A DNA stretch of 64,000 bases from contig LSBP01000001.1 of NCBI GenBank assembly GCA_001577635.1, forward strand, positions 124,001 to 188,000. Direction: 5' to 3'. The notes beneath the pieces were generated by a model. That model saw nothing but the letters and a program-made list of their open reading frames with translations, did not search any database and was not told the DNA's origin. Origin of the DNA: Halomonadaceae bacterium T82-2. GTDB lineage: Bacteria > Pseudomonadota > Gammaproteobacteria > Pseudomonadales > Halomonadaceae. Both the position numbers and the translations under genes were made by a program. Positions 1 to 64,000 of the stretch are shown piece after piece; within the stretch, counting starts at the first letter, position 1; each line of letters starts with the position of its first letter.

Positions 1-525
1 GCGGAACGCCTGGAATGCCGGCATCTCGACCTCGATGCCGGCGGCCTGCAGCAGGTTGCCGAGCAGGCGCAGGGCCCGGGCATCGGGAGGCGTTTCGCCG
101 GGCAGCAGGATCAGCCAGCGCCCCTCCAGCGCCGCCACCTGCAGGGCGAAGCGCAGCGCCTCCTGAGGCGCCTCAGGCGTCGGAGCGGCGTCCGCCTGCG
201 TGGCAGCGGGGGCGGCTTGCGGTGTCTCGGGCTCGGCGGGCTCATCGTCAGGGCCCAGCAGGGCCCGGGCCCGCCGGGCGTGCGTGCGCGGCGCCACCGG
301 GGCTTCGTCGCTCGCCACCGCCAGGCGTGGCTCGGACGCGGCCTCGTCGAGCAGGGCGTGCAGGCGTTGCGCCGGCGGACGCGCCGGTTCGCGCGACGGC
401 TCCGGCCAGTCGCAGGCCTGGCTCTCGCGGGCATTGGGCAGGCGATAGCGGCCGACCCAGGCGGTCAGCCCCATGGCCTCCAGATACTGCGAGCGCTGCG
501 GCTCGCCGAGCGGCTCAGCGACCAC
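1..525 (-). CDS. HolD-like protein (DNA polymerase III psi subunit candidate), partial
   Basis: The gene runs off the left edge, so its C-terminus is missing. The N-terminal part reads RSQYLEAMGLTAWVGRYRLP, the pattern of the Pseudomonas protein encoded next to rimI that has been assigned as the psi subunit of the clamp loader. An Ala/Pro/Glu-rich linker follows, then a hydrophobic segment with GRWLILLPGE. The start is placed at GTG 525, five bases after a GAGG Shine-Dalgarno, giving an 11-base overlap with the bolA stop. An in-frame ATG at 573 would overlap bolA by 59 bases. Psi links the clamp loader to chi and SSB. The identity is by resemblance only, because the conserved C-terminal half is cut off. 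Confidence 0.5.
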   Translation of the reverse strand, partial: MVAEPLGEPQRSQYLEAMGLTAWVGRYRLPNARESQACDWPEPSREPARPPAQRLHALLDEAASEPRLAVASDEAPVAPRTHARRARALLGPDDEPAEPETPQAAPAATQADAAPTPEAPQEALRFALQVAALEGRWLILLPGETPPDARALRLLGNLLQAAGIEVEMPAFQAFR

Positions 526-826
526 CGCCGCCTCGGCAGTTGGGCGAGTCGGGGCGCTGGCTGCCGCGGGCATCCCACTCGGCCGGGGTGTAGAGGTGCA
601 GCGCCAGGGCATGGACCGGCCCGGACAGCTCCTCGGCCAGCAGCGCATAGATCTGCTGGTGGCGTTTGACCGGCATCAGCCCCTCGAAGCGCGTCGACAC
701 CAGCGTCACCTTGAAGTGCGTCTCGGAGTTCGGCGGCACGTGATGCTTGTGACTTTCGTTCTCCACACTCAGATGCACGGGCTCGAGGGTGTGCAGCTTC
801 TCTTCGATGCGTGCCTGAACACTCAT
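515..826 (-). CDS. bolA: BolA family protein
   Basis: The product is 103 residues, the usual BolA length. It has the family core: an N-terminal helix with SVQARIEEKL, the SHKHHVP segment carrying the conserved His, then FEGLMPVKRHQQIYALLAEEL and HALALHLYTPAEW. BolA proteins are small stress-associated proteins that work with monothiol glutaredoxins in Fe-S handling and also influence morphology. The start ATG at 826 follows a strong AGGAGGAG ribosome-binding site; a longer frame reaching 901 has no such site. The stop overlaps the start of the downstream HolD-like gene, so the two are probably translationally coupled. Confidence 0.9.
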   Translation of the reverse strand: MSVQARIEEKLHTLEPVHLSVENESHKHHVPPNSETHFKVTLVSTRFEGLMPVKRHQQIYALLAEELSGPVHALALHLYTPAEWDARGSQRPDSPNCRGGGGR

Positions 827-890
827 GACCACTCCTCCTGGCAAGAATACAGCCATTGTAACGTCTGGCGGCGACCCGCGATAAGCCGGG

Positions 891-2333
891 TCACCGAGCA
901 TGGCGGGCCAACGGTATCCGCCGCAGGCTCAAGGCCAGGGCCAGGCTCACGGTGACGACACCGAGCCACAGCGCCAGCGTCAGCGAGCCGATCGGCGACT
1001 CGGGTGCGCCGAGCGACAGCGCCAGGACCAGCCCCACCAGCGCGGTGCCCACCGCCTGGCCGAAGGTGCGTACCGACGCCATCACCCCGGAGGCATTGGC
1101 ACTGTAGGCCATCGGCACGCCCCCCAGCAGCTCGCGGTTGTTGGGCGCCTGGAAGATACCGTAGCCGATGCCGCACAGCGCGACCCGCCAGATGATATGA
1201 CCGAGGGTGGTGTCATCGCCCAGCAGCGCCAGCGACAGCATACCCGCCAGAAACAGCGCCAGCCCCAGCGACGAGATCACCGCCGGATTGAAGCGGTCCG
1301 CCAGGCGGCCGGCAAAGGGGCCGGTGACCATCAGCGCCAGCGGCCAGGGCGTGAACAGCATCGCCGATTCGAGGGGACTGCGCCCCATGACGCTCTGGAA
1401 CAAAAACGGCAGACCGACGAAGGCCGCCCCCTGGGCGATGAAGGCACACATCGAGATCGTCGCCGCGTAACTGAAACGGGCCTCGTGGAACATCGCCAGT
1501 GGCACCAGCGGGGTCGCCGCCCGACGCTGGCGCCGGATGAAGCCCGCCAGGCAGGCCAGGCTCACCACCAGCGGCACCAGGGCGATCAGGCGCATCCCGC
1601 CGTGCCCCAGCTGGTCGAGCGCCAGAACGAAGGTGGAGACCATGCCGGCGGAGAGCAGCGCTCCCGGCCAGTCGAAGCGCCCCGCCTCGGGCGCCTCGCG
1701 GGGCAGCGCCCTGAGCGCCAGCAGCAAGGCGGCAATGCCGATCGGCACGTTGATGGCGAACAGCCAGGGCCAGCTGGCCAGATAGAGGATGCCGCCGCCC
1801 AGCGACGGGCCGAAGGCGATGCCGAAGGCCACCACCAGCGCACCGATACCGATCGCCGAGCCCAGCAGCCGCGGTGGGAAGATCACCCGGTACATCGACG
1901 GACCGATGGACAGCATCGCCGCTGCGCCCAGCCCCTGGACGACCCGCGCCCCCACCAGCCAGGCAAAGCTCGGCGCCAGCGCACAGGCCAGCGAGGCCAC
2001 GGTGAACACCGCAAGGCCGCCGATGTAGAGGCGATGCCGCCCCAGCAGGCGGCTCAGTGCCGCGAAGGCCAGCAGCGACGAGGCACTGACCAGCTGGTAG
2101 ACATTGGTGATCCACACCGCCCGGGATTCGCTGACATCCAGCTCTTGGGCCAGGGTCGGCAGGGCGATGTTGACGATGCCGCCATCGAACACCGCCATCA
2201 GCGTACCCATCACCAGCACCAGCAGCGCCCAGCGCCGTTGCGGGCCGGGCAGGCCGGTGTCGCCGGGTCGGGTCTCGAACAGGCGACGCGTCAGCACGCC
2301 GAAAACGTCCGGCGGCCGCGGCAGGAACGGCAA
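891..2333 (-). CDS. MFS transporter, DHA2 (EmrB/QacA-type) family
   Basis: This 480-residue membrane protein has about 14 hydrophobic segments, the DHA2 layout. The first is WALLVLVMGTLMAVFDGGIV followed by NIALPTLAQ, the usual D-x-x-I-V-N-x-ALP motif of proton-driven multidrug exporters. The conserved LGRHRLYIGG loop 2-3 motif follows, and near the C-terminus GYGIFQAPNNRELL and SGVMASVRTFGQAVG. The substrate cannot be predicted. The start is uncertain: the longest frame begins with TTG at 2333 without a clear Shine-Dalgarno, and GTG at 2297 is possible. It lies 30 bases downstream of the acidic hypothetical gene and may be cotranscribed with it. Confidence 0.85.
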   Translation of the reverse strand: MPFLPRPPDVFGVLTRRLFETRPGDTGLPGPQRRWALLVLVMGTLMAVFDGGIVNIALPTLAQELDVSESRAVWITNVYQLVSASSLLAFAALSRLLGRHRLYIGGLAVFTVASLACALAPSFAWLVGARVVQGLGAAAMLSIGPSMYRVIFPPRLLGSAIGIGALVVAFGIAFGPSLGGGILYLASWPWLFAINVPIGIAALLLALRALPREAPEAGRFDWPGALLSAGMVSTFVLALDQLGHGGMRLIALVPLVVSLACLAGFIRRQRRAATPLVPLAMFHEARFSYAATISMCAFIAQGAAFVGLPFLFQSVMGRSPLESAMLFTPWPLALMVTGPFAGRLADRFNPAVISSLGLALFLAGMLSLALLGDDTTLGHIIWRVALCGIGYGIFQAPNNRELLGGVPMAYSANASGVMASVRTFGQAVGTALVGLVLALSLGAPESPIGSLTLALWLGVVTVSLALALSLRRIPLARHAR

Positions 2334-2363
2334 TCAGGGCAAGGCGAAGGCGGCACCGCGTGG

Positions 2364-2750
2364 TCAGTCCTCGTCGGCGTCCATCAGCAGGTCGTCGTCG
2401 ATGTCCGCGATCTCGATGGGCTCATCGTTCTCGAGGTCCAGGGCAAGATAGCTGTGCTCGACGACGAGGAAGCGCTCGAACAGCGCCCAGTCCAGGGATT
2501 CCGGCCACTGCCGGGTGTCCTCCTCCCAGGCGCGCAGCTCGTTCTCGAGGATGTCCAGATACCGCTCGCGGACATAGGCCTGCAACGCTTCCGGCGTATC
2601 CATCTCGGGGATCAGGTACACCGTGCTCTCGCTGTCGACGTCACCCAGCGTCAGGTCGTCGTCCCCCATCACGGGCTCGAGCGAGTTGACCCAGTCGACG
2701 AACGCCTGGGTGGGCTTGACGCTCAGGGCGGAGCGGTTGAGCAGTTTCAT
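2364..2750 (-). CDS. Conserved acidic hypothetical protein
   Basis: The product is 128 residues and strongly acidic, ending in a run of Asp/Glu (DIDDDLLMDADED). No signal peptide or membrane segment is visible. The start MKLLNRSALSVKPTQAFVDW and the IPEMDTPEALQAYV segment look like a small cytosolic domain conserved in related gammaproteobacteria, but I cannot assign a function. It sits 108 bases downstream of lysS on the same strand and may be the distal part of the prfB-lysS transcription unit. Coding is supported by the codon bias and by a start preceded by a GAGGAGAATCCCG Shine-Dalgarno region. Confidence 0.75.
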   Translation of the reverse strand: MKLLNRSALSVKPTQAFVDWVNSLEPVMGDDDLTLGDVDSESTVYLIPEMDTPEALQAYVRERYLDILENELRAWEEDTRQWPESLDWALFERFLVVEHSYLALDLENDEPIEIADIDDDLLMDADED

Positions 2751-2858
2751 CGGGATTCTCCTCGCAGACGGGGCGCGACGCCGAAACGCCGCCCGCCATT
2801 ATGGGCGCTTGGCGCGCCCCTTACCAATGTTTCCCGATCCCGCCGCCGCGCAGTACCG

Positions 2859-4409
2859 TCAGTCGGCGGCCGGGCGCATCGCCGGGAACAGCAGCACATC
2901 GCGGATGGAAGCGCTGTCGGTCAGCAGCATCACCAGCCGGTCGATGCCGATGCCCTCGCCCGCAGTGGGCGGCAGGCCGTGCTCGAGGGCGCGGATGTAG
3001 TCGGCATCGTAGTACATCGCCTCGTCGTCGCCGGCCTCCTTCTCGGCCACCTGGGCGGCGAAGCGCTCGGCCTGATCCTCGGCGTCGTTGAGCTCCGAGA
3101 AGCCGTTGGCGATCTCGCGGCCGCCGACGAAGAACTCGAAGCGGTCGGTGACGAAGGGATCCGAGTCCTTGCGCCGCGCCAGCGGGCTGACCTCGGTCGG
3201 ATAGTCGGTGATGAAGGTCGGCTGCTGGAGACGGTGCTCGACGGTCTTCTCGAAGATCTCGATCTGCACCTTGCCCAGCCCCCAGCCGTCCTTGACGTCG
3301 ATGTCCAGGCGCTCGGCGATCTGGCGGGCGGCGGACGCGTCGGCCAGCGCCTCGGCACGGATCTCCGGGTTGTACTCGAGGATGGCGTCGAACACGCTCA
3401 ACCGGCGCAGCGGCTGGCCGAAGTCGTACTCGAAGGTCTCCAGCACCTCGCCGTCGGCGTCACGCACGGTGTTGGTCACCGTGGTGGTGCCCAGCACGGA
3501 ACGCGTCACCTCGCGCAGCATGGCCTCGGTGAGGTCCATCAGGTCGTGATAGTCGGCATAGGCCTGGTAGAACTCGATCATGGTGAACTCGGGGTTGTGG
3601 CGCGTCGACAGCCCCTCGTTGCGGAAATTGCGGTTGATCTCGAAGACCCGCTCGAAGCCGCCCACCACCAGCCGCTTGAGATACAGCTCCGGGGCGATGC
3701 GCAGGTACATGTCGAGGTCCAGCGCGTTGTGATGGGTGATGAACGGCCGGGCCGTGGCGCCGCCGGGGATCGGCTGCAGCATCGGCGTCTCGACCTCCAT
3801 GAAGCCGTGGTCCTCGAAGAAGCGGCGCATGGCGCTGATCACCCGGGCCCGGGTCTCGAACACCCGCCGCGAGTCGGCGTTCATGATCAGATCGACGTAA
3901 CGCTGGCGATAGCGGGCTTCCATGTCGGTCAGGCCGTGGAACTTGTCCGGCAGCGGGCGCAGGCTCTTGGTCAGCAGTTGCGCCTCGTCCATCTTGACGT
4001 ACAGGTCGCCCTTGCCGGACTTGTGCACCGGACCGCGGCCGGCGACGATGTCGCCGATGTCCCAGCCCTTGATGTCCTCGAGGGTCGCGGCCGGCAGGCC
4101 CTTCTTGTCGACGTAGAGCTGGATCTGGCCGGAGGCGTCCTGAATGACCACGAAGGGCCCGCGCTTGCGCATGATGCGCCCGGCCACCGCGGCCTGGCGG
4201 TCCAGCGCCTCGAGCGCCTCCTTGTCCTTGTCGCCCAGCTCGGCCTGCAGCGCCGCGGCGGTGCTGTCGCGGCGGAAGTCGTTGGGAAAGACGCTCGTGC
4301 CGTGCGCGGCGGCCTGCTCGCGCCGCGCCGCCAGCTTGGCACGACGCTCCGCGATCAGACGGTTCTCGTCCTGGCCCTCGACGGCCGCTTGGTTGTCCTG
4401 GTTCGCCAT
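2859..4409 (-). CDS. lysS: Lysyl-tRNA synthetase, class II
   Basis: LysS charges tRNA-Lys with lysine in the cytoplasm. The 516-residue length fits class II LysRS (about 500). An N-terminal charged extension is followed by an OB-fold anticodon-binding domain (around residues 70-185, with [18 protein letters not shown]). The catalytic core carries class II motif 2 ([20 protein letters not shown]) and motif 3 ([16 protein letters not shown]). It lies downstream of prfB, an order seen in many proteobacteria. The 185-base spacer between them holds a structured repeat. No promoter of its own is obvious, so readthrough from prfB is likely. Confidence 0.97.
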
Positions 4410-4485
4410 GGTTCTGCCTGTCTATGGAAGGTCGCTATCGATTGTGGCGCGATGAAGGTGCCACCCAGGTCGAGACGCGTCATGA

Positions 4486-4584
4486 GCGACGACGAGGCAA
4501 GACGCGGCGGTGCGAATCAGCGCAGTGGACGCGGTTGTCCATGAGCATGATGAGCAGCGCCGCAACACCGCCTCGTCGAGCGCA
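4486..4584. repeat. Dyad-symmetric intra-operon element, copy 1
   Basis: The spacer between prfB and lysS holds a structured element. Outer arms CGACGAGGC (4490-4498) and GCCTCGTCG (4570-4578) are perfect 9-base inverted repeats. A central hairpin TGGAC (4526-4530) / GTCCA (4537-4541) is followed by ATGAGCA. The same plan, with related but diverged sequence, recurs in the hom-thrC spacer at about 14354-14450, in the same orientation relative to the flanking genes. It could be a palindromic repeat of the REP/MITE kind or a structured RNA segment; which one cannot be decided here. Confidence 0.6.
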
Positions 4585-4594
4585 ATAGCGTCGC

Positions 4595-5693
4595 TCAAAG
4601 GCCTTGTTTGAGGCTGGCCACGATGAACTGATCCAGATCCCCATCCAGCACCTTCTCGCAGTTGCTGGACTGCACGCCGGTGCGCAGATCCTTGATGCGC
4701 TGGTCGTCCAGCACGTAGGAGCGGATCTGGCTGCCCCAGCCGATATCGGCCTTGGATTCCTCGGCCGCCTGCTTGGCGGCGTTGCGCTTCTCCATCTCGT
4801 GTTCCCACAGCTTCGCCTTGAGCTGCTTCATGGCGAAGTCACGGTTGGCGTGCTGGCTGCGCTGGCTCTGGCAGGCCACCACGATGCCGGTGGGTTCGTG
4901 AGTGATGCGCACCGCCGAATCGGTGGTGTTGACGTGCTGACCGCCGGCGCCGCTGGAGCGATAGGTGTCGACGCGCAGGTCGGCCGGGTTGATCTCGATC
5001 TCGAAGCTGTCGTCCACCTCCGGCGACAGGAACACCGAGGCGAAGGAGGTGTGGCGACGGCCGCCGGAGTCGAACGGGCTCTTGCGCACCAGACGGTGCA
5101 CGCCGGTCTCGGTGCGCAGCCAGCCGAAGGCGTATTCACCCTGGACATGCACGGAGGCCGACTTGATGCCCGCCACCTCGCCGGCGGAGAGCTCGGTGAT
5201 CTCGGCCTTGAAACCGTGATGCTCGGCCCAGCGCAGGTACATGCGCAGCAGCATGTTGGCCCAGTCCTGGGCCTCGGTGCCGCCGGAGCCGGCCTGGATG
5301 TCGAGATAGGCGTTGTTCTCGTCCATCTCGCCGGAGAACATGCGCCGGAACTCGAGCTTTTCCAGCGCCGTCTCGAGCTGCGCCAGTTCGTTTCTGACCT
5401 CGTCGACGGTGGCGTCGTCTTCCTCCATCACCGCCAGTTCCAGCAGCTCGCGGTTGTCGGCCAGGCCCTGGTCCAGCTGGTCGATGGTGGCGACGATGTT
5501 CTCGAGGGTGGCGCGCTCCTTGCCCAGCTTCTGGGCGTAGTCCGGGTCGTTCCAGATGTCCGGGTTCTCGAGCTCGCGGGTGACTTCCTCTAGCCGATCC
5601 TTCTTTTCGGCATAGTCAAAGATACCCCCTCAGGACGTCTGTCCGTTCGGACAGGTCCTTGATGAGGTGATTGATCGGATTGATCTCTTGCAT
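4595..5693 (-). CDS. prfB: Peptide chain release factor 2 (programmed +1 frameshift)
   Basis: RF2 ends translation at UGA and UAA. The gene needs a +1 frameshift: a 25-codon first frame starts at ATG 5693 ([12 protein letters not shown]) and ends at an in-frame TGA (5618-5616). The slip site there is CTT TGA C, preceded by AGGGGG (5630-5625), the internal Shine-Dalgarno. This matches the E. coli autoregulatory site, where low RF2 allows the shift. The joined product is 365 residues, the same as E. coli. The tripeptide anticodon SPF is at residues 205-207 and the catalytic GGQ at 250-252. lysS follows downstream. Confidence 0.97.
5615..5631 (-). promoter_or_regulatory. prfB programmed frameshift signal
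   Basis: On the minus strand an AGGGGG anti-Shine-Dalgarno match (5630-5625) lies three bases before CTT TGA C (5621-5615). The in-frame TGA is codon 26. This is the classic RF2 autoregulation element: inefficient termination at UGA lets the ribosome slip forward one base and complete the protein. Confidence 0.95.
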
Positions 5694-5773
5694 GGTGATC
5701 CCGTCTTGATGGGCGATGGCGACACCGGACGCCGGCGAGACGACGGCCGGGCGCCGCGTGTCGAAAGGCGCCC

Positions 5774-5802
5774 ATTGTAGCCAAACAGCCCGAGGGCGTC
5801 AT
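5774..5802 (-). promoter_or_regulatory. Probable prfB promoter
   Basis: On the minus strand ATGACG (5802-5797) and TACAAT (5779-5774) are separated by 17 bases, about 80 bases before the prfB start. The -10 box is close to the sigma-70 consensus; the -35 box is moderate. Confidence 0.5.
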
Positions 5803-5815
5803 CCGCATGACGGGC

Positions 5816-5845
5816 GCCGGGCCCGGCCGAACGGCCGAGCCCGGC
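5816..5845 (-). terminator. Hairpin after fadL, likely terminator
   Basis: A 13-base-pair GC stem (5816-5828 with 5833-5845, one G-U pair) closes a four-base loop, 15 bases past the fadL stop. No long T run follows, so termination efficiency is uncertain. Confidence 0.5.
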
Positions 5846-5860
5846 GGGGACGTGAAGGGA

Positions 5861-7132
5861 TCAGAAGCGGTAGGTCAGCTGGCCCCCGATGCCGTGGATC
5901 TTGTTGTGGTAGTCGGCCCGGTAGCGGCCGGCCGTGCGGGAGGCTTCGTCGACCGAGGCGGTCGCCTCGTCGATGTAGGTATAGGCGACGTCGAGAGTCA
6001 GGTCCGGCACCGGCGTCCAGCCCGCGCCCAGCGAGTAGATGGTGCGGTCTCCGGAGGGCACGCGCACGGTACGCACCGCGTCGCGGATCGGCGAGTCATC
6101 GTAGGCGATGCCGGCACGCAGCACCCAGGCCGGCGATACCTGATAGGCGGTCCCCAGCGCATACTGCCAGGCATCATCGTAATCCTGGACTTCGGTACGC
6201 GTGCCCAGCGGGCTGTTGTTCTCGATCACCAGCTGATCGAAGCTGCTCCACTTGACCAGCGCCGCCCCGGCCATCAGCGTCCAGCGGTCGTTGACGTCAT
6301 GTGTCACCGAGAAGTCGATGGTTTCCGGCAGGGTGATGTCCAGCGAGGCATCGTAGGAAGCATCGGGCAGCGTGCTCGTGCCACCGGCATAGACATTGCG
6401 GGTCTTGAGGTCGCCGTCCAGGGTGTAGTCGACGTCGGAGCGATAGGTCACGCCGAGGGTGGTGGAGTCGACCGGCTTGTACATCAGGCCGAAGGTGAAC
6501 CCCCAGGCTTCATCGTCGCCCTGGACATTGACGCTGCCGTCACCGAACGGACCACCGTAAGTGGCTTTTTCCAGCTCACCGTCGATGCGATTGTAGGTCA
6601 CGCCGAAACCGGCCGAGAACTGGTCGTTGAACTTGATCGACAGCGTCGGCTGGACGGTGATCACCTCGACGTCACTGTAATTGCCGAAGTAACGCCCTTC
6701 GAAACTGCTCTCGTAGTCGGTGATCACCCCGAACGGTGCATAGACGCCGAGGCCAAAGTGCAGGTGATCGTTGATCGGCTGGACGAAGTAGCCGAAGGGC
6801 ACCGTCTTGCCCGGCACCATGTCGCCCTCGTTGGTCCCCGGCGTAACGCGGGTACCCAGCGCCGTGGTCCCCGCGGCGTTGTCGATATTGCTGTTGACGT
6901 CGAGGTAGGTCGCCCCCGCGGTGACCTGGGCACGGTCGAGAAACGACATCCCCGCCGGGTTGCCGAAGACGATCGACGCATCGGTGACGTTCGAGGTGCG
7001 CCCGGCAAACGAGGTGCCCTGGGCACTGACGCTCTGCTCGTTCAACTGGAAGCCCCCGGCCGCAGCAGAGGTCGAGATCGCGGCCGAGACAGCGGCGATG
7101 GCGATGGCGAGCTTGTTCCTGTTGTTATGCAT
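5861..7132 (-). CDS. fadL: Outer membrane long-chain fatty acid transporter, FadL family
   Basis: FadL-type beta barrels pass long-chain fatty acids and other hydrophobic compounds across the outer membrane. The 423-residue product starts with a signal peptide (MHNNRNKLAIAIAAVSAAIS, then TSAAAG). The mature N-terminus GGFQLNEQSVSAQGTSFAG is the FadL hatch region, and GNPAGMSFLD is the NPA motif. The protein ends in an aromatic barrel strand (HGIGGQLTYRF). ATG 7132 gives a clean signal peptide; ATG 7144, four codons upstream, is an alternative nearer a GGGGA site. The gene is divergent from the MerR regulator. A palindrome matching the PsrA fatty-acid regulator box lies upstream, suggesting induction by long-chain fatty acids. 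Confidence 0.92.
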   Translation of the reverse strand: MHNNRNKLAIAIAAVSAAISTSAAAGGFQLNEQSVSAQGTSFAGRTSNVTDASIVFGNPAGMSFLDRAQVTAGATYLDVNSNIDNAAGTTALGTRVTPGTNEGDMVPGKTVPFGYFVQPINDHLHFGLGVYAPFGVITDYESSFEGRYFGNYSDVEVITVQPTLSIKFNDQFSAGFGVTYNRIDGELEKATYGGPFGDGSVNVQGDDEAWGFTFGLMYKPVDSTTLGVTYRSDVDYTLDGDLKTRNVYAGGTSTLPDASYDASLDITLPETIDFSVTHDVNDRWTLMAGAALVKWSSFDQLVIENNSPLGTRTEVQDYDDAWQYALGTAYQVSPAWVLRAGIAYDDSPIRDAVRTVRVPSGDRTIYSLGAGWTPVPDLTLDVAYTYIDEATASVDEASRTAGRYRADYHNKIHGIGGQLTYRF

Positions 7133-7239
7133 GATTATCGACATCCTGTTCCCCGAAGGGCTGGCGGTGGATCGGCTTGCCCATACCGGACAATGAGACG
7201 TCTCACCGTTTTGGCTGATCGCCGATATCAAGTCAAGGA

Positions 7240-7253
7240 CAAACGTCCGTTTT
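7240..7253 (-). promoter_or_regulatory. Candidate PsrA box upstream of fadL
   Basis: CAAACGTCCGTTTT fits the published PsrA consensus (G/C)AAAC-N2-4-GTTT(G/C) except for the last base. On the minus strand it sits just before TTGACT, a plausible -35 for fadL. PsrA is a TetR repressor of fatty-acid genes in Pseudomonas. The link to fadL is inference from motif and position. Confidence 0.5.
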
Positions 7254-7303
7254 AATACGCCCTGTGCCTCCCCCATTGGTCGTATTCCGCTGCACACGCT
7301 TCC

Positions 7304-7335
7304 TTGACCATTGTGTTACCCAAAGGTTTTAAGCT
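7304..7335 (+). promoter_or_regulatory. MerR-type promoter and operator of the metal-resistance operon
   Basis: A -35 box TTGACC (7304-7309) is followed by TTAAGC or TAAGCT at a 19-20-base spacing, longer than the 17 bases normal for sigma-70. Inside the spacer, 7307-7327 is a 21-base imperfect dyad with 8 of 10 base pairs matched (half-sites ACC-x-TTG-x-GT and AC-x-CAA-x-GGT). A dyad lodged in an over-long spacer is the hallmark of promoters that MerR-family activators untwist on binding metal. Confidence 0.7.
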
Positions 7336-7363
7336 TTCGGTTACCGTCAGGGAGGAATCAGAC

Positions 7364-7792
7364 ATGAAAGTGGGTGAACTGGCCAAGACGGCGAACGTGA
7401 CCGCGGAAACCGTGCGCCACTACACGCGAGAGGGCTTGCTGAGCCCCGTGCGTGACCCCGACAACGGCTACCAGATCTACGATCAGGCGGATCTCAACCG
7501 CCTGCGCTTCATTCAACGCGCCCGGACCCTGGGCTTCAGCCTGCGGGAAATCGGCGAGATCCTCGATCACGCCGACCACGGCGACTCCCCCTGCCCCATG
7601 GTGCGCGACCTGCTCGCGGCCCGTCTGCCCGAGATCAAGCAGCGCATCATCGAGCTCGAGCGCCTGGCCGAGCGCATGGAAAATGCCCTGGCCAACTGGT
7701 CCGGCATGCCCGACGGTGCCCCCGACGGTCATACCATCTGTCGCTTGATCGAGCACTGGAACCTGCCGCAGGAGACTGAACACCATGAGTGA
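7364..7792 (+). CDS. MerR-family heavy-metal-responsive transcriptional regulator
   Basis: The 142-residue protein has the N-terminal MerR winged helix-turn-helix ([25 protein letters not shown], then NGYQIYD), followed by a dimerisation coiled coil around residues 85-110. Its cysteines are Cys77 (in SPCPMV) and Cys126 (in HTICRL), with His123 nearby. That differs from the paired metal-loop cysteines of CueR and is nearer the ZntR/CadR/PbrR layout, so copper is inferred from the next gene and not from the sensor. GGAGG precedes the ATG at 7364. It overlaps the ATPase gene by eight bases, so it is the first gene of the operon and probably activates its own promoter. Confidence 0.88.
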
Positions 7793-10748
7793 TACCGCGA
7801 CTCGGCGCCAGCCCCATGCGCTGGCGCTGCAGGGGCTGACTTGCAACGGTTGCGTCAACAAGACGCGACGGGCACTGACCGCGCTCGACGGTGAGGCGGA
7901 CATCGACCTCGACACGCGCCTGGCCCGCGTTACCACCACGGAAGACACCGAAGCGCTCATCGCGGCGATCCGCGAGGCCGGCTTCGATGCCGCGCCCGTC
8001 GATCGCGCGCCCCACGCCTTCCTGACCGAGGGCGTCAGCTGCCAGGGGTGCGTCGGCAAGATCCGCCGGACCATTCAAGAACAGGACGCGGCGGCCGTCG
8101 TCGAGGGCGAGCCCAAGGCGGGATGGCTGACGGTCGACAGCACGCTGGACACCGCGACGCTGACCGAGGCCATCGAGGCCGCCGGCTACCATGCCGACCC
8201 CGCGCCCTTCACGACCCGCACCCGCCAGGTGCCCGGCATGTCCTGCCAGGGCTGCGTAAAGCGCATGCGCGAGGCGCTTCAGGCACGCGACCCGCTGGCG
8301 CGGGTCGAGGGCGAACCCGCGGAAAAGCGACTGACGGTGGCCAGCTACCTGCCGGACGCCCTGATCGACACGACGCTCGCCGAGGCCGGCTACCCGCCGG
8401 AAACTGCCGATACCGAATCGGCCTCCGCCGAGGCGCCAGGCGCCGCACCCGCGGCGCCCGAGCCCGAAGCCGACGCCAAGCCGTCTCCGGCGTCCACGGC
8501 ATCCGAGGGGCAGCCCCGGAACCTCGAGCTGGCGCTGTCCGGCATCACCTGTGCGAGCTGCGTGCGGACCATTCAGCAGGCGCTGGATGCCACCGACGGC
8601 GTCGCCCGGGCGGAGGTCAACTTCGCCAGCCGCACCGCCTCGGTCAGCGGCTCGGCCTCGCCGGAGGCGCTGGTCAAGGCGGTGGAAGACGCCGGCTACG
8701 GCGCCGAGGTGATCGAGGACTTGGAGCGCGGCGAGGCCAAGCGCGAGGCCAACGAGGCCCACGAGTACCGCCGCCGGCTGCGCGACACCGTCATCGCGCT
8801 GGTCCCCGGGCTGGCGCTGATGGGCCTGGCGTTCGTCCACGAGCCGGTACTCGCTGGCGGCGAACGCTGGCTGTGGGTCCTCGTGGGGCTGGCCACCCTG
8901 GGCGTGCTGGCCACCGCCGGGCGCGTGTTCTTCGTCGGCGCGCTCAAGGCCTTCCGCCACCACCAGGCCAACATGGACATGCTGGTCGCGGTGGGCACCG
9001 GCGTGGCCTGGCTGTACTCGATGGTCGTCGCCCTGGCCCCCGGCATCGTGCCGGAGGCGGCGCGCTCCCTGTACTTCGAGGCCTCGCTGATGATCGTGGG
9101 CCTGATCAATGTCGGCCAGGCCCTCGAGGTCCGCGCCCGCGGCCGGACCTCCCAGGCCCTCAAGCACCTGCTCGACCTCAAGGTGCACACCGCCCGCGTG
9201 GTGCGTGACGGCGAGGAGCGCGACGTGGCCATCGACGAGGTCCGCGAGGGTGACCAGATCCGGGTCCGCCCCGGCGAGCGCCTGCCGGTGGACGGCGAGG
9301 TGGTCGAGGGCGACAGCTTCATCGACGAGTCGATGCTCACCGGCGAGCCGATGCCGGTCGCCAAGCGCCAGGGCGACGAGGTGGTCGCCGGCACCGTCAA
9401 CGGCAAGGGCTCGCTGGTCTACCGCGCCACCCGCGTGGGGCAGCACACCCGCCTGTCGCGGATCATCGAGCAGGTCCGCAACGCCCAGAACTCGCGCCCG
9501 CCGATCAGCCGGCTGGCCGACCGGGTCGCGGCGGTCTTCGTGCCGACCGTGATGATCCTGGCCGTGATCACGGCCCTGGTGTGGTTCAACGTCGGCCCCG
9601 AGCCGCGCATCATCCACATGCTGGTGGCCGCCACCACGGTGCTGATCATCGCCTGCCCCTGCGCCCTGGGCCTGGCCACGCCCATCTCGACCATGATCGG
9701 CGTCGGCAAGGCCGCCGAGCACGGCGTGCTGATCCGCAGCGGCGAGGCACTGCAGACCGCCAGCCACCTTACCACGCTGGTGGTCGACAAGACCGGCACC
9801 CTGACCGAGGGCAAGCCCGGCGTGACCGACTGGCAGGCCTTCGACGACCAAGCGCGCGTGCTGGGCCTGACCCTGGCGCTGGAGCGCGGCTCCGAGCACC
9901 CGCTGGCCACGGCGCTGGTGGCCCATGCCGAGGCCGCCTCGACCACGCCCGCCGCCATCCGCGACTTCACCTCGCTCACCGGGCGCGGCGTCCAGGCCCA
10001 GGGGCCCGACGGCGAGCGCCTGCTGCTGGGCAATGCCGCGCTGATGCAGGAGGCCGGGGTCGATCTCGCGCCGGGCCGCGACTGGATCGATGACGCCGAG
10101 TCACGGGCCCGCACGGTGATCCACCTGGCCGTCGACGGCCGGCTGGCGGCGCTGTTCGCCGTCGCCGACCCGCTGCGCGAGGACGCCGTGGCGGCCGTCG
10201 CCCGGCTCCGCGAGGCGGGGCTGAAGGTGGTGATGCTCACCGGCGATGCCGCCTCCACCGCCGCCGCGATCGCCGCGGAAGCCGGCATCGACGACTACCG
10301 GGCCGGGCTGCTGCCGGAGGACAAGCACGACGCCATCGCCGAGCTGCAGTCGCGCGGCGAGACCGTCGGCATGGTCGGCGACGGCATCAATGACGCGCCC
10401 GCCCTGGCCCGCGCCGACGTGGGCTTCGCCATCGGCGCCGGCACCGACGTGGCGATCGAGTCCGCCGGCATCGCGCTGATGCGCAACTCGCTGCACGGCG
10501 TCGCCGACGCCATCGCCATCAGCGGCGCGGCGCTGCGCAACATCAAGCAGAACCTGTGGGGGGCGTTCGGCTACAACGTGCTGGGCATTCCCATCGCCGC
10601 CGGGGCGCTCTACCCCGCCACCGGCATGCTGCTGTCGCCGGTCATCGCGGCGCTGGCGATGTCGCTGTCCTCGGTCACCGTGGTCAGCAACGCCAACCGG
10701 CTGCGCCTGTTCACCCCGCAAGAAACGACACGGGAGGCTTCGGCATGA
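7785..10748 (+). CDS. copA: Copper-exporting P-type ATPase with four N-terminal HMA domains
   Basis: This P1B-type ATPase exports monovalent copper (or silver) from the cytoplasm. At 987 residues it is well above the roughly 750-830 of usual bacterial CopA. The excess is four heavy-metal-associated domains: CNGC in the first (about residues 10-70), CQGC in the second (75-135), CQGC in the third (140-205) and CASC in the fourth (245-310). An Ala/Pro/Glu-rich linker precedes the fourth. The core has LTGEPMPV, the intramembrane CPCALGL (around 623), the phosphorylated Asp in DKTGTLT (around 667), SEHPLA and [10 protein letters not shown] (around 864). CPC supports Cu(I). It is cotranscribed with the MerR gene and overlaps the following micropeptide gene by ATGA. 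Confidence 0.95.
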
Positions 10749-10822
10749 GTGTACTCGTCAACCTCATCGGCCTGGCGCTGATCGCCGGCATCGCCTGGTG
10801 GTTCTGGGCGCCCCGCCACTGA
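10745..10822 (+). CDS. Small single-span membrane peptide, coupled to copA
   Basis: A 25-residue frame, [21 protein letters not shown] then APRH, starts within the copA stop (ATGA overlap) and ends just before a strong hairpin. Almost the whole peptide is one transmembrane segment. It resembles the N-terminal anchor of small membrane-bound cupredoxin-like proteins often found in copper operons, but the copper-binding domain is absent here. It could be a genuine accessory peptide of the ATPase or the remnant of such a protein. The coupling and its position before the terminator favour expression. Confidence 0.6.
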
Positions 10823-10834
10823 CCCGCCGAGCCC

Positions 10835-10860
10835 GGGCCGGCCGAGCCATCGGCCGGCCC
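10835..10860 (+). terminator. Terminator hairpin of the merR-copA operon
   Basis: A perfect 11-base-pair stem (10835-10845 with 10850-10860, loop GCCA) lies 12 bases after the micropeptide stop, followed by GGCTGTTT. It also separates the operon from the convergent recJ gene. Confidence 0.7.
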
Positions 10861-10874
10861 GGCTGTTTCCCGCC

Positions 10875-12683
10875 TCAGTCGGGCAGCCGCTCGGCATGCT
10901 CGACCATCAACTGCAGCGACTCCCGCCCGCGCCAGCGATTGCGCGACAGCTTGTAGGCACAGCGCAGCCGTGCACCGAGATCGAACGCCGGCAGCTCGCC
11001 GGGCGTCAGGGCGCGAAACCAGATCGCCCTCACGCTGACGGCGCCCTGCGACAGCGTCAGCATCAGGTGGCTGCCGTCGGCGCCCACCACCCGCAGCTGC
11101 TCGACCCGGAACTCGCCGTCGAACAGCGGTGCCTCGAACTCGCGACCGTAGGGCGCCAGGCGCTCGAGCTCGTCCAGCGTCGTCAGGTCGAGCTGCTCGG
11201 GGGCCAGCGCGCCGTCGGTGAGCACGCAGGGATAGAGCTCGCGCTCGCCGAGCTGCGCGTCCACCGCACGGGCGAACGCCTCGCGGAACGCCGCCAGCCG
11301 CTCCAGCGGCACGCCGACCCCGGCCGCCCCGCGATGCCCGCCGAAGCGCGGCAGCGCCTCGGGCGAGAGCTCGTGGGCGCGCTGCAGGGCGTCGCGCAGG
11401 TGCAGCGCCTCGACCGAGCGGCCCGAGCCGGTCAGCATGCCCGGCTGGGCCGCCGGGGTGAGCACCAGCGCCGGGCGGCCGAAGGCCTGCACCAGCCGGG
11501 AGGCGACGATGCCCTGCACCCCGGCATGCCCGGTTTCCAGGTAAACGATCAGCACCCGCGCGCCGTCGGCGACCTGCGCCATGGCCGACGCCCGGGCCTG
11601 CTCGACCATCTCCGCCTCGATCGCCTTGCGCGACTGGTTGTCGGCATCGAGCACCTCGAGGTGACGGCGCGCGCTGGCGTCATCGGTGGCGAGCACGAAG
11701 TGCAGCGCCGCGTAGGGGTCGTCGAGCCGCGAGCGGGCATTGATGCGCGGCCCCATCTGGAAGGCCAGCGTCTCGGCGTCGAAGGGCACGCTGTCGGGAC
11801 CCAGGCGTTCGGCCATGACCCGCCAGCAGGGCGCCTCCATGCGATTGATCAGCGTCAGCCCCTGGGCGACCACGGCACGGTTGATGGCGCTGCCGCCCAG
11901 CGACACGCAGTCGGCGACGGTGCCCAGCGCCACATAGGAGAGCCAGGGCGAGAGCTTGGGGGTCGAGGGCGGCAGGTGGCCGATCTCGATCAGCACTGCG
12001 CGGGTCAGCGACATCACCAGCCAGGCGACCATGCAGCCGGCGATGGTCGGATCGGGGAAGTTGCAGTCGCGGCGAGTGGGATTCACCGTGGCATGGGCCG
12101 AGGCCGGTGGCCCCGCCTCGGGCAGGGCGTGGTGATCGCTGACGATCACGTCGATGCCCGCCGCGGCAAGCCGGGCGATGCGCGGCTCGTCGGAGGAGCC
12201 GCAGTCGGCGGTGATGATCACGCTGGGTCGCGGCGTCAGCGCCAGGGTGCGCTCCACCAGCGGCAGGCTGATGCCGTAGCCATCGAATATGCGGTGGCCG
12301 ATCAGGCTGTGGATGCGCTGCTCCGGCACCCCGAACAGCTCGCTCAGGGTACGCCGGATCACCACGTGAGAGGTGATGCCGTCGACATCGTAGTCGGTGA
12401 GGATGCCGATGTGCTCGCCCTCGGCCACCGCCCGGGCGAGTCGCTCGGCGGCGCGCCGGGCATCCGCCAGCCGCTCGGGATGCTCGAGATGGCGCAGGCT
12501 GGGTGCCACCAGCGGCGCAAGCTCGCCCTGATAGCCGGCCAGGCGTCCGGCCAGCACCCGTGCCTGGAGCTCGGTCAGGCCGGCCTCCCGGGCGCGGCGG
12601 TAGAGCGCCTCGTCACGCGTGCGCGGCAGGATGCGGGGAGCGAGATGTTCTTGCAGGTCGTGGGGATCGGTCACGGCATCCAA
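10875..12683 (-). CDS. recJ: Single-stranded-DNA-specific exonuclease RecJ
   Basis: RecJ degrades single-stranded DNA 5' to 3' in RecF-pathway recombination and mismatch repair. The product is 602 residues (E. coli 577). Phosphoesterase motif I is at about residues 97-102 (DYDVDG) and the DHH motif at 183-185 (VSDHHALPE), followed by the DHHA1 domain with GGHRGAAGVG and a C-terminal OB fold. Metal-binding residues appear intact. The gene is last in the xerD-dsbC-hom-thrC-recJ order known from Pseudomonas. A 205-base gap with a long palindrome separates it from thrC. Confidence 0.95.
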   Translation of the reverse strand: MDAVTDPHDLQEHLAPRILPRTRDEALYRRAREAGLTELQARVLAGRLAGYQGELAPLVAPSLRHLEHPERLADARRAAERLARAVAEGEHIGILTDYDVDGITSHVVIRRTLSELFGVPEQRIHSLIGHRIFDGYGISLPLVERTLALTPRPSVIITADCGSSDEPRIARLAAAGIDVIVSDHHALPEAGPPASAHATVNPTRRDCNFPDPTIAGCMVAWLVMSLTRAVLIEIGHLPPSTPKLSPWLSYVALGTVADCVSLGGSAINRAVVAQGLTLINRMEAPCWRVMAERLGPDSVPFDAETLAFQMGPRINARSRLDDPYAALHFVLATDDASARRHLEVLDADNQSRKAIEAEMVEQARASAMAQVADGARVLIVYLETGHAGVQGIVASRLVQAFGRPALVLTPAAQPGMLTGSGRSVEALHLRDALQRAHELSPEALPRFGGHRGAAGVGVPLERLAAFREAFARAVDAQLGERELYPCVLTDGALAPEQLDLTTLDELERLAPYGREFEAPLFDGEFRVEQLRVVGADGSHLMLTLSQGAVSVRAIWFRALTPGELPAFDLGARLRCAYKLSRNRWRGRESLQLMVEHAERLPD

Positions 12684-12747
12684 GCCCGGTTCCTCTGGAT
12701 GGGATAGCGAATTCGGTCAGACGCCGGGAGGGTCGCCCGGGTCTGAA

Positions 12748-12844
12748 CCGGGGGCAGGCCCGCCGAGGAGGCGCTGTAGACCCCTCCCTGGGCGCTACCG
12801 GCGCCGTCCCTGGCGCCGGACCTCCTCTTCGGGCCTGCCCCCGG
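12748..12844. repeat. Long nested palindromic element
   Basis: Outer arms of 15 bases (12748-12762 and 12830-12844) are perfectly complementary and are continued by GAGGAGG/CCTCCTC. Two smaller hairpins lie inside: one with GTAG/CTAC and CCC/GGG pairing, and a perfect CCGGCGCC/GGCGCCGG stem. The whole folds into a three-way junction. The layout resembles intergenic repeats that I recall from Halomonas-group genomes. It lies between thrC and recJ and may act as a terminator or attenuator for either strand. Confidence 0.65.
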
Positions 12845-12888
12845 CGCCCCTCGCCCGAATGGCGAGTCAGCTCACCGGCGACAAGGAC

Positions 12889-14277
12889 TCACCGGCGGTT
12901 GTCGGCGACGAACCGCTGCACGGCGTCGAGCTCGGCCGGCAGCACGCTGTAGCGCTCCTCGCGCTCGAGCAGGTCGTCCATGTGGCTGGGCAGCGGCACG
13001 CCGGGGAAGCCGGCCTTGACCACCGCATCGGCGAACTTGGCCGGATGCGCGGTGGCCAGGGTGATCATCGGCACGGCCGCATCGCCGCGGCAGACCTCGG
13101 CCGCCCGGTAGCCGGTGGCGGTGTGCGGGTCGAGGATCTCCTTGGTGCGATGGTGCGCCTCGCGGATCACCTCGAGAATCGTCGCGTCGTCCACGCTGTG
13201 GCTGGCAAACTTCTCGCGCAGCCGGGCCAGCGGCGCGTCGGCGAGCGCGGTGGGTTCGTTCTGGAAGCGCTCTAGCAGCGCGCGTACCGCCGCGCCGTCG
13301 CGCTCGTAGGCGTCGAACAGCAGCCGCTCGAAGTTCGACGACACCACGATGTCCATCGACGGCGCCAGCGTCGCCTCGAGCTCGCGCTTCGAGAAGTCGT
13401 TGGCGGCCAGGGTGCGATGCAGGATGTCGTTGGCGTTGGTGGCGATCACGAAGCGCTCGACCGGCAGCCCCATCTGGTAGGCCATGTAGCCGGCGAAGAC
13501 GTTGCCGAAGTTGGCCGACGGCACGCAGAAGCTGACCTTGCGCTGCGGGGCGCCGAGCGCCACGCCGGCGGCGACGTAGTAGACGATCTGGGCCATGATG
13601 CGCGCCCAGTTGATCGAGTTGACCGCCACCAACCGGGTGCCGTTCAGGAAGGCCTGATCGGCGAAGCTGGCCTTGACCATCGCCTGGGCGTCGTCGAAGT
13701 TGCCCTCGATGGCGATGTTGAAGACGTTGTCGGCGAGCACCGTGGTCATCTGCCGGCGCTGCACCTCCGAGACCCGGTTGTGCGGGTGGAGGATGAAGAT
13801 ATCGAGGTTGTCGCAATGGCGGCAGCCCTCGATCGCCGCCGAGCCGGTGTCGCCGGACGTGGCGCCCATGATCACCGCGCGCTCGCCACGCTTCTTCAGG
13901 AAGTGATCGAGCAGCCGGCCGAGCAGCTGCAGGGCGACGTCCTTGAAGGCCAGGGTCGGGCCGTGGAACAGCTCGAGCAGGAAGTGATTGGCGCCGAGCT
14001 GGTTGAGCGGCACCACCGCCTCGTGGCTGAAGGTGGCGTAGGCGTCGTGAACGATCTCGCGGAAGGTCGCGTCGTCGATCTCGCCGCCGACGAACGGCTT
14101 CATCACCCGGAAGGCGATCTCGGCGTACGACAGCCCGGCCATCTCGGCCAGCTCGTCGCGGGACAGCTGCGGCACCGTCTCGGGCACGTAGAGGCCACCG
14201 TCGCTGGCCATGCCGGTCAGCACCACATCCTCGAAGTTGAGCGCCGGCGCCTGGCCGCGCGTACTGATATAACGCAT
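12889..14277 (-). CDS. thrC: Threonine synthase
   Basis: ThrC converts O-phosphohomoserine to threonine using PLP. From ATG 14277 the product is 462 residues, starting MRYISTRGQAPALNFEDVVL, the normal family N-terminus. GTG at 14289 would add four residues. The PLP lysine lies in GPTLAFKDVALQ and the phosphate-binding turn in GATSGDTGSAAIEG. It is directly downstream of hom, so the last two steps of threonine synthesis are encoded together. The 180-base spacer holds the second copy of the dyad-symmetric element. Confidence 0.96.
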   Translation of the reverse strand: MRYISTRGQAPALNFEDVVLTGMASDGGLYVPETVPQLSRDELAEMAGLSYAEIAFRVMKPFVGGEIDDATFREIVHDAYATFSHEAVVPLNQLGANHFLLELFHGPTLAFKDVALQLLGRLLDHFLKKRGERAVIMGATSGDTGSAAIEGCRHCDNLDIFILHPHNRVSEVQRRQMTTVLADNVFNIAIEGNFDDAQAMVKASFADQAFLNGTRLVAVNSINWARIMAQIVYYVAAGVALGAPQRKVSFCVPSANFGNVFAGYMAYQMGLPVERFVIATNANDILHRTLAANDFSKRELEATLAPSMDIVVSSNFERLLFDAYERDGAAVRALLERFQNEPTALADAPLARLREKFASHSVDDATILEVIREAHHRTKEILDPHTATGYRAAEVCRGDAAVPMITLATAHPAKFADAVVKAGFPGVPLPSHMDDLLEREERYSVLPAELDAVQRFVADNRR

Positions 14278-14353
14278 CTTGATTTCCACTCGGTCGTGAG
14301 CTGTCAGCCCCTACTGTAAGCTCATACTGCAAGTCGCGCCGAAGGCGGAGGCG

Positions 14354-14450
14354 AGCGATGGCCAGGCTAGACGAAACGTGGCGCGGACGCGGAGTTTACC
14401 GAGGTAAATGAGCAGTCCAAGCCGCGTTTCAACGACGCATGGCCGAGCGC
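14354..14450. repeat. Dyad-symmetric intra-operon element, copy 2
   Basis: The spacer between hom and thrC carries an imperfect large dyad: GGCCAGGC (14360-14367) can pair with GCATGGCC (14437-14444). The inner arms resemble GACGAAACGTGGC and GCCGCGTTTCAACGAC. The central hairpin TTTACC (14395-14400) / GGTAAA (14403-14408) is followed by ATGAGCAG. The plan matches the element at 4486-4584 with different paired bases in the central stem. Confidence 0.6.
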
Positions 14451-14470
14451 AGCCCCGGATTCGGGGTGAC

Positions 14471-15787
14471 TTACTCCTGTTCGTCCAGGGACTCGACCCG
14501 GATCCGCATCACCGGCCCGGCGATGTCGGCCAGCGACTCGAGCTGACGGATCGCCTCGTTCATGTGCTGCTCGCGGGTACGGTGCGTCAGCAGGATGATC
14601 GGCACCAGTTCGCCCTCGGTGGCTTCCTTCTGGATCAGCGCCTCGATCGAGATGCCCTGCTCGGAGAGGATCGTCGCCACCCGCGCCAGCACCCCGGGGC
14701 GGTCCACCGCCAGCAGGCGCAGGTAGTAGGCGGTGACGATCTCCTCCATGGGCAGGATCGGCAGGCTCTGGTCACCCTCGCGGATGCCGCTGAAGGCCAG
14801 GTACGGCACCCGGTAGTGATGGGCGGTGGTGATGTCGCGGGCCACGTCGAGCAGGTCGGCGACCACCGCCGAGGCGGTCGGCTCGGCCCCCGCGCCGGCG
14901 CCGTAGTAGAGGGTCGGTCCCACGGCGTCGCCCATCACGGCGATGGCGTTCTTGACCCCGTGGACGCTGGCCAGCAGCCGCTCCTTGGGGATCAGCGTGG
15001 GATGCACGCGCAGCTCCAGCCCGGTCTCGGTGCGCTTGGAGATGCCCAGGTGCTTGATGATGTAGCCCAGGTTGTCGGCCTGCTCGACGTCCTCGGCGGT
15101 GATCCGCGAGATGCCCTCGGTGTAGGCCTTCTCGAACTGCAGCGGCACGCCGTAGGCGATGGAAGCGAGGATGGTCAGCTTGTGGGCGGCGTCGATGCCC
15201 TCGACGTCGAAGGTCGGGTCGGCCTCGGCATAGCCCAGCGCCTGGGCCTCGGCGAGCACGTCCTCGAAGGCCCGGCCCTCGTCGCGCATGTGGGTGAGGA
15301 TGTAATTGCCGGTGCCGTTGATGATGCCGGCGACCCACTGGATGCGGTTGGCGCCCAGCCCCTCCCGCAGCGACTTGATCACCGGGATGCCGCCGGCCAC
15401 CGCGGCCTCGAAGGCGACGATCACGCCCTTGGCGTGGGCGGCCTGGAAGATCTCGTTGCCGTGCACGGCGATCAGCGCCTTGTTGGCGGTGACCACGTGC
15501 TTGCCGTGCTCGATGGCCGTGAGCACCAGCTCGCGGGCCACGTCATAGCCGCCGATCAGCTCGACCAGCACGTCGACGTCGGGGTTGCGCGCGACCTCGA
15601 AGATGTCCGCGGTGACCTTGACCCCGGCGGTGTCGCACTCGGGGTTGTCGCGGCGGGCACCGATCTGCTCGATGACGATCGGCCGCCCCGCGCGTCGCGC
15701 GATCTCGTCGGCATTGCGCATCAGCACATTGAAGGTGCCGCCGCCGACGGTCCCCAGTCCACAGATCCCAACTCTCACCGGTTTCAA
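14471..15787 (-). CDS. hom: Homoserine dehydrogenase
   Basis: Hom reduces aspartate semialdehyde to homoserine with NAD(P)H, the branch point to threonine and methionine. The 438-residue monofunctional form starts KPVRVGICGLGTVGGGTFNV (Rossmann GLGTVG). It ends with an ACT regulatory domain (LLAVDRPGVLARVATILSE), which usually mediates threonine feedback. The start is assigned to TTG 15787, eight bases after GGGGGAG, because homologues begin exactly there; the open frame continues upstream without a family match. It is followed by thrC and preceded by dsbC on the same strand. Confidence 0.95.
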   Translation of the reverse strand: MKPVRVGICGLGTVGGGTFNVLMRNADEIARRAGRPIVIEQIGARRDNPECDTAGVKVTADIFEVARNPDVDVLVELIGGYDVARELVLTAIEHGKHVVTANKALIAVHGNEIFQAAHAKGVIVAFEAAVAGGIPVIKSLREGLGANRIQWVAGIINGTGNYILTHMRDEGRAFEDVLAEAQALGYAEADPTFDVEGIDAAHKLTILASIAYGVPLQFEKAYTEGISRITAEDVEQADNLGYIIKHLGISKRTETGLELRVHPTLIPKERLLASVHGVKNAIAVMGDAVGPTLYYGAGAGAEPTASAVVADLLDVARDITTAHHYRVPYLAFSGIREGDQSLPILPMEEIVTAYYLRLLAVDRPGVLARVATILSEQGISIEALIQKEATEGELVPIILLTHRTREQHMNEAIRQLESLADIAGPVMRIRVESLDEQE

Positions 15788-15922
15788 CGTCTTGCTCCCC
15801 CGATTTTCCGTGCTTCGATCGCGGCCCGCCGAGGGCCGCCTGTGTCCAGTCTCCCCGAGAACCCGGGGCATGTCATTGTCGATCGGCGCCCGGGTTGCCC
15901 CGAGAGCGGCGCCGTGGGCGGC

Positions 15923-16666
15923 TCAGCCGGCCGGGTCCAGCCCCAGCATGGCGGCCAGGCGCCTGGGCGGCACATAGCCGGGCACCAGGCGGCCGTCGGG
16001 CAGGACGATCGCCGGCGTGCCCTGAACGCCGAGTTTCAGGCCCAGATGATACTGGTCAGCCACCGGATTGTCGCAGTCCGGCGGGTTGGTGGGTGCCTTG
16101 CCGTGCATCGCGTCGGTCAGGGTTTCCTGACGGTTGTCGGCACACCAGACCTGCGCCATCTGCCGCGCGCCGGCGGAACCCAGCCCGCTGCGTGGAAAGG
16201 CCAGGTACTCCACCGCGATGCCCATGCGATTGAGGGTCGGCACCGCCTCGTGGAGCTTGCGACAGTACGGGCAGGTCACGTCGGTGAACACCCGCAGCAC
16301 CGCCTTTGGCTTGCCGGTGCCGCGGAAGATGACGCGTTGCGACTCGGGAATGGCGGCCAGGCGCTTGTCGCGCTCGGCATTCTCGGCCTGTCGGGTCAGG
16401 TTGACCAGCCCCGTGTCGCGATTGGCATAGAGTTCACCGGCGATGAAGTAGGTCCCCTCGGCATCGCTGTAGAGCGTTTCCCCGGTGGTCAGGCGCACCT
16501 CGTAGAGACCCTTCAGGGGCGTTTCGCTGACCGTCTTGACGGGGACCGGCTTGCCATTGACGGTGAAGGTGTCGGTCAGCGCCTCGGGGACCGCCGCCCG
16601 GGCCACACCGGCCAGCATCAGGCCACTCAGAAGAAGAAGGGACAGGATCCGTGTCATTCGCTGCAT
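15923..16666 (-). CDS. dsbC: Thiol:disulfide interchange protein DsbC
   Basis: DsbC is a periplasmic disulfide isomerase that reshuffles wrong disulfides. The 247-residue precursor has a signal peptide (RILSLLLLSGLMLAGVARA). An N-terminal dimerisation domain follows, then a thioredoxin fold with the active site CPYC (DVTCPYCRKLHEAVP) and the cis-Pro loop GVQGTPAIVLPDG. Two further cysteines (WCADN and PDCDN) correspond to the structural disulfide of the family. It lies between xerD and hom, as in Pseudomonas. Confidence 0.95.
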   Translation of the reverse strand: MQRMTRILSLLLLSGLMLAGVARAAVPEALTDTFTVNGKPVPVKTVSETPLKGLYEVRLTTGETLYSDAEGTYFIAGELYANRDTGLVNLTRQAENAERDKRLAAIPESQRVIFRGTGKPKAVLRVFTDVTCPYCRKLHEAVPTLNRMGIAVEYLAFPRSGLGSAGARQMAQVWCADNRQETLTDAMHGKAPTNPPDCDNPVADQYHLGLKLGVQGTPAIVLPDGRLVPGYVPPRRLAAMLGLDPAG

Positions 16667-16669
16667 GAT

Positions 16670-17575
16670 TCAACCTCGCGGGTGGTGTGCCGCATGCAGG
16701 GCTTCCAGGCGGGCCTGGGCCACATGGGTGTAGATCTGGGTCGTCGACAGGTCACTATGCCCCAGCAATAGCTGCACGACACGCAGATTGGCACCGTGGT
16801 TGAGCAGATGCGTGGCGAAGGCATGGCGCAGCGTGTGCGGCGAGAGCGGCTTGTCGATGCCCGCCAGGCGCGCATAGTGCTTGATGCGGTGCCAGAAGGT
16901 CTGGCGGGTCATGAAGTTGTCGCCGCGGCCGGGAAACAGCGGCGCCCGCCGCACGTCGCTCATCAGCGCGGGACGACCCGCACGCAGATAGCGTTCCAGC
17001 CACGCCTGCGCCTCCTCGCCCAGCGGCACCAGGCGCTCCTTGTCGCCCTTGCCCAGCACGCGCACCACGCCCTGGCGGCTGTTGATGCTGTCGTGGCGCA
17101 GGCCGACCAGCTCCGAGACCCGCAGGCCGCAGGCATAGAGCACCTCGAGCATGGCCCGGTCGCGCAGCCCCAGCGGGGTGTCGGTGGCCGGTGCCTCGAG
17201 CAGGCGCTCCACCTCGCCCTCATCGAGGGTGTCGGGAAGCTTCGCCCGCACCCGCGGCAGGCGCACGTCGGCCAGCGGGTCGTGCTCGCACTCGCCCTGC
17301 TCGAGGGCCCAGCGGTAGAAGCGCCGCAGGCTGGACACCAGCCGGGCATTGCTGCGCAGTTGATAACCGGCTTCCCGGCGACCGTCCAGCCAGGCCGGCA
17401 GCGCCTCGCTCGCCGGCTGCAGCAGCGACCCGCCCGTCTCGTCCAGCTGCGCGAGCCAGGCCAGCAGGTCATGGCGATAGGCGCTCAGGGTATGCTCGCT
17501 GGCGCCCTGCTCCAGCCACAGCGCATCGAGAAACGCCTCGACACGCCGTTCATCGCGGTCCCGCGTGTGGCTCAT
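16670..17575 (-). CDS. xerD: Site-specific tyrosine recombinase XerD
   Basis: XerD, with XerC, resolves chromosome dimers at dif under FtsK control. The product is 301 residues (E. coli 298). The N-terminal SAM-like domain (EAFLDALWLEQGASEHTLSAYRHDL) is followed by the catalytic domain with the R-H-R-H-Y set: Arg in YACGLRVSELVGL, His and Arg in SPHTLRHAFATHLL, His in LGHSDLSTTQ and the nucleophile Tyr in QIYTHV. The context, upstream of dsbC, is the one typical of xerD and not xerC. The stop is three bases before the dsbC start. Confidence 0.95.
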   Translation of the reverse strand: MSHTRDRDERRVEAFLDALWLEQGASEHTLSAYRHDLLAWLAQLDETGGSLLQPASEALPAWLDGRREAGYQLRSNARLVSSLRRFYRWALEQGECEHDPLADVRLPRVRAKLPDTLDEGEVERLLEAPATDTPLGLRDRAMLEVLYACGLRVSELVGLRHDSINSRQGVVRVLGKGDKERLVPLGEEAQAWLERYLRAGRPALMSDVRRAPLFPGRGDNFMTRQTFWHRIKHYARLAGIDKPLSPHTLRHAFATHLLNHGANLRVVQLLLGHSDLSTTQIYTHVAQARLEALHAAHHPRG

Positions 17576-17608
17576 GGACGCGACTCGCCTCCTTCCGGAT
17601 ACGACAAA

Positions 17609-17637
17609 CCCCGCCCCGCATTACGCGGCGACGGGGT
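17609..17637 (-). terminator. Terminator of the rpsP-rimM-trmD-rplS operon
   Basis: On the minus strand CCCCG ... CCGC pairs with GCGG ... CGGGG around a five-base loop, followed by TTTGT. It lies about 50 bases after the rplS stop and before xerD. Confidence 0.6.
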
Positions 17638-17686
17638 CGCACGGCGCGGAGCACGGCTCGCGCCATGCTCCGGAACGAAGGCCGTA

Positions 17687-18043
17687 TCAGGCCAGCTTTT
17701 CCTTGATGCGTGCCGACTTGCCGCTGCGCTCGCGGAGGTAGTAGAGCTTGGCCTGGCGCACGTCGCCGCGACGCTTGACGGCGATGGAGTCGACCAGCGG
17801 GCTGTAGGTCTGGAAGGTCCGCTCGACGCCGACACCGTGGGAGATCTTGCGCACGGTGAAGGCGGAGTTCAGACCCCGGTTGCGCTTGCCGATCACCACG
17901 CCCTCGAAGGCCTGCAGACGCTCGCGGTTGCCCTCGACGACCTTGACCTGCACGACCACGGTGTCGCCCGGACCGAACTCCGGAATGGCCTTTTCCATCT
18001 GCTCGGCTTCCAACGCCTGGATCACCTTGTTCTTGCTGCTCAT
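17687..18043 (-). CDS. rplS: 50S ribosomal protein L19
   Basis: L19 sits at the 30S-50S interface of the ribosome. The 118-residue protein has the family start ([29 protein letters not shown]) and the basic loop [29 protein letters not shown]; it ends with a lysine-rich tail. It is the last gene of the rpsP-rimM-trmD-rplS operon, 140 bases after trmD, with a terminator hairpin downstream. AGGAGT precedes the ATG. Confidence 0.98.
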
Positions 18044-18183
18044 GATGCAAACTCCTTGACTGATAGTGTGCCGGGCGGGCCCGCCGCGTTGCGCTGACGG
18101 CCCGAGGCCGTGGCGATACCCGCCCGACGTGTGATCCCGACGTTCGAAGACGCGGGAACGACTGTATGGGTGACGCGTGGCGC

Positions 18184-18984
18184 TCAGTCGTCGACGACCG
18201 ATCGGTCACGCTCCTCCGCCATTGTGGCGTGCTCCTCGATGAACGCCTCGAGCAACGCGCGCTGCTCCGTGTTCAGCGTGCGCCCCTCCAGCAGCTCCGG
18301 CCGCCGCAGCCAGGTGCGGCCCAGCGCCTGCTGGAGACGCCAGCGACGAATCCGCTCGTGGTTGCCGCTGAGCAGGACCTCCGGCACCCGGCGCCCGTCG
18401 ATCACCTCGGGGCGCGTGTAGTGCGGGCAGTCCAGCAGCCCATCGGTGAAGGAGTCCTCCTCGGCTGAGCCCTGGTGGCCCAGCACGCCGGGCACCAGCC
18501 GGGCCGCGGCGTCGATCAGCACCATGGCCGGCAGCTCGCCGCCGCTGAGCACATAGTCGCCGATCGAGATCTCCTCGTCGATGTCGCTTTCCACGACGCG
18601 CTCATCGATACCTTCGTAACGCCCGGCGACCAGTACCAACGGGCCGTCGGCCGCCAGCTCGCCCACGCCCCGCTGATCCAGAGGTCGCCCCTGCGGCGAC
18701 AGGTAGACCACCTTCGGCGGGACGCCGAACTGCGCTTCGCCGCGATCACGCGCCGCGTGAATCGCCTGGCGCAGCGTGTCGACCTTCATCAGCATGCCGG
18801 GGCCACCGCCATAGGGCCGGTCGTCCACCGTACGGTGGCGGTCCGTGGCGTAATCCCGCGGGTTCCAGAACTCGAGATCCAGAAGCCCCTGCTTGACCGC
18901 CCGCCCGGTCACGCCGTAGCCGGTCACGGCCTCGAACATGTCCGGAAACAGGGAAACGACACCAATCCACACGGCTTGCCCCAT
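18184..18984 (-). CDS. trmD: tRNA (guanine37-N1)-methyltransferase
   Basis: TrmD methylates N1 of G37 next to the anticodon and so prevents frameshifting. The 266-residue protein has the SPOUT trefoil-knot core: [29 protein letters not shown] and [22 protein letters not shown]. It starts [27 protein letters not shown], as in other TrmD proteins. It lies third in the rpsP-rimM-trmD-rplS operon. Confidence 0.97.
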
Positions 18985-19039
18985 GGCCCAATCACGGCTG
19001 CCACGCCATGGCGCGGCATGCGGCCGGGTTCCCCCGGTC

Positions 19040-19600
19040 CTAGAATTCCGGATCCCAGTCGACCGTCAGACGGCCGGCCTCGAGATCCACCTCGAGGATC
19101 ACCTCGTCGGGCAGAAACGGCAGCAGACGTTCCTCGGCATCGCGACTGTCCGCGTCACCCCGCACCACGAGCACATCGTTGGCGCCGGTTTCGAACAGGT
19201 AGTCGACGAAGCCCAGGTCGACGCCCTCGCGCGTCACGACCCGCAGGCCCTCGAGCTGGTGCCAGTAGTAATCCCCGGGATCGAGCGTCGGCAGCTGCTG
19301 CTTGGCCAGACGAATCTCGGCACCGGCCAGCTGCTCGGCCCGCTCGCGGGTATCCACACCCTCCAGATCGGCCACCAGGCCCTTGCCATGGCGGCGCCCC
19401 CCGGCCACGCGGTAGACATGCTGCGTGCCGCGCTGCACGAGGATCCACTCCGGATAGTCGAGGATGCCCTCCATCGGGTCGGTGTACGAATACACCTTGA
19501 GCCAGCCCTTGACACCATAGGGGCTGGTCAGCTTGCCCAGCACGACGTAATCGTCCGCTGCCGCCTCGGGCGCTGCGTCAATCGGCATGCCGGGAGCCAT
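19040..19600 (-). CDS. rimM: Ribosome maturation factor RimM
   Basis: RimM helps assemble the 30S head around S19. The 186-residue protein has the RimM N-terminal barrel ([25 protein letters not shown]) and a C-terminal PRC barrel ([36 protein letters not shown], ending in [14 protein letters not shown]). An alternative ATG lies four codons in, at 19588. It starts right at the rpsP stop, so the two are translationally linked. Confidence 0.96.
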
Positions 19601-19601
19601 C

Positions 19602-19865
19602 TCAGGCCTGGGCCTGAGCCTGCTGCTTGCGTGCTTCCTTGACCAGCTCGGCGACGCGCTCGGTCACCTGGGCGCCCAGGCCTTCCCAGTGGCTGACGCG
19701 GTCCAGGTCGAGACGCAGACGCTCTTCCTGACCCCGGGCGACCGGGTTGAAGAAGCCGACGCGCTCGATGAAACGGCCATCGCGAGACTTGCGGGAATCG
19801 CTGACGGTCACGTGATAGAAGGGACGCTTCTTGGCGCCACCCCGTGCCAAACGAATGGTAACCAT
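19602..19865 (-). CDS. rpsP: 30S ribosomal protein S16
   Basis: S16 is a primary 30S assembly protein. The start at ATG 19865 gives the standard N-terminus [19 protein letters not shown] and an 87-residue protein. AAGGA lies about ten bases upstream, while a longer frame to 19898 adds residues unlike S16. The C-terminus ends in a Gln/Ala tail. It is first in the rpsP-rimM-trmD-rplS operon, downstream of ffh. Confidence 0.97.
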
Positions 19866-20033
19866 TGCGTTATGAGTCCTTCGGTTGAATTTAGACATTA
19901 CGCCGCCGCACCAACGGCGACGGCATCTCGTGCCACGCGCCTACGCGCAGCCTGCCACGAAGACGCAGCATTTTACGGAAACCAGCCCGGCTTGGGAACC
20001 TTTTTCCTTGACAACGCAGCCGGCGCGCCCCGT

Positions 20034-21458
20034 TCAGCGCTTCGGGAATCCGCCGCCGAAGCCGCCCGGGCCGCCCATGCCACCGGGGCCACCCATGCCG
20101 CCTCCAGGGCCGCCCATACCCGGCATGCCGCCCATGCCGCGCATCATCTTCTGCATGCCGCCCTTCTTGCCGGCCTTCTTCATCATCTTCTGCATCTGCT
20201 TGTGCTGCTTGAGCAGACGGTTGAGGTCGGGCACCTGCAGGCCCGCGCCCATGGCGATGCGCCGCTTGCGGGACCCGTTGATGATCTCCGGCTTGTGGCG
20301 CTCCCTGGGCGTCATCGAGTTGATCAACGCCTCGAGCTTGCCCAGCTCCTTCTCGACACCGGGGCCCTGGGCCATCTCGGCCATCTGCCCCATGCCCGGC
20401 AGCTTGCTCATCAGGCCGCCCATGCCGCCCATCTTCTTGAGCTGCTGGAGCTGATCGCGGAAGTCCTCCAGATCGAAGCCGTCGCCCTTCTTGACCTTCT
20501 TGGCCAGCTTCTCGGCCTTGCCCTTGTCCACCGTGCGCTCGGCTTCCTCGATCAGCGACAGCATGTCGCCCATGCCGAGGATGCGCGAGGCCACGCGATC
20601 CGGGTGGAAGGGCTCGAGGGCATCGACCTTCTCGCCCATGCCCATGAACTTGATCGGCTTGCCGGTGATGTGGCGCACCGACAGCGCGGCCCCGCCGCGG
20701 GCGTCACCGTCGGCCTTGGTGAGGATCACCCCGGTCAGCGGCAGGGCCTCGTGGAAGGCCTTCGCGGTATTGGCGGCATCCTGGCCGGTCATGGCATCGA
20801 CGACGAACAGGGTCTCCTGCGGCGCGATGGCCTTATTCAGCGCCTGGATCTCGTCCATCATGTCGCTGTCGACGTGCAGGCGCCCCGCGGTATCGACGAT
20901 CACCACGTCATGGAACTGGATACGGGCGTGCTTGAGCGCCGCCTCGGCAATGGCCACCGGCTGCTGGTCGCTGCGCGACGGGAAGAAGTCGACCTCGACC
21001 TCCCTGGCCAGCGTCTCGAGCTGGTCGATGGCCGCCGGGCGATAGACGTCGGCGGAGACCACCAGCACCTTCTTCTTTTCGCGCTCGCGCAGGTACTTGG
21101 CCAGCTTGGCCACCGAGGTGGTCTTGCCCGCCCCCTGCAGGCCGGCCATCAGGATCACCGACGGCTGCTGCTTGAGCTCGAGCGGGACGTTGCCCTCGCC
21201 CATGATCGCCTCGAGCTCCTGCTGGACGATCTTGACGAACTGCTGGCCCGGCGACAGGCTGCGCGAGACCTCCTGGCCGACCGCGCGCTCGCGCACGCGC
21301 TCGACGAAGGCCTTGACCACGGGCAGGGCGACGTCGGCCTCGAGCAGCGCCCGGCGGACCTCGCGCAGCGTATCCTTGATGTTGTCCTCGGTCAGGCGCG
21401 CCTGACCGGTGATCGACTTGAGCGTCTTCGACAGACGTTGCGAGAGACTTTCGAACAT
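20034..21458 (-). CDS. ffh: Signal recognition particle protein Ffh
   Basis: Ffh is the GTPase of the bacterial SRP; with 4.5S RNA it targets nascent inner-membrane proteins to FtsY. The 474-residue protein has the N domain (MFESLSQRLSKTLKSITG), the G domain with P-loop GLQGAGKTTSVAKLAKYL, DTAGRLHVD and TKADGDARGGAAL, and the methionine-rich M domain. The tail after residue 430 is an unusually long Gly/Met/Pro run (GGMGGPGG-type repeats). The start ATG 21458 follows GGAGAG. The same open frame runs on upstream to 23702 by high-GC chance and is not part of the gene. A good promoter lies at 21541-21569. Confidence 0.97.
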   Translation of the reverse strand: MFESLSQRLSKTLKSITGQARLTEDNIKDTLREVRRALLEADVALPVVKAFVERVRERAVGQEVSRSLSPGQQFVKIVQQELEAIMGEGNVPLELKQQPSVILMAGLQGAGKTTSVAKLAKYLREREKKKVLVVSADVYRPAAIDQLETLAREVEVDFFPSRSDQQPVAIAEAALKHARIQFHDVVIVDTAGRLHVDSDMMDEIQALNKAIAPQETLFVVDAMTGQDAANTAKAFHEALPLTGVILTKADGDARGGAALSVRHITGKPIKFMGMGEKVDALEPFHPDRVASRILGMGDMLSLIEEAERTVDKGKAEKLAKKVKKGDGFDLEDFRDQLQQLKKMGGMGGLMSKLPGMGQMAEMAQGPGVEKELGKLEALINSMTPRERHKPEIINGSRKRRIAMGAGLQVPDLNRLLKQHKQMQKMMKKAGKKGGMQKMMRGMGGMPGMGGPGGGMGGPGGMGGPGGFGGGFPKR

Positions 21459-21540
21459 GTGACTCTCCGGCAGTGGGTGCACGAGGCCCCGGGGCGGGCC
21501 GTGATGGCCGGCCCGGCGGGTGCCGACGCGTTGGCCGACG

Positions 21541-21569
21541 ATTATACGCGTTACGCCGCGCCGTCTCCA
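21541..21569 (-). promoter_or_regulatory. Probable ffh promoter
   Basis: On the minus strand TGGAGA (21569-21564) and a perfect TATAAT (21546-21541) are separated by 17 bases, about 80 bases before the ffh start. Confidence 0.6.
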
Positions 21570-21677
21570 TGCTTGCCCCGCGCCGCGATCAGGCTGGGCG
21601 GCGCCGGGCGATTCCGATATAGTGACCCGCGAATGATTCTCTCTCGTTGAGCCACTCCACGGGTCGATTAGGTCCTC

Positions 21678-22478
21678 ATGCAGGTGCTTCCGTTCGCGTT
21701 TCTGGCCATCGCCTTCTATCTCGGCGCCGGTTCCTGGCAGAGCCTCGTGCTGCTGCGCCGCGTCCCCGCCCGTCCGGTCCTGGTCCGCGGCCTCGGCCTG
21801 CTGGCCGTGGCCTGTCATACCGTGGTGGTGGCCTCCGCCCTGCGCGAGCTGGGCGAGGTCAGCCTGGGCATCTCGGCCAGCGCCTCGCTGATCAGCTGGC
21901 TGGTGGCCATCCTGCTGGTGCTGACGAGCTTCATCAAGCCGGTGCTCAGCGCCGCCGCCGGGCTGTTTCCGCTCGCCGCGCTGACCATCGTGCTGGCCAC
22001 CGAGCTGCCGGTGGGCAGCCACCCCGCCGGCCTGACGCCGGGCATCATGGTCCACGTGCTGACCTCGATCCTGGCCTTCGCGCTGTTCGCCATCGCCGCC
22101 GTGCAGGCCATGCTGCTGGCCCGCCAGAACCAGGCCCTGCGCCGCCATCATACCCGCGGCCTGGTGCAGTCGCTGCCGCCGCTGACCGCCATGGAGCGCC
22201 TGCTGTTCGAGCTGATCTGGGCCGGCATGATCCTGCTCACCGTCTCGCTGATCAGCGGCATGCTGTTCATCGACAACATGTTCGCCCAGCACCTGGTGCA
22301 CAAGACCGTGCTGTCGCTGGCCGCCTGGGTGATCTTCGCCGCCCTGCTCGCCGGGCGCCATTTCTTCGGCTGGCGCGGCGCCCGGGCGGCCCGCTGGACG
22401 CTCGGCGGCTGCCTGCTGCTGCTGCTCGCCTACTTCGGCAGCAAGTTCGCCATCGAGGTGGTGTTCCACGACGTCTAG
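21678..22478 (+). CDS. YpjD/CcsA-like inner membrane protein (cytochrome c assembly family)
   Basis: The 266-residue integral membrane protein has eight predicted hydrophobic segments, the CcsA/YpjD layout (FAFLAIAFYLGAGSWQSLVLL at the start, HVLTSILAFALFAIAAVQAMLLA in the middle). It belongs to the cytochrome c assembly family, whose members handle haem. The role of the YpjD branch is not established; it has been linked to membrane protein quality control and haem. It is divergent from ffh, the same neighbourhood as in Pseudomonas. A -10-like TATAGT lies at 21618-21623. The corB-like gene follows 75 bases later. Confidence 0.85.
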   Translation: MQVLPFAFLAIAFYLGAGSWQSLVLLRRVPARPVLVRGLGLLAVACHTVVVASALRELGEVSLGISASASLISWLVAILLVLTSFIKPVLSAAAGLFPLAALTIVLATELPVGSHPAGLTPGIMVHVLTSILAFALFAIAAVQAMLLARQNQALRRHHTRGLVQSLPPLTAMERLLFELIWAGMILLTVSLISGMLFIDNMFAQHLVHKTVLSLAAWVIFAALLAGRHFFGWRGARAARWTLGGCLLLLLAYFGSKFAIEVVFHDV

Positions 22479-22553
22479 CCGCGTCGCGCCTTGACACCGC
22501 GCGCTCCCATTCCCTACAAACGAGCCTGGTACGCGACTGAGGATCCTCCGACC

Positions 22554-23837
22554 TTGAGCGACGACATCCCGTTGGGACTGCTGTTCGGCCTGCTTGCCCT
22601 GCTGATACTCCTGTCTGCCTACTTCTCGAGTTCCGAGACCGGCATGATGTCGATCAACCGCTACCGCCTGAGCCATCAGGCGAGAAGCGGCGAACGTCGC
22701 GCCCAGCGCGTGCTGCGCCTGCTCTCCCGCCCCGACCGGCTGATCGGCGTGATCCTGATCGGCAACAACTTCGTCAACAACCTGGCCGCCTCGATCGCCA
22801 CCATCATCGCCATCCACTACTTCGGCGAGGTCTCCGGCCCGGCCATCTCCACCCTGGCGCTGACCATCGTGGTGCTGATCTTCGCCGAGGTCACGCCCAA
22901 GACCTACGCCGCCATCAAGCCCGAGCGCATCGCCTATCCGTCGTCGCTGGCACTGGAGCCGCTGCTCAAGCTGCTCTACCCGCTGGTGTGGCTGGTCAAC
23001 GCCATCTCCAACGGCCTGCTGCGCCTGATGGGGGTGAAGAACATCGAGGGCGGCGCCGACAGCCTGTCCCGCGACGAGCTGCGCACCGTGGTCCACGAGG
23101 CCGGCACCATGATCCCGCGCCGCCACCAGTCGATGCTGCTGTCGATCCTCGATCTCGAGAACGTCACGGTCAACGACATCATGGTGCCGCGCCACGAGAT
23201 CGCCGGCATCGACCTCGACGACGACCTCGACAGCATCCTCGCCCAGATTCGCGCCAGCCAGCACACCCGCGTGCCGGTCTACAAGGGCGACATCAACAAC
23301 GTCATCGGCATCCTGCACCTGCGCAACGCCGCTCGCTTCCTCTCCAGACCCGAGGTCACCAAGGCCTCGATCGTGCAGGAAGCCCGCGAGCCCTACTTCA
23401 TCCCCGAGTCGACCCCGCTGCACACCCAGCTGCTCAACTTCCAGCAGCAGAAGCGCCGCATCGGCATCGTGGTCGACGAGTACGGGGACGTGGAAGGTCT
23501 GGTGACGCTGGAGGACATCCTCGAGGAGATCGTCGGCGAGTTCACCACCGACGTGGCCGGCATGCATCAGGAGATCCACCTGCAGGACGACGGCAGCTAC
23601 GTGATCGAGGGCACCGCGAACATCCGCGAGATCAACAAGACTCTGGGCTGGCAGCTGCCCACCGACGGCCCCAAGACCCTCAACGGCCTGATCATCGAAC
23701 ACCTCGAGTCCTTCCCCGACGCTCCGGCCTGCCTGCAGCTCGGCCAGACGCGCATGGAAATCCTGCAGGTCAAGGACAACCTGATCACCGCGGCGCGCTG
23801 CTGGCAGCCTGCGGTTCGCCGCCCGCGCAACGCCTGA
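22554..23837 (+). CDS. CNNM/CorC-family transporter (HlyC/CorC)
   Basis: From TTG 22554 the product is 427 residues. An N-terminal DUF21/CNNM transmembrane domain comes first (LLFGLLALLILLSAYFSSSE, then TGMMSINRYRLSHQA); its S-S-E-T signature is typical. A CBS pair follows (NDIMVPRHEIAGIDLDDDL, ending near VVDEYGDVEGLVTLEDILEEIVGEF) and then a C-terminal CorC/HlyC domain (LQDDGSYVIEGTANIREIN). Proteins of this family move Mg2+ or related cations. The TTG start is favoured by GAGGA upstream and by homologues that begin at this point; an ATG at 22491 would add 21 residues of non-family character. Confidence 0.9.
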   Translation: MSDDIPLGLLFGLLALLILLSAYFSSSETGMMSINRYRLSHQARSGERRAQRVLRLLSRPDRLIGVILIGNNFVNNLAASIATIIAIHYFGEVSGPAISTLALTIVVLIFAEVTPKTYAAIKPERIAYPSSLALEPLLKLLYPLVWLVNAISNGLLRLMGVKNIEGGADSLSRDELRTVVHEAGTMIPRRHQSMLLSILDLENVTVNDIMVPRHEIAGIDLDDDLDSILAQIRASQHTRVPVYKGDINNVIGILHLRNAARFLSRPEVTKASIVQEAREPYFIPESTPLHTQLLNFQQQKRRIGIVVDEYGDVEGLVTLEDILEEIVGEFTTDVAGMHQEIHLQDDGSYVIEGTANIREINKTLGWQLPTDGPKTLNGLIIEHLESFPDAPACLQLGQTRMEILQVKDNLITAARCWQPAVRRPRNA

Positions 23838-23843
23838 GCGGGC

Positions 23844-25727
23844 TCAGTTCGCCAGAAGCGCGTCGGCCTCGCGCTTGAGCGCGCGCACCCGGGTCTCCAG
23901 CGTCTCGCGATCGGCCGCCTCGGGCGCCACCGGCTCGCCGAAGATCAGCGCCACCCGCGCCCGGAAGCGGCGCGGGCGGGTGGAAAAGGCGCGTCCGTGG
24001 CGATGCGAGGTCCACGAGCCCCACAGCCCGGCCAGCGCCGCCGGCACCACCGGCACGGCATCACGCGCCAGAATCATGTCCACGCCACGCCGGAAGCGAT
24101 GAATCTCGCCGTCGGTGGTCAGGCGCCCTTCCGGGAATACCATCACCACCTCGCCGGCACGCAGCGCCCGGCTCACTTCCGCCATGGCCCGGCGCACGCC
24201 GCCCGGGTCACGGCGCTCGGAATCCACCGGGATCGCCCCGGCCAGACGGAAGAACCAGTTCAGCCAGGGGGACTCATAAATCGGCCGGTCCATCAAAAAG
24301 CGCAGCGGCCGCGGGCAGGCACCGCCGATGATCAGCGCATCCATGAAGCTGACGTGATTGCAGACCACCAGCGCCGGCCCTTCGGCGGGCACCCGGCTGC
24401 GGCCCCGGAAGCGCAGGCGATAGACCAGATGCATCAGGGTGAAGATCGCCAGGCGCAGTACCGCTCGCGGATTGATGATCATCACGCCCAGACAGATGGC
24501 CAGCGCCACGCCCGCCAGCGCGGCAAAGAAGACGGCCAGGGGCAGGTCGAGCAGCGTCAGCAGCACAATGCCGAACAGCGCGGCCAGGATCATGAACAAG
24601 GCATTGAGCAGGTTGTTGGCGGCGATCATTCGCGCTCGGTGGCCGTCGCTGCTGGCCACCTGTACCAGCGTGTAGAGCGGCACGATATACAGCCCCCCGC
24701 CCACGCCGACCAGAGTCAGGTCGAGACTCATGCGCCAGAATGCGGGCATGAGCAGCAGCTCGGACAGTACCGTCTCGCTCCCCGCCAGAGCGGGGCGAAT
24801 CGCAAAATCGAAGCCGCCCAGCGCGATCAACAGCGCGCCCAGCGGCACCAGCCCCAGCTCGAGTCGCCCGGCGGAAAGCCGCGCACAGAGCAACGCCCCG
24901 CCGCCGACGCCCAGCGCGAAGGCACCCAGCAGCCAGCTCACCGCGGTTTCCTGGCCGTGTACCATGTCGCGCACCCAGGCGGGCAACTGGGTCAGGTAGC
25001 AGGCCCCCAGAAACCAGAACAGGCTGATTCCCAGCAACCCCCGGAAGACACGCCGGTGGCGCCAGCTGTCGCGCAGCACGGCGATGCTGCCCGCCAGCGG
25101 CTGCCAGCTGACGCGACCCGGGTCGCTGGACGGTGCCGCCGGCACCGCCAGGCTGGCCAGATACCCCATGACCGCCACGCCGATCAGTGCGGCAGCAATG
25201 GCTCCGCGTGCCAGCGCCCCTTCCAGCGACGCCAGCACGCCGGCCAGCAGCGTGCCCAGCAGGATCGACACGAAGGTGCCCAGATTGACCCAGGCATTGC
25301 CCTTGACCAGCTGGGTGCGCGGCAGATGCTGCGGCAGGATGGCGTACTTGACCGGTCCGAAGAGCGCCGACTGGGTGCCCATCAGAAACAGCAGCGCCAG
25401 CAGCAGCAGGAACTGCTCGAACCATACCGCCGCCGCCGCCAGGGTCATGGTCGCCAGTTCGAGGAGCTTGAGCCGACGCACCAGCACCTGCTTGTCGAGG
25501 CGGTCGGCCAGCGTCCCGCCCCAGGCGGAGAACAGCAGGAACGGCAGGATGAACAGCCCCGCCGCCAGATTGTTGAGCAGCCCCGTGTCCCAGCCGAAAC
25601 GCGGCACGGCGACGAAGGTCAGCAGCAACAGCAGGACGTTCTTGAAAACATTGTCGTTGAAGGCCCCCAGTGCCTGGGTCCAGAAGAAGGGGGCAAACTC
25701 GCGACGCAGCAGCAGCGGACGACTCAT
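23844..25727 (-). CDS. MFS transporter-acyltransferase fusion (LplT-PlsC-like)
   Basis: The 627-residue protein joins an N-terminal 12-segment MFS transporter of the LplT type (RREFAPFFWTQALGAFNDNV) to a C-terminal 1-acylglycerol-phosphate acyltransferase domain. The HX4D motif lies around residues 455-461 (NHVSFMD), and the glycerophosphate motif FPEGRLTTDG around 530. In E. coli, LplT flips lysophospholipid inward and Aas re-acylates it; here both steps appear to be in one chain without the acyl-ACP synthetase module. The start overlaps the stop of the upstream TetR gene (ATGA), so the two are coupled and the regulator likely controls this gene. Confidence 0.88.
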   Translation of the reverse strand: MSRPLLLRREFAPFFWTQALGAFNDNVFKNVLLLLLTFVAVPRFGWDTGLLNNLAAGLFILPFLLFSAWGGTLADRLDKQVLVRRLKLLELATMTLAAAAVWFEQFLLLLALLFLMGTQSALFGPVKYAILPQHLPRTQLVKGNAWVNLGTFVSILLGTLLAGVLASLEGALARGAIAAALIGVAVMGYLASLAVPAAPSSDPGRVSWQPLAGSIAVLRDSWRHRRVFRGLLGISLFWFLGACYLTQLPAWVRDMVHGQETAVSWLLGAFALGVGGGALLCARLSAGRLELGLVPLGALLIALGGFDFAIRPALAGSETVLSELLLMPAFWRMSLDLTLVGVGGGLYIVPLYTLVQVASSDGHRARMIAANNLLNALFMILAALFGIVLLTLLDLPLAVFFAALAGVALAICLGVMIINPRAVLRLAIFTLMHLVYRLRFRGRSRVPAEGPALVVCNHVSFMDALIIGGACPRPLRFLMDRPIYESPWLNWFFRLAGAIPVDSERRDPGGVRRAMAEVSRALRAGEVVMVFPEGRLTTDGEIHRFRRGVDMILARDAVPVVPAALAGLWGSWTSHRHGRAFSTRPRRFRARVALIFGEPVAPEAADRETLETRVRALKREADALLAN

Positions 25728-26338
25728 GCCATTCCCGGTGACGCCCTGAGACCGGCCAGAATGGTGGAGAGCAGCTGGTCGAGCAGTTCGCTCACCTCGA
25801 GCGGCTGCCCCTGCCAGTAGCCCAGGCGCTCGTTCAGCCCCAACTGCACCAGGCCATGCACGCTGCCCCACAGCGTCCGCGCCATGCGGCGGGCGTCGAG
25901 GTCACCGAGCGCCGGCTGGTACTCCTTGAGGGTCGCCTCGACCCGAGTGAAGAGCCCCTCGATCATGCTGTGCTGACGCTGGTCGAGCTCGCCCTCCTGG
26001 GCCAACGGATAGTCGAAGAGCAGCTGCCAGCGGTAGGGCTCCTGCTGCGCAAACTGCCAGTAGGCCAGGGCCAGCGACTTCAGCCGCGGTTCGGGCGGCG
26101 CGTCGTGCAGCCCCTCGACGGCGCCGCCCAGATGCTCCAGGGTCTGGATGTTGACGTGCTGCAACAGATTGTTGAAGCTGCCATAGAGTTTCAGCAGGGT
26201 ACTGGGCGCACAACCGATCTCGCGCGCCAGCGCACGCAGGGACAGCGTGTGCACGGGGTTTTCCCGCAGCCAGGCATCGCATGCCGCCATTACCTGGGCA
26301 TGCAACGCCTCGGGCGCGTGCTGTCTGGGACGTGCCAT
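25724..26338 (-). CDS. TetR/AcrR family transcriptional regulator
   Basis: The 204-residue protein has an N-terminal TetR helix-turn-helix (NPVHTLSLRALAREIGCAPS, then TLLKLYGSFNNLLQHV) and a C-terminal ligand/dimer domain with SVHGLVQLGLNERLG, the WHG-like pattern of one TetR subfamily. The substitution in the helix (LYGSF where most have YRHF or YYYF) is unusual. It is the upstream partner of the MFS-acyltransferase fusion with a four-base overlap, so a lipid-derived ligand is a reasonable guess. No clear operator was identified. Confidence 0.85.
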   Translation of the reverse strand: MARPRQHAPEALHAQVMAACDAWLRENPVHTLSLRALAREIGCAPSTLLKLYGSFNNLLQHVNIQTLEHLGGAVEGLHDAPPEPRLKSLALAYWQFAQQEPYRWQLLFDYPLAQEGELDQRQHSMIEGLFTRVEATLKEYQPALGDLDARRMARTLWGSVHGLVQLGLNERLGYWQGQPLEVSELLDQLLSTILAGLRASPGMA

Positions 26339-26544
26339 GAAATCGCCTCGTCAATCGCCCGTCCATGGGGGACGGCGTGGTCGAACAGTGTTTTCACCCC
26401 AGCATATCGACACCGCGCGCAAACGCAAGCCCGCCGGGGCCCCTTGTGCTACACGGTTTCCCGTGGCGACTGATACCATGCCGCCTGCGACACGACCGGC
26501 AACGGTCGCGCCGCTTCGCTTGCCTATCGAGTTCGGGAGGCCCG

Positions 26545-27231
26545 ATGGCCGGACGCCTGCACATTGCCGACCTGGCACTCAACACCCTGGTGCCGTCGCT
26601 GCAGCGTGACCAGCCGCTGCGCACCAGCCCCAACCGGGCCCCGCGCCATCCGTTGTCGGCGATCCGGCGGGAAAACGGCACGCCCCGTCTCGTCACCCTG
26701 TTCTGGGGGCTGACGCCGCCCTGGCTCAAGGTGCTCGACCATGCGCCGCACTGCGCCCGGGCCGAGTCGCTGGACGAACGCCCGATGTTCCGCGACGCCT
26801 TCGCCGCCCGACGTTGCGTGGTACCGGTCAGCGGCATCTACGCCTGGCGACCCCAGCCACGCATGAAGCAGCCCTACCTGATCACCCGCGCCGATCGCGG
26901 CCCGCTGTTGCTGGCCGCCCTGTGGTGTCGCTACCACACCACCCTGACCACCTGGACCGACTCCACGGCGCTGATCACGGTGGCCACCAGCCCGCTGCTG
27001 AGCCCGCTGACCGACCGCCTGCCGGCGCTCATCGCCGCCGAGGACCTCGCCACCTGGCTCGACCCGGACACTCCGCTGACCACGGCCCGGGGCCTGCTGA
27101 AACCGGCCCCCGTGGAACTGTTGGGCGCATTTCCGGTATCAAGACAGGTAAACGATCCTTCGAATCAGGACTGGGCCTGCGGACGCCCCACCGGCCGGAT
27201 GCTCCGCTGGGACCCCGAACAGGAGAGATGA
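26545..27231 (+). CDS. SRAP-family protein lacking all catalytic residues (pseudo-SRAP)
   Basis: SRAP proteins (YedK/HMCES) crosslink abasic sites in single-stranded DNA through Cys2. The 228-residue product keeps the fold signatures: MxGRLHI start, TSPNRAPRHP, LFWGLTPPWLK, ARAESLDERPMFRDAFAARR, CVVPVSGIYAW, the TDRLPALI segment and a C-terminal VSRQVNDPSNQ. By alignment with YedK the catalytic set is gone: Cys2 is Ala2, Asn75 is Cys70, Glu105 is Ala100 and His160 is Thr156. The ATG at 26545 is five bases after GGGAGG, so Ala2 is not an artefact of start choice. Its TGA overlaps the start of the M16 protease gene. Confidence 0.85.
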   Translation: MAGRLHIADLALNTLVPSLQRDQPLRTSPNRAPRHPLSAIRRENGTPRLVTLFWGLTPPWLKVLDHAPHCARAESLDERPMFRDAFAARRCVVPVSGIYAWRPQPRMKQPYLITRADRGPLLLAALWCRYHTTLTTWTDSTALITVATSPLLSPLTDRLPALIAAEDLATWLDPDTPLTTARGLLKPAPVELLGAFPVSRQVNDPSNQDWACGRPTGRMLRWDPEQER

Positions 27232-30068
27232 TGCCTGCACTGCGATCCCCCCTCGGCGCCTGGGCGCTGGTCATCGTCACCGCGCTCGGCAGCCCTGCGG
27301 TGGCCACGGCGGCCGATGCACCGAGCACCGCGTCGCCCCTGCCGACCTCCGGCGGCGTTATCGTCAGCCCCAACGACAACCGCGACTATCGAAGCCTGAC
27401 CCTCGACAACGGCCTCGAGGTCCTGCTGATCCATGATGCCGATGCCGACAAGGCGGCCGCAGCGATGAACGTGGCGGTGGGCAGCGACCAGAACCCGGAT
27501 GCCGTGCCCGGGCTGGCCCACTTCCTCGAGCACATGCTGTTCCTGGGTACCGACAAGTACCCCGAGGCCGACAGCTACCAGCAATTCATCAGCCAGCACG
27601 GCGGCGACCACAACGCCTTCACCGCCGACCGCGACACCAACTACTTCTTCGATGTCGAGCCGCAGGCCCTCGAAGGCGCACTCGACCGCTTCAGCCAGTT
27701 CTTCGTCGCACCGCGCTTCAACGCCGAGTACGTCGACCGTGAGCGCCATGCCGTGCACTCCGAATATCAGGCGCGTCTGCGCGACGATGCCCGGCGGGTC
27801 AACGAGGCCATGGATCGGGCACTCAATCCCGATCATCCCGCCACGCGCTTCTCGGTGGGCAGCCTCGAGACGCTGAAGGACGGCAAGCAGCCGCTGCGCC
27901 AGTCGCTGATCGACTTCTACAAGGCCCATTACGGGGCGCACGTCATGGACCTGGTGGTCATCGGCCCGCAGCCGCTGGACCAACTGGGCACCTGGGTCCG
28001 CCAGGACTTCGCGGCGGTTCCCGACCGCGGCCTGTCGCGCCCGACGATCCCCGAGGCCCTGGTGACCCCGGACCAGCTGCCAGCCCGACTGCAGGTCCAG
28101 AGCCTCAAGCAGCATCGCCAGGTGCGCTTCGCCTTCCCGATCCCCGACCCGCAGCAGGATTATCGCCACAAGCCGGTGGACTACCTGGCCAACCTGCTCG
28201 GCCATGAAGGCGAGGGCAGCCTGCTGGCGGCCCTGCGCCATGCCGGCTGGGCCGACGGACTGTCCGCGGGCAGCGCCCGCGGCGACGGCGACGATGCCCT
28301 GTTCATGGTCAATGTGGATCTGACCCCCGAAGGCGCCCGCCACCTCGACCGCATCCAGGCCAGCCTGTTCGCGATGATCCAGCGTATCCGCGATAACGGC
28401 ATCAACGCCTGGCGCTATCGCGAGCAGGCCGAGCTCGCCGAGCAGGACTTCCGCTTCCAGCAGCGGGGCGAGCCGATCCACACGGCCAGCAGCCTGGCCA
28501 TGAACCTGGGCTACTATCCCTTGAAGGATGCCCAGTACGGACCCTATCGGATGGACGGCTTCGAGCCCGGCAAGCTGCGTGACCTGCTCGGCCGGCTGAC
28601 GCCGCAGCACCTGTTGCGCGTCTACAGCGGTCCGGATGTCGAGGGTGACAAGACCACCCGCTGGTTCGATGCCCCCTACCGCCTCGCCCGGGTCGATCAC
28701 TGGCCCGAGGCCACGCCGCTCGACGGCCTGGCCCTGCCCGGCCACAACCCCTATATCGCCGATGACCTCGAGGTGAAACCGCTCGAGGCCCAGCCGCCCA
28801 AGGCGCTCGTCGACACCGCCGAGCACACCCTCTGGTACCGGCCTGACAGCCACTTCGGCACGCCGCGGGTGGAGTGGCGCTTCAGCCTGCAGACCCCGGA
28901 CGCCGCCGACTCGCCGCGCGATGCGGTGCTCGCTCGCCTGCTCGCCGGCTGGCTGGGCGACAGCCTCAACGAGGCGCTGTATCCGGCACGCCTGGCCGGC
29001 CAGTCGTTTTCCGCCTACGCCCACGGCCGCGGCATCACCCTGGCCTTCTCCGGCTGGCGCGATCATCAGGACGTGCTGGTGAAACGGGTTCTCGACCAGC
29101 TGAAGACGGCCGCCATCGACGCGGACAGCGTCGCGCGGGTCAAGCTGCAGCTGAAGCAGCAGTGGCAGAACGCCCCGGACTCCCCCCTCTACCAGCAGAT
29201 GCAGCGCACCCTGGGCGATGCCCTGATCCGGCCGAGCTGGTCCCCCGAGACCCTGCTCGCCGCCCTCGACGAAACGTCGCCGGACGCCCTGCGCGCGTAT
29301 CGCCGCCGGTTCCTGGCCGAGTTGCATCTGGAAAGCATGGCCGTGGGCAATCTGAGTGCTGACCAGGCTCGGCAGGTCGACGCGCAGGTCCAGCGAGCCC
29401 TCTCGCCGACCCTCGACGAGACCGGCGTGCCCGCTCTGACGCCGCTGGCCGTGCCCACTACACCGCCCGTGCTGCACCCGGCCTCGACGCGCAACGACAG
29501 CGCCGTGCTGCGCTACCTGCAGGGGCCGGACAGCAGCCTTGCCAGCCAGGCCCGCCTGGCGGTGCTCGGCCAGCTGATTCAGGCGCCCTTCTACAGCCAG
29601 CTGCGCACGCAGGAACAGCTCGGCTACATCGTCAACGCCGGCTACCAGCCACTGCTCGACGCGCCGGGCCTGGGGCTGCTGGTGCAATCACCGAGTACCG
29701 ACGTGGCGACGATCCGCTCGCGCATGGATGCCTTCCTGGCCGACTTCGACAAGCGCATCGCCAGCCTCGACGAGGCGAGCCTGGCGCCCTACCGCAAGGC
29801 GGTGCACGACCGCCTGCTGGAGCGCCCCTCGTCGCTGTCCGAACTGACCGGGCGGCTGTGGCAGGAAACCGTCCACCCGACGCCCGACTTCCAGCGCCGC
29901 CGGCACCTGGCCGAGACGGTCACCGCGCTGACGCCGGAGGACGTTCGCGGCGCCTGGCAGGCCCTGCGCGACAGCACGCCGCTGAGCATCCGTTTCGCCC
30001 CCGGCGACACCGCCAGTGACGTCGGCGAACTGACCGACGGCTTCACGCCGTTGCCGGAAACTCGCTGA
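27231..30068 (+). CDS. Periplasmic M16 family zinc metalloprotease (pitrilysin-like)
   Basis: The 945-residue precursor has a signal peptide (MPALRSPLGAWALVIVTALG, then SPAVATAADA) and the full four-domain insulysin/pitrilysin length. The inverted zinc motif HxxEH is at residues 97-101 (HFLEHMLFLGT), with the third ligand Glu178 in ERHAVHSEYQ. The family segment GGDHNAFTADRDTNYFF is present, and the C-terminal substrate-binding part has QAPFYSQLRTQEQLGYIV. It degrades peptides in the periplasm, presumably. ATG 27231 is preferred over 27228 because AGGAG lies at better spacing. It is coupled to the upstream SRAP-like gene. Confidence 0.93.
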   Translation: MPALRSPLGAWALVIVTALGSPAVATAADAPSTASPLPTSGGVIVSPNDNRDYRSLTLDNGLEVLLIHDADADKAAAAMNVAVGSDQNPDAVPGLAHFLEHMLFLGTDKYPEADSYQQFISQHGGDHNAFTADRDTNYFFDVEPQALEGALDRFSQFFVAPRFNAEYVDRERHAVHSEYQARLRDDARRVNEAMDRALNPDHPATRFSVGSLETLKDGKQPLRQSLIDFYKAHYGAHVMDLVVIGPQPLDQLGTWVRQDFAAVPDRGLSRPTIPEALVTPDQLPARLQVQSLKQHRQVRFAFPIPDPQQDYRHKPVDYLANLLGHEGEGSLLAALRHAGWADGLSAGSARGDGDDALFMVNVDLTPEGARHLDRIQASLFAMIQRIRDNGINAWRYREQAELAEQDFRFQQRGEPIHTASSLAMNLGYYPLKDAQYGPYRMDGFEPGKLRDLLGRLTPQHLLRVYSGPDVEGDKTTRWFDAPYRLARVDHWPEATPLDGLALPGHNPYIADDLEVKPLEAQPPKALVDTAEHTLWYRPDSHFGTPRVEWRFSLQTPDAADSPRDAVLARLLAGWLGDSLNEALYPARLAGQSFSAYAHGRGITLAFSGWRDHQDVLVKRVLDQLKTAAIDADSVARVKLQLKQQWQNAPDSPLYQQMQRTLGDALIRPSWSPETLLAALDETSPDALRAYRRRFLAELHLESMAVGNLSADQARQVDAQVQRALSPTLDETGVPALTPLAVPTTPPVLHPASTRNDSAVLRYLQGPDSSLASQARLAVLGQLIQAPFYSQLRTQEQLGYIVNAGYQPLLDAPGLGLLVQSPSTDVATIRSRMDAFLADFDKRIASLDEASLAPYRKAVHDRLLERPSSLSELTGRLWQETVHPTPDFQRRRHLAETVTALTPEDVRGAWQALRDSTPLSIRFAPGDTASDVGELTDGFTPLPETR

Positions 30069-30072
30069 AAGC

Positions 30073-30100
30073 AGCCCGCCCGCCTCGTGGCGGGCGGGCT
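30073..30100 (+). terminator. Bidirectional hairpin between M16 gene and sbcB
   Basis: A perfect 12-base-pair stem (30073-30084 with 30089-30100, loop TCGT) fills the gap between the two convergent genes. There is no T run. Confidence 0.55.
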
Positions 30101-30105
30101 GGCGA

Positions 30106-31596
30106 TTACCCGAAGGCCTGGGGCGGGACGATCGCCTCGACGTGCATCACCAGCTCCTCGAGAATCTGCCGCTCGCGATCACCGAGCGGCTGCTGGTTGA
30201 GCCGCTCGATCTCGCGGGCGAAGCCCTTGAGGGTCAGGATGCCGAGGCTGGCATCGTTCATGCGCGCCCAGCGGTAGGCCTCCCACTGCGCCTGTTCCTC
30301 GGCACTCAGGGTGTCCGGGTAGCTGCGCGCGCGCAGGCGAAAGAGCATCTCCTCGAGCCGCGGATCCTGAAAGGCGAAGACGGTGTCGCCCAGCGACTCC
30401 GGTGGCGTCTCGTGGACCCGCTGCATCTGCTGGCGGTCGGCCGGCGAGAAGAAACCGCCCGAGTAGAGCATCAGATCCGGGTCCCGGGGTACGTCGGCGG
30501 GCGGCTCGGCGAATACCTCGGCCGCCTTGCGCGCCGCATCGGGCCGGCCACTCAGCGCCTTCCAGTGGCGGCGGCAGGCGGCGATGTCCAGCCCCAGGCG
30601 CTCGACGATATCGCCGTACTCACCGCGCCGCGGCCCGTCGACGTCCTTGAGGAAGGTCGCCGGCATGACCACCGGACTGCGGTTGATGTGAATGACCTTG
30701 AGCGGGATGCGCGATTCGCCCTCGCTGAGCTCGTCGGCGCTGGCAAAGACTCGCTCGCGGATCGCCGCGGCATCGAGCTCGAACAGCGGCGCCGGGTCGA
30801 CGCCGAGGTCGTAGACGATCACGCCGTTGGGGTTCGAGGGATGCTCGGCCAGCGGCATCACCAGCGCGCTGCACGCGCGGCTGGCCGGATAGCGGCGCGA
30901 GATGTGCAGCATCGGCTTGCCTGACGGCACGTCCAGCTGGCGGGCCACGGTGCGCTTGTCGCGCAGCGTCAGCAGGTAGTCGAAGAGCTTGGCGTTGCAG
31001 CGTTTGAGCAGGCGCGCCAGGTCGATGGTCGCACGCACATCGGCCAGCGCATCGTGGGCGCCGGCATGGGCGATGCCGTTGGCGGCGGTGAGATCCTCGA
31101 GGCGAAAGCTCGGCGAGCCGTCCTCGCGCCGGGGCCACGCGATCCCGTCGGGGCGCAGCGCATGGAAGGCACGCACCACGTCGATCAGGTCCCAGCGCGA
31201 ATTGCCGTTCTGCCATTCGCGGGCATAGGGATCGAGCAGGTTGCGATAGAAGAGATGCCGCGACACCTCGTCGTCGAAGCGCAGGCTGTTGTAGCCCAGC
31301 GCACAGGTGCCGGGCTCGCTCATCAGCGCATTGACGCGCTCGGCGAAGGCCATCTCGGGCAGCCCGCGGCGCAGCGCGGCCTGGGGGGTGATGCCGGTGA
31401 TCAGGCAGGCCTGCGGCGAGGGCAGGTAGTCGTCGGCCGGCCGACAATAGAGCGTCAGCGGCTCGCCGATCTCCCGGAAGTCGCCGTCGGTACGGATTGC
31501 CGCGAACTGGGACGGCCGGTCACGCCGGGGGTCGGCGCCGAACGTCTCGTAGTCGTGCCAGAGAAAGGTCTGCTGCGAATCGCCGCGACGGGCCAT
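30106..31596 (-). CDS. sbcB: Exodeoxyribonuclease I
   Basis: SbcB/ExoI digests single-stranded DNA 3' to 5' and interacts with SSB. The 496-residue protein has the DEDDh exonuclease domain (LWHDYETFGADPRRDRPSQF, NSLRFDDEVSRHLFYRN, and HAGAHDALADVRATIDLA carrying the catalytic His/Asp) followed by the SH3-like and helical C-terminal domains (ARSYPDTLSAEEQAQWEAYR). The length matches E. coli ExoI (475). It is a single gene between the M16 protease and minE. Confidence 0.96.
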   Translation of the reverse strand: MARRGDSQQTFLWHDYETFGADPRRDRPSQFAAIRTDGDFREIGEPLTLYCRPADDYLPSPQACLITGITPQAALRRGLPEMAFAERVNALMSEPGTCALGYNSLRFDDEVSRHLFYRNLLDPYAREWQNGNSRWDLIDVVRAFHALRPDGIAWPRREDGSPSFRLEDLTAANGIAHAGAHDALADVRATIDLARLLKRCNAKLFDYLLTLRDKRTVARQLDVPSGKPMLHISRRYPASRACSALVMPLAEHPSNPNGVIVYDLGVDPAPLFELDAAAIRERVFASADELSEGESRIPLKVIHINRSPVVMPATFLKDVDGPRRGEYGDIVERLGLDIAACRRHWKALSGRPDAARKAAEVFAEPPADVPRDPDLMLYSGGFFSPADRQQMQRVHETPPESLGDTVFAFQDPRLEEMLFRLRARSYPDTLSAEEQAQWEAYRWARMNDASLGILTLKGFAREIERLNQQPLGDRERQILEELVMHVEAIVPPQAFG

Positions 31597-31666
31597 GCTC
31601 GCTCTCCCAACGCCTCAGAGGAAAGCGCCCAGCCTAGCACAGCCCCGGCGACGACTCAGCCGCACC

Positions 31667-31915
31667 TCAGCGCGGCAGCGTGACGTTGAGCTCGAGCACC
31701 GAGCAGTCGTCCTCGCTGTCCAGGCTGATGTTGATGGCTTCCTGGTCGACGTTGACATAACGGCGAATCACTTCCAGCAGCTCCTTCTCGAGCAGCGGCA
31801 AATAATCCGGCTGATCACGCTGGCTGCGCTGGTGCGCCACGATGATCTGCAGCCGCTCCTTGGCCACCGACGCCGACTTCTTGCGTTCACGCTTGAGAAA
31901 CTCGAGTAGCTTCAC
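31667..31915 (-). CDS. minE: Cell division topological specificity factor MinE
   Basis: MinE drives MinCD oscillation and keeps the division site at midcell. The 82-residue protein starts with the amphipathic, MinD-contacting segment ([20 protein letters not shown]) and continues with [34 protein letters not shown], the family core. It overlaps the minD stop by four bases. Confidence 0.97.
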
Positions 31916-32730
31916 CGACGACCTCCTCCGAACATGCGCGAGAGCAGCCCCTTCTTCTGGTACTCGTGGAAGCGCAGCGGGACTTCTTCGCCCAGCAGCC
32001 GTGCCACGGTATCGACATAGGCCAGCCCCGCATCGCTCTTCTGGTCATGTGTCACCGGAATCCCCTGGTTGGAAGCCCGCAGCACCGCCTCCGACTCGGG
32101 GATCAGCCCGATCAGGTGGATGGCCAGGATCTCCTGGATATCCTCGAGGTTGAGCATGTCGCCACCGGTCACCCGCTCCGGGTCGTAGCGGGTGATCAGC
32201 AGATGCTCCTTGACCGGCTCGCGGTTCTGCTCGGCGCGGCGGGTCTTCGAGCCCAGCAGGCCGAGGATCCGGTCGGAGTCGCGCACCGAGGAGACCTCGG
32301 GGTTGGTGACCACCACCGCCTCGTCGGCATAGTACATGGCCAGCTGGGCGCCGCGCTCGATGCCCGCCGGCGAATCGCAGACCACGTAGTCGAAGTCGGA
32401 TGACAGCGTGTCGAGCACCTTCTCCACGCCCTCGGCGGTCAGCGCGTCCTTGTCCCGGGTCTGGGAGGCCGGCAGGATGTGCAGGTTCTCGACCCGCTTG
32501 TCGCGGATCATCGCCTGGTTGAGTCCGGCCTCGCCCTGAATCACGTTGATCAGGTCGTAGACCACGCGCCGCTCGCAGCCCATGATCAGATCGAGGTTGC
32601 GCAGCCCCACGTCGAAGTCGATCACCACGGTCTTCTTTCCACGCAGCGCCAGTCCGGTCGCGATTGCCGCTGCACTGGTCGTCTTTCCGACCCCGCCCTT
32701 GCCGGAGGTCACTACAATGATCTTGGCCAA
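31912..32730 (-). CDS. minD: Septum site-determining protein MinD
   Basis: MinD is the membrane-cycling ATPase that recruits MinC. The 272-residue protein has the deviant Walker A motif ([20 protein letters not shown]), Walker B region [12 protein letters not shown] and the C-terminal amphipathic membrane-targeting helix ([16 protein letters not shown]). Second gene of minCDE. Confidence 0.98.
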
Positions 32731-32781
32731 GGTAAGCTTCCTGTTGCTGAAATCGAAGATCGTCCGTTCACGCCGCGGTCA

Positions 32782-33537
32782 TCAGTCCAGCGGCGTGATG
32801 CTCAATTGGTCGTTGTCGAGGGTCGCCTGCACGGCCCGTCCCAGCAGCCTGGGGTCGATGTCCTCGAGACGCTTGTAGTTCCCTGCCAGCGACAGCAGTT
32901 CCGCCCGCAGTTCCCGGCAGAAGATGCCGGCCTCGCGGTCGCCGTGGATGCCGGCCAGCGCCCGCCCGCGCAGCGCGCCGTAGACATGCACGTTGCCGCC
33001 GGCCAGCACCTCGGCCCCGGCATTGACCGCACCGACCACCACCAGATCCCCCTCCGGGGCGCTGACCTGCTGCCCCGAACGCACCGTGCCGCGATGAATG
33101 CGGCTGCCGACCCCGCCCTGCACGACCGGCGCCGCGGCTTCCGGAGGCGCGGTGTCCTCGGCGGACGGCTCGCCGGCCCCGGGCAGCACGCTCTCGAGGG
33201 TGCGCGGGCGCACCTCCTGGGGCGGAAACCAGCCCAGCCCCAGCGCCCAGGCCGACTGCTTGACGGGATCGCCCCCGCCGCGCACGGCCACCGGCAGCAG
33301 CTTGTGGGCTCGGCACACGGCACAGATCCGCTCCAGCGCCAGGTGCGGCTCCTCGAGCTTTTCGACACTCAGCATCACTGGCGTATGCTGAAAGAAGGCC
33401 GGCGCCTGATTGAGCTTGCCGACCAGCTGCTCGCGTATCTGTTCGGGGTCTGCACTGGTCAGCTCCATGACCGTCATGGGCAGCATCCCCCCCTTGAAGG
33501 CGAAGGCACTGCCGGCCCTGTCCATGTTGAGGCTCAT
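32782..33537 (-). CDS. minC: Septum site-determining protein MinC
   Basis: MinC blocks FtsZ polymerisation at the poles. The start ATG 33537 (MSLNMDRAGSAFAFKGGMLP) follows GGAG at good spacing, giving 251 residues. The N-terminal FtsZ-inhibiting domain (about 1-110) is joined by an Ala/Pro/Glu linker to the C-terminal beta-helix (GTVRSGQQVSAPEGDLVVVG, then GGNVHVYGALRGRALAG), which dimerises and binds MinD. First gene of minCDE, divergent from the DUF349 gene. Confidence 0.96.
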   Translation of the reverse strand: MSLNMDRAGSAFAFKGGMLPMTVMELTSADPEQIREQLVGKLNQAPAFFQHTPVMLSVEKLEEPHLALERICAVCRAHKLLPVAVRGGGDPVKQSAWALGLGWFPPQEVRPRTLESVLPGAGEPSAEDTAPPEAAAPVVQGGVGSRIHRGTVRSGQQVSAPEGDLVVVGAVNAGAEVLAGGNVHVYGALRGRALAGIHGDREAGIFCRELRAELLSLAGNYKRLEDIDPRLLGRAVQATLDNDQLSITPLD

Positions 33538-33786
33538 TGCCGGTCTCCACAGTCGGATGGTGACATTTAAAGCTAAGCGAGGGGTTGCCGGGCTGCAACC
33601 GATCATACGCCCTGTGGACATGACCTGTCAGTGTCTCCGGGCACCGACGCCCGGCCTTTTCGGCCACGCCGAGCCATGCTTAGATAAACGACTGGAACGC
33701 CTTGCGCGCACGCCGCGTCGACAGGCCCGGCCGACGCCGTGCCGGCCGGCGTCTTCCGCGCCTCTTTCAGGGATGTATCGCGACCT

Positions 33787-36561
33787 ATGCCCGGATTCCT
33801 ACGACGATTCTTCGCGCCCCGCTGGCAGCACCACGACCCCGCCGTGCGCCGCCAGGCCATCGAGCGCCTCGACCCCGACACCGACGACGACCGGCGGCGT
33901 CTCGAGCGACTTGCCGGCGACCCCGACGCGGCCGTGCGCCGCGCCGCGCTGGCGGCGCTCGACGAGCCGGCCGCCCTGCTGGCCCTGCGGGACACGCACG
34001 ACAGTCCCGAGTTGCAGGAGCGCCTGCGCGAGCTGCTCAGCGGCCGCGAGGGCGCCACCCCGCTGGCCCGGCGCCTGACCCTGGTCGAGACGCTCGATGA
34101 CCCCGACCTGCTCGAGACCCTGGCCCGGGAGGGAGACAATCAGGCGCTGCGCCTGGCCGCCCTGGCCCGCCTCGACGACGAGGAACGCCTGCTGCGCCAG
34201 GCCTGCGACAACGGCATCGCCGCGGTCCGCCACGCCGCCGCCGAGCGGATCACCAGCGAGACCGGACTGACCCGCCTGGCCCGCCGCTCGCGGCGCGACA
34301 AGCAGGTGGCCCGGCTGGCCAAGGCCCGACTCAACCGGCTGCGCGAGGACGAGGCTCAGGCCCGCGAGGCCCGCGAGCGCCGTGAACGGATCCTCGCCGC
34401 CCTCGAGGCCCATGCCCAGCACGCCTGGGAACCGCTCTACCCGGGTCGCTACCGCCATCTCGAGCGCGAGTGGGAGGCGCTCGGCGACCTGCCCACCGCC
34501 AGCCAGGAGCAGCGCTACCAGGAGGCCTCGCAGCGCTGCCGCAAGGTGATCGCCGACCACGAGGCCCGGCATCATGCCCTGGCCGCCGCCGAGGAGCGTC
34601 GCGACGACGCCGACGAGACCCGGCGCTCGCTGATCGAGTCGCTGGAGGACACCCTGGCCAGCTTCACCCAGGGCGAGTGCCTCACCGAGCAGGACATGGC
34701 CAGCCTGCAGGCCCAGAAGCACCTGGTGGCACACCAGTGGCAGACCCTCTCCGACCGCCACGCACCGGAGGCCGCGCTCAGCGAACGCTATGCCCGCGCA
34801 CTGGAGGAATACGACCGCCTGCTGCAGGCCTGGGAGCGGCTCGACCGCCAGGGGGCCGAGCTGGCTGCGTCGCTGGAAGCCGAGGACGCCGCCGCCCTGA
34901 CCGGCATCCTCGACCGGATCGACTGGCCCGGCGACCTGCCGCCCACGCCGCAGCTCGCCCGCGCCCGGCAGGTACTCGCCACACCGCCCGCGGAGCCGGC
35001 CGGGTCGCCGCAGCAGAGCGCCCGCTTCGCCCGCGATCTCGACGCCCTGGACGACCTGCTCGACCGCGGTGCCTTCAAGCGCGCCAGCCGCCTGCACCAG
35101 AGCCTGCGCCAGCGCCTCGCCCTGCTGCCCGAGGCGGAGCGGCGTCGCCACCAGCCCACCCTCAAGCGGCTCGGCGCCCAGCTTGCCGAACTGCGCGACT
35201 GGCGCGGCTTCGTCGCCGGCCCCAAGCGCGAGCAGCTGTGCGACGCCATCGAGGCGCTGGCCGAGGACACCACCCACAGCGATGCCGAACTGGATCGCCA
35301 GCACCGGCAGCTGGTCAAGGACTGGAAGAACCTCGGCGACGCCGCCGCCGACCGCGCGCTCTCCACGCGCTTTCGTGCCGCCTCGGATCGCATCCACGAG
35401 CGCCTGGGCCCCTGGAAGCAGCGCCGCGAGGCCGAGCGCCAACAGAACCTGTCCGCCCGCGAAGGCCTCTGCGAGCAGCTCGAGGCGCTGCTCGACAACC
35501 CCGACCCGCACGCCGACCCGGACGCCCTGCGCCAGATCCGCGACCGCGCGCGCGAGCAGTGGCAGCGCTTCGCCCCGGTGCCCCGCGACCAGGCCCGGGT
35601 GATCGGCCAGCGCTTCGGCCGCATCCGCCACGCCCTGCAGCAGTTGATCGACCACCGCGCCCAGGAGATCGCCACGGCCAAGCGCGAGCTGGTCGAGGCG
35701 GCCCGCCTGCTCCAGGAGGACACCGACACCCGGGCGGCCTCCCGTGCCGAGCAGGCCAAGGCGCTGCAGCGGCGCTGGCGCGAGCTCGGCCGGGCGCCCA
35801 AGGGCGAGGAACAGACCCTGTGGCGAACGTTTCGCGGCTACTGCGACAGCATCTTCGCGGCGCGCGAGAACGAGCGCGACGACCGCGCCCAGCGCAGCCG
35901 CCAGCGCCTCGAGGCCATGCAGGCCCTGATCGAGCGCCTGGATGCCTGGCAGCCCGCCACCAGCGACGACGAAGCCACCCTGGATGCCGCCATCGCCGAG
36001 GCCGAAAGCCTCGAGCCGCTGCCCCAGGGGCGGCGCAGCGACGGCATGCGCCGGCGGTGGTCGGGTATCGTCCGCGCCCGGCGCGATCGCCTGGCACGCC
36101 TGGCGGTCAGCGAGACGATCGCCCGCTGGCAGGCGCTGCGGCCGCTGCTCGAGGCCCACCTGGCCGCCGACGCTCGCCTGCTCGACGGCCGCCCGGCCGA
36201 GGACGTCCCGGCGCCCCCGGCGCTGGCCTCCCCGCTGCAGTCGGCCCACGAGCGGCGCAACGCCGCCCGGCTGGACCCGTCGCCGGCGACCGAGGTCGAG
36301 GAGCACCTGACCCGGTTGCGCGTGCACCTCGCCCTGCTGGCCGGCGCCACGGTGAGCCGCGAGGACGAGCCCCTGCGGCTGGCCATCCAGGTGCAGCGGC
36401 TCAACGACGGGCTGGGGCGCGACCTGACCCGCGCCGAGGAGCTAGAGGGCGTGCTCGCCGACATCCTCGCCACCGGCCCGGTCGCCCCCGAGCCCTGGCA
36501 GCGCGAGGCCGCCGACATGGATCATCACCTGGCGGTCCTGGCCGAACTGCCGCCGCCGTGA
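33787..36561 (+). CDS. DUF349 domain-containing protein
   Basis: The 924-residue cytosolic protein starts MPGFLRRFFAPRWQHHDPAVR and has an N-terminal region of HEAT-like alpha repeats (about residues 15-190). Long charged coiled-coil segments with DUF349 repeats follow (W-x-x-L-G pattern: EREWEALGD, VKDWKNLGDAA, LQRRWRELGRAPKGEEQTLW). Homologues are widespread in Pseudomonas and relatives and are of unknown function. Composition is extremely rich in Arg, Ala, Glu and Leu. It is divergent from minC and followed by a perfect 14-base-pair hairpin. Confidence 0.88.
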   Translation: MPGFLRRFFAPRWQHHDPAVRRQAIERLDPDTDDDRRRLERLAGDPDAAVRRAALAALDEPAALLALRDTHDSPELQERLRELLSGREGATPLARRLTLVETLDDPDLLETLAREGDNQALRLAALARLDDEERLLRQACDNGIAAVRHAAAERITSETGLTRLARRSRRDKQVARLAKARLNRLREDEAQAREARERRERILAALEAHAQHAWEPLYPGRYRHLEREWEALGDLPTASQEQRYQEASQRCRKVIADHEARHHALAAAEERRDDADETRRSLIESLEDTLASFTQGECLTEQDMASLQAQKHLVAHQWQTLSDRHAPEAALSERYARALEEYDRLLQAWERLDRQGAELAASLEAEDAAALTGILDRIDWPGDLPPTPQLARARQVLATPPAEPAGSPQQSARFARDLDALDDLLDRGAFKRASRLHQSLRQRLALLPEAERRRHQPTLKRLGAQLAELRDWRGFVAGPKREQLCDAIEALAEDTTHSDAELDRQHRQLVKDWKNLGDAAADRALSTRFRAASDRIHERLGPWKQRREAERQQNLSAREGLCEQLEALLDNPDPHADPDALRQIRDRAREQWQRFAPVPRDQARVIGQRFGRIRHALQQLIDHRAQEIATAKRELVEAARLLQEDTDTRAASRAEQAKALQRRWRELGRAPKGEEQTLWRTFRGYCDSIFAARENERDDRAQRSRQRLEAMQALIERLDAWQPATSDDEATLDAAIAEAESLEPLPQGRRSDGMRRRWSGIVRARRDRLARLAVSETIARWQALRPLLEAHLAADARLLDGRPAEDVPAPPALASPLQSAHERRNAARLDPSPATEVEEHLTRLRVHLALLAGATVSREDEPLRLAIQVQRLNDGLGRDLTRAEELEGVLADILATGPVAPEPWQREAADMDHHLAVLAELPPP

Positions 36562-36576
36562 GCGAGCCCCGAAACG

Positions 36577-36606
36577 CCGCGAGCGAGGCCTTGGCCTCGC
36601 TCGCGG
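36577..36606 (+). terminator. Terminator hairpin between the DUF349 gene and phaB
   Basis: A perfect 14-base-pair stem (36577-36590 with 36593-36606, loop TT) lies just past the stop of the DUF349 gene and can serve both convergent genes. No T run is present. Confidence 0.6.
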
Positions 36607-36633
36607 ATGCGGATGATGGCAGGGCGTCGACGC

Positions 36634-37380
36634 CTAGCCCATGAACTGCCCGCCGTTGATGTCCAGGTTCGCCCCGGTGATGAAACCGGAGCCCTTCTCG
36701 GCCAGGAAGCACACCGCCCGCGCGATCTCGTCGGGCTCGCCGAAGCGCTTGACCGGAATCGACTCGCGGATCGACTCGCGGATCTTCTCCGGCACCTTCT
36801 GGATCATGTCGGTGGCAATGTAGCCCGGCGACACGGTGTTGACGGTGATGCCCTTGGCCGCCGTCTCCTGGGCCAGCGCCATGGTCAGGCCATGCATGCC
36901 CGCCTTGGCCGCCGAGTAGTTGGCCTGACCGAACTGGCCCTTGCGCCCGTTGATCGAGGAAATGTTGATGATCCGCCCGTACCCCGACTCGAGCATGTCC
37001 TCGATGACGCAGCGGCAGGTGTTGAAGACGCTGTTGAGGTTGCAGTCGATCACCTCGCGCCATTGCTCGGGGCTCATCTTCTTGAGCGTGGTGTCTCGGG
37101 TGATGCCCGCGCAGTTGACCAGCACGCTGACCGGCCCGTAGGTATCACGGATCTCGCGAACCCCGGCCTCGCAGTCTTCGAAGTCGATCAGGTTGGTGCC
37201 CGACAGCGCGATATTGTCGAAACCGGCCGCTCGCTGCTCCTCGAGCCAGTTCCGGGCCTTGTCGGGATTGTGATAGCCGGCCACGACCTGGTAACCCTCC
37301 TTGGCCAGTGCACGACAGATGGCGGTACCGATGCCGCCGGTGCCACCGGTTACCCAGGCGACGGGTGCTGCTTGTGTCAT
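36634..37380 (-). CDS. phaB: Acetoacetyl-CoA reductase (SDR family)
   Basis: PhaB reduces acetoacetyl-CoA to (R)-3-hydroxybutyryl-CoA with NADPH for polyhydroxyalkanoate synthesis. The 248-residue protein has the SDR cofactor motif TGGTGGIGTAIC, the NAG segment (LVNCAGITRDTTLKKM), the catalytic Ser in NISSINGRKGQFG and the Tyr/Lys in NYSAAKAG. The GQFGQANYSAAKAGMHG stretch and the ending NGGQFMG are typical of PhaB and distinguish it from FabG. The start ATG 37380 follows GGGGGAG. No other pha gene is in the window, so the gene is detached from a PHA cluster. Confidence 0.92.
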   Translation of the reverse strand: MTQAAPVAWVTGGTGGIGTAICRALAKEGYQVVAGYHNPDKARNWLEEQRAAGFDNIALSGTNLIDFEDCEAGVREIRDTYGPVSVLVNCAGITRDTTLKKMSPEQWREVIDCNLNSVFNTCRCVIEDMLESGYGRIINISSINGRKGQFGQANYSAAKAGMHGLTMALAQETAAKGITVNTVSPGYIATDMIQKVPEKIRESIRESIPVKRFGEPDEIARAVCFLAEKGSGFITGANLDINGGQFMG

Positions 37381-37507
37381 GTGTTCTCCCCCTGAGTCAT
37401 GACGTTCAACCACTAACAGTCTCCTCGATCGACGATGTCATCTTTGTGACCTCGCCCCCGCCAGTATGGTCAATATTCGCCACGGCGTGCGAATACCCGA
37501 CGGACTC

Positions 37508-37535
37508 TTGACATGACGCAGTTTCTGCGTATACT
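37508..37535 (+). promoter_or_regulatory. Promoter of the initiator tRNA gene
   Basis: A perfect TTGACA (37508-37513) and TATACT (37530-37535) are separated by 16 bases, about 16 bases before the mature tRNA start. The GC-rich discriminator (GGGCTCC) is typical of stringently controlled stable RNA promoters. Confidence 0.85.
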
Positions 37536-37551
37536 GGGCTCCACAATTTGA

Positions 37552-37628
<77 letters not shown>

Positions 37629-37638
37629 AATTTCGAAG

Positions 37639-37672
37639 AAGCGGATCAGTCATCGACTGGTCCGCTTTTTTT
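37639..37672 (+). terminator. Rho-independent terminator of the tRNA-fMet gene
   Basis: A 13-base-pair stem (37639-37651 with 37655-37667, one G-U pair) with loop ATC is followed by a run of T. It begins ten bases after the tRNA CCA. Confidence 0.9.
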
Positions 37673-37755
37673 CGTTGCCGGCCCCACAGCCAGTCCGGAA
37701 CACGCCACGCACGAGAGCCGGGCAGGCGCGCCTGCCCGGCGGCCTGCCGGACCAC

Positions 37756-38220
37756 CTAGCCGAACAGGCTCAGGCGAACCACCACGGCCAGATGGCACGC
37801 CACCACGACAGGCGAAAGCAGGCTGCGCAATCCCTGGTACCAGCCCGGCAACCGCGCGAGGCTGTCGTCGGTCCGCTCGTAAAGACGCAGCAGCCAGAAG
37901 CCGATCATCAGCACCAGCGTCGCCAACCGATACTCGATCATCAGCGCCGCCCAGCCGAGCAGGCCGGGCATCAGGCTCACCCACAGCCGCATGGAGAACG
38001 CCGGACTCGATTCGCGATCGAGGCTCATGGCGACGCCCCAGTGGACGCCGCCCAGAAAGGTCAGGGTCAGCGCGCTGTAGAACAGGAAGACCTTGATGGC
38101 CAGGGCCTGCCACAGCACCGGGGCGACGTAGACCCCGGCCGTGGCAAGAACGAAGGGAAACAGGCCGACCACCCCCACCCCGAAAGGCAGGCGGGCGGGC
38201 GGCGACATCTCAGTGAGCAT
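37756..38220 (-). CDS. DUF3429 domain-containing membrane protein
   Basis: The 154-residue protein has about five hydrophobic segments (FGVGVVGLFPFVLATAGVYV; LWQALAIKVFLFYSALTLTF; LMPGLLGWAALMIEY; LATLVLMIGFWLLRLYE; SLLSPVVVACHLAVVVRLSLFG) with the FLGGVHWG motif between the second and third. This is the DUF3429 (TMEM69-like) pattern. The function is unknown. It is 60 bases downstream of, and on the same strand as, the cryptochrome gene, so cotranscription is likely. Confidence 0.85.
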   Translation of the reverse strand: MLTEMSPPARLPFGVGVVGLFPFVLATAGVYVAPVLWQALAIKVFLFYSALTLTFLGGVHWGVAMSLDRESSPAFSMRLWVSLMPGLLGWAALMIEYRLATLVLMIGFWLLRLYERTDDSLARLPGWYQGLRSLLSPVVVACHLAVVVRLSLFG

Positions 38221-38280
38221 GGCAGCATCCTTGCAACCGTTGATTATCCGAGTAATGCCACAGCGTAGATGGCTTGCAGG

Positions 38281-39684
38281 TTACTGACCAGTAACACTTG
38301 CCGGTGTCATCATGACATGCTGCCAGGCGGCCGGCTCCACACACGGCCCGGCGAAGCGGGTCGGCTGATGGCGCCAGGGGGCGTGGCGGGCCGGCCCCGG
38401 CGGCAGCGATGCCAGCTCGGGAAGCCAGTGGGCGACGTATTCGCCGTCGGCATCGTAGCGCAGCGCCTGACGCATCACGTTGAAATAGCGATCCCGGCGC
38501 GGGTCCCGGCCGCTCCCGGCCACGTAGCGCCAGTTCTCCCAGTTGCTGGCGGCATCGTAGTCGACCAGCCAGCGCTCGAACCAGGCGGCGCCCAGGCGCC
38601 AGTCGACCTGCAGATCCTTGACCAGGAAGCTCGCCACGTTCTGCCGCGCCCGGTTGGACAGCCAGCCGGTGCCCACCAGCTCGCGCATGGCGGCATCGAT
38701 GAAGGGCACTCCCGTGGCCCCCGCACACCAGGCCTCCAGGGCCGGCTCATGGGCCAGCGGCAGGCGGTGCTCGCCGAACAGCGCCGCCCCGTCCTGACGG
38801 GCGGCCCAGTGAAAGTACTCACGCCACAGCAGTTCGTCGACGAAGGCCCGGCGCGACGCGCTCACCCCCTCGCCGGCCGGCCGCTCGGCCAGCTGCGCCA
38901 TGACCTGCCCCGCGGACAGGCAGCCCCCGGCCAGCCAGGGCGACAGCCGGCTCGAGAAGTCACTGCCCCGCAGGCCATTGCGGGTGTCCCGGTAATGCTC
39001 GAGCGGCCCGTCGAGGAACCGCTTCAACCGCTCGCGCCCGGCCCGCTCGCCCCCCTCGGGCCAGGGCCCGCCCCTGGGATCGGCACGCCACTCGGCGGCC
39101 TCCGGCGACACCCGGGTCAGCGGCGGCAGGCCACGCGGCGCCTCGTCGGGCCACGGCGGCAGCGTCACCGGCGCCGCCTGCGGCGGGCACGCCTCGAGCC
39201 CCGCGACACGGCGCCGGAAGGCGCTGAAGGTGGCGGGCAGCGCGGACAGGGAAAAGGGCAGCTGCTCGCGGGTGAACAGCGTGCCGCCGGCGACGGTCTC
39301 GAGCCTCACCGCCGGGGGCAGGCGGCTGGCCAGGCGCTGGACATCGTCGGCCTCCTGCCAGCCGGGGTCGTCGCGCACGCGGACCACGTCCGCGGGCGCG
39401 CGGCGCAGCACGGCCTGCAGCTCGTCCACCGGATCGCCGATGCACACCAGCAGGTCGCTGCCCCGCACCAGCAGCTCCCCGCGCAGCGCCATCAGGCTTT
39501 CCCAGAGAAAGCGCAGCCGGGCCGGGCCGACCCGGCCACGCGCATCGCCCGGCCGCCACGGCGCCAGCCAGCGACGATCTAGCACATAGACACACAGCAT
39601 CGTCTCGACGGGGGCGCCGACGGCCCACAACGGATTGTCGGCAACGCGCAGATCATTGCGCAACCACACCAGTACGCGACTCAT
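38281..39684 (-). CDS. DASH-family cryptochrome / photolyase
   Basis: The 467-residue flavoprotein has the photolyase N-terminal domain (VLVWLRNDLRVADNPLWAV) and the FAD-binding helical domain. The segments FVDELLWREYFHWAARQDG, WLSNRARQNVASFLVKDL and DYDAASNWENWRYVAGSGRD are those of Cry-DASH proteins and differ from class I CPD photolyases. Cry-DASH proteins repair cyclobutane dimers in single-stranded DNA and may signal light. GAGGAGG precedes the ATG. The upstream region has an AT-rich palindrome, suggesting specific regulation. Confidence 0.9.
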   Translation of the reverse strand: MSRVLVWLRNDLRVADNPLWAVGAPVETMLCVYVLDRRWLAPWRPGDARGRVGPARLRFLWESLMALRGELLVRGSDLLVCIGDPVDELQAVLRRAPADVVRVRDDPGWQEADDVQRLASRLPPAVRLETVAGGTLFTREQLPFSLSALPATFSAFRRRVAGLEACPPQAAPVTLPPWPDEAPRGLPPLTRVSPEAAEWRADPRGGPWPEGGERAGRERLKRFLDGPLEHYRDTRNGLRGSDFSSRLSPWLAGGCLSAGQVMAQLAERPAGEGVSASRRAFVDELLWREYFHWAARQDGAALFGEHRLPLAHEPALEAWCAGATGVPFIDAAMRELVGTGWLSNRARQNVASFLVKDLQVDWRLGAAWFERWLVDYDAASNWENWRYVAGSGRDPRRDRYFNVMRQALRYDADGEYVAHWLPELASLPPGPARHAPWRHQPTRFAGPCVEPAAWQHVMMTPASVTGQ

Positions 39685-39948
39685 CGAGCCTCCTCACGAT
39701 CCACCGGGCGCAGCGACGCCCGCATCGTCTCGGCCTTGCGGGAACCACTCTTGTAAAATATTTTACCCTTAAAGATACACATTTTGTACATGAATGGCCC
39801 GGCCCGGCGGCTGGATACACCGCGGGGGGCATGGTAGAGTCGAACACTGACTTCATTTCGGCGCTGTCTTTCCGACTTATTTCCATAATCAAATCAGTCG
39901 ACTAGCCATTCCCGACGCGCCAGGGAGCCATGAAGGGAGGAAGACACC
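39685..39948. promoter_or_regulatory. AT-rich control region between cryptochrome and mrp genes
   Basis: This region holds the only clear AT-rich stretch nearby. GTAAAATATTTTAC (39753-39766) is a perfect 14-base palindrome. On the minus strand TGTACA lies 19 bases upstream of TAAAAT inside it, a long-spacer arrangement that could suit a MerR-type (LitR-like) light regulator of the cryptochrome gene. I found no convincing plus-strand promoter for the mrp operon. Confidence 0.45.
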
Positions 39949-40110
39949 ATGACGGAGCGTCCCCCGCACGGTATCGGCCGTGTGCGCCGCCATTTCGGTG
40001 CCGACACTCTGCCCATCGCGCGCCTCGCGGATCGCACGCCTGCCTGGATGCTGACGCCCCGCGCCGTACGCCGCCCCTTCCTGACCGACCCGCCCCGCAT
40101 TTCCGCTTGA
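39949..40110 (+). CDS. Possible small protein (53 aa) upstream of mrpA
   Basis: An ATG at 39949 with a GGGAGGA Shine-Dalgarno eight bases upstream opens a 53-codon frame (MTERPPHGIGRVRRHFGADT ... PPRISA) that ends 90 bases before mrpA. It is rich in Arg and Pro with no membrane segment and matches no family that I recognise. The good ribosome-binding site is the main support. It might be a leader peptide of the mrp operon or non-coding. Confidence 0.4.
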   Translation: MTERPPHGIGRVRRHFGADTLPIARLADRTPAWMLTPRAVRRPFLTDPPRISA

Positions 40111-40200
40111 TGGTCGTATCCGCAACGACTGAACTGTGAGCCATGCCGCGGCGCCGCGCGCCGGGCCCGCCAGAATGCCAACGACAAGAGCGAGTCGTTC

Positions 40201-42999
40201 ATGTCCGTGTTACTGATCGTGCTGCTGCCCCTGGTCGGCAGCCTGCTGCCCATCATGGGCTCGAATGACCGACGCGGCCGCTGCGCCCTGATGACGGCGA
40301 TTCCGCCGGCGCTCGCGCTGATCGTCGCCGGCCGGCACGCCGGCACGGTCTTCGCCGGGGGCGTGCCCCGCGCCGCCTTCGACTGGATACCGGCGCTGGG
40401 GCTCGAGTTCGCCATGCGCCTCGACGGGCTGTCGCTGCTGTTCGTGCTGCTGATCCTGGGCATCGGCCTGCTGATCATCCTCTACGCTCGCTACTACCTG
40501 TCGCCACGGGACAACCTGCCGCGCTTCTACGCCTTCCTGATGCTGTTCATGGCGGCGATGCTGGGCATCGTGATGGCCGACAACCTGCTGCTGCTGTGGT
40601 TCTTCTGGGAGCTGACCAGCCTGTCGTCCTTCCTGCTGATCGGCTTCTGGTATCGCCAGAGCGAGGCCCGCAAGGGCGCCCGCATGGCGCTGACGGTGAC
40701 CGGCGCGGGCGGCCTGTGCCTGCTGGCCGGCTTCCTGCTGCTCGGCCATATCGTCGGCACCTACGACCTGCAGACCGTGCTCGACAGCCGGGACATGATC
40801 CAGGCCGACCCGCGCTACCTGCCCGCGCTGCTGCTGGTGCTGCTGGGCGCCTTCACCAAGTCGGCCCAGTTCCCCTTCCAGTTCTGGCTGCCCCACGCCA
40901 TGGCCGCGCCGACCCCCGTCTCGGCCTTCCTGCATTCGGCGACCATGGTCAAGGCCGGGGTCTTCCTGCTGGCCCGCCTGCACCCGGCCCTGGCCGGCAG
41001 CGAGGCCTGGCTCTACCTGGTCGGCCTGACCGGCCTGGCGACCCTGCTCTACGGCGCCTACTTCGCGCTGCTCAAGTACGATCTCAAGGGCGTGCTGGCC
41101 AACTCCACGATCAGCCACCTGGGGCTGATCACCCTGCTGCTGGGGCTAGACCAGCGCATGGCGGTGGTCGCCGCGCTGCTGCATATCCTCAACCACGCGA
41201 CCTTCAAGGCGGCGCTGTTCATGACCGCCGGCATCGTCGACCACGAGACCGGCACCCGCGACATCCGCAAGCTGCAGGGGCTGTGGCGGGCCATGCCGCT
41301 GACCGCGACCGTGGCGGTGATCGCCGGCGCGGCCATGGCGGGGGTGCCGCTGTTCAACGGCTTCCTGTCCAAGGAGATGATGCTCACCGAGACCCTGGAG
41401 ACCTCGCTGCTCGGCGGCCTGGGCTGGCTGATTCCGGCGCTGGCGACCCTGGGCAGCCTGCTGTCGGTGGCCTACTCGATTCGCCTGGTACACAACGTCT
41501 TCTTCAACGGCCCGCAGCCTGAGCTGCCCCGGACCCCGCACGAACCGCCGCTGCCGATGGTCGCGCCGGGCCTGCTGCTGGCGGCGCTGTGCCTCGTGGT
41601 CGGCGTGATGCCGGCGCTGACCGCCACGACCCTGATCGGTACCGCCGCCCGGGCCGCCCTCACCGGACCGGCTCCCGAGCTGCACCTGGCGGTATGGCAC
41701 GGCTTCAACCTGCCGCTGTTGATGAGCGCCTTCGCCCTGATCGGCGGCACCGTGCTGTATGTCCAGCGTCGCCATCTGTTCGCCTTCCAGCGCCAGTTCC
41801 GCCCGCAGAACGCCCGCCTGAACTTCGAGGCGGGCGTGCAATGGATGGTGCGCGGTGCCCAGCAGCTGATCGACACCCTGGAGAACGGCTCACTGCAGCG
41901 CTACATGCTGTGGTTGGTGATCACCATCCTCTGCCTGGTGGGCGGCGCGCTGACCCATACCGTGCAGCTGCGCGGCTCCCAGCCGCTGCAGCCGCTCGAC
42001 GGACTGCTCGTCGCCGGCGCGCTGATGGCCATGTTCGCGGGGCTGGCCACCGCGGTGCTGCACCGCCGGCGACTGATCTCGCTGCTGATGCTGTCGATCG
42101 TCGGCCTGGTGACCTCGCTGGCCTTCGCGCGCTTCTCGGCACCCGATCTGGCGCTGACCCAGCTGGCGGTGGAAGTGGTGACCATGATCCTGCTGATGCT
42201 GGCGCTGTTCTTCCTGCCGCAGCGAACGCCCAAGGAATCCGGTGCGCCACGCATCCTGCGTGACGCCCTGCTGGCGGCGGGCTTCGGCGGCATCGTCGCC
42301 AGCCTCAACTTCGCGGTGCTGACCCGGCCGCTGGAGTCGATCTCGCAGTTCTTCGTCGACAACAGCGTCTCCGGCGGCGGCGGTCACAACGTGGTCAACG
42401 TGATCCTGGTCGACTTCCGCGGCTTCGATACCCTGGGCGAGATCACCGTGCTGTGCATCGCCGCGGTGGGCATCTACAAGCTGCTCAATCGCCTGCGCCT
42501 GTTCATGCCCTCGAGCGATGCCGACGGCCGCCCCTGGTCGAAGGATCGCCATCCGATGATTCTGGTCAGCGTCTCCCAGACCATCCTGCCACTGGCCCTG
42601 CTGGTGTCGGTGTTCATCTTCCTGCGCGGCCACAACGCCCCGGGCGGCGGCTTCATTGCCGGACTGGTCACCGCAGTGGCCCTGATCCTGATCTACATTG
42701 CCCGCGGCGTGGACTGGAGCCAGCGCCGGCTGTCCTTCCAGTACCAGCCGATCGCCGTCGCCGGGGTCGGCGTCGCCGCGCTGACCGGCCTGGGCAGCTG
42801 GGCGTTCGGCCACCCCTTCCTGACCTCGTCGTTCGGCCACTTCCACATCCCGCTGATCGGCGACGTGGAGCTGGCCACGGCGATGCTGTTCGACCTGGGC
42901 GTCTACCTCACGGTGGTCGGCGCTACCCTGATGATCCTGGCCAACCTGGGCAAGCTGACCACGCCCCACCGACCCAGCAAGCAGAAGGAGAAGGCCTGA
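40201..42999 (+). CDS. mrpA: Na+/H+ antiporter subunit A, fused to subunit B (MrpA/MrpB)
   Basis: Mrp is a multisubunit cation/proton antiporter for alkaline pH and salt tolerance. The 932-residue protein has the NuoL-like A subunit (about 1-770: [77 protein letters not shown]). A C-terminal MrpB domain (about 790-932) follows: [20 protein letters not shown] and [20 protein letters not shown]. The A-B fusion marks a six-gene group 2 mrp operon. Its stop overlaps the mrpC start (TGATG). Confidence 0.95.
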
Positions 43000-43349
43000 T
43001 GGAAGCGCTGTTCTCGATGACCACCGGCGTGCTCGCCGCCTGCGGCCTGTTCCTCGCCCTGCGCGGCCGCACCTTTCCGGTGGTGGTGGGGCTGACCCTG
43101 CTGTCCTACGCGGTCAACCTCTTCCTGTTCTCCATGGGCGGGCTGGACACGGGCGGTGCCGTGGTGCTCGGCGACAAGGGCGGCCCCCATGCCGACCCGC
43201 TGCCCCAGGCCCTGGTGCTCACGGCGATCGTGATCGGCTTCGCCATGACGGCGTTCTCGGTGATTCTCGCCATGCGGGCACGCGGCGACCTGGGCAGTGA
43301 CCATGTCAACGGCAATCGTGTCGACGAGCCGCGGGAGGAGCGCAGTTGA
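42999..43349 (+). CDS. mrpC: Na+/H+ antiporter subunit C (MrpC)
   Basis: The 116-residue NuoK-like subunit has three membrane segments (MTTGVLAACGLFLALRGRTF; VVVGLTLLSYAVNLFLFSMG; DPLPQALVLTAIVIGFAMTA). The DPLPQALVLTAIVI signature is the hallmark of MrpC. ATG overlaps the mrpA stop, and its own stop overlaps the mrpD start, so the genes are translated in series. Confidence 0.95.
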   Translation: MEALFSMTTGVLAACGLFLALRGRTFPVVVGLTLLSYAVNLFLFSMGGLDTGGAVVLGDKGGPHADPLPQALVLTAIVIGFAMTAFSVILAMRARGDLGSDHVNGNRVDEPREERS

Positions 43350-44887
43350 TGAACCACCTGATCGTCCTGCCGATCCTGATCCCGCTGTTCGCCGGGCTGG
43401 GCCTGCTGCTCAAGCGCGAGGGGCCGGCGCTGCCGCGCCGGCTGATCGCCCTGGCCGCCACGGTGGCCCTGCTGGTCTGCGGCGTGCTGCTGATGCGCGA
43501 GAGCGCCGGCGGCACCATCCAGTACTACGCGCTGGGCGACTGGCAGCCGCCGTTCGGCATCATCCTGGTGCTCGACCGGCTATCGGCGCTGATGGTCACC
43601 CTCACCGCGCTGCTGGCACTGGGCAGCCTGTGCTATGCCAGCGCCGGCACCGACGAGGAAGGCTCCAACTTCCACGGCCTGTTCCAGTTGCAGCTGATGG
43701 GCATCAACGGCGCCTTCCTCACCGGCGACCTGTTCAACCTGTTCGTGTTCTTCGAGGTGCTGCTGATCGCCTCCTACTCGCTGCTGATGCACGGCGGCGG
43801 CAAGGCGCGCATCCATTCCGGCTTCCACTACGTGGCGCTGAACCTGGCCGGCTCGGCGCTGTTCCTGATTGGCCTGGGGGTGCTCTACGGCACCATCGGC
43901 ACACTCAACATGGCCGACATGGCCGCTCGGGCGCCGGGGCTGGACAGCGGCCGGCTGGTGCTCGCCGAGGCCGGGGCCATGCTGCTGCTGGTGGTGTTCG
44001 GCCTGAAGTCGGCGATCCTGCCGCTGTACTTCTGGCTGCCGCGCGCCTATGCCGCGGCACCCGCCCCGGTCGCGGCGTTGTTCGCCATCCTCACCAAGGT
44101 CGGCATCTATGCAATCCTGCGCGTGTTCACCCTGATCTTCGGCCCCCAGGCGGGCTCGCTGGCGAATCTGGCCCAGCCCTGGGTGTGGTGGCTGGCGCTG
44201 GCCACCCTGGCGCTCGGCGGGGTCGGCGTGCTGTCGTCGCGGGACCTGCGCACCCAGGTCGCCTACCTGATCATCATCTCGGTGGGCACGCTGCTGGCCG
44301 GCATCGGCATGAACAGCATCGACGCCCACGGCGCCCTGCTCTACTACATGGTGCATACCACACTGATCACCGGCGGGCTGTTCCTGCTCGTCGACAGCAT
44401 CGCGCGCCAGCGCGGCAAGGCCGGCGCCCGGATCGTGCGCGGCCGGTCGGTGCAACAGGTCGCCCTGCTGGGCACGCTGTTCTTCATCGCCGCACTGACC
44501 GTCGCCGGCGTGCCGCCCTTCTCGGGCGCGGTGGGCAAGGCGTTGCTGCTGCAGGCCGCGACCCCGGGCCAGCAGGTCTGGCTGTGGCCGATCCTGCTGT
44601 CGAGCAGCCTGGCGGCGATCGTCGCCCTGTCGCGCAGCGGCTCCACGGTGTTCTGGCGCGCTTCGGGCAACGAGCGCAGCGAGGCCCGGGACAATAATGG
44701 TGACACGCCGGGCATCGGCGCCCTGCGCGCGCTGGGCCTGCTGCTGCTGATCGGCGCCTCGCCGCTGCTGGTGGCCTTCGCCGGGCCGCTGAGCGCCTAC
44801 ACCGAGGCCGCAGCCGACCAGCTGGCCGATCACGAGGCCTATATCCAGGCGATCCTCGAACGCCACCGGACGGAGGGTGACTCATGA
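43346..44887 (+). CDS. mrpD: Na+/H+ antiporter subunit D (MrpD)
   Basis: The 513-residue NuoN/M-like subunit has about 14 membrane segments. The conserved proton-path motifs are LVLDRLSALMVTLTALLALG, NLFVFFEVLLIASYSLL (membrane Glu), FGLKSAILPLYFWLPRAYA and APAPVAALFAILTKVGIYA. It forms, with A, the transport core of the complex. Start at 43346 (ATGATG), overlapping mrpC. Confidence 0.95.
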   Translation: MMNHLIVLPILIPLFAGLGLLLKREGPALPRRLIALAATVALLVCGVLLMRESAGGTIQYYALGDWQPPFGIILVLDRLSALMVTLTALLALGSLCYASAGTDEEGSNFHGLFQLQLMGINGAFLTGDLFNLFVFFEVLLIASYSLLMHGGGKARIHSGFHYVALNLAGSALFLIGLGVLYGTIGTLNMADMAARAPGLDSGRLVLAEAGAMLLLVVFGLKSAILPLYFWLPRAYAAAPAPVAALFAILTKVGIYAILRVFTLIFGPQAGSLANLAQPWVWWLALATLALGGVGVLSSRDLRTQVAYLIIISVGTLLAGIGMNSIDAHGALLYYMVHTTLITGGLFLLVDSIARQRGKAGARIVRGRSVQQVALLGTLFFIAALTVAGVPPFSGAVGKALLLQAATPGQQVWLWPILLSSSLAAIVALSRSGSTVFWRASGNERSEARDNNGDTPGIGALRALGLLLLIGASPLLVAFAGPLSAYTEAAADQLADHEAYIQAILERHRTEGDS

Positions 44888-45381
44888 TTCCCGTGCAACC
44901 GTGGCTGCCCATGCCGCTGCTGTCGATCCTGCTGCTGGCGGTGTGGCTGATGCTGCAGCAGAGCATGGCCCTCGGCCAGGTGCTGCTGGGCGGCTTTCTG
45001 GCCATCGTCATCCCGCTGCTCACCCGACGCTTCTGGGAGCACCAGCCGACCATCAAGCGGCCCTGGCTGCTGGTGCGCTACATCCTGCGCCTGCTCGGCG
45101 ACATCATCGTCGCCAACCTGGAGGTCTCGAAGCTGATCCTCGATCCGCGCGGGCGCATGCAGCCGGCCTTCGTCGAGTATCCGCTGGAACTCGAGGAGCT
45201 GTTCCCCATCACCATCCTCGCCAGCACCATCACGCTGACGCCGGGAACGGTATCGGCCAACCTGCGCCAGGACCGCCGCACGCTGCTGATCCACGTGCTG
45301 GACACCGACGACATCCCGGCCACCATCGACACGATACGCGAGCGCTACGAACGACCGCTCAAGGAGATCTTCGGATGCTAG
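44884..45381 (+). CDS. mrpE: Na+/H+ antiporter subunit E (MrpE)
   Basis: The 165-residue subunit has an N-terminal pair of membrane segments and the conserved cytoplasmic core (RPWLLVRYILRLLGDIIVAN; SKLILDPRGRMQPAFVEYPL; ITLTPGTVSANLRQDRRTLL, then IHVLDT). It overlaps mrpD by four bases and mrpF by seven. Confidence 0.95.
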   Translation: MIPVQPWLPMPLLSILLLAVWLMLQQSMALGQVLLGGFLAIVIPLLTRRFWEHQPTIKRPWLLVRYILRLLGDIIVANLEVSKLILDPRGRMQPAFVEYPLELEELFPITILASTITLTPGTVSANLRQDRRTLLIHVLDTDDIPATIDTIRERYERPLKEIFGC

Positions 45382-45644
45382 ACATCGCCTTCTGGATCAG
45401 CCTGGCCCTGTTCACCGCCGCCATGCTGCTGTGCCTGTATCGCGCGGCGATCGGCCCCGGCCAGCCCGACCGCCTGCTGGCGCTCGACACCCTGTACGTC
45501 AACTCCATCGCGTTGATCGTGCTGCTCGGCATCTGGCTCAACGACAAGACCTATTTCGAGGCCGCCCTGCTGATCGCCATGCTCGGCTTCATCAGCACCG
45601 TGGCCGTCTGCAAGTACCTGCTGCGCGGCGACATCATCGAATGA
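45375..45644 (+). CDS. mrpF: Na+/H+ antiporter subunit F (MrpF)
   Basis: The 89-residue subunit has three membrane segments (IAFWISLALFTAAMLLCLYR; LYVNSIALIVLLGIWLNDKT; ALLIAMLGFISTVAVCKYLL) with the conserved GPGQPDRLLALDTL loop containing the family Asp. It begins inside the mrpE end. Confidence 0.95.
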   Translation: MLDIAFWISLALFTAAMLLCLYRAAIGPGQPDRLLALDTLYVNSIALIVLLGIWLNDKTYFEAALLIAMLGFISTVAVCKYLLRGDIIE

Positions 45645-45675
45645 CGCCGGCCCGACACCGGCCAAGGAGCGAGAC

Positions 45676-46059
45676 ATGATCGGCTTCTACAACCTCATGG
45701 AGGGCGTGATCGCCGTCCTGCTGATTGCCGGCGGCGCCTTCGCCTTCATCGGCTCGCTGGGGCTGACCCATCTGCGCGACATCTACATGCGCCTGCACGG
45801 CCCCACCAAGACCACCACCCTGGGGGTGGGCTGCGTGCTGCTGGCCTCGATGCTCTACTTCTCGCTGGTCGGCAAGGGCCCGAGCCTCCAGGAGATGCTG
45901 ATCACCATCTTCCTGTTCATCACCGCGCCGGTGTCCGCCCACCTGCTGGCCAAGAGCGCGCTGCACCAGAAGCTGCCCCGCGATCCGCGCACCCGGGGCG
46001 AGATCGAGGAGCTGGCCGAGGACGAGGAGAGCGAGGCCAACGGCGACCGCCTGCCCTGA
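45676..46059 (+). CDS. mrpG: Na+/H+ antiporter subunit G (MrpG)
   Basis: The 127-residue subunit has three membrane segments and the conserved GSLGLTHLRDIYMRLHGPTK stretch (R-x-P-D-x-Y-x-R-x-H type motif) followed by TTTLGVGCVLLASM and a charged C-terminal tail. AAGGAG precedes the ATG. Last gene of the operon, convergent with hemH four bases away. Confidence 0.95.
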   Translation: MIGFYNLMEGVIAVLLIAGGAFAFIGSLGLTHLRDIYMRLHGPTKTTTLGVGCVLLASMLYFSLVGKGPSLQEMLITIFLFITAPVSAHLLAKSALHQKLPRDPRTRGEIEELAEDEESEANGDRLP

Positions 46060-46063
46060 CGCC

Positions 46064-47053
46064 CTACCAGCCCCGGGTGTGCTGTTCCACCAGCTGCGCG
46101 AACAGCGCGATGTGATCGGCGCGGTCGTTGAGCGCCGGGATGTAGCGATAGACCCGGCCGCCGGCGCCGAGGAAGTTATCGCGGTTTTCCACCTCGAGCT
46201 CCTCCAGGGTCTCCAGGCAGTCGGCGGCGAAGGCCGGGCTGATCACGTCGACGTGCTCGACGCCTTCGTGGCCCCAGGCCTTCAGCGTCTCGTCGGTGTA
46301 GGGCCGGAGCCACTCCTCGCGACCGAAGCGCGACTGGTAGCTCATCAGCCAGGCGTCGTCCTCCAGCCCCAGCGCCTCGGCCAGCGCCCGGCTGGTGGCC
46401 GCGCACTGCTGGGGGTAGGGGTCGCCCGACTCGGCATAGCGCTTGGGAATGCCGTGATAGGACATCAGCAGCCGCCCCCGCTGGCCGCCCTGGCTCGCCC
46501 AGTGCTCGCGCACGCTGGCCGCCAGCGCCTCGATGTAGGCCGGATGAGCGTGATAGTCGTTGACGAACCGCAGCTCGGGCAGGTGCGGGCAGGGCTTGAG
46601 CGCCCGCGCCAGACGGTCGAAGACCGCCGCGGTGGTCGAGCGCGAAAACTGCGGGAACAGCGGCAGCACCAGGATGCGCGACACCCCGGCATCGCGCAGG
46701 GCCTGGCCGGCCCGCTCCATGCTCGGGTTGCCGTAGGTCATCGCCAGCTCCACGGGAATCGTCTCGCCGAAGCGCTCGGCGAGACGCTCGGCCAGGGCGC
46801 GCTGCTGGCGGCGGCCGATCGCCAGCAGCGGCGAGCCCTCGTCCTGCCAGACCGCGGCATAGTTGCGGGCCACCCGCCCCGGGCGCACGCGCAGGATCAC
46901 GCCGTGCAGGATCAGCCACCACAGCGGCCGCGAGACATCCACCACCCGTTCGTCCCACAGGAACTCCGCCAGATAGCGGCGCACCGCCGCCGGGGTCGGC
47001 GCATCGGGGGTACCGAGGTTGGCCAGCAGGACGCCGAAGCGGGGCTGAGACAT
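46064..47053 (-). CDS. hemH: Ferrochelatase
   Basis: HemH inserts Fe2+ into protoporphyrin IX at the end of haem synthesis. The 329-residue protein starts GVLLANLGTPDAPTPAAVRRYL. The catalytic His is in LLMSYHGIPKRYAESGDPYP and the conserved Glu in ISPAFAADCLETLEELEVEN. SYQSRFGREEWLRPYTD and the ALTYGNP-like MTYGNPSMERA segment are also typical. No Fe-S cluster motif at the C-terminus. AAGGAG precedes the ATG. Confidence 0.96.
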   Translation of the reverse strand: MSQPRFGVLLANLGTPDAPTPAAVRRYLAEFLWDERVVDVSRPLWWLILHGVILRVRPGRVARNYAAVWQDEGSPLLAIGRRQQRALAERLAERFGETIPVELAMTYGNPSMERAGQALRDAGVSRILVLPLFPQFSRSTTAAVFDRLARALKPCPHLPELRFVNDYHAHPAYIEALAASVREHWASQGGQRGRLLMSYHGIPKRYAESGDPYPQQCAATSRALAEALGLEDDAWLMSYQSRFGREEWLRPYTDETLKAWGHEGVEHVDVISPAFAADCLETLEELEVENRDNFLGAGGRVYRYIPALNDRADHIALFAQLVEQHTRGW

Positions 47054-47213
47054 GAACGACTCTCCTTGAACGCAAGCAGGTGACAGTCCGGGCAGTCTAC
47101 CAAGCCCCCGGCTCGCCGGGGGAATGAAGCGTGACTATCTCGGCCATTTGTACAACGATTGAACAACTGGACACCGGGGCAGCACGCCTGCCCGGCAACG
47201 TCTCGGAGGACGC

Positions 47214-47597
47214 ATGACCTCACCCGCCACCGCCCGAGCGCCGCTGACGATGCTCTACGACGGCGACTGCCCGATCTGCCGACGTCAGGTCGCCTGGATC
47301 CACCGGCAACGCCATCGCGAGCGCATCCGCTGCGTGAACATCCGTGCAGCGGAGTTCTCGCCGGCGGCCTGGGGGCGCGACTGGGAGGAGCTGCTGGGGC
47401 GCATGTTCGCCCGCGACGGGCGAGGCGAGTGGTTCGCGGGAATGGAGGCGGTTCGGGCGATGCTCGCCCTGCTGGGCTATCGCCGGCTGGTATGGCTGTC
47501 ACACCGGCCGGGGCTGAAGGGGATTCTCGATCGGGGCTACCTGTGGGTGGCGCGGCACCGCTTCACCCTGGGCCGGCTGCTGCCGACCCGGTACTGA
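47214..47597 (+). CDS. DCC-family (DUF393) thiol-disulfide oxidoreductase-like protein
   Basis: The 127-residue protein has the DCC signature YDGDCPICRRQVAW near the N-terminus, with a CxxC pair at residues 19 and 22, and the family's aromatic C-terminal half (WFAGMEAVRAMLALLGYRRL). Members are predicted thioredoxin-like redox proteins, but no substrate is known. A GGAGG site lies just upstream. It is divergent from hemH and convergent with the next gene. Confidence 0.85.
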   Translation: MTSPATARAPLTMLYDGDCPICRRQVAWIHRQRHRERIRCVNIRAAEFSPAAWGRDWEELLGRMFARDGRGEWFAGMEAVRAMLALLGYRRLVWLSHRPGLKGILDRGYLWVARHRFTLGRLLPTRY

Positions 47598-47600
47598 CCC

Positions 47601-47903
47601 TCAGAAGACCAGCGGCATGCGCGAGGCCAGCGGCTCGTGATAGTGGGCCTCGTGGCCGATCATCTCGTCGTGGGCGACGAACTGGACCAGATAGGCGCGG
47701 TGGATGCCGGCCCGCTTGAGCTCCAGGTAGACGTCGTCCAGCGCGCGGAACAGCATCGGCTTGCCCTGCCGGGTCAGCAGGTGACGCTGGCCCTCGAGGT
47801 CCTCGAGCTCGACCTGGTAGAAACGGCTGCCGGCGTGGCTGATGACGCGAACTTCGAAATTGTCGTGCTCGTGCACGTAGTGCTTGAGTGCGTGAAGCTC
47901 CAT
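47601..47903 (-). CDS. Small conserved hypothetical protein (DUF6482-like)
   Basis: The 100-residue protein begins MELHALKHYVHEHDNFEVRV and continues with SHAGSRFYQVELEDLEGQRH and FRALDDVYLELKRAGIHRAY. It looks like a small alpha/beta protein of a family (DUF6482) found in Pseudomonas and Halomonas; function unknown. ATG 47903 follows GGAGGGAG at good spacing, so the ten-codon upstream extension is rejected. No membrane segment. Confidence 0.75.
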   Translation of the reverse strand: MELHALKHYVHEHDNFEVRVISHAGSRFYQVELEDLEGQRHLLTRQGKPMLFRALDDVYLELKRAGIHRAYLVQFVAHDEMIGHEAHYHEPLASRMPLVF

Positions 47904-48026
47904 GAGGCTCCCTCCTTGTGCTTGTCGATCCATTGGCGGGCCTGCTTATCCAGTCAGGCTAGCCATCGGGTGTGACAGGTCCATGTCAGCGGTCAATCTT
48001 TGCAGACCACGCAACGCATCTGAAGT

Positions 48027-49799
48027 TCACGCCGGGTAACGGGCCACCACGCGCCCCGTGGCGTCGCGCTTGGCCTGCGCCTTGAGGCTGCGCCAGCAGT
48101 CCCCGAAACTCGCCGGCCGGCGCGTACCGGAGAGCATCAGCGCGGCGATGGACAGCCGCGGCAGGCCGAAGACGCGACGCTGGCCGAAGCGGTCCACCCC
48201 GTCGAAGCCGTCGGCCCGGACGATGGCTTCGGGCATCAGCGCCTCGCAGGCGCGTCGGAAGCGTCGCTGGATGTCGGCCAGGCGGGCGTGGCGATCGCGA
48301 GGGTCGTCGAGCAGCAGCACGAAGTCGTCGCCGCCTAGATGCCCCAGGAAGTCGCCATCGCGCAGCGACTCGCCGAGCAGCTCGGCCAGCGTCAGCAGCA
48401 GGCGGTCGCCGAGGGCATAGCCGAAGCGGTCGTTGAACGGCTTGAAGTGGTCCAGATCCAGATAGGCGGCGATGAAGGGCCGGGCGCGCCCGGCGAAGCG
48501 GTCCAGGGCGGCGCGGATCGGCGCATTGCCGGGCAGTTGGGTCAGGGGGTTGGCCTGGCGGGCGATCTCGACGCGCTGCTCGGTGATGACCTGCAGCAGG
48601 TCGACCACCCGCCCCATGCCGCGATAGCGCCCCGCCTCGGTGATCACGAAGTCCTCGTCGCGCAGGTCGCGCTCGCGCCCGGTGACCTTGCGCGAGACCT
48701 GGTCGAGCGAGGCGCTGCCCTCCACGCACAAGGGAGCGTGGCGCATCACCCGGGTGACCCGCTGACGCCCGTGGAGGTCGAAGCCGAAACGCTTGCCGAG
48801 CAGCGCCAGGATCCGCTGGCGATCGAGCACGCCGATGGGGACGGCCTGCTCGTCGACTACCGCCAGGCAGCGCGAGTCGGGCTCGGCGGCGAAGCGTTCG
48901 CTGGCCTCGGCCACGCTGGCGTCCGCCGGCAGCGGCGTCACCGCGGTGCAGAGCCGCTCGATGATCACCGCCTCCAGCGGCCGACGGTGGCGTCGCGTCA
49001 GGGTCGCGAGCCGCTCGTCCAGTGCCGGCCGCCGCCGGGCCGGGTCCGGCGCCGGATGGGCGAAGAGCCAGCCCTGGCAGTAGTCGGCGCCCAGCTCCCC
49101 CAGGCAGGCCAGCTCCGCCTCCCGCTCGACGCCCTCGGCGATTACCTGCGAGCCCATGCTGTGGGCGATGTCGATGATCGCCCGCACGAAGCGACGCTTG
49201 ACCGGGTCGCCGTCGAGCCCGCTGACGAAATGCCGATCGAGCTTGACGAAATCCGGGGCGATCTCCGACCACAGGCGCAGCCCGGCATAGCCCTCGCCGA
49301 GATCGTCCAGGGCGATGGCGAAGCCCATCGACTGGTAGTGGCGCACCGCCTCGGCCATCAGCGTCGGGTCGATCCCCGGCGACTGCTCGGTCAGCTCGAT
49401 CACCACACGGTGGGGCGGCAGCCCCAGGGTCTCGAGCAGGCGGCGTGTCTCGCCGCTGCGATGCTTCGGATCCAGCAGCACTTCCGGCGAAACATTGATG
49501 AACAGCCGCTCGTCGAGACCCTCGCCGACCCAGCGGGTCATGGCCCGTTCGCGACACACCGCCTCCAGCGGCGCCAGCAACCGGCGTTCCCGGGCGGCCC
49601 GGAAGAGCGCCAGCGGCGGCTCGAGCGCCGTGCCGGCCGGCCCGCGGGACAGGGCTTCATAGGCGAAGACATGCCCGGAATGCACCGACACGATCGGCTG
49701 AAAATGGACCGCGATGGCCGACGTGTCGATGAAGCTGTCCAGGGCGGAAATGGGCGAGATGCAGGCTGTATCGAGAGTCATGCCGCCATTGAGCGACAC
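48027..49799 (-). CDS. EAL-CBS-GGDEF cyclic-di-GMP signalling protein
   Basis: The 590-residue soluble protein has the inverted order EAL, CBS pair, GGDEF. The EAL domain (about 30-260) keeps EAL at 48-50, FINVSPEVLLD, ELTEQ, DDLGEGYAGL and FVKLDRHFV, so phosphodiesterase activity is plausible. The CBS pair (about 280-400) includes CLAVVDEQAVPIGVLDRQRI. The GGDEF domain has GGDDF at 489-493 in place of GG(D/E)EF, which may weaken or remove cyclase activity, although its NPLTQLPGNAPI start is normal. GTG 49799 with AAGGA ten bases upstream is the start used; ATG 49781 is possible. Confidence 0.88.
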   Translation of the reverse strand: MSLNGGMTLDTACISPISALDSFIDTSAIAVHFQPIVSVHSGHVFAYEALSRGPAGTALEPPLALFRAARERRLLAPLEAVCRERAMTRWVGEGLDERLFINVSPEVLLDPKHRSGETRRLLETLGLPPHRVVIELTEQSPGIDPTLMAEAVRHYQSMGFAIALDDLGEGYAGLRLWSEIAPDFVKLDRHFVSGLDGDPVKRRFVRAIIDIAHSMGSQVIAEGVEREAELACLGELGADYCQGWLFAHPAPDPARRRPALDERLATLTRRHRRPLEAVIIERLCTAVTPLPADASVAEASERFAAEPDSRCLAVVDEQAVPIGVLDRQRILALLGKRFGFDLHGRQRVTRVMRHAPLCVEGSASLDQVSRKVTGRERDLRDEDFVITEAGRYRGMGRVVDLLQVITEQRVEIARQANPLTQLPGNAPIRAALDRFAGRARPFIAAYLDLDHFKPFNDRFGYALGDRLLLTLAELLGESLRDGDFLGHLGGDDFVLLLDDPRDRHARLADIQRRFRRACEALMPEAIVRADGFDGVDRFGQRRVFGLPRLSIAALMLSGTRRPASFGDCWRSLKAQAKRDATGRVVARYPA

Positions 49800-49847
49800 G
49801 ATGATGACATCCTTGTGACAGGCAGCGCCCGCCGGCGACGCCGGCCC

Positions 49848-50150
49848 TCAGGCGTCAGGCTGGTAGGTCGAGGGGTCGATGGCGATGCCCAGCGAGTTGC
49901 GGTCGACCCAGTTGCCGGCCTTGGTCTGCTTGTAGCGAAACACCACGTAGTCGCCCTCGCCGACCGGCAGCTCGGCATCCTCGGTCTGGTAGCTGTAGGT
50001 CTCGCCGTCGACCACCAGCGTATAGCGGTACAGGTCGGGCATGCCCAGCCATTCCTGAAAGGGACCCTCGCGCTCGATGCTCTCGAGCGTGCCGCGTGCC
50101 TCCAGCTTGGGTGCGCGCTTGCGATAGCCGCGACGATATCCGCCCGCCAT
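49848..50150 (-). CDS. Small conserved hypothetical protein
   Basis: The 100-residue protein has a basic N-terminus (MAGGYRRGYRKRAPKLEARG) and a beta-rich middle (LYRYTLVVDGETYSYQTEDA; GEGDYVVFRYKQTKAGNWVD), suggesting a small OB-like or beta-barrel nucleic-acid-binding fold. That is inference from composition; I do not recognise the family. ATG 50150 follows GAGGAGAG. It lies between dnaB and the EAL-CBS-GGDEF gene on the same strand. Confidence 0.65.
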   Translation of the reverse strand: MAGGYRRGYRKRAPKLEARGTLESIEREGPFQEWLGMPDLYRYTLVVDGETYSYQTEDAELPVGEGDYVVFRYKQTKAGNWVDRNSLGIAIDPSTYQPDA

Positions 50151-50252
50151 GCGTCTCTCCTCTGTCGTCTGTGCCGTCGATGGTCGGCCCGGGGCCGGTT
50201 GACGCCCGAGGGGCGGCATTATACGGCCGCACCGCCCGGCCTCAACCCCGGA

Positions 50253-51641
50253 CTATTCGCCGAAGTGCTGGCCGTAGCTGTCGGGGGCGAGGTCCTCGAA
50301 GCGCGTGTACTTGCCGATGAAGGCCAGATGCACGGTGCCGATCGGCCCGTTACGCTGCTTGCCGATGACCAGTTCGGCCAGCCCCTTGTTGTCGGGATTA
50401 TCCGGATTGTAGACCTCATCACGATAGACGAAGGTGATCAGGTCGGCGTCCTGCTCGATGGCGCCGGACTCGCGCAGGTCCGACATCACCGGGCGCTTGT
50501 TGGGCCGCTGTTCCAGCGAGCGGTTGAGCTGCGACAGGGCGATCACCGGGCAGCCGAACTCCTTGGCCAGCCCCTTCAACGAGCGCGAGATCTCGGAGAT
50601 CTCGCCGGTGCGGTTCTCGGAAAAGCCGGGAATCTGCATCAGCTGCAGGTAGTCGATCATGATCAGGCCGAGGTTGCCGTGCTCGCGGACGATGCGGCGG
50701 ATGCGCGAGCGCATCTCGTTGGGCGACAGCGCCGCCGTGTCGTCGATGAACAGCTGCTTGTCCTTGAGCAGGTTGACCGCCGAGGTCAGCCGCGGCCAGT
50801 CCTCATCCTCGAGCTGGCCGGTACGCACCCGGGTCTGGTCGATCCGCCCCAGCGAGGAGAGCATGCGCAGCATCAGTGCCTCGGCGGGCATCTCCATCGA
50901 GAACACCATCACCGGCTTGTCGCTGGAGATCACCGCATGCTCGACGACGTTCATTGCGAAGGTGGTCTTGCCCATCGACGGGCGTCCGGCAATGATCACC
51001 AGGTCGGAGGGCTGCAGGCCCGAGGTCATGTCATCCAGGTCGCGGAAGCCGGTGGACAGCCCGGTCATCTGCCCCTGCATGTTGAACAGCTCGTCGATGC
51101 GATCCACCGCCTTGGTGAGCAGGTCGCTCATGCCGACCGGCCCACCCATCTTGGGGCGCGACTCGCTGATCTGGAAGACCAGCCGCTCGGCCTCGTTGAC
51201 CAGCTCGTCGGCCGGGCGCCCCTGGGGAGCGAACGCGCCGTCGGCGATCTGGCTGGCGGCCTGGATCAGCTTGCGCAGCGTGGCGCGCTCGCGAACGATG
51301 TCGGCATAGGCGCGAATGTTGCTGGCCGAGGGCGTGTTGCGGGCCAGCTCGGCGAGGTACGCCAGCCCACCCACGGTGTCGAGCTGGTCACGGGACTCCA
51401 GCGCCTCGGACAGCGTCACCACGTCGAGCGGGTGCGCGCTCTCGGCCAGCTGGATCATCACGTTGAAGACCAGGCGATGCTCGTAGCGGTAGAAGTCATC
51501 CGCCACCAGGCGCTCGGAGACGGTATCCCAGGCAGCGTTGTCGAGCATCAGGCCACCCAGCACCGACTGCTCGGCCTCCAGCGAATGCGGGGGCACCTTG
51601 AGGGCGGCCGCTTCCGGATCCAGTTCCAGGGAGTCACTCAT
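50253..51641 (-). CDS. dnaB: Replicative DNA helicase
   Basis: DnaB is the hexameric helicase of the replication fork. The 462-residue protein has the N-terminal DnaG-interacting domain (KVPPHSLEAEQSVLGGLMLD), the RecA-like domain with Walker A (IIAGRPSMGKTTFAMNVVEH), Walker B (GLIMIDYLQLMQ) and the H4 region DLRESGAIEQDADLITFVYR. There is no intein. The start ATG 51641 (MSDSLELDPEAAAL) fits homologues. It lies downstream of rplI with a terminator between. Confidence 0.97.
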   Translation of the reverse strand: MSDSLELDPEAAALKVPPHSLEAEQSVLGGLMLDNAAWDTVSERLVADDFYRYEHRLVFNVMIQLAESAHPLDVVTLSEALESRDQLDTVGGLAYLAELARNTPSASNIRAYADIVRERATLRKLIQAASQIADGAFAPQGRPADELVNEAERLVFQISESRPKMGGPVGMSDLLTKAVDRIDELFNMQGQMTGLSTGFRDLDDMTSGLQPSDLVIIAGRPSMGKTTFAMNVVEHAVISSDKPVMVFSMEMPAEALMLRMLSSLGRIDQTRVRTGQLEDEDWPRLTSAVNLLKDKQLFIDDTAALSPNEMRSRIRRIVREHGNLGLIMIDYLQLMQIPGFSENRTGEISEISRSLKGLAKEFGCPVIALSQLNRSLEQRPNKRPVMSDLRESGAIEQDADLITFVYRDEVYNPDNPDNKGLAELVIGKQRNGPIGTVHLAFIGKYTRFEDLAPDSYGQHFGE

Positions 51642-51744
51642 GGGCTCGTTCCGACATCGGGGGCATGGCGGCCGCAACGACCGCCGCGCCATTCTAGCCT
51701 ATCTCGTCTCGCCGCGCCGCCGACCCGAACGCCGACGCGCGCGC

Positions 51745-51779
51745 AAAAGAAAGCGCGACCCCCCGGAAGGCGTCGCGCT
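51745..51779 (-). terminator. Rho-independent terminator after rplI
   Basis: On the minus strand AGCGCGAC (51779-51772) pairs with GTCGCGCT (51759-51752), followed by TTCTTTT. It ends the rpsF-rpsR-rplI operon before dnaB. Confidence 0.8.
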
Positions 51780-51816
51780 GTTTCTCGACCGGCCGGGCCG
51801 GCCGTGGCGGGGCGTG

Positions 51817-52263
51817 TTACTCGGCCACCACCACGATACGCACGGTGGCGTCGACTTCCGCGTGCAGGTGCAGCTGGACGTCGTACTCGCCGGTCGCGCG
51901 GATCGGCCCTTCGGGCATGCGGACTTCGCTCTTGGCGACGTCGAGACCGGCCTGGGTCAGGGCATCGGCCAGGTCGCGCGGCCCGATGGAACCGAACAGC
52001 TTGCCTTCGTCGCCGGCCTTGGCGACCAGCGACAGCTCGATGTCGTTGAGCTGCTCGGCGCGCTCCTCGGCTTCACGCTGGCGCTCGACGGCCTGGGCTT
52101 CGAGCTCCGCACGCTGCGCCTCGAAGGCGGCGACGTTGTCCTTGGTCGCCGGCACGGCCAGGCCGTAGGGGACCAGATAGTTGCGGCCGTAACCGGGCTT
52201 GACGGTGACCTTGTCACCCAGCGCACCCAGCTTGCCGATCTTGTCGAGCAGAATGACTTCCAT
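51817..52263 (-). CDS. rplI: 50S ribosomal protein L9
   Basis: L9 spans the ribosome near L1. The 148-residue protein has the N-terminal domain ([40 protein letters not shown]), the long connecting helix and the C-terminal domain ([20 protein letters not shown]). Last gene of the rpsF operon. Confidence 0.98.
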
Positions 52264-52278
52264 CTCGTTAACCTCTTG

Positions 52279-53130
52279 TCATTGGCTGCGGGCCAGCCGG
52301 CCGCGGAAATCCGCGAAGGTATCGACCAGGCCCAGCAGCAGCACGATCAGAATCATGGGCCAGGTGGTCAGCAGCAGCGCATAGAAGGCGACCAGCCATA
52401 ACCCGTTCATCCCTTTGAGACCAATCAGGCCGTGAATCAACGCAATGCCACCGATCAGCAGCGGCACCCAGCTCATGAACACCAGCGCCGGCCAGGTCAC
52501 CAGACCACCGACGATGGCCATGGCGAACAGCCCCAGCAGTTCCCGGCGGGTCAGGCGCAGGCCGTGAAACTCGCTGCGGAAGCCGCCCGGGTTGTAGAGC
52601 CCGGCCTGCCAGCTGCGGGCCAGCGCCAGGCAGGCCACGCTGGCCAGCATGACGATCAGCCCGGTGATGCCACCGATCAGCAGCGTGGCCAGCCGTTCGG
52701 TGGACACCCCCTGGGCGGCCAGCTCGTCGAGCATGCGGGCGAACTCCGGCGAGCTCTGGCGCAGCGTCTCGAGCAGCGGATCGACGCCGCCCGGCGGCAG
52801 GAACACGCCCAGCTGCACCATGACGGCCGCGGCCAGCGCACCGACGATCAGCGTCTCGCTCCACCGACGGCGTGCACGCAGCACGACCGCCATCAGCGTC
52901 ACCAGCAGCAGCGTGGCCAGCGGGATGCTGTCGCCCCGCGTCCACCACCAGCCGGTGGGCAGTGCGGCGGCGATGATCACCGGCATGGCCGGCGCCAGGC
53001 CGCGGCGCAGCGTCACCAGCGAGGCGATCGCGGCGCTCAGCCAGAACAGCCACGGCACGAGGGCGGCGGCGGCAGCGGCACCCGCGGCATGCGGCGTGCC
53101 GCGCATGACCCAGCGAGCCAGGGGTAGCAT
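52279..53130 (-). CDS. DUF2232-like (YybS-type) membrane protein
   Basis: The 283-residue protein has about eight hydrophobic segments and no obvious soluble domain (IASLVTLRRGLAPAMPVIIA at the N-terminus; LIGGITGLIVMLASVACLAL in the middle; FYALLLTTWPMILIVLLLGL near the end). A membrane protein of this kind sits between rpsR and rplI in Pseudomonas too, so the position is conserved. The function is unknown. The NPGGFRSEFHGLRLTRRELL loop is the best-preserved polar part. Confidence 0.82.
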   Translation of the reverse strand: MLPLARWVMRGTPHAAGAAAAAALVPWLFWLSAAIASLVTLRRGLAPAMPVIIAAALPTGWWWTRGDSIPLATLLLVTLMAVVLRARRRWSETLIVGALAAAVMVQLGVFLPPGGVDPLLETLRQSSPEFARMLDELAAQGVSTERLATLLIGGITGLIVMLASVACLALARSWQAGLYNPGGFRSEFHGLRLTRRELLGLFAMAIVGGLVTWPALVFMSWVPLLIGGIALIHGLIGLKGMNGLWLVAFYALLLTTWPMILIVLLLGLVDTFADFRGRLARSQ

Positions 53131-53144
53131 TGCGTGGTATCGGC

Positions 53145-53372
53145 TTACTGGTGGCTATCGGTGTACGGCAGCAGCGCCAGGTAGCGGGCCCGCTTGATGG
53201 CGGTGGACAGCTGACGCTGGTACCGCGCACGGGTGCCGGTGATGCGGCTGGGAACGATCTTGCCGGTCTCGGTGATGTAGGCCTTGAGCGTATCGATATC
53301 CTTGTAATCGATATACTTCACGCCTTCAGCGGTGAAGCGGCAGAACTTGCGGCGACGGAAAAAGCGTGCCAT
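53145..53372 (-). CDS. rpsR: 30S ribosomal protein S18
   Basis: S18 binds 16S rRNA with S6. The 75-residue protein starts [20 protein letters not shown] and contains [20 protein letters not shown], the family core. It is second in the rpsF operon. Confidence 0.98.
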
Positions 53373-53399
53373 GGATTATCCTCCTGGACGGGCAGCGAT

Positions 53400-53792
53400 T
53401 CAGTTGGCGGCGGCTTCGGTGCGCTCGGCGCGGGGCTTGTCGGACTTCTCGTCGCGACGACGGCCCTTGTCCTCGGCGGCCTTCATCATCGGCGACGCCT
53501 CGGTCACGGCTTCCTTGCAGCGCACCACCAGGCTGCGGATGATGGCATCGTTGAAGCGGAAGATGTTCTCGATTTCCTCGAGAGTCTCGCCGCGGCACTC
53601 GATGTTCATCAGCACGTAGTGGGCCTTGTGAATCTTGTTGATCGGGTAGGCCAGATGACGGCGCCCCCAATCCTCGAGACGATGCACGGTGCCGCCGTTG
53701 TCGGTGACGAGGCTGGTGTAGCGCTCGACCATCGCCGGAACCTGCTCGCTCTGATCCGGGTGGACCATGAACACGATTTCGTAATGACGCAT
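53400..53792 (-). CDS. rpsF: 30S ribosomal protein S6
   Basis: The start ATG 53792 ([20 protein letters not shown]) gives 130 residues. The conserved [20 protein letters not shown] is present, and the C-terminal tail is rich in Glu, Lys and Ala, as in Pseudomonas. AAAGGAG precedes the ATG. First gene of the rpsF-rpsR-rplI operon, with a strong promoter upstream. Confidence 0.98.
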
Positions 53793-53897
53793 GGTATCTC
53801 CTTTCGGTTTGACAGCTTCCCGATGGCGACAGTGGAACCGGCCATGCGGAAGCAAGGAGTCTTGAGTACGGGGTGAGGGTGTTCAAAGAACCGCACA

Positions 53898-53926
53898 ATT
53901 GTAGTGATGCACCCTACCCCATGCAA
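53898..53926 (-). promoter_or_regulatory. Promoter of the rpsF-rpsR-rplI operon
   Basis: On the minus strand TTGCAT (53926-53921) and TACAAT (53903-53898) are separated by exactly 17 bases, immediately after the rlmB stop. Both boxes are near consensus. Confidence 0.8.
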
Positions 53927-53933
53927 GCGGCGT

Positions 53934-54773
53934 TCAGCCGCCGGCCGCCCCGCGGCGCTGGCGCACGGCCTCGAACAGGCACACGCCGGTGGCCACCGAG
54001 ACGTTGAGGCTGGAGACGCTGCCCGCCATGGGCAGCTTGATGAGGGTGTCGCAGGCCTCGCGGGTGAGCCGCCGCAGCCCCTTGCCCTCGGCACCCATCA
54101 CCAGCGCCACGGGGCGGACGAAGTCGGCCGCGAAGACGTCGTCGGTCGCCTCGCCGGCGGTGCCCAGCACCCAGACGCCGGCGTCCTTGAGCCGGCCCAG
54201 GGCGCGCGCCAGGTTGGTGACGCGATAGACCGGCACGCTCTCGGCGGCCCCGCAGGCCACCTTGCGCACGGTGGCGTTGAGCGGCGCCGACTTGTCCTTG
54301 GGCACCACCACGCCGTGCACGCCGGCGGCGTCGGCACTGCGCAGGCAGGCGCCCAGGTTGTGCACGTCGGTGACGCCGTCGAGCACCAGCAGCAGCGGCG
54401 GCTCGGCATGCGGCCAGCCGCCGAGGCGATGCCACAGCGTCTCCTCGCTCTGCGCCTCGAGCGGCGGACAGAAGGCGATCACCCCCTGATGACTGGCGCC
54501 CTGGGCCAGGCCGTCGAGCACCTCGCGGGGCTGGGCGACGAGCCGCGCACCCGCCTCGCCGGCGCGGGCGAGCAGCTCGCCGAGCCGGCGCTCGGCCGCG
54601 CCCTCCTGATACCAGAGTTCGCGGGGAGACTCGCCGCGATCGAGCAGCGCCTCGACGGCATGCACGCCGAACACGCCGTCCAGCCCGGGCGGGGTCGCAA
54701 TGCGCGGCGCCTTCGCCGGCCCGCGCCCGCGGCCCTTGCCGCCGGCGGGCGCGCGGGCCTGACGACGACTCAC
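53934..54773 (-). CDS. rlmB: 23S rRNA (guanosine2251-2'-O)-methyltransferase RlmB
   Basis: RlmB methylates the ribose of G2251 in the P loop of 23S rRNA. The 279-residue protein has a basic Gly/Arg N-terminal extension, the substrate-binding domain (GVFGVHAVEALLDRG) and the SPOUT core (LLVLDGVTDVHNLGACLRSA; LVMGAEGKGLRRLTREACDT; IKLPMAGSVSSLNVSVATGV). It overlaps the rnr stop by four bases; the rnr-rlmB pair is conserved in gammaproteobacteria. Confidence 0.96.
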   Translation of the reverse strand: MSRRQARAPAGGKGRGRGPAKAPRIATPPGLDGVFGVHAVEALLDRGESPRELWYQEGAAERRLGELLARAGEAGARLVAQPREVLDGLAQGASHQGVIAFCPPLEAQSEETLWHRLGGWPHAEPPLLLVLDGVTDVHNLGACLRSADAAGVHGVVVPKDKSAPLNATVRKVACGAAESVPVYRVTNLARALGRLKDAGVWVLGTAGEATDDVFAADFVRPVALVMGAEGKGLRRLTREACDTLIKLPMAGSVSSLNVSVATGVCLFEAVRQRRGAAGG

Positions 54774-57151
54774 GACGACTCCCCGCCGCGACGCTCGCGC
54801 TTGCCGGGCCGCGACTTGCGCCGCGAGCGCTTGCGCCCGCTGCTGTCGTCGCCGCCACCACTGCCGCGCGGCCCGCCGGCCTTGCGCGGCGGCTTCTGGC
54901 GGCGCGGGTGCTCGTCGACCAGCTCGAAGTCGATCTTGCGCTCGTCGAGGTCGACCCGGGCCACCTGAACGGTGACGCCGTCGCCCAGGCGGTAGGCGAA
55001 GCCGCCCCGCTCGCCCTTGAGACGATGCTTCTCGGGCTCGTAGTGGTAGTAGTCGGAGGGCAGCGAGGTGACGTGCACCAGCCCCTCCACATAGACGTCA
55101 TCGAGACGCACGAAGATGCCGAACTGGGTCACCGAGGCGATGGTGCCGTCGAAGGTGTCGCCGACCTTGTCGGACATGAACTCGCACTTCAGCCAGTCGG
55201 TGACGTCGCGGGTCGCGTCATCGGCGCGGCGCTCGGTCATCGAGCAGTGCTCGCCGAGCTCGATCATCTGCTCGAAGGTGTACGGGCACCAGGTGGAAGG
55301 CTTCTCCACCGGCGTCCCTTCGGCGCGCAGCACGTTGCTGGTCTGGCGCGGCCCGCGGATCACCGAACGGATCGCGCGGTGCACCAGCAGGTCCGGGTAG
55401 CGGCGGATCGGCGAAGTGAAGTGCGCATAGGCCTGGTAGGCCAGGCCGAAGTGACCCTCGTTGTGCGGCGAATAGACCGCCTGGCTCATGGTGCGCAGCA
55501 TCACCGTCTGGATGATGTCGGCGTCGGGACGGTCCTTGATCGTCTCGCGCAGGGTCTGGAAGTCCTGCGGCGTGGGCTCGTCGCCGCCCGGCAGGGTCAG
55601 GCCCAGCTCGTTGAGGAACAGCCGCAGCTTGTCGAGGCGCTCGGCGGCCGGCGGCTGGTGGATGCGATACAGCGCCGGCAGGTCGTGCTTGTCGAGGAAG
55701 CGCGCGGTGGCCACGTTGGCGGCCAGCATGCACTCCTCGATCAGCTTGTGGGCGTCGTTGCGCGAACGCGGCACGATGGTCTCGATCTTGCGCTCGGCGT
55801 TGAACAGGATCTCGGTCTCGGTGGTCTCGAAATCGATGGCGCCGCGCTCCTCGCGGGACTGGCGCAGCAGCTTGTAGAGGGCGTGCAGGTTGTGCAGCGA
55901 GGGCAGCAGGTGGTGATAGCGCTGGCAGAGCTCCTGGCCCAGCGGGCTGTCGGGGGCTTCGAGCATCTCGCCGACCTGGGTATAGGTCAGCCGGGCGTGC
56001 GAGCGGATCACCGCCTCGTAGAAGCGATGGCGGCTGATCGCCCCGGTCTTGGAGATGTTCATCTCGCAGACCAGCGTCAGGCGGTCGACCTCGGGGTTGA
56101 GCGAGCACAGCCCGTTGGAGAGCAGCTCGGGCAGCATCGGCACCACCTGGCCGGGGAAGTACACCGAGTTGCCGCGGACGTGCGCCTCCTGATCGAGCGC
56201 CGAGCCGGGACGCACGTAGTGCGAGACGTCGGCGATCGCCACGAGCAGCTTCCAGCTGCCCGACTTGGTCTTCCACGCGCAGACCGCGTCGTCGAAGTCC
56301 TTGGCGTCCTCGCCGTCGATGGTCACCAGCGGGGTGTCACGCAGGTCGATGCGATGGTGCTTGTCGGCCTCGGCCACCTGATCCGACATGCCGTCGATCT
56401 GGGCCTCGACCTCGGGCGGGAAGGCATCGGGGATCTCGTAGCTGCGGATGGCGATGTCGATCTCCATCCCCGGGTCCATGCGCTCGCCGAGCACCTCGGT
56501 CACCTCGCCCACCGGCTGCACGCGGGTCTCGGGCTGCTGGGTGATGCGTACCGACACCACCTGGCCGTCCCGGGCGCCGCCGGTGGCGCTGTTGGGAACG
56601 ATCACCTCCTGGGTGATGCGGGTGTTCTCGGGGATCAGCACGCCGAACTCGCTCGAGCGCTCGCGGAACACGCCGACCAGCGACTGAGTGTTGCGGGACA
56701 GCACCTCGACGATGGTCGCCTCGTCGCGGCCGCGGCGGTCACGGCCGCTGATGCGCACCAGCACGTGGTCGCCGTGGAACACCCGGCGCATCTGGCGCGG
56801 CGGCAGCACCAGGTCGGGCTTCTTGCCGTCGTCGCGGAGGAGGAAACCGATGCCGTCACGATGGCCCAGCACCTTGCCCTTGATGAGGTCGAGCTTGTCG
56901 ATCAGCGCGTAGGCGCCGCGACGGTTGCGCAGGATCTGGCCGTCACGCTCCATGGCCGCCAGGCGGCGACGCACGGCCTCGACCTGATCGTCGTCGGTCA
57001 GGCCGAGCATGCGGCTCATGTTCTCGTCGGTGATCGGCTTTCCGTATTCCTCGAGCCGGGCCAGCAGGTATTCGCGGCTGGGTACCGGCTTGTCGTATTT
57101 CTCGGCTTCGCGCGCGGCGTGCGGATCGTCATTTAACGTCCAGTGATTCAT
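54770..57151 (-). CDS. rnr: Ribonuclease R
   Basis: RNase R is a processive 3'-5' exoribonuclease active on structured RNA. The 793-residue protein has an N-terminal helix-turn-helix region, cold-shock domains (VLGHRDGIGFLLRDDGKKPD), the RNB catalytic domain with the Asp cluster (TIDGEDAKDFDDAVCAW), an S1 domain (GTIASVTQFGIFVRLDDVYV) and a basic Lys/Arg tail. ATG 57151 (MNHWTLNDDPHAAREAEKYD) follows AAGGAAG; a longer frame to 57286 is not supported. Promoter at 57226-57254. Confidence 0.97.
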   Translation of the reverse strand: MNHWTLNDDPHAAREAEKYDKPVPSREYLLARLEEYGKPITDENMSRMLGLTDDDQVEAVRRRLAAMERDGQILRNRRGAYALIDKLDLIKGKVLGHRDGIGFLLRDDGKKPDLVLPPRQMRRVFHGDHVLVRISGRDRRGRDEATIVEVLSRNTQSLVGVFRERSSEFGVLIPENTRITQEVIVPNSATGGARDGQVVSVRITQQPETRVQPVGEVTEVLGERMDPGMEIDIAIRSYEIPDAFPPEVEAQIDGMSDQVAEADKHHRIDLRDTPLVTIDGEDAKDFDDAVCAWKTKSGSWKLLVAIADVSHYVRPGSALDQEAHVRGNSVYFPGQVVPMLPELLSNGLCSLNPEVDRLTLVCEMNISKTGAISRHRFYEAVIRSHARLTYTQVGEMLEAPDSPLGQELCQRYHHLLPSLHNLHALYKLLRQSREERGAIDFETTETEILFNAERKIETIVPRSRNDAHKLIEECMLAANVATARFLDKHDLPALYRIHQPPAAERLDKLRLFLNELGLTLPGGDEPTPQDFQTLRETIKDRPDADIIQTVMLRTMSQAVYSPHNEGHFGLAYQAYAHFTSPIRRYPDLLVHRAIRSVIRGPRQTSNVLRAEGTPVEKPSTWCPYTFEQMIELGEHCSMTERRADDATRDVTDWLKCEFMSDKVGDTFDGTIASVTQFGIFVRLDDVYVEGLVHVTSLPSDYYHYEPEKHRLKGERGGFAYRLGDGVTVQVARVDLDERKIDFELVDEHPRRQKPPRKAGGPRGSGGGDDSSGRKRSRRKSRPGKRERRGGESS

Positions 57152-57225
57152 GTTGTTGCTTCCTTGATTGTCGTTGCGGGCGATGACGGACGCGGCGCGG
57201 CTGATAAGGGGCTTGTCATGCGCGC

Positions 57226-57254
57226 AGTATAGCGCCGTGCGCAAGGCGACCCAA
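57226..57254 (-). promoter_or_regulatory. Probable rnr promoter
   Basis: On the minus strand TTGGGT (57254-57249) and TATACT (57231-57226) are 17 bases apart, about 75 bases before the rnr start. Confidence 0.65.
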
Positions 57255-57309
57255 CCACCGGCCGGCAACCCGCGCCCGGCATCCACCCGAAGAATTGTCG
57301 CCGAGGGAC

Positions 57310-57337
57310 TTGCATTCGCGTCAGGAATCGGTATGAT
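57310..57337 (+). promoter_or_regulatory. Promoter of the tRNA-Leu cluster
   Basis: TTGCAT (57310-57315) and TATGAT (57332-57337) are separated by 16 bases, about 18 bases before the first tRNA-Leu. A single promoter upstream fits cotranscription of all three genes. Confidence 0.75.
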
Positions 57338-57355
57338 TCGTGGCCACTTGCCCCG

Positions 57356-57442
57356 GCCCAGGTGGCGGAATTGGTAGACGCGCTAGCTTCAGGTGCTAGT
57401 GTCCTTACGGACGTGGAGGTTCAAGTCCTCTCCTGGGCACCA
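57356..57442 (+). tRNA. tRNA-Leu (CAG), copy 1
   Basis: An 87-base class II tRNA with a long variable arm (TGTCCTTACGGACG), anticodon CAG in the loop TTCAGGT, the GGTTCAAGT T-arm and an encoded CCA. It reads CUG, the dominant Leu codon in this GC-rich genome. Confidence 0.97.
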
Positions 57443-57504
57443 TCGGCATGTCGGCGACAGCGGCATGAAGGTGGCATTCTCGAGGCAGGTATCGGCAGGT
57501 TTTC

Positions 57505-57591
57505 GCCCAGGTGGCGGAATTGGTAGACGCGCTAGCTTCAGGTGCTAGTGTCCTTACGGACGTGGAGGTTCAAGTCCTCTCCTGGGCACCA
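57505..57591 (+). tRNA. tRNA-Leu (CAG), copy 2
   Basis: Identical over all 87 bases to copy 1 and separated from it by 62 bases. Cloverleaf and CCA end intact. Confidence 0.97.
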
Positions 57592-57618
57592 CGCGAAAAC
57601 CGCCGAACGACATGATGC

Positions 57619-57705
57619 GCCCAGGTGGCGGAATTGGTAGACGCGCTAGCTTCAGGTGCTAGTGTCCTTACGGACGTGGAGGTTCAAGTCCTCTCCTGGG
57701 CACCA
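57619..57705 (+). tRNA. tRNA-Leu (CAG), copy 3
   Basis: Identical to copies 1 and 2, and 27 bases after copy 2. No T-rich terminator is evident in the 195 bases that follow, which otherwise hold no gene that I can support. Confidence 0.97.
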
Positions 57706-57900
57706 TCCGCATCATGCTCTCCCATCTCGTGATTTCCCGAATTTACTGATCTCGCATCATGGCTTTGCCCATGCCCGTGCGATGCCGACATGTGGCCCGA
57801 ACACGCCTCACCACCGAAGCCTTCCCGCTTTCGCTTCTCAGCTTCCTTGGGCCTCAACTATTACCGACCTCGATTCGCCAGCTCGCATCTCTTGCGCACT

Positions 57901-58758
57901 TCAGTAGCGCGGCGGCTGGTCGGCGACACGCGCCAGCGCCCAGCCCTGCGTGCTGACACGCGACTCCAGCGCATGCTCCACCGGCCCCGGCAACTGCGGG
58001 AAGAAATCCAGCCCCGTCAGCGCCTCGATGCGATCGATGGTCACCAGGTAGCGATCCAGCGGCTCGCTGCCCTGCACCCGCTGCGGCATCAGGAAGGCCA
58101 GCGCCCGAGGCTGCGGGCCCGGCACGACGATGATCTTGTAGAACATCGTCGGCACCTGCACGTAACCCACCCGGTTCAGCAGTGCCCCCCAGCCCGGCGA
58201 AAACACCGGCCCGGTGATCACCTGCAGGGTGCCGAAACGCGGCGCGAAGTCATCGATGACCACTTCCTCGAGCCGCTGCCACAGGCGTCGGTTGAGATTG
58301 GGCCGCTGGGGCGTGATGTTCGACATCAGGAAGGTGTCGCGCTGCGCGCTGCGGCCGTAGTTGGCGGCGATCGCATAGTTGGGCGCCAGATGCCCACGGT
58401 CATAGCCGCTGCGCAGGTAGTCATCGGGCGCCACCGGCCACAGCGTGCGCCAGTCACGCTGAAAGTCCGGGCGCTCGCCGATGTGCGTGCCCTTGGCGAC
58501 AGGATGTAACTGGTAGCCGACCCACAGCGGGCTCGCCCGCAGGTCCGACCAGCCCAGCAGGACCCCCTGGTTGCGCAGCACCCGATGCAGCGCCAGCCAG
58601 TCGGTGGCCTGCCGCTCGGGCAGCCCCATCCACACCAGGCGCTCGCGAACATCGCGCTCCTGCCAGTACCACAGGCCGCTGGCCACGACCACGAAGACCA
58701 GCGAGACGGCGAGGCGCCGGGCACCCCGCCCGGCCCAGTCGAGAACGTCGTCGATCAC
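57901..58758 (-). CDS. Membrane-anchored DNA/RNA non-specific endonuclease (NucA/NUC1 family)
   Basis: The 285-residue protein has an N-terminal membrane segment (about 15-32, RRLAVSLVFVVVASGLWYW), which may be an anchor or uncleaved signal, and a beta-beta-alpha-metal nuclease domain. The catalytic DRGH is at 120-123 (YDRGHLAPNYAIA), with MSNITPQRPNLNRRLWQRLE carrying the Mg2+-binding Asn. GYQLHPVAKG upstream fits the family's Y-x-L start. It likely degrades nucleic acid in the periplasm or outside the cell. Single gene after the tRNA cluster. Confidence 0.88.
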   Translation of the reverse strand: MIDDVLDWAGRGARRLAVSLVFVVVASGLWYWQERDVRERLVWMGLPERQATDWLALHRVLRNQGVLLGWSDLRASPLWVGYQLHPVAKGTHIGERPDFQRDWRTLWPVAPDDYLRSGYDRGHLAPNYAIAANYGRSAQRDTFLMSNITPQRPNLNRRLWQRLEEVVIDDFAPRFGTLQVITGPVFSPGWGALLNRVGYVQVPTMFYKIIVVPGPQPRALAFLMPQRVQGSEPLDRYLVTIDRIEALTGLDFFPQLPGPVEHALESRVSTQGWALARVADQPPRY

Positions 58759-58803
58759 GCGGCGGCCTCGGACGACGGCATCATCCTGTTACGGTGCATC
58801 GCC

Positions 58804-59079
58804 TCAGAGCCCCACGCTGAACATCGTCTCCAGATCGTGGCGCGAATGTACCTGCAGCGCGTTGAGGGTCTCGGTCTCGCGAACGCCCTCGACCTGGGTC
58901 AGGCGCCCGGTGACCAGCTCGGCCAGCGTCTCGAAGTCCCGGGTCCGGGCGATGGCCACCAGATCGTAGCGGCCACAGGTGGAATAGACTTCACTGATCC
59001 CCGGAACCTCGGCCAGACGCTCGGCGACGGCCTTGATGCGGCCCTTTTCGGCGTTGATCAGAATCACGGCGTTCTGCAT
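58804..59079 (-). CDS. Stand-alone Lrp/AsnC ligand-binding domain protein
   Basis: The 91-residue protein is a RAM domain only (MQNAVILINAEKGRIKAVAE; VPGISEVYSTCGRYDLVAIA; LVTGRLTQVEGVRETETLNA) with no helix-turn-helix. Such stand-alone domains form the same ring oligomers as Lrp and may bind amino acids or pair with full-length Lrp proteins. ATG 59079 follows GGGAGGAG; the longer frame to 59124 is rejected. Confidence 0.85.
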   Translation of the reverse strand: MQNAVILINAEKGRIKAVAERLAEVPGISEVYSTCGRYDLVAIARTRDFETLAELVTGRLTQVEGVRETETLNALQVHSRHDLETMFSVGL

Positions 59080-59149
59080 GGCTCTCCTCCCTGCCTGAAT
59101 GCGACCGGTGAGCCGACGGCTCACGTTGGCGGCAGTATATCAGCGCAGA

Positions 59150-59617
59150 TCACCCCGCGGCAGCGTCGCCGGCCTCCAGCGCCAGCAACCGACGCTTGAG
59201 CGATGCACCACCCGGCCAGCTACCCGGGCCGCCGGTGGTCACCAGGCGATGGCAAGGCACCAGCAACGGCAGGGGATTGGCCGCCACCGCCCGGGTCACC
59301 GTGATGACCGCCACGTCGTCGCCCAGCCGTCGCGCCAGCTCGCCATAGGTTCGCGTCGTGCCGTAGGGAATGCGCCGCACCGCCGCCCAGACCTCACGTT
59401 GCGCCTGACTGCCATGGGGCGCAATATCGACACTGAACTGACGCCGCCGCCCGGCCAGATAGGCCAGTATTTCATCGCGCGCCCTGGCCAGAGCCGTATC
59501 GTCGTGCTCCCACCCCGGCTCGATACGCTCGGTATCGAAGCGCAGGTGGCGAATGCCGGCCTCGTCGCCGGCCAGCAGCAGATCGCCGAGCGGGCTGGAA
59601 AATGTCGTGAAACGCAT
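59150..59617 (-). CDS. ogt: Methylated-DNA-protein-cysteine methyltransferase (Ogt-like)
   Basis: Ogt repairs O6-methylguanine by moving the methyl group to its own Cys. The 155-residue protein starts MRFTTFSSPLGDLLLAGDEA and has the acceptor motif PCHR at 121-124 (Cys122), plus REVWAAVRRIPYGTTRTYGEL and the C-terminal KRRLLALE. Oddities: the recognition-helix RAVG-AM stretch reads VITVTRAVAANP, so the usual Arg finger position appears to be Ile, and the GYxxGxxxK loop reads GSWPGGASLK. ATG 59617 follows GGAGG. Two TGTATACA dyads lie upstream. Confidence 0.87.
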   Translation of the reverse strand: MRFTTFSSPLGDLLLAGDEAGIRHLRFDTERIEPGWEHDDTALARARDEILAYLAGRRRQFSVDIAPHGSQAQREVWAAVRRIPYGTTRTYGELARRLGDDVAVITVTRAVAANPLPLLVPCHRLVTTGGPGSWPGGASLKRRLLALEAGDAAAG

Positions 59618-59673
59618 GAGGCCTCCTGTTCCTCCGGCAACCGCCCGCTCTCGGGCAATGGCGCATGACTCGC

Positions 59674-59715
59674 CAAAAGTGTATACACTTTTGCCAGGAA
59701 AAATGTATACACTTT
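59674..59715. promoter_or_regulatory. Tandem TGTATACA operator
   Basis: CAAAAGTGTATACACTTTTG (59674-59693) is a perfect 20-base palindrome. A second, partial copy AAATGTATACACTTT (59701-59715) follows; the two TGTATACA cores are 24 bases apart centre to centre. They lie between the divergent ogt and HiPIP genes, closer to ogt. The form suggests a dimeric repressor such as a GntR- or TetR-family protein; the regulator is not in the window. Confidence 0.65.
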
Positions 59716-59875
59716 GACTAGGGTATGAAGAAGGAGGCCTGAACCTCCCCCGCAGTTCGGCATCCCGGCTGCGTAAAAAACGACAGGCGCCCCGCGCCAG
59801 GCACGTGACCGCCTTCCGCTCGCACCGGGCGGGAAAACATTCGGCAACCCTAACGCTGACCAACGAGGAGCTACC

Positions 59876-60190
59876 ATGGCCGACCAAAATCGCCGCGACT
59901 TCATCCGCCACAGCCTGCTCGGCCTCGCCGCCCTGCCACTGGGCGCCGGCATTCTGTCACAACGGGCTCTCGCCCAGGAACTGCCGCCTCTGGACCCGAG
60001 CAACCCGCAGGCCAAGGCGCTCAACTATGTCACCGTGGCCAGTCAGGCCAGCGACAACCCCGCCTACTCGAAGGGCGAGAAGTGCGCCAACTGCATGTTC
60101 TTCAAGGAGGCCAACAACGGCTGCCAGCTGTTCCCGCAGAACAGCGTCGCCCCGGGTGGCTGGTGCCAATCCTGGACCAAGAAGGGCTGA
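59876..60190 (+). CDS. High-potential iron-sulfur protein (HiPIP), Tat-exported
   Basis: HiPIP is a small periplasmic electron carrier with one [4Fe-4S] cluster. The 104-residue precursor has a twin-arginine signal (QNRRDFIRHSLLGLAALPLG). The four cluster ligands are Cys70, Cys73, Cys83 and Cys97 (C-x2-C-x9-C-x13-C) in the typical CANCMFFKEANNGCQLFP and PGGWCQSW segments. GAGGAG precedes the ATG. It probably donates electrons to a terminal oxidase or similar acceptor; none is encoded nearby. A perfect hairpin follows. Confidence 0.93.
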   Translation: MADQNRRDFIRHSLLGLAALPLGAGILSQRALAQELPPLDPSNPQAKALNYVTVASQASDNPAYSKGEKCANCMFFKEANNGCQLFPQNSVAPGGWCQSWTKKG

Positions 60191-60197
60191 ACCTCGC

Positions 60198-60224
60198 CGG
60201 GGCGCCGCCATGGCGCCCCGGCAC
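60198..60224 (+). terminator. Terminator hairpin after the HiPIP gene
   Basis: A perfect 11-base-pair stem (60198-60208 with 60214-60224, loop GCCAT) lies eight bases after the stop, between convergent genes; no T run. Confidence 0.6.
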
Positions 60225-60236
60225 TCACTCGTCATA

Positions 60237-61784
60237 TCAGCCGCGACCTTCAAGGTCGGCCGGCAGCGGCCACTGGTAGCGGCGCACCACTTCCTCGCCT
60301 TCCATCGACAGCAGCTTGACCGGGAAGCCCCACAACTGATGCAGGTGACGCAGCACCGGGTAGACGCTCTTGGCCAGCGGCCGCCGCCGATCCTGCACAT
60401 GGTGCAGCGTCAGGGAGCGGTCACCTCGAATGTCGGCCTCCCAGACCTGAATATTGGGCTCGCGCACCGATAGCGCGTACTGGGTCGACAGCGCCTCGCG
60501 GATACGCCGGTAGCCACGCTCGTTGTGGATCGCCTCGATGGTCAGCATCTCATCCTGGTCGTCGTCGACCAGAGTGAACAGCTTGAGATCGCGGATCACC
60601 TTGGGCGACAGGAACTGCTGGATGAACGACTCGTCCTTGAAGTTGCGCATGGCGAAGTGCAGCGTCTCCAGCCAGTCGCTGCCGGCGATGTCGGGGAACC
60701 ACTCGCGGTCCTCGGCGGTGGGCTCCTGACAGATGCGCTTGATGTCGCTGTACATCGCGAAGCCCAGCGCATAGGGGTTGATGCCGTTGAAGTAGGGGCT
60801 GTCGAAGCTTTGCTGGCTGACCACCGCGGTGTGCGACTGCAGGAATTCGAGGATCACGCCCTCGTCGACCAGCCCCTCGTCATACAGCCGGTTCATGAGC
60901 GTGTAGTGCCAGAAGGTCGCCCAGCCCTCGTTCATCACCTGGGTCTGGCGCTGCGGGTAGAAGTACTGGGCGAGCTTGCGGACGATACGCACGATCTCGC
61001 GCTGCCAGGGCTCGAGCAGTGGCGCGTTCTTCTCGATGAAGTAGAGCAGGTTCTCCTGGGGCTCGGCCGGGTAGCGCCCGTACTGATGCAGGCCGAGCGG
61101 ATCCTCCTCGTCATGCTCCGGGCCATGCGCGGGGCGATGCTCGGGAATCGTGCTCCACAGCAGGTTGACCTGCGACTGCAAGTACTCGGCACGCTCGGCC
61201 TGACGCCGCGCTTCCTCCTCGGCGGAAATCGGTGACGGGCGCTTGTAGCGATCGACGCCATAGTTCTGCAGCGCATGGCAGGCATCGAGCAGTTGCTCCA
61301 CGGCGGCAACGCCGTGGCGCTCCTCGCATTCGGAAACGTACCGGCGGGCGAACACCAGATAGTCGACGATCGCCGAGGCGTCGGTCCAGGTACGGAACAG
61401 GTAGTTGCCCTTGAAGAAGGAATTGTGGCCATAGCAGGCATGCGCCATGACCAGCACCTGCATCATCAGGGTGTTCTCTTCCATGAGATAGGCGATGCAG
61501 GGGTCGGAATTGATCACCAGCTCGTAGGCCAGCCCCATCTGGCCGCGCCGATAGGCCTGCTCCACCGCCAGGAACTGCTTGCCGAACGACCAGTGATGAT
61601 AGCCGATCGGCATGCCCACGCTGGCATAGGCATCCATCATCTGCTCGGAGGTGATGATCTCGATCTGATTGGGATAGGTGTCCAGCCGATACTCGTCGGC
61701 CAGGCGGGCGATCTCCCGCTCGTAGGCCGTGAGTGTCTCGAAGTTCCAGTCCGAGCCGGTGGCAATGGGCTTGCGTCGGGTCAT
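60237..61784 (-). CDS. SpoVR family protein
   Basis: The 515-residue cytosolic protein matches the SpoVR/YcgB family: SDWNFETLTAYEREIARLAD, YPNQIEIITSEQMMDAYASV, MAHACYGHNSFFKGNYLFRT and WATFWHYTLMNRLYDEGLVD. The His/Glu clusters suggest a metal site. Its biochemical role is unknown. It is cotranscribed with yeaH and prkA as part of a widely conserved stress-induced (RpoS-type) cluster. ATG 61784 follows AGGAGG; the longer frame to 61838 is rejected. Confidence 0.94.
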   Translation of the reverse strand: MTRRKPIATGSDWNFETLTAYEREIARLADEYRLDTYPNQIEIITSEQMMDAYASVGMPIGYHHWSFGKQFLAVEQAYRRGQMGLAYELVINSDPCIAYLMEENTLMMQVLVMAHACYGHNSFFKGNYLFRTWTDASAIVDYLVFARRYVSECEERHGVAAVEQLLDACHALQNYGVDRYKRPSPISAEEEARRQAERAEYLQSQVNLLWSTIPEHRPAHGPEHDEEDPLGLHQYGRYPAEPQENLLYFIEKNAPLLEPWQREIVRIVRKLAQYFYPQRQTQVMNEGWATFWHYTLMNRLYDEGLVDEGVILEFLQSHTAVVSQQSFDSPYFNGINPYALGFAMYSDIKRICQEPTAEDREWFPDIAGSDWLETLHFAMRNFKDESFIQQFLSPKVIRDLKLFTLVDDDQDEMLTIEAIHNERGYRRIREALSTQYALSVREPNIQVWEADIRGDRSLTLHHVQDRRRPLAKSVYPVLRHLHQLWGFPVKLLSMEGEEVVRRYQWPLPADLEGRG

Positions 61785-61806
61785 GATGCTGCCTCCTGGG
61801 CCGAGC

Positions 61807-63087
61807 TCAGTGCTCGGCGCGACGCCGGAAGAGTTCACGGAACACCGGATAGATGTCCCCTGCCTCGACGATCTGTCGCATGGCGAAACGCTGGGGAAAC
61901 TCGGCCTGCACGCTCTCGTACTCCTCCCACAGCGCCTGGTGGGCGTGGGGGGTGATCTCCACGTAGGTGAAGTACTGCAGGCGCGGCATCAGGGACTTGA
62001 CCAGCAGCTCCCGGCAGGTGGTGGAATCGTCGTCCCAGTTGTCGCCGTCCGAGGCCTGGGCGACGTACAGGTTCCACTGGTGCGCCGGATAGCGGTCGCG
62101 GATGATCTCGTCGACCAGGGTGAGCGCACTGGAGACGATGGTGCCGCCGGTCTCGCGGGAGTAGAAGAACTCCTCCTCGTCGACCTCCTTGGCCGCGGTG
62201 TGGTGGCGCACGAAGACCAGCTCGACCTTCTCGTAGTTGCGCTCGAGAAAGAGGTAGAGCAGCAGGAAGAAGCGCTTGGCGATGTCCTTGTGCGACTGGG
62301 TCATCGACCCGGAGACATCCATCACGCAGAACATCACCGCCTTGTTCGACGGCTGCGGCTGGTTGATCAGGTTGTTGTAGCGCAGGTCATAGGTGTCGAT
62401 GAACGGCACCGCGTCGAGGCGCTTCTCGAGCCGCTCGATCTCGGCCTTGAGCTCGGCGATGCGCGCCGGGTTGCGCAGCACCGGGTCCTTGCGCTCCTCC
62501 GCCTCGAGCGCCTCGGTCGCCTCGCGCAGGGCCCGCTTGATCGGCGCCCGCATGGCGATGCGCCGCGCCTGGGCCTCGCGCATCGAGCGCACGATGTTGA
62601 TGCGCGCCGGCACCCCCTCGCGGGCGATCCCGGCCCGCACCGGGCGCACCTCCTCGAGGTCGAGCAGCGCCTTGCGCTCCAGGTGCGGCAGCTCGAGGCC
62701 GTCGAAGACGAAATCGAGGAATTCCTCGCGGGTCAGCGAGAAGGCGAACTCGTCCATGCCCTCGCCCTGGTTCGAGGCGCTGCCCTCGCCGGCCCCGCCA
62801 CCGCCGCCCCCGCCGGGGCGGCGCAGCCGGTCGCCCTCGACGAATTCCTTGTTGCCGGGGCTGACCACGGTACGCTTGCCGCCGGGACCATGCTGGAAGA
62901 CCGGCTCGGAGATGTCACGAGCCGGGATGGAGACCTTCTCGCCGCGCTCCATGTCGGTGATCGAGCGCTTGTTGACGGCCTCCTCCACCGAGCGCTTGAT
63001 GTGGGTGCGATAGCGATCCAGGAAGCGCTGTCGATTGACCTCGCTCTTGTGGCGGTCGTTGAGCCGCCGATCGATGAAATAGCTCAT
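61807..63087 (-). CDS. yeaH: YeaH/YhbH family protein (DUF444, VWA-like)
   Basis: The 426-residue protein starts [20 protein letters not shown] and has a Gly-rich linker (about 90-110). A von Willebrand A-like domain follows with MIDAS residues in [19 protein letters not shown] and a later [11 protein letters not shown] acidic segment. It is the central member of the prkA-yeaH-spoVR operon, 22 bases before the spoVR start. The precise function is unknown; it likely acts with the PrkA kinase. ATG 63087 is preferred over a frame reaching 63132. Confidence 0.94.
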
Positions 63088-63160
63088 GCCTGCCTCCCTC
63101 CGGGAGTCTCGGGGGCACTGGCCGCCGGACATCGCCTGCCGTGTCCGGCCGACCGGACCG

Positions 63161-63195
63161 CCGGGGCGCGGGTGATACCGCCGTCCGCGCCCCGG
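63161..63195 (-). other. Intra-operon hairpin between prkA and yeaH
   Basis: CCGGGGCGCGG (63161-63171) pairs perfectly with CCGCGCCCCGG (63185-63195) around a 13-base loop just after the prkA stop. It has no T run. It may stabilise the prkA transcript or partly terminate before yeaH. Confidence 0.5.
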
Positions 63196-63205
63196 GCGGG
63201 AAGGC

Positions 63206-64000
63206 TCAGTGCGACTTGCGCACGCGCAGGTACCATTCGGAGAGCAGGCGCACCTGCTTCTCGGTATAGCCCCGCTCGACCATCCGGGCGACGAAGTCCT
63301 CGTGCTTGCGCTTGTCGGCCTCCGAGGCCTTGGCGTTGAACGAGATGACCGGCAGCAGCTCCTCGGTGTTGGCGAACATCTTCTGCTCGATCACGCCCTT
63401 GAGCTTCTCGTAGGACTGCCAGCTGGGGTTCATGCCGTTGTTCTGGGCCCGCGCCCGCAGCACGAAGTTGACCACCTCGTGGCGGAAGTCCTTGGGATTG
63501 GAGATCCCCGCCGGCTTCTCGATCTTCTCCATCTCCTCGTTGAGGGCCTGACGATCGAACATGTGGCCGGTCTCGGGGTCACGGTACTCCTGGTCCTGGA
63601 TCCAGAAGTCGGCATAGGTCACGTAGCGGTCGAAGATGTTCTGGCCGTACTCGCTGTAGGACTCGAGGTAGGCGGTCTGGATCTCCTTGCCGATGAAGTC
63701 GACGTAGCGCGGCGCCAGGTACTCCTTGATGAAGCGCAGGTAGCGTTCGTGGGTCTCCTTGGGCAGCTGCTCGTGCTCCAGGCGCTGCTCGAGCACGTAG
63801 AGCAGGTGCACCGGGTTGGCGGCGACCTCGTGGGTGTCGAAGTTGAACACCTTGGAGAGGATCTTGAAGGCGAAACGCGTGGACAGCCCGTCCATGCCCT
63901 CGTCGACCCCGGCGGCATCGCGGTACTCCTGGATCGACTTGGCCTTGGGATCGGTGTCCTTGAGGTTCTCGCCGTCGTAGACCCGCATCTTGGAGTAGAT
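63206..64000 (-). CDS. prkA: Serine protein kinase PrkA (YeaG), partial
   Basis: Only the C-terminal 264 residues are present; the gene runs off the right edge, so the ATPase/kinase N-terminal part is not seen. The segment [40 protein letters not shown] and [20 protein letters not shown] are the PrkA C-terminal domain, and the tail [20 protein letters not shown] is typical. It heads the prkA-yeaH-spoVR operon, linked to nitrogen starvation and stationary-phase stress in enterics. Confidence 0.95.

Follow-up and report, generated by a model that had tools for sequence, protein, structure and literature searches.

The Halomonadaceae carry a SRAP protein that lacks Cys2, and this Cys-less SRAP is real and under strong purifying selection, and is not decaying. 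In the window (the whole stretch of 64,000 nucleotides that was analyzed), its gene occupies 26545–27231 on the forward strand and encodes 228 amino acids, with MAGRLHIADL as the N-terminus. SRAP (PF02586) was its sole Pfam match (144.7 bits, E 3.9e-42, gathering score 27.1), and the single NCBIfam match of the protein scored 49 bits where the cut-off is 349. We regard a non-crosslinking SRAP pseudoenzyme as the best reading and a fairly probable one, in which the protein would still bind nucleic acid and would have lost the known activity.

The start of the reading frame, which the first-pass annotation considered fixed by a good ribosome-binding site, proved sound. The Shine-Dalgarno sequence GGGAGG (26535–26540, forward strand) lies 4 nt 5′ of the ATG at 26545, a Shine-Dalgarno core was present within 18 bases 5′ of the start in 93 of 96 clade records (vs. 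233 of 960 shuffles), and 20 of the 96 have an in-frame stop no more than 10 codons upstream. The relatives settle the matter because the frame of the window copy itself is open upstream, with an ATG at 26365.

In YedK, the amine of Cys2 makes the imine, opening of the sugar ring is the work of Glu105 and His160, and Glu105 drives imine formation (PMC9436759); HMCES also crosslinks via Cys2 (PMC9436759). Cys was described as always the second residue of SRAP proteins, and the Cys, Glu, and His as absolutely conserved, in the consulted part of PMC3765255. The first-pass annotation claimed that Cys2, Asn75, Glu105, and His160 of YedK are replaced in the window protein by Ala2 (26548–26550), Cys70 (26752–26754), Ala100 (26842–26844), and Thr156 (27010–27012; all forward strand), respectively, and our alignments confirmed all four. 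A phmmer alignment to YedK 6kcq, at about 23% identity, placed C70 on N75 (CARAE/NARVE), A100 on E105 (GIYAW/GWFEW), and T156 on H160 (LTDRLP/IHDRRP). This alignment begins at residue 16, so that the placement of Ala2 on Cys2 comes from the family alignments (MAGR on MCGR). Catalytic residues at other positions were looked for and not found, as the sequence alignments hold the four sites in register.

The same replacements are conserved throughout the Halomonadaceae. The core set consists of 96 records, 89 of them distinct, and the distinct count is used because some genomes occur in both collections; it excludes L116, whose frame is broken, L003, which repeats the window, and the sister rows L036–L038. 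Among these 89 sequences, site 2 is Ala in 65, Thr in 22, and Val and Pro in one each, but never Cys; site 70 (YedK 75) is Cys in 86, and Ile, Asn, and Leu once each; site 100 (YedK 105) is Val in 53, Ala in 14, Ile in 13, and Leu in nine, hydrophobic in all and never Glu; and site 156 (YedK 160) is Thr in 57, Ser in 25, Gly in six, and Ala in one, never His. All four sites are non-canonical in 88/89, the exception (L107) having kept Asn75 alone. The hand-chosen canonical comparison set (n = 28) showed Cys in 28, Asn in 28, Glu in 27 and Asp in one, and His in 27 and Thr in one, respectively. It excludes L040, which has Gln at site 75, the short L044, L046, L052 (the same protein as L002), and all of L133–L161, where one group keeps Cys2 and Glu, has His at site 75, and lacks His160. 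In family f21, a SRAP group (L040, L147, L150, L151, L153, and L156) combines MCGR and Glu105 with a site 75 that is His or Gln, and lacks His160, RRP replacing HxRxP.

The Cys-less SRAP was present in 35 of the 37 genomes of the same family (G000–G036; loci L004–L038) in a sample of 58 genomes that included the window's own, and it was the sole SRAP found in 21 of the 37. No SRAP of any kind was found in the remaining two, G030 and G036 (2.7 Mb each). When named genomes were scanned with a 32-row alignment (A1), the best 80 matches formed 79 loci, 65 of which come from the family and span ten genus names (Modicisalibacter, Halomonas, Litchfieldella, Billgrantia, Vreelandella, Chromohalobacter, Kushneria, Aidingimonas, Salinicola, and Larsenimonas); the 14 SRAPs from outside the family among these best matches all have Cys2. 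The median dN/dS of the Cys-less SRAP was 0.086 (maximum 0.214) over 76 pairs of 85–99.5% identity, which are not independent because species are shared between pairs and one comparison is duplicated; the values for three pairs of canonical copies from the family ran from 0.023 to 0.107. The earlier suggestion that selection kept the framework after loss of the active site is thus borne out, and Cys2 in sister species, which would mean recent decay, was looked for and is not kept there. That the window gene is decaying, or reflects an error of start site or assembly, is scarcely credible: the window copy has all four catalytic residues replaced and the frame of one relative (L116) is broken, as such a reading would have it, but ten named genera show replacement at the identical sites, the dN/dS is 0.086, and the start is backed by the Shine-Dalgarno cores and upstream stops of relatives. 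Decay, a wrong start, and an error in one genome were accordingly ruled out by the residues of relatives, the dN/dS, and the start-site counts. The broken frame of the SRAP copy of L116, from Salinicola tamaricis, is either true or a sequencing error.

Whether a canonical MCGR paralogue exists elsewhere in the genome, as the first-pass annotation asked, is answered by two further SRAPs (L001 and L002), both MCGR with all four catalytic residues. They belong to the same Pfam family as the window SRAP but differ from it in keeping these residues; they are 33–34% identical to it, with net charges of -7 and -2, respectively. L002 looks mobile, because it lies within 2801 bp shared at 100% identity with another species (where the locus is L052) and is adjoined by a UmuC-like ORF, recognized by eye; recent horizontal transfer of the 2801 bp is likely. 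The Cys-less SRAP of the species that shares this stretch is just 80% identical to that of the window.

The SRAP fold signatures, noted earlier as well kept, are evident both from the Pfam score and from the predicted structure. The AlphaFold2 model of the window SRAP (78 sequences) had a pLDDT of 92.9 and a pTM of 0.91, and its best PDB match by Foldseek was YedK 6nua (E 3e-18, TM 0.80, over almost the full length), followed in second and third place by the Schiff-base complex of YedK C2A (8d2m), with YedK-AP-DNA and HMCES-DNA entries also at the head of the list. All 21 chains at E ≤ 0.001 were SRAP structures, four lesser matches being recognized as such by the list in PMC3765255. The model thus predicts that the YedK/HMCES fold is retained. 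The window protein resembles YedK (6nua and 8d2m) also in its N-terminal MxGR and in the equivalents of Asn37, Pro40, Trp67, Arg77, and Arg162, but differs not only in the four catalytic residues but also in Arg at the Gly41 position, the His69/Cys70 pair, and an M16 gene 3′ of its own. It matches the human HMCES SRAP domain in fold (TM 0.82–0.84 by query length, predicted model), but has neither the crosslinking Cys2 nor the acid-base pair. It shares the N-terminal Ala2 with the laboratory mutant YedK C2A, which retains Glu105, His160, and Asn75, whereas the natural protein is without these as well.

Among the sites counted, Gly3, Arg4, Asn30, Pro33, Arg34, Trp60, His69, Arg72, Arg90, Lys108, Gln109, Arg158, and Pro160 are invariant (89/89), and Cys70 is nearly so (86/89). 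Arg34 (26644–26646) is a new invariant residue at the position of YedK Gly41, and His69 (26749–26751) precedes Cys70. Arg72 (26758–26760) and Arg158 (27016–27018; all forward strand) align with R86 and R180 of 1zn6 (YedK residues 77 and 162), a pair proposed to contact DNA (PMC3765255). The net charge of the Cys-less core has a median of +4 (range -1 to +8; positive in 85/89), as against -1 (range -8 to +7; 20 positive) for 54 canonical SRAPs that do not belong to the family. Within the family, the charges of ten canonical copies (one protein is present twice) are -7, -2, -2, +2, -4, -10, -3, -5, -2, and -10, and those of the five outer Cys-less rows are -1, +2, +6, +3, and +2. The basic charge argues moderately for a polyanionic ligand, and slightly less so because 8 of the 54 canonical SRAPs are at least +4.

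In a maximum-likelihood tree of 66 chosen rows, the Cys-less rows fall on one side of a single branch (support 99/98), namely 25 core rows, the family sister rows L036–L038, and L146 and L260 of another family. The outer rows read MPGR (L036), MSGR (L037 and L038), MAGR (L146), and MTGR (L260). A long branch leads to L146 and L260, and the composition of L146 is unusual, so their placement is less sure. When 293 genomes of the order were searched with A1, the core orthologues (12 family genomes) scored 359–412 bits, and all remaining matches, including the Cys-less L146, scored no more than 141 bits; the family of L146 and L260 has a Cys-less SRAP in 2 of 40 genomes. An acidic residue is retained at site 105 in the outer lineages (Glu in L036, Asp in L146 and L260), and it is therefore likely that Cys2, Asn75, and His160 were lost first and the acidic residue later. 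In the five outer rows, site 69 is Tyr or Phe and site 70 is Ser, Thr, or Met, and Arg34 occurs among them in L038 only; from these alignments, His69 and Cys70 are features of the core group. Across the class, Cys2 was found in 44 of 50 SRAPs (30 best loci, 19 hand-picked, and L260), the six others being L260 itself, in the Cys-less group, and the divergent L245–L247, L249, and L250, whose starts are uncertain. L152 (G096), which has MSGR with Glu105 kept, lies outside the Cys-less group in the tree and apparently represents a separate, independent loss of Cys2. Residues in the order were read just at fetched loci, and further Cys-less SRAPs may exist there. As for an origin from plasmids or phages, all tblastn matches in 1129 plasmid and 40 phage records were below 60% identity, and this origin was rejected.

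The SRAP gene is followed by an M16 (pitrilysin/insulinase-type) peptidase gene with an HFLEH motif (27228–30068, forward strand), the start of which overlaps the SRAP stop as ATGA, and its Shine-Dalgarno sequence AGGAG (27221–27225, forward strand) is within the last SRAP codons; we infer translational coupling of the two genes from this arrangement. An M16 gene was located 3′ of the SRAP gene in all 100 family loci examined (L004–L038 and L054–L118), with the 4-bp overlap in 46 of 101 rows (L116 counted twice; furthest-upstream M16 start taken). The family gene order is widely kept (CorC-like, MFS/acyltransferase, TetR on the reverse strand, SRAP, M16, SbcB on the reverse strand, MinE, and MinD), and since the whole region is syntenic, the linkage within the family is weak evidence of function. 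The SRAP-M16 pair and the convergent SbcB recur in two genomes of another family (G136 and G326; L162 and L260), at loci where TetR, CorC, and MFS neighbours were not found. Of the M16 loci of the order, the 30 best were fetched; 24 of them lack a SRAP upstream, and in 14 of the 24 an AI-2E-permease-like ORF, recognized by eye, occupies that position. The SRAP protein may share a role with the M16 peptidase. The peptidase keeps HFLEH, and because its N-terminus is signal-like by eye, it is probably exported and unlikely to act as a protease for DNA crosslinks, and the pairing of the two genes is no pointer to DNA.

A TetR-family regulator gene is divergent from the SRAP gene (25724–26338, reverse strand); the regulator is possibly FabR/DesT-like. 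The intergenic region holds a conserved near-palindrome, GAACAGTGTTTTC (26383–26395), of the form GAACAnTGTTT, which has one mismatch to GAACANTGTTC in 74 of 89 sequences and two in 15, whereas none of 445 shuffles had one mismatch or fewer. It is probably the operator of this TetR, which stands next to the MFS-acyltransferase gene, and neither regulator nor candidate operator is put forward as belonging to the mechanism proposed here. At 23844–25871 on the reverse strand, one ORF combines MFS transporter and PlsC-type acyltransferase domains, and many relatives have only a partial match there. The best LexA-like sites in 96 upstream regions had one mismatch in 11, two in 66, and three in 19, and those in 480 shuffles had zero to four mismatches in 1, 35, 272, 171, and 1, respectively. 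Sites with at most one mismatch thus occurred in 11/96 vs. 36/480, a slight excess among related records with no fixed position seen, and in 0/10 canonical family copies, which leaves no positive control. As this LexA excess is not convincing, a role in the SOS response gains no regulatory support from these regions.

YedK C2A still forms a borohydride-trappable imine, via its N-terminal Ala amine, and still cleaves DNA (PMC9436759). Trapped imine was 1.7 for C2A, 0.2 for C2A E105Q, and 1.8 for C2A H160Q, and the lyase rates were 0.05, 0.002, and 0.02, respectively; loss of Glu105 from C2A thus lowered trapping about 10-fold and the lyase 25-fold (PMC9436759). Cys2-blocked YedK E105Q and H160Q gave no strand cleavage but did not lose DNA binding, and N75A alone had little effect at an internal AP site (PMC9436759). 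No triple or quadruple mutant of these sites is reported in the part of PMC9436759 consulted. With the losses combined at all YedK catalytic sites, the window protein would be expected, by analogy with a homologue of about 23% identity, to bind and not to crosslink. The fold and the likely DNA-facing surface would be retained and the residues linking Cys2 to an abasic site gone; binding to nucleic acid would most likely be non-covalent, the ligand would probably be an abasic-site or ssDNA-dsDNA junction structure of the kind kinked by SRAP proteins, and this structure would be shielded or marked reversibly. Several points tell against the pseudoenzyme: the invariant arginines and the charge could serve an RNA or protein partner, Cys-less and canonical SRAPs overlap in their ranges of charge, the upstream regions show no convincing LexA excess, and the N-terminus of the linked M16 product is signal-like by eye. 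A considerably less probable alternative is that the SRAP fold was repurposed away from damaged DNA, e.g., as an RNA- or protein-binding factor regulating the adjacent M16 peptidase. The constant M16 gene downstream (100/100 family loci), the recurrence of the pair in another family away from its usual neighbours, the 24/30 M16 loci of the order without upstream SRAP, and the lack of a convincing LexA site all suit this alternative, but the proposed DNA-contact arginine pair is invariant and no clear new surface appears beyond Arg34, His69, and the charge.

The protein may not be wholly inert, given the acidic site 105 of the outer lineages and the imine that C2A E105Q still forms (0.2 vs. 1.7; PMC9436759). 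Since both C2A and C2A E105Q form it, residual chemistry is possible in the window protein. In its fullest form, which we think unlikely, the free amine of Ala2 or Thr2, after Met removal, would react with the AP aldehyde to form a short-lived Schiff base, assisted by the new adjacent His69/Cys70 pair, and the outcome would be either a reversible link or weak AP lyase activity. The C2A imine is trappable and lyase-active and that of C2A H160Q forms as fast, and because residue 75 of YedK makes a hydrogen bond to the residue 2 backbone (PMC9436759), Cys70 should adjoin the N-terminal amine. His69 (89/89) and Cys70 (86/89) are also strongly kept. The residues seen at site 2 in Cys-less rows (A, T, V, P, and S) would all permit Met removal; these are, however, single-step codon neighbours, so that the pattern is weak evidence. 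Site 105 is hydrophobic in 89/89 core sequences, a change to be read against the drop in trapping and lyase seen with C2A E105Q (PMC9436759), and the five outer Cys-less rows have neither Cys70 nor His69. A bolder variant, to which we give very little credence, is a split nucleophile, in which the Ala2/Thr2 amine would form the imine with the AP aldehyde and the thiol of Cys70, next to it at the former Asn75 position and assisted by His69, would close a reversible N,S-acetal; if true, the thiazolidine chemistry of one cysteine would be divided over two residues.

A literature search, which read titles and the beginnings of abstracts and covered few subscription papers, found neither a Cys-less SRAP group nor a Halomonas SRAP. 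This selected, family-wide group, which occupies a constant chromosomal position in a salt-loving bacterial family, separates the structure of SRAP from its crosslinking in nature and is a natural counterpart of the laboratory C2A, E105, and H160 mutants. It poses the question of what cellular job is done by a SRAP unable to form the known crosslink.
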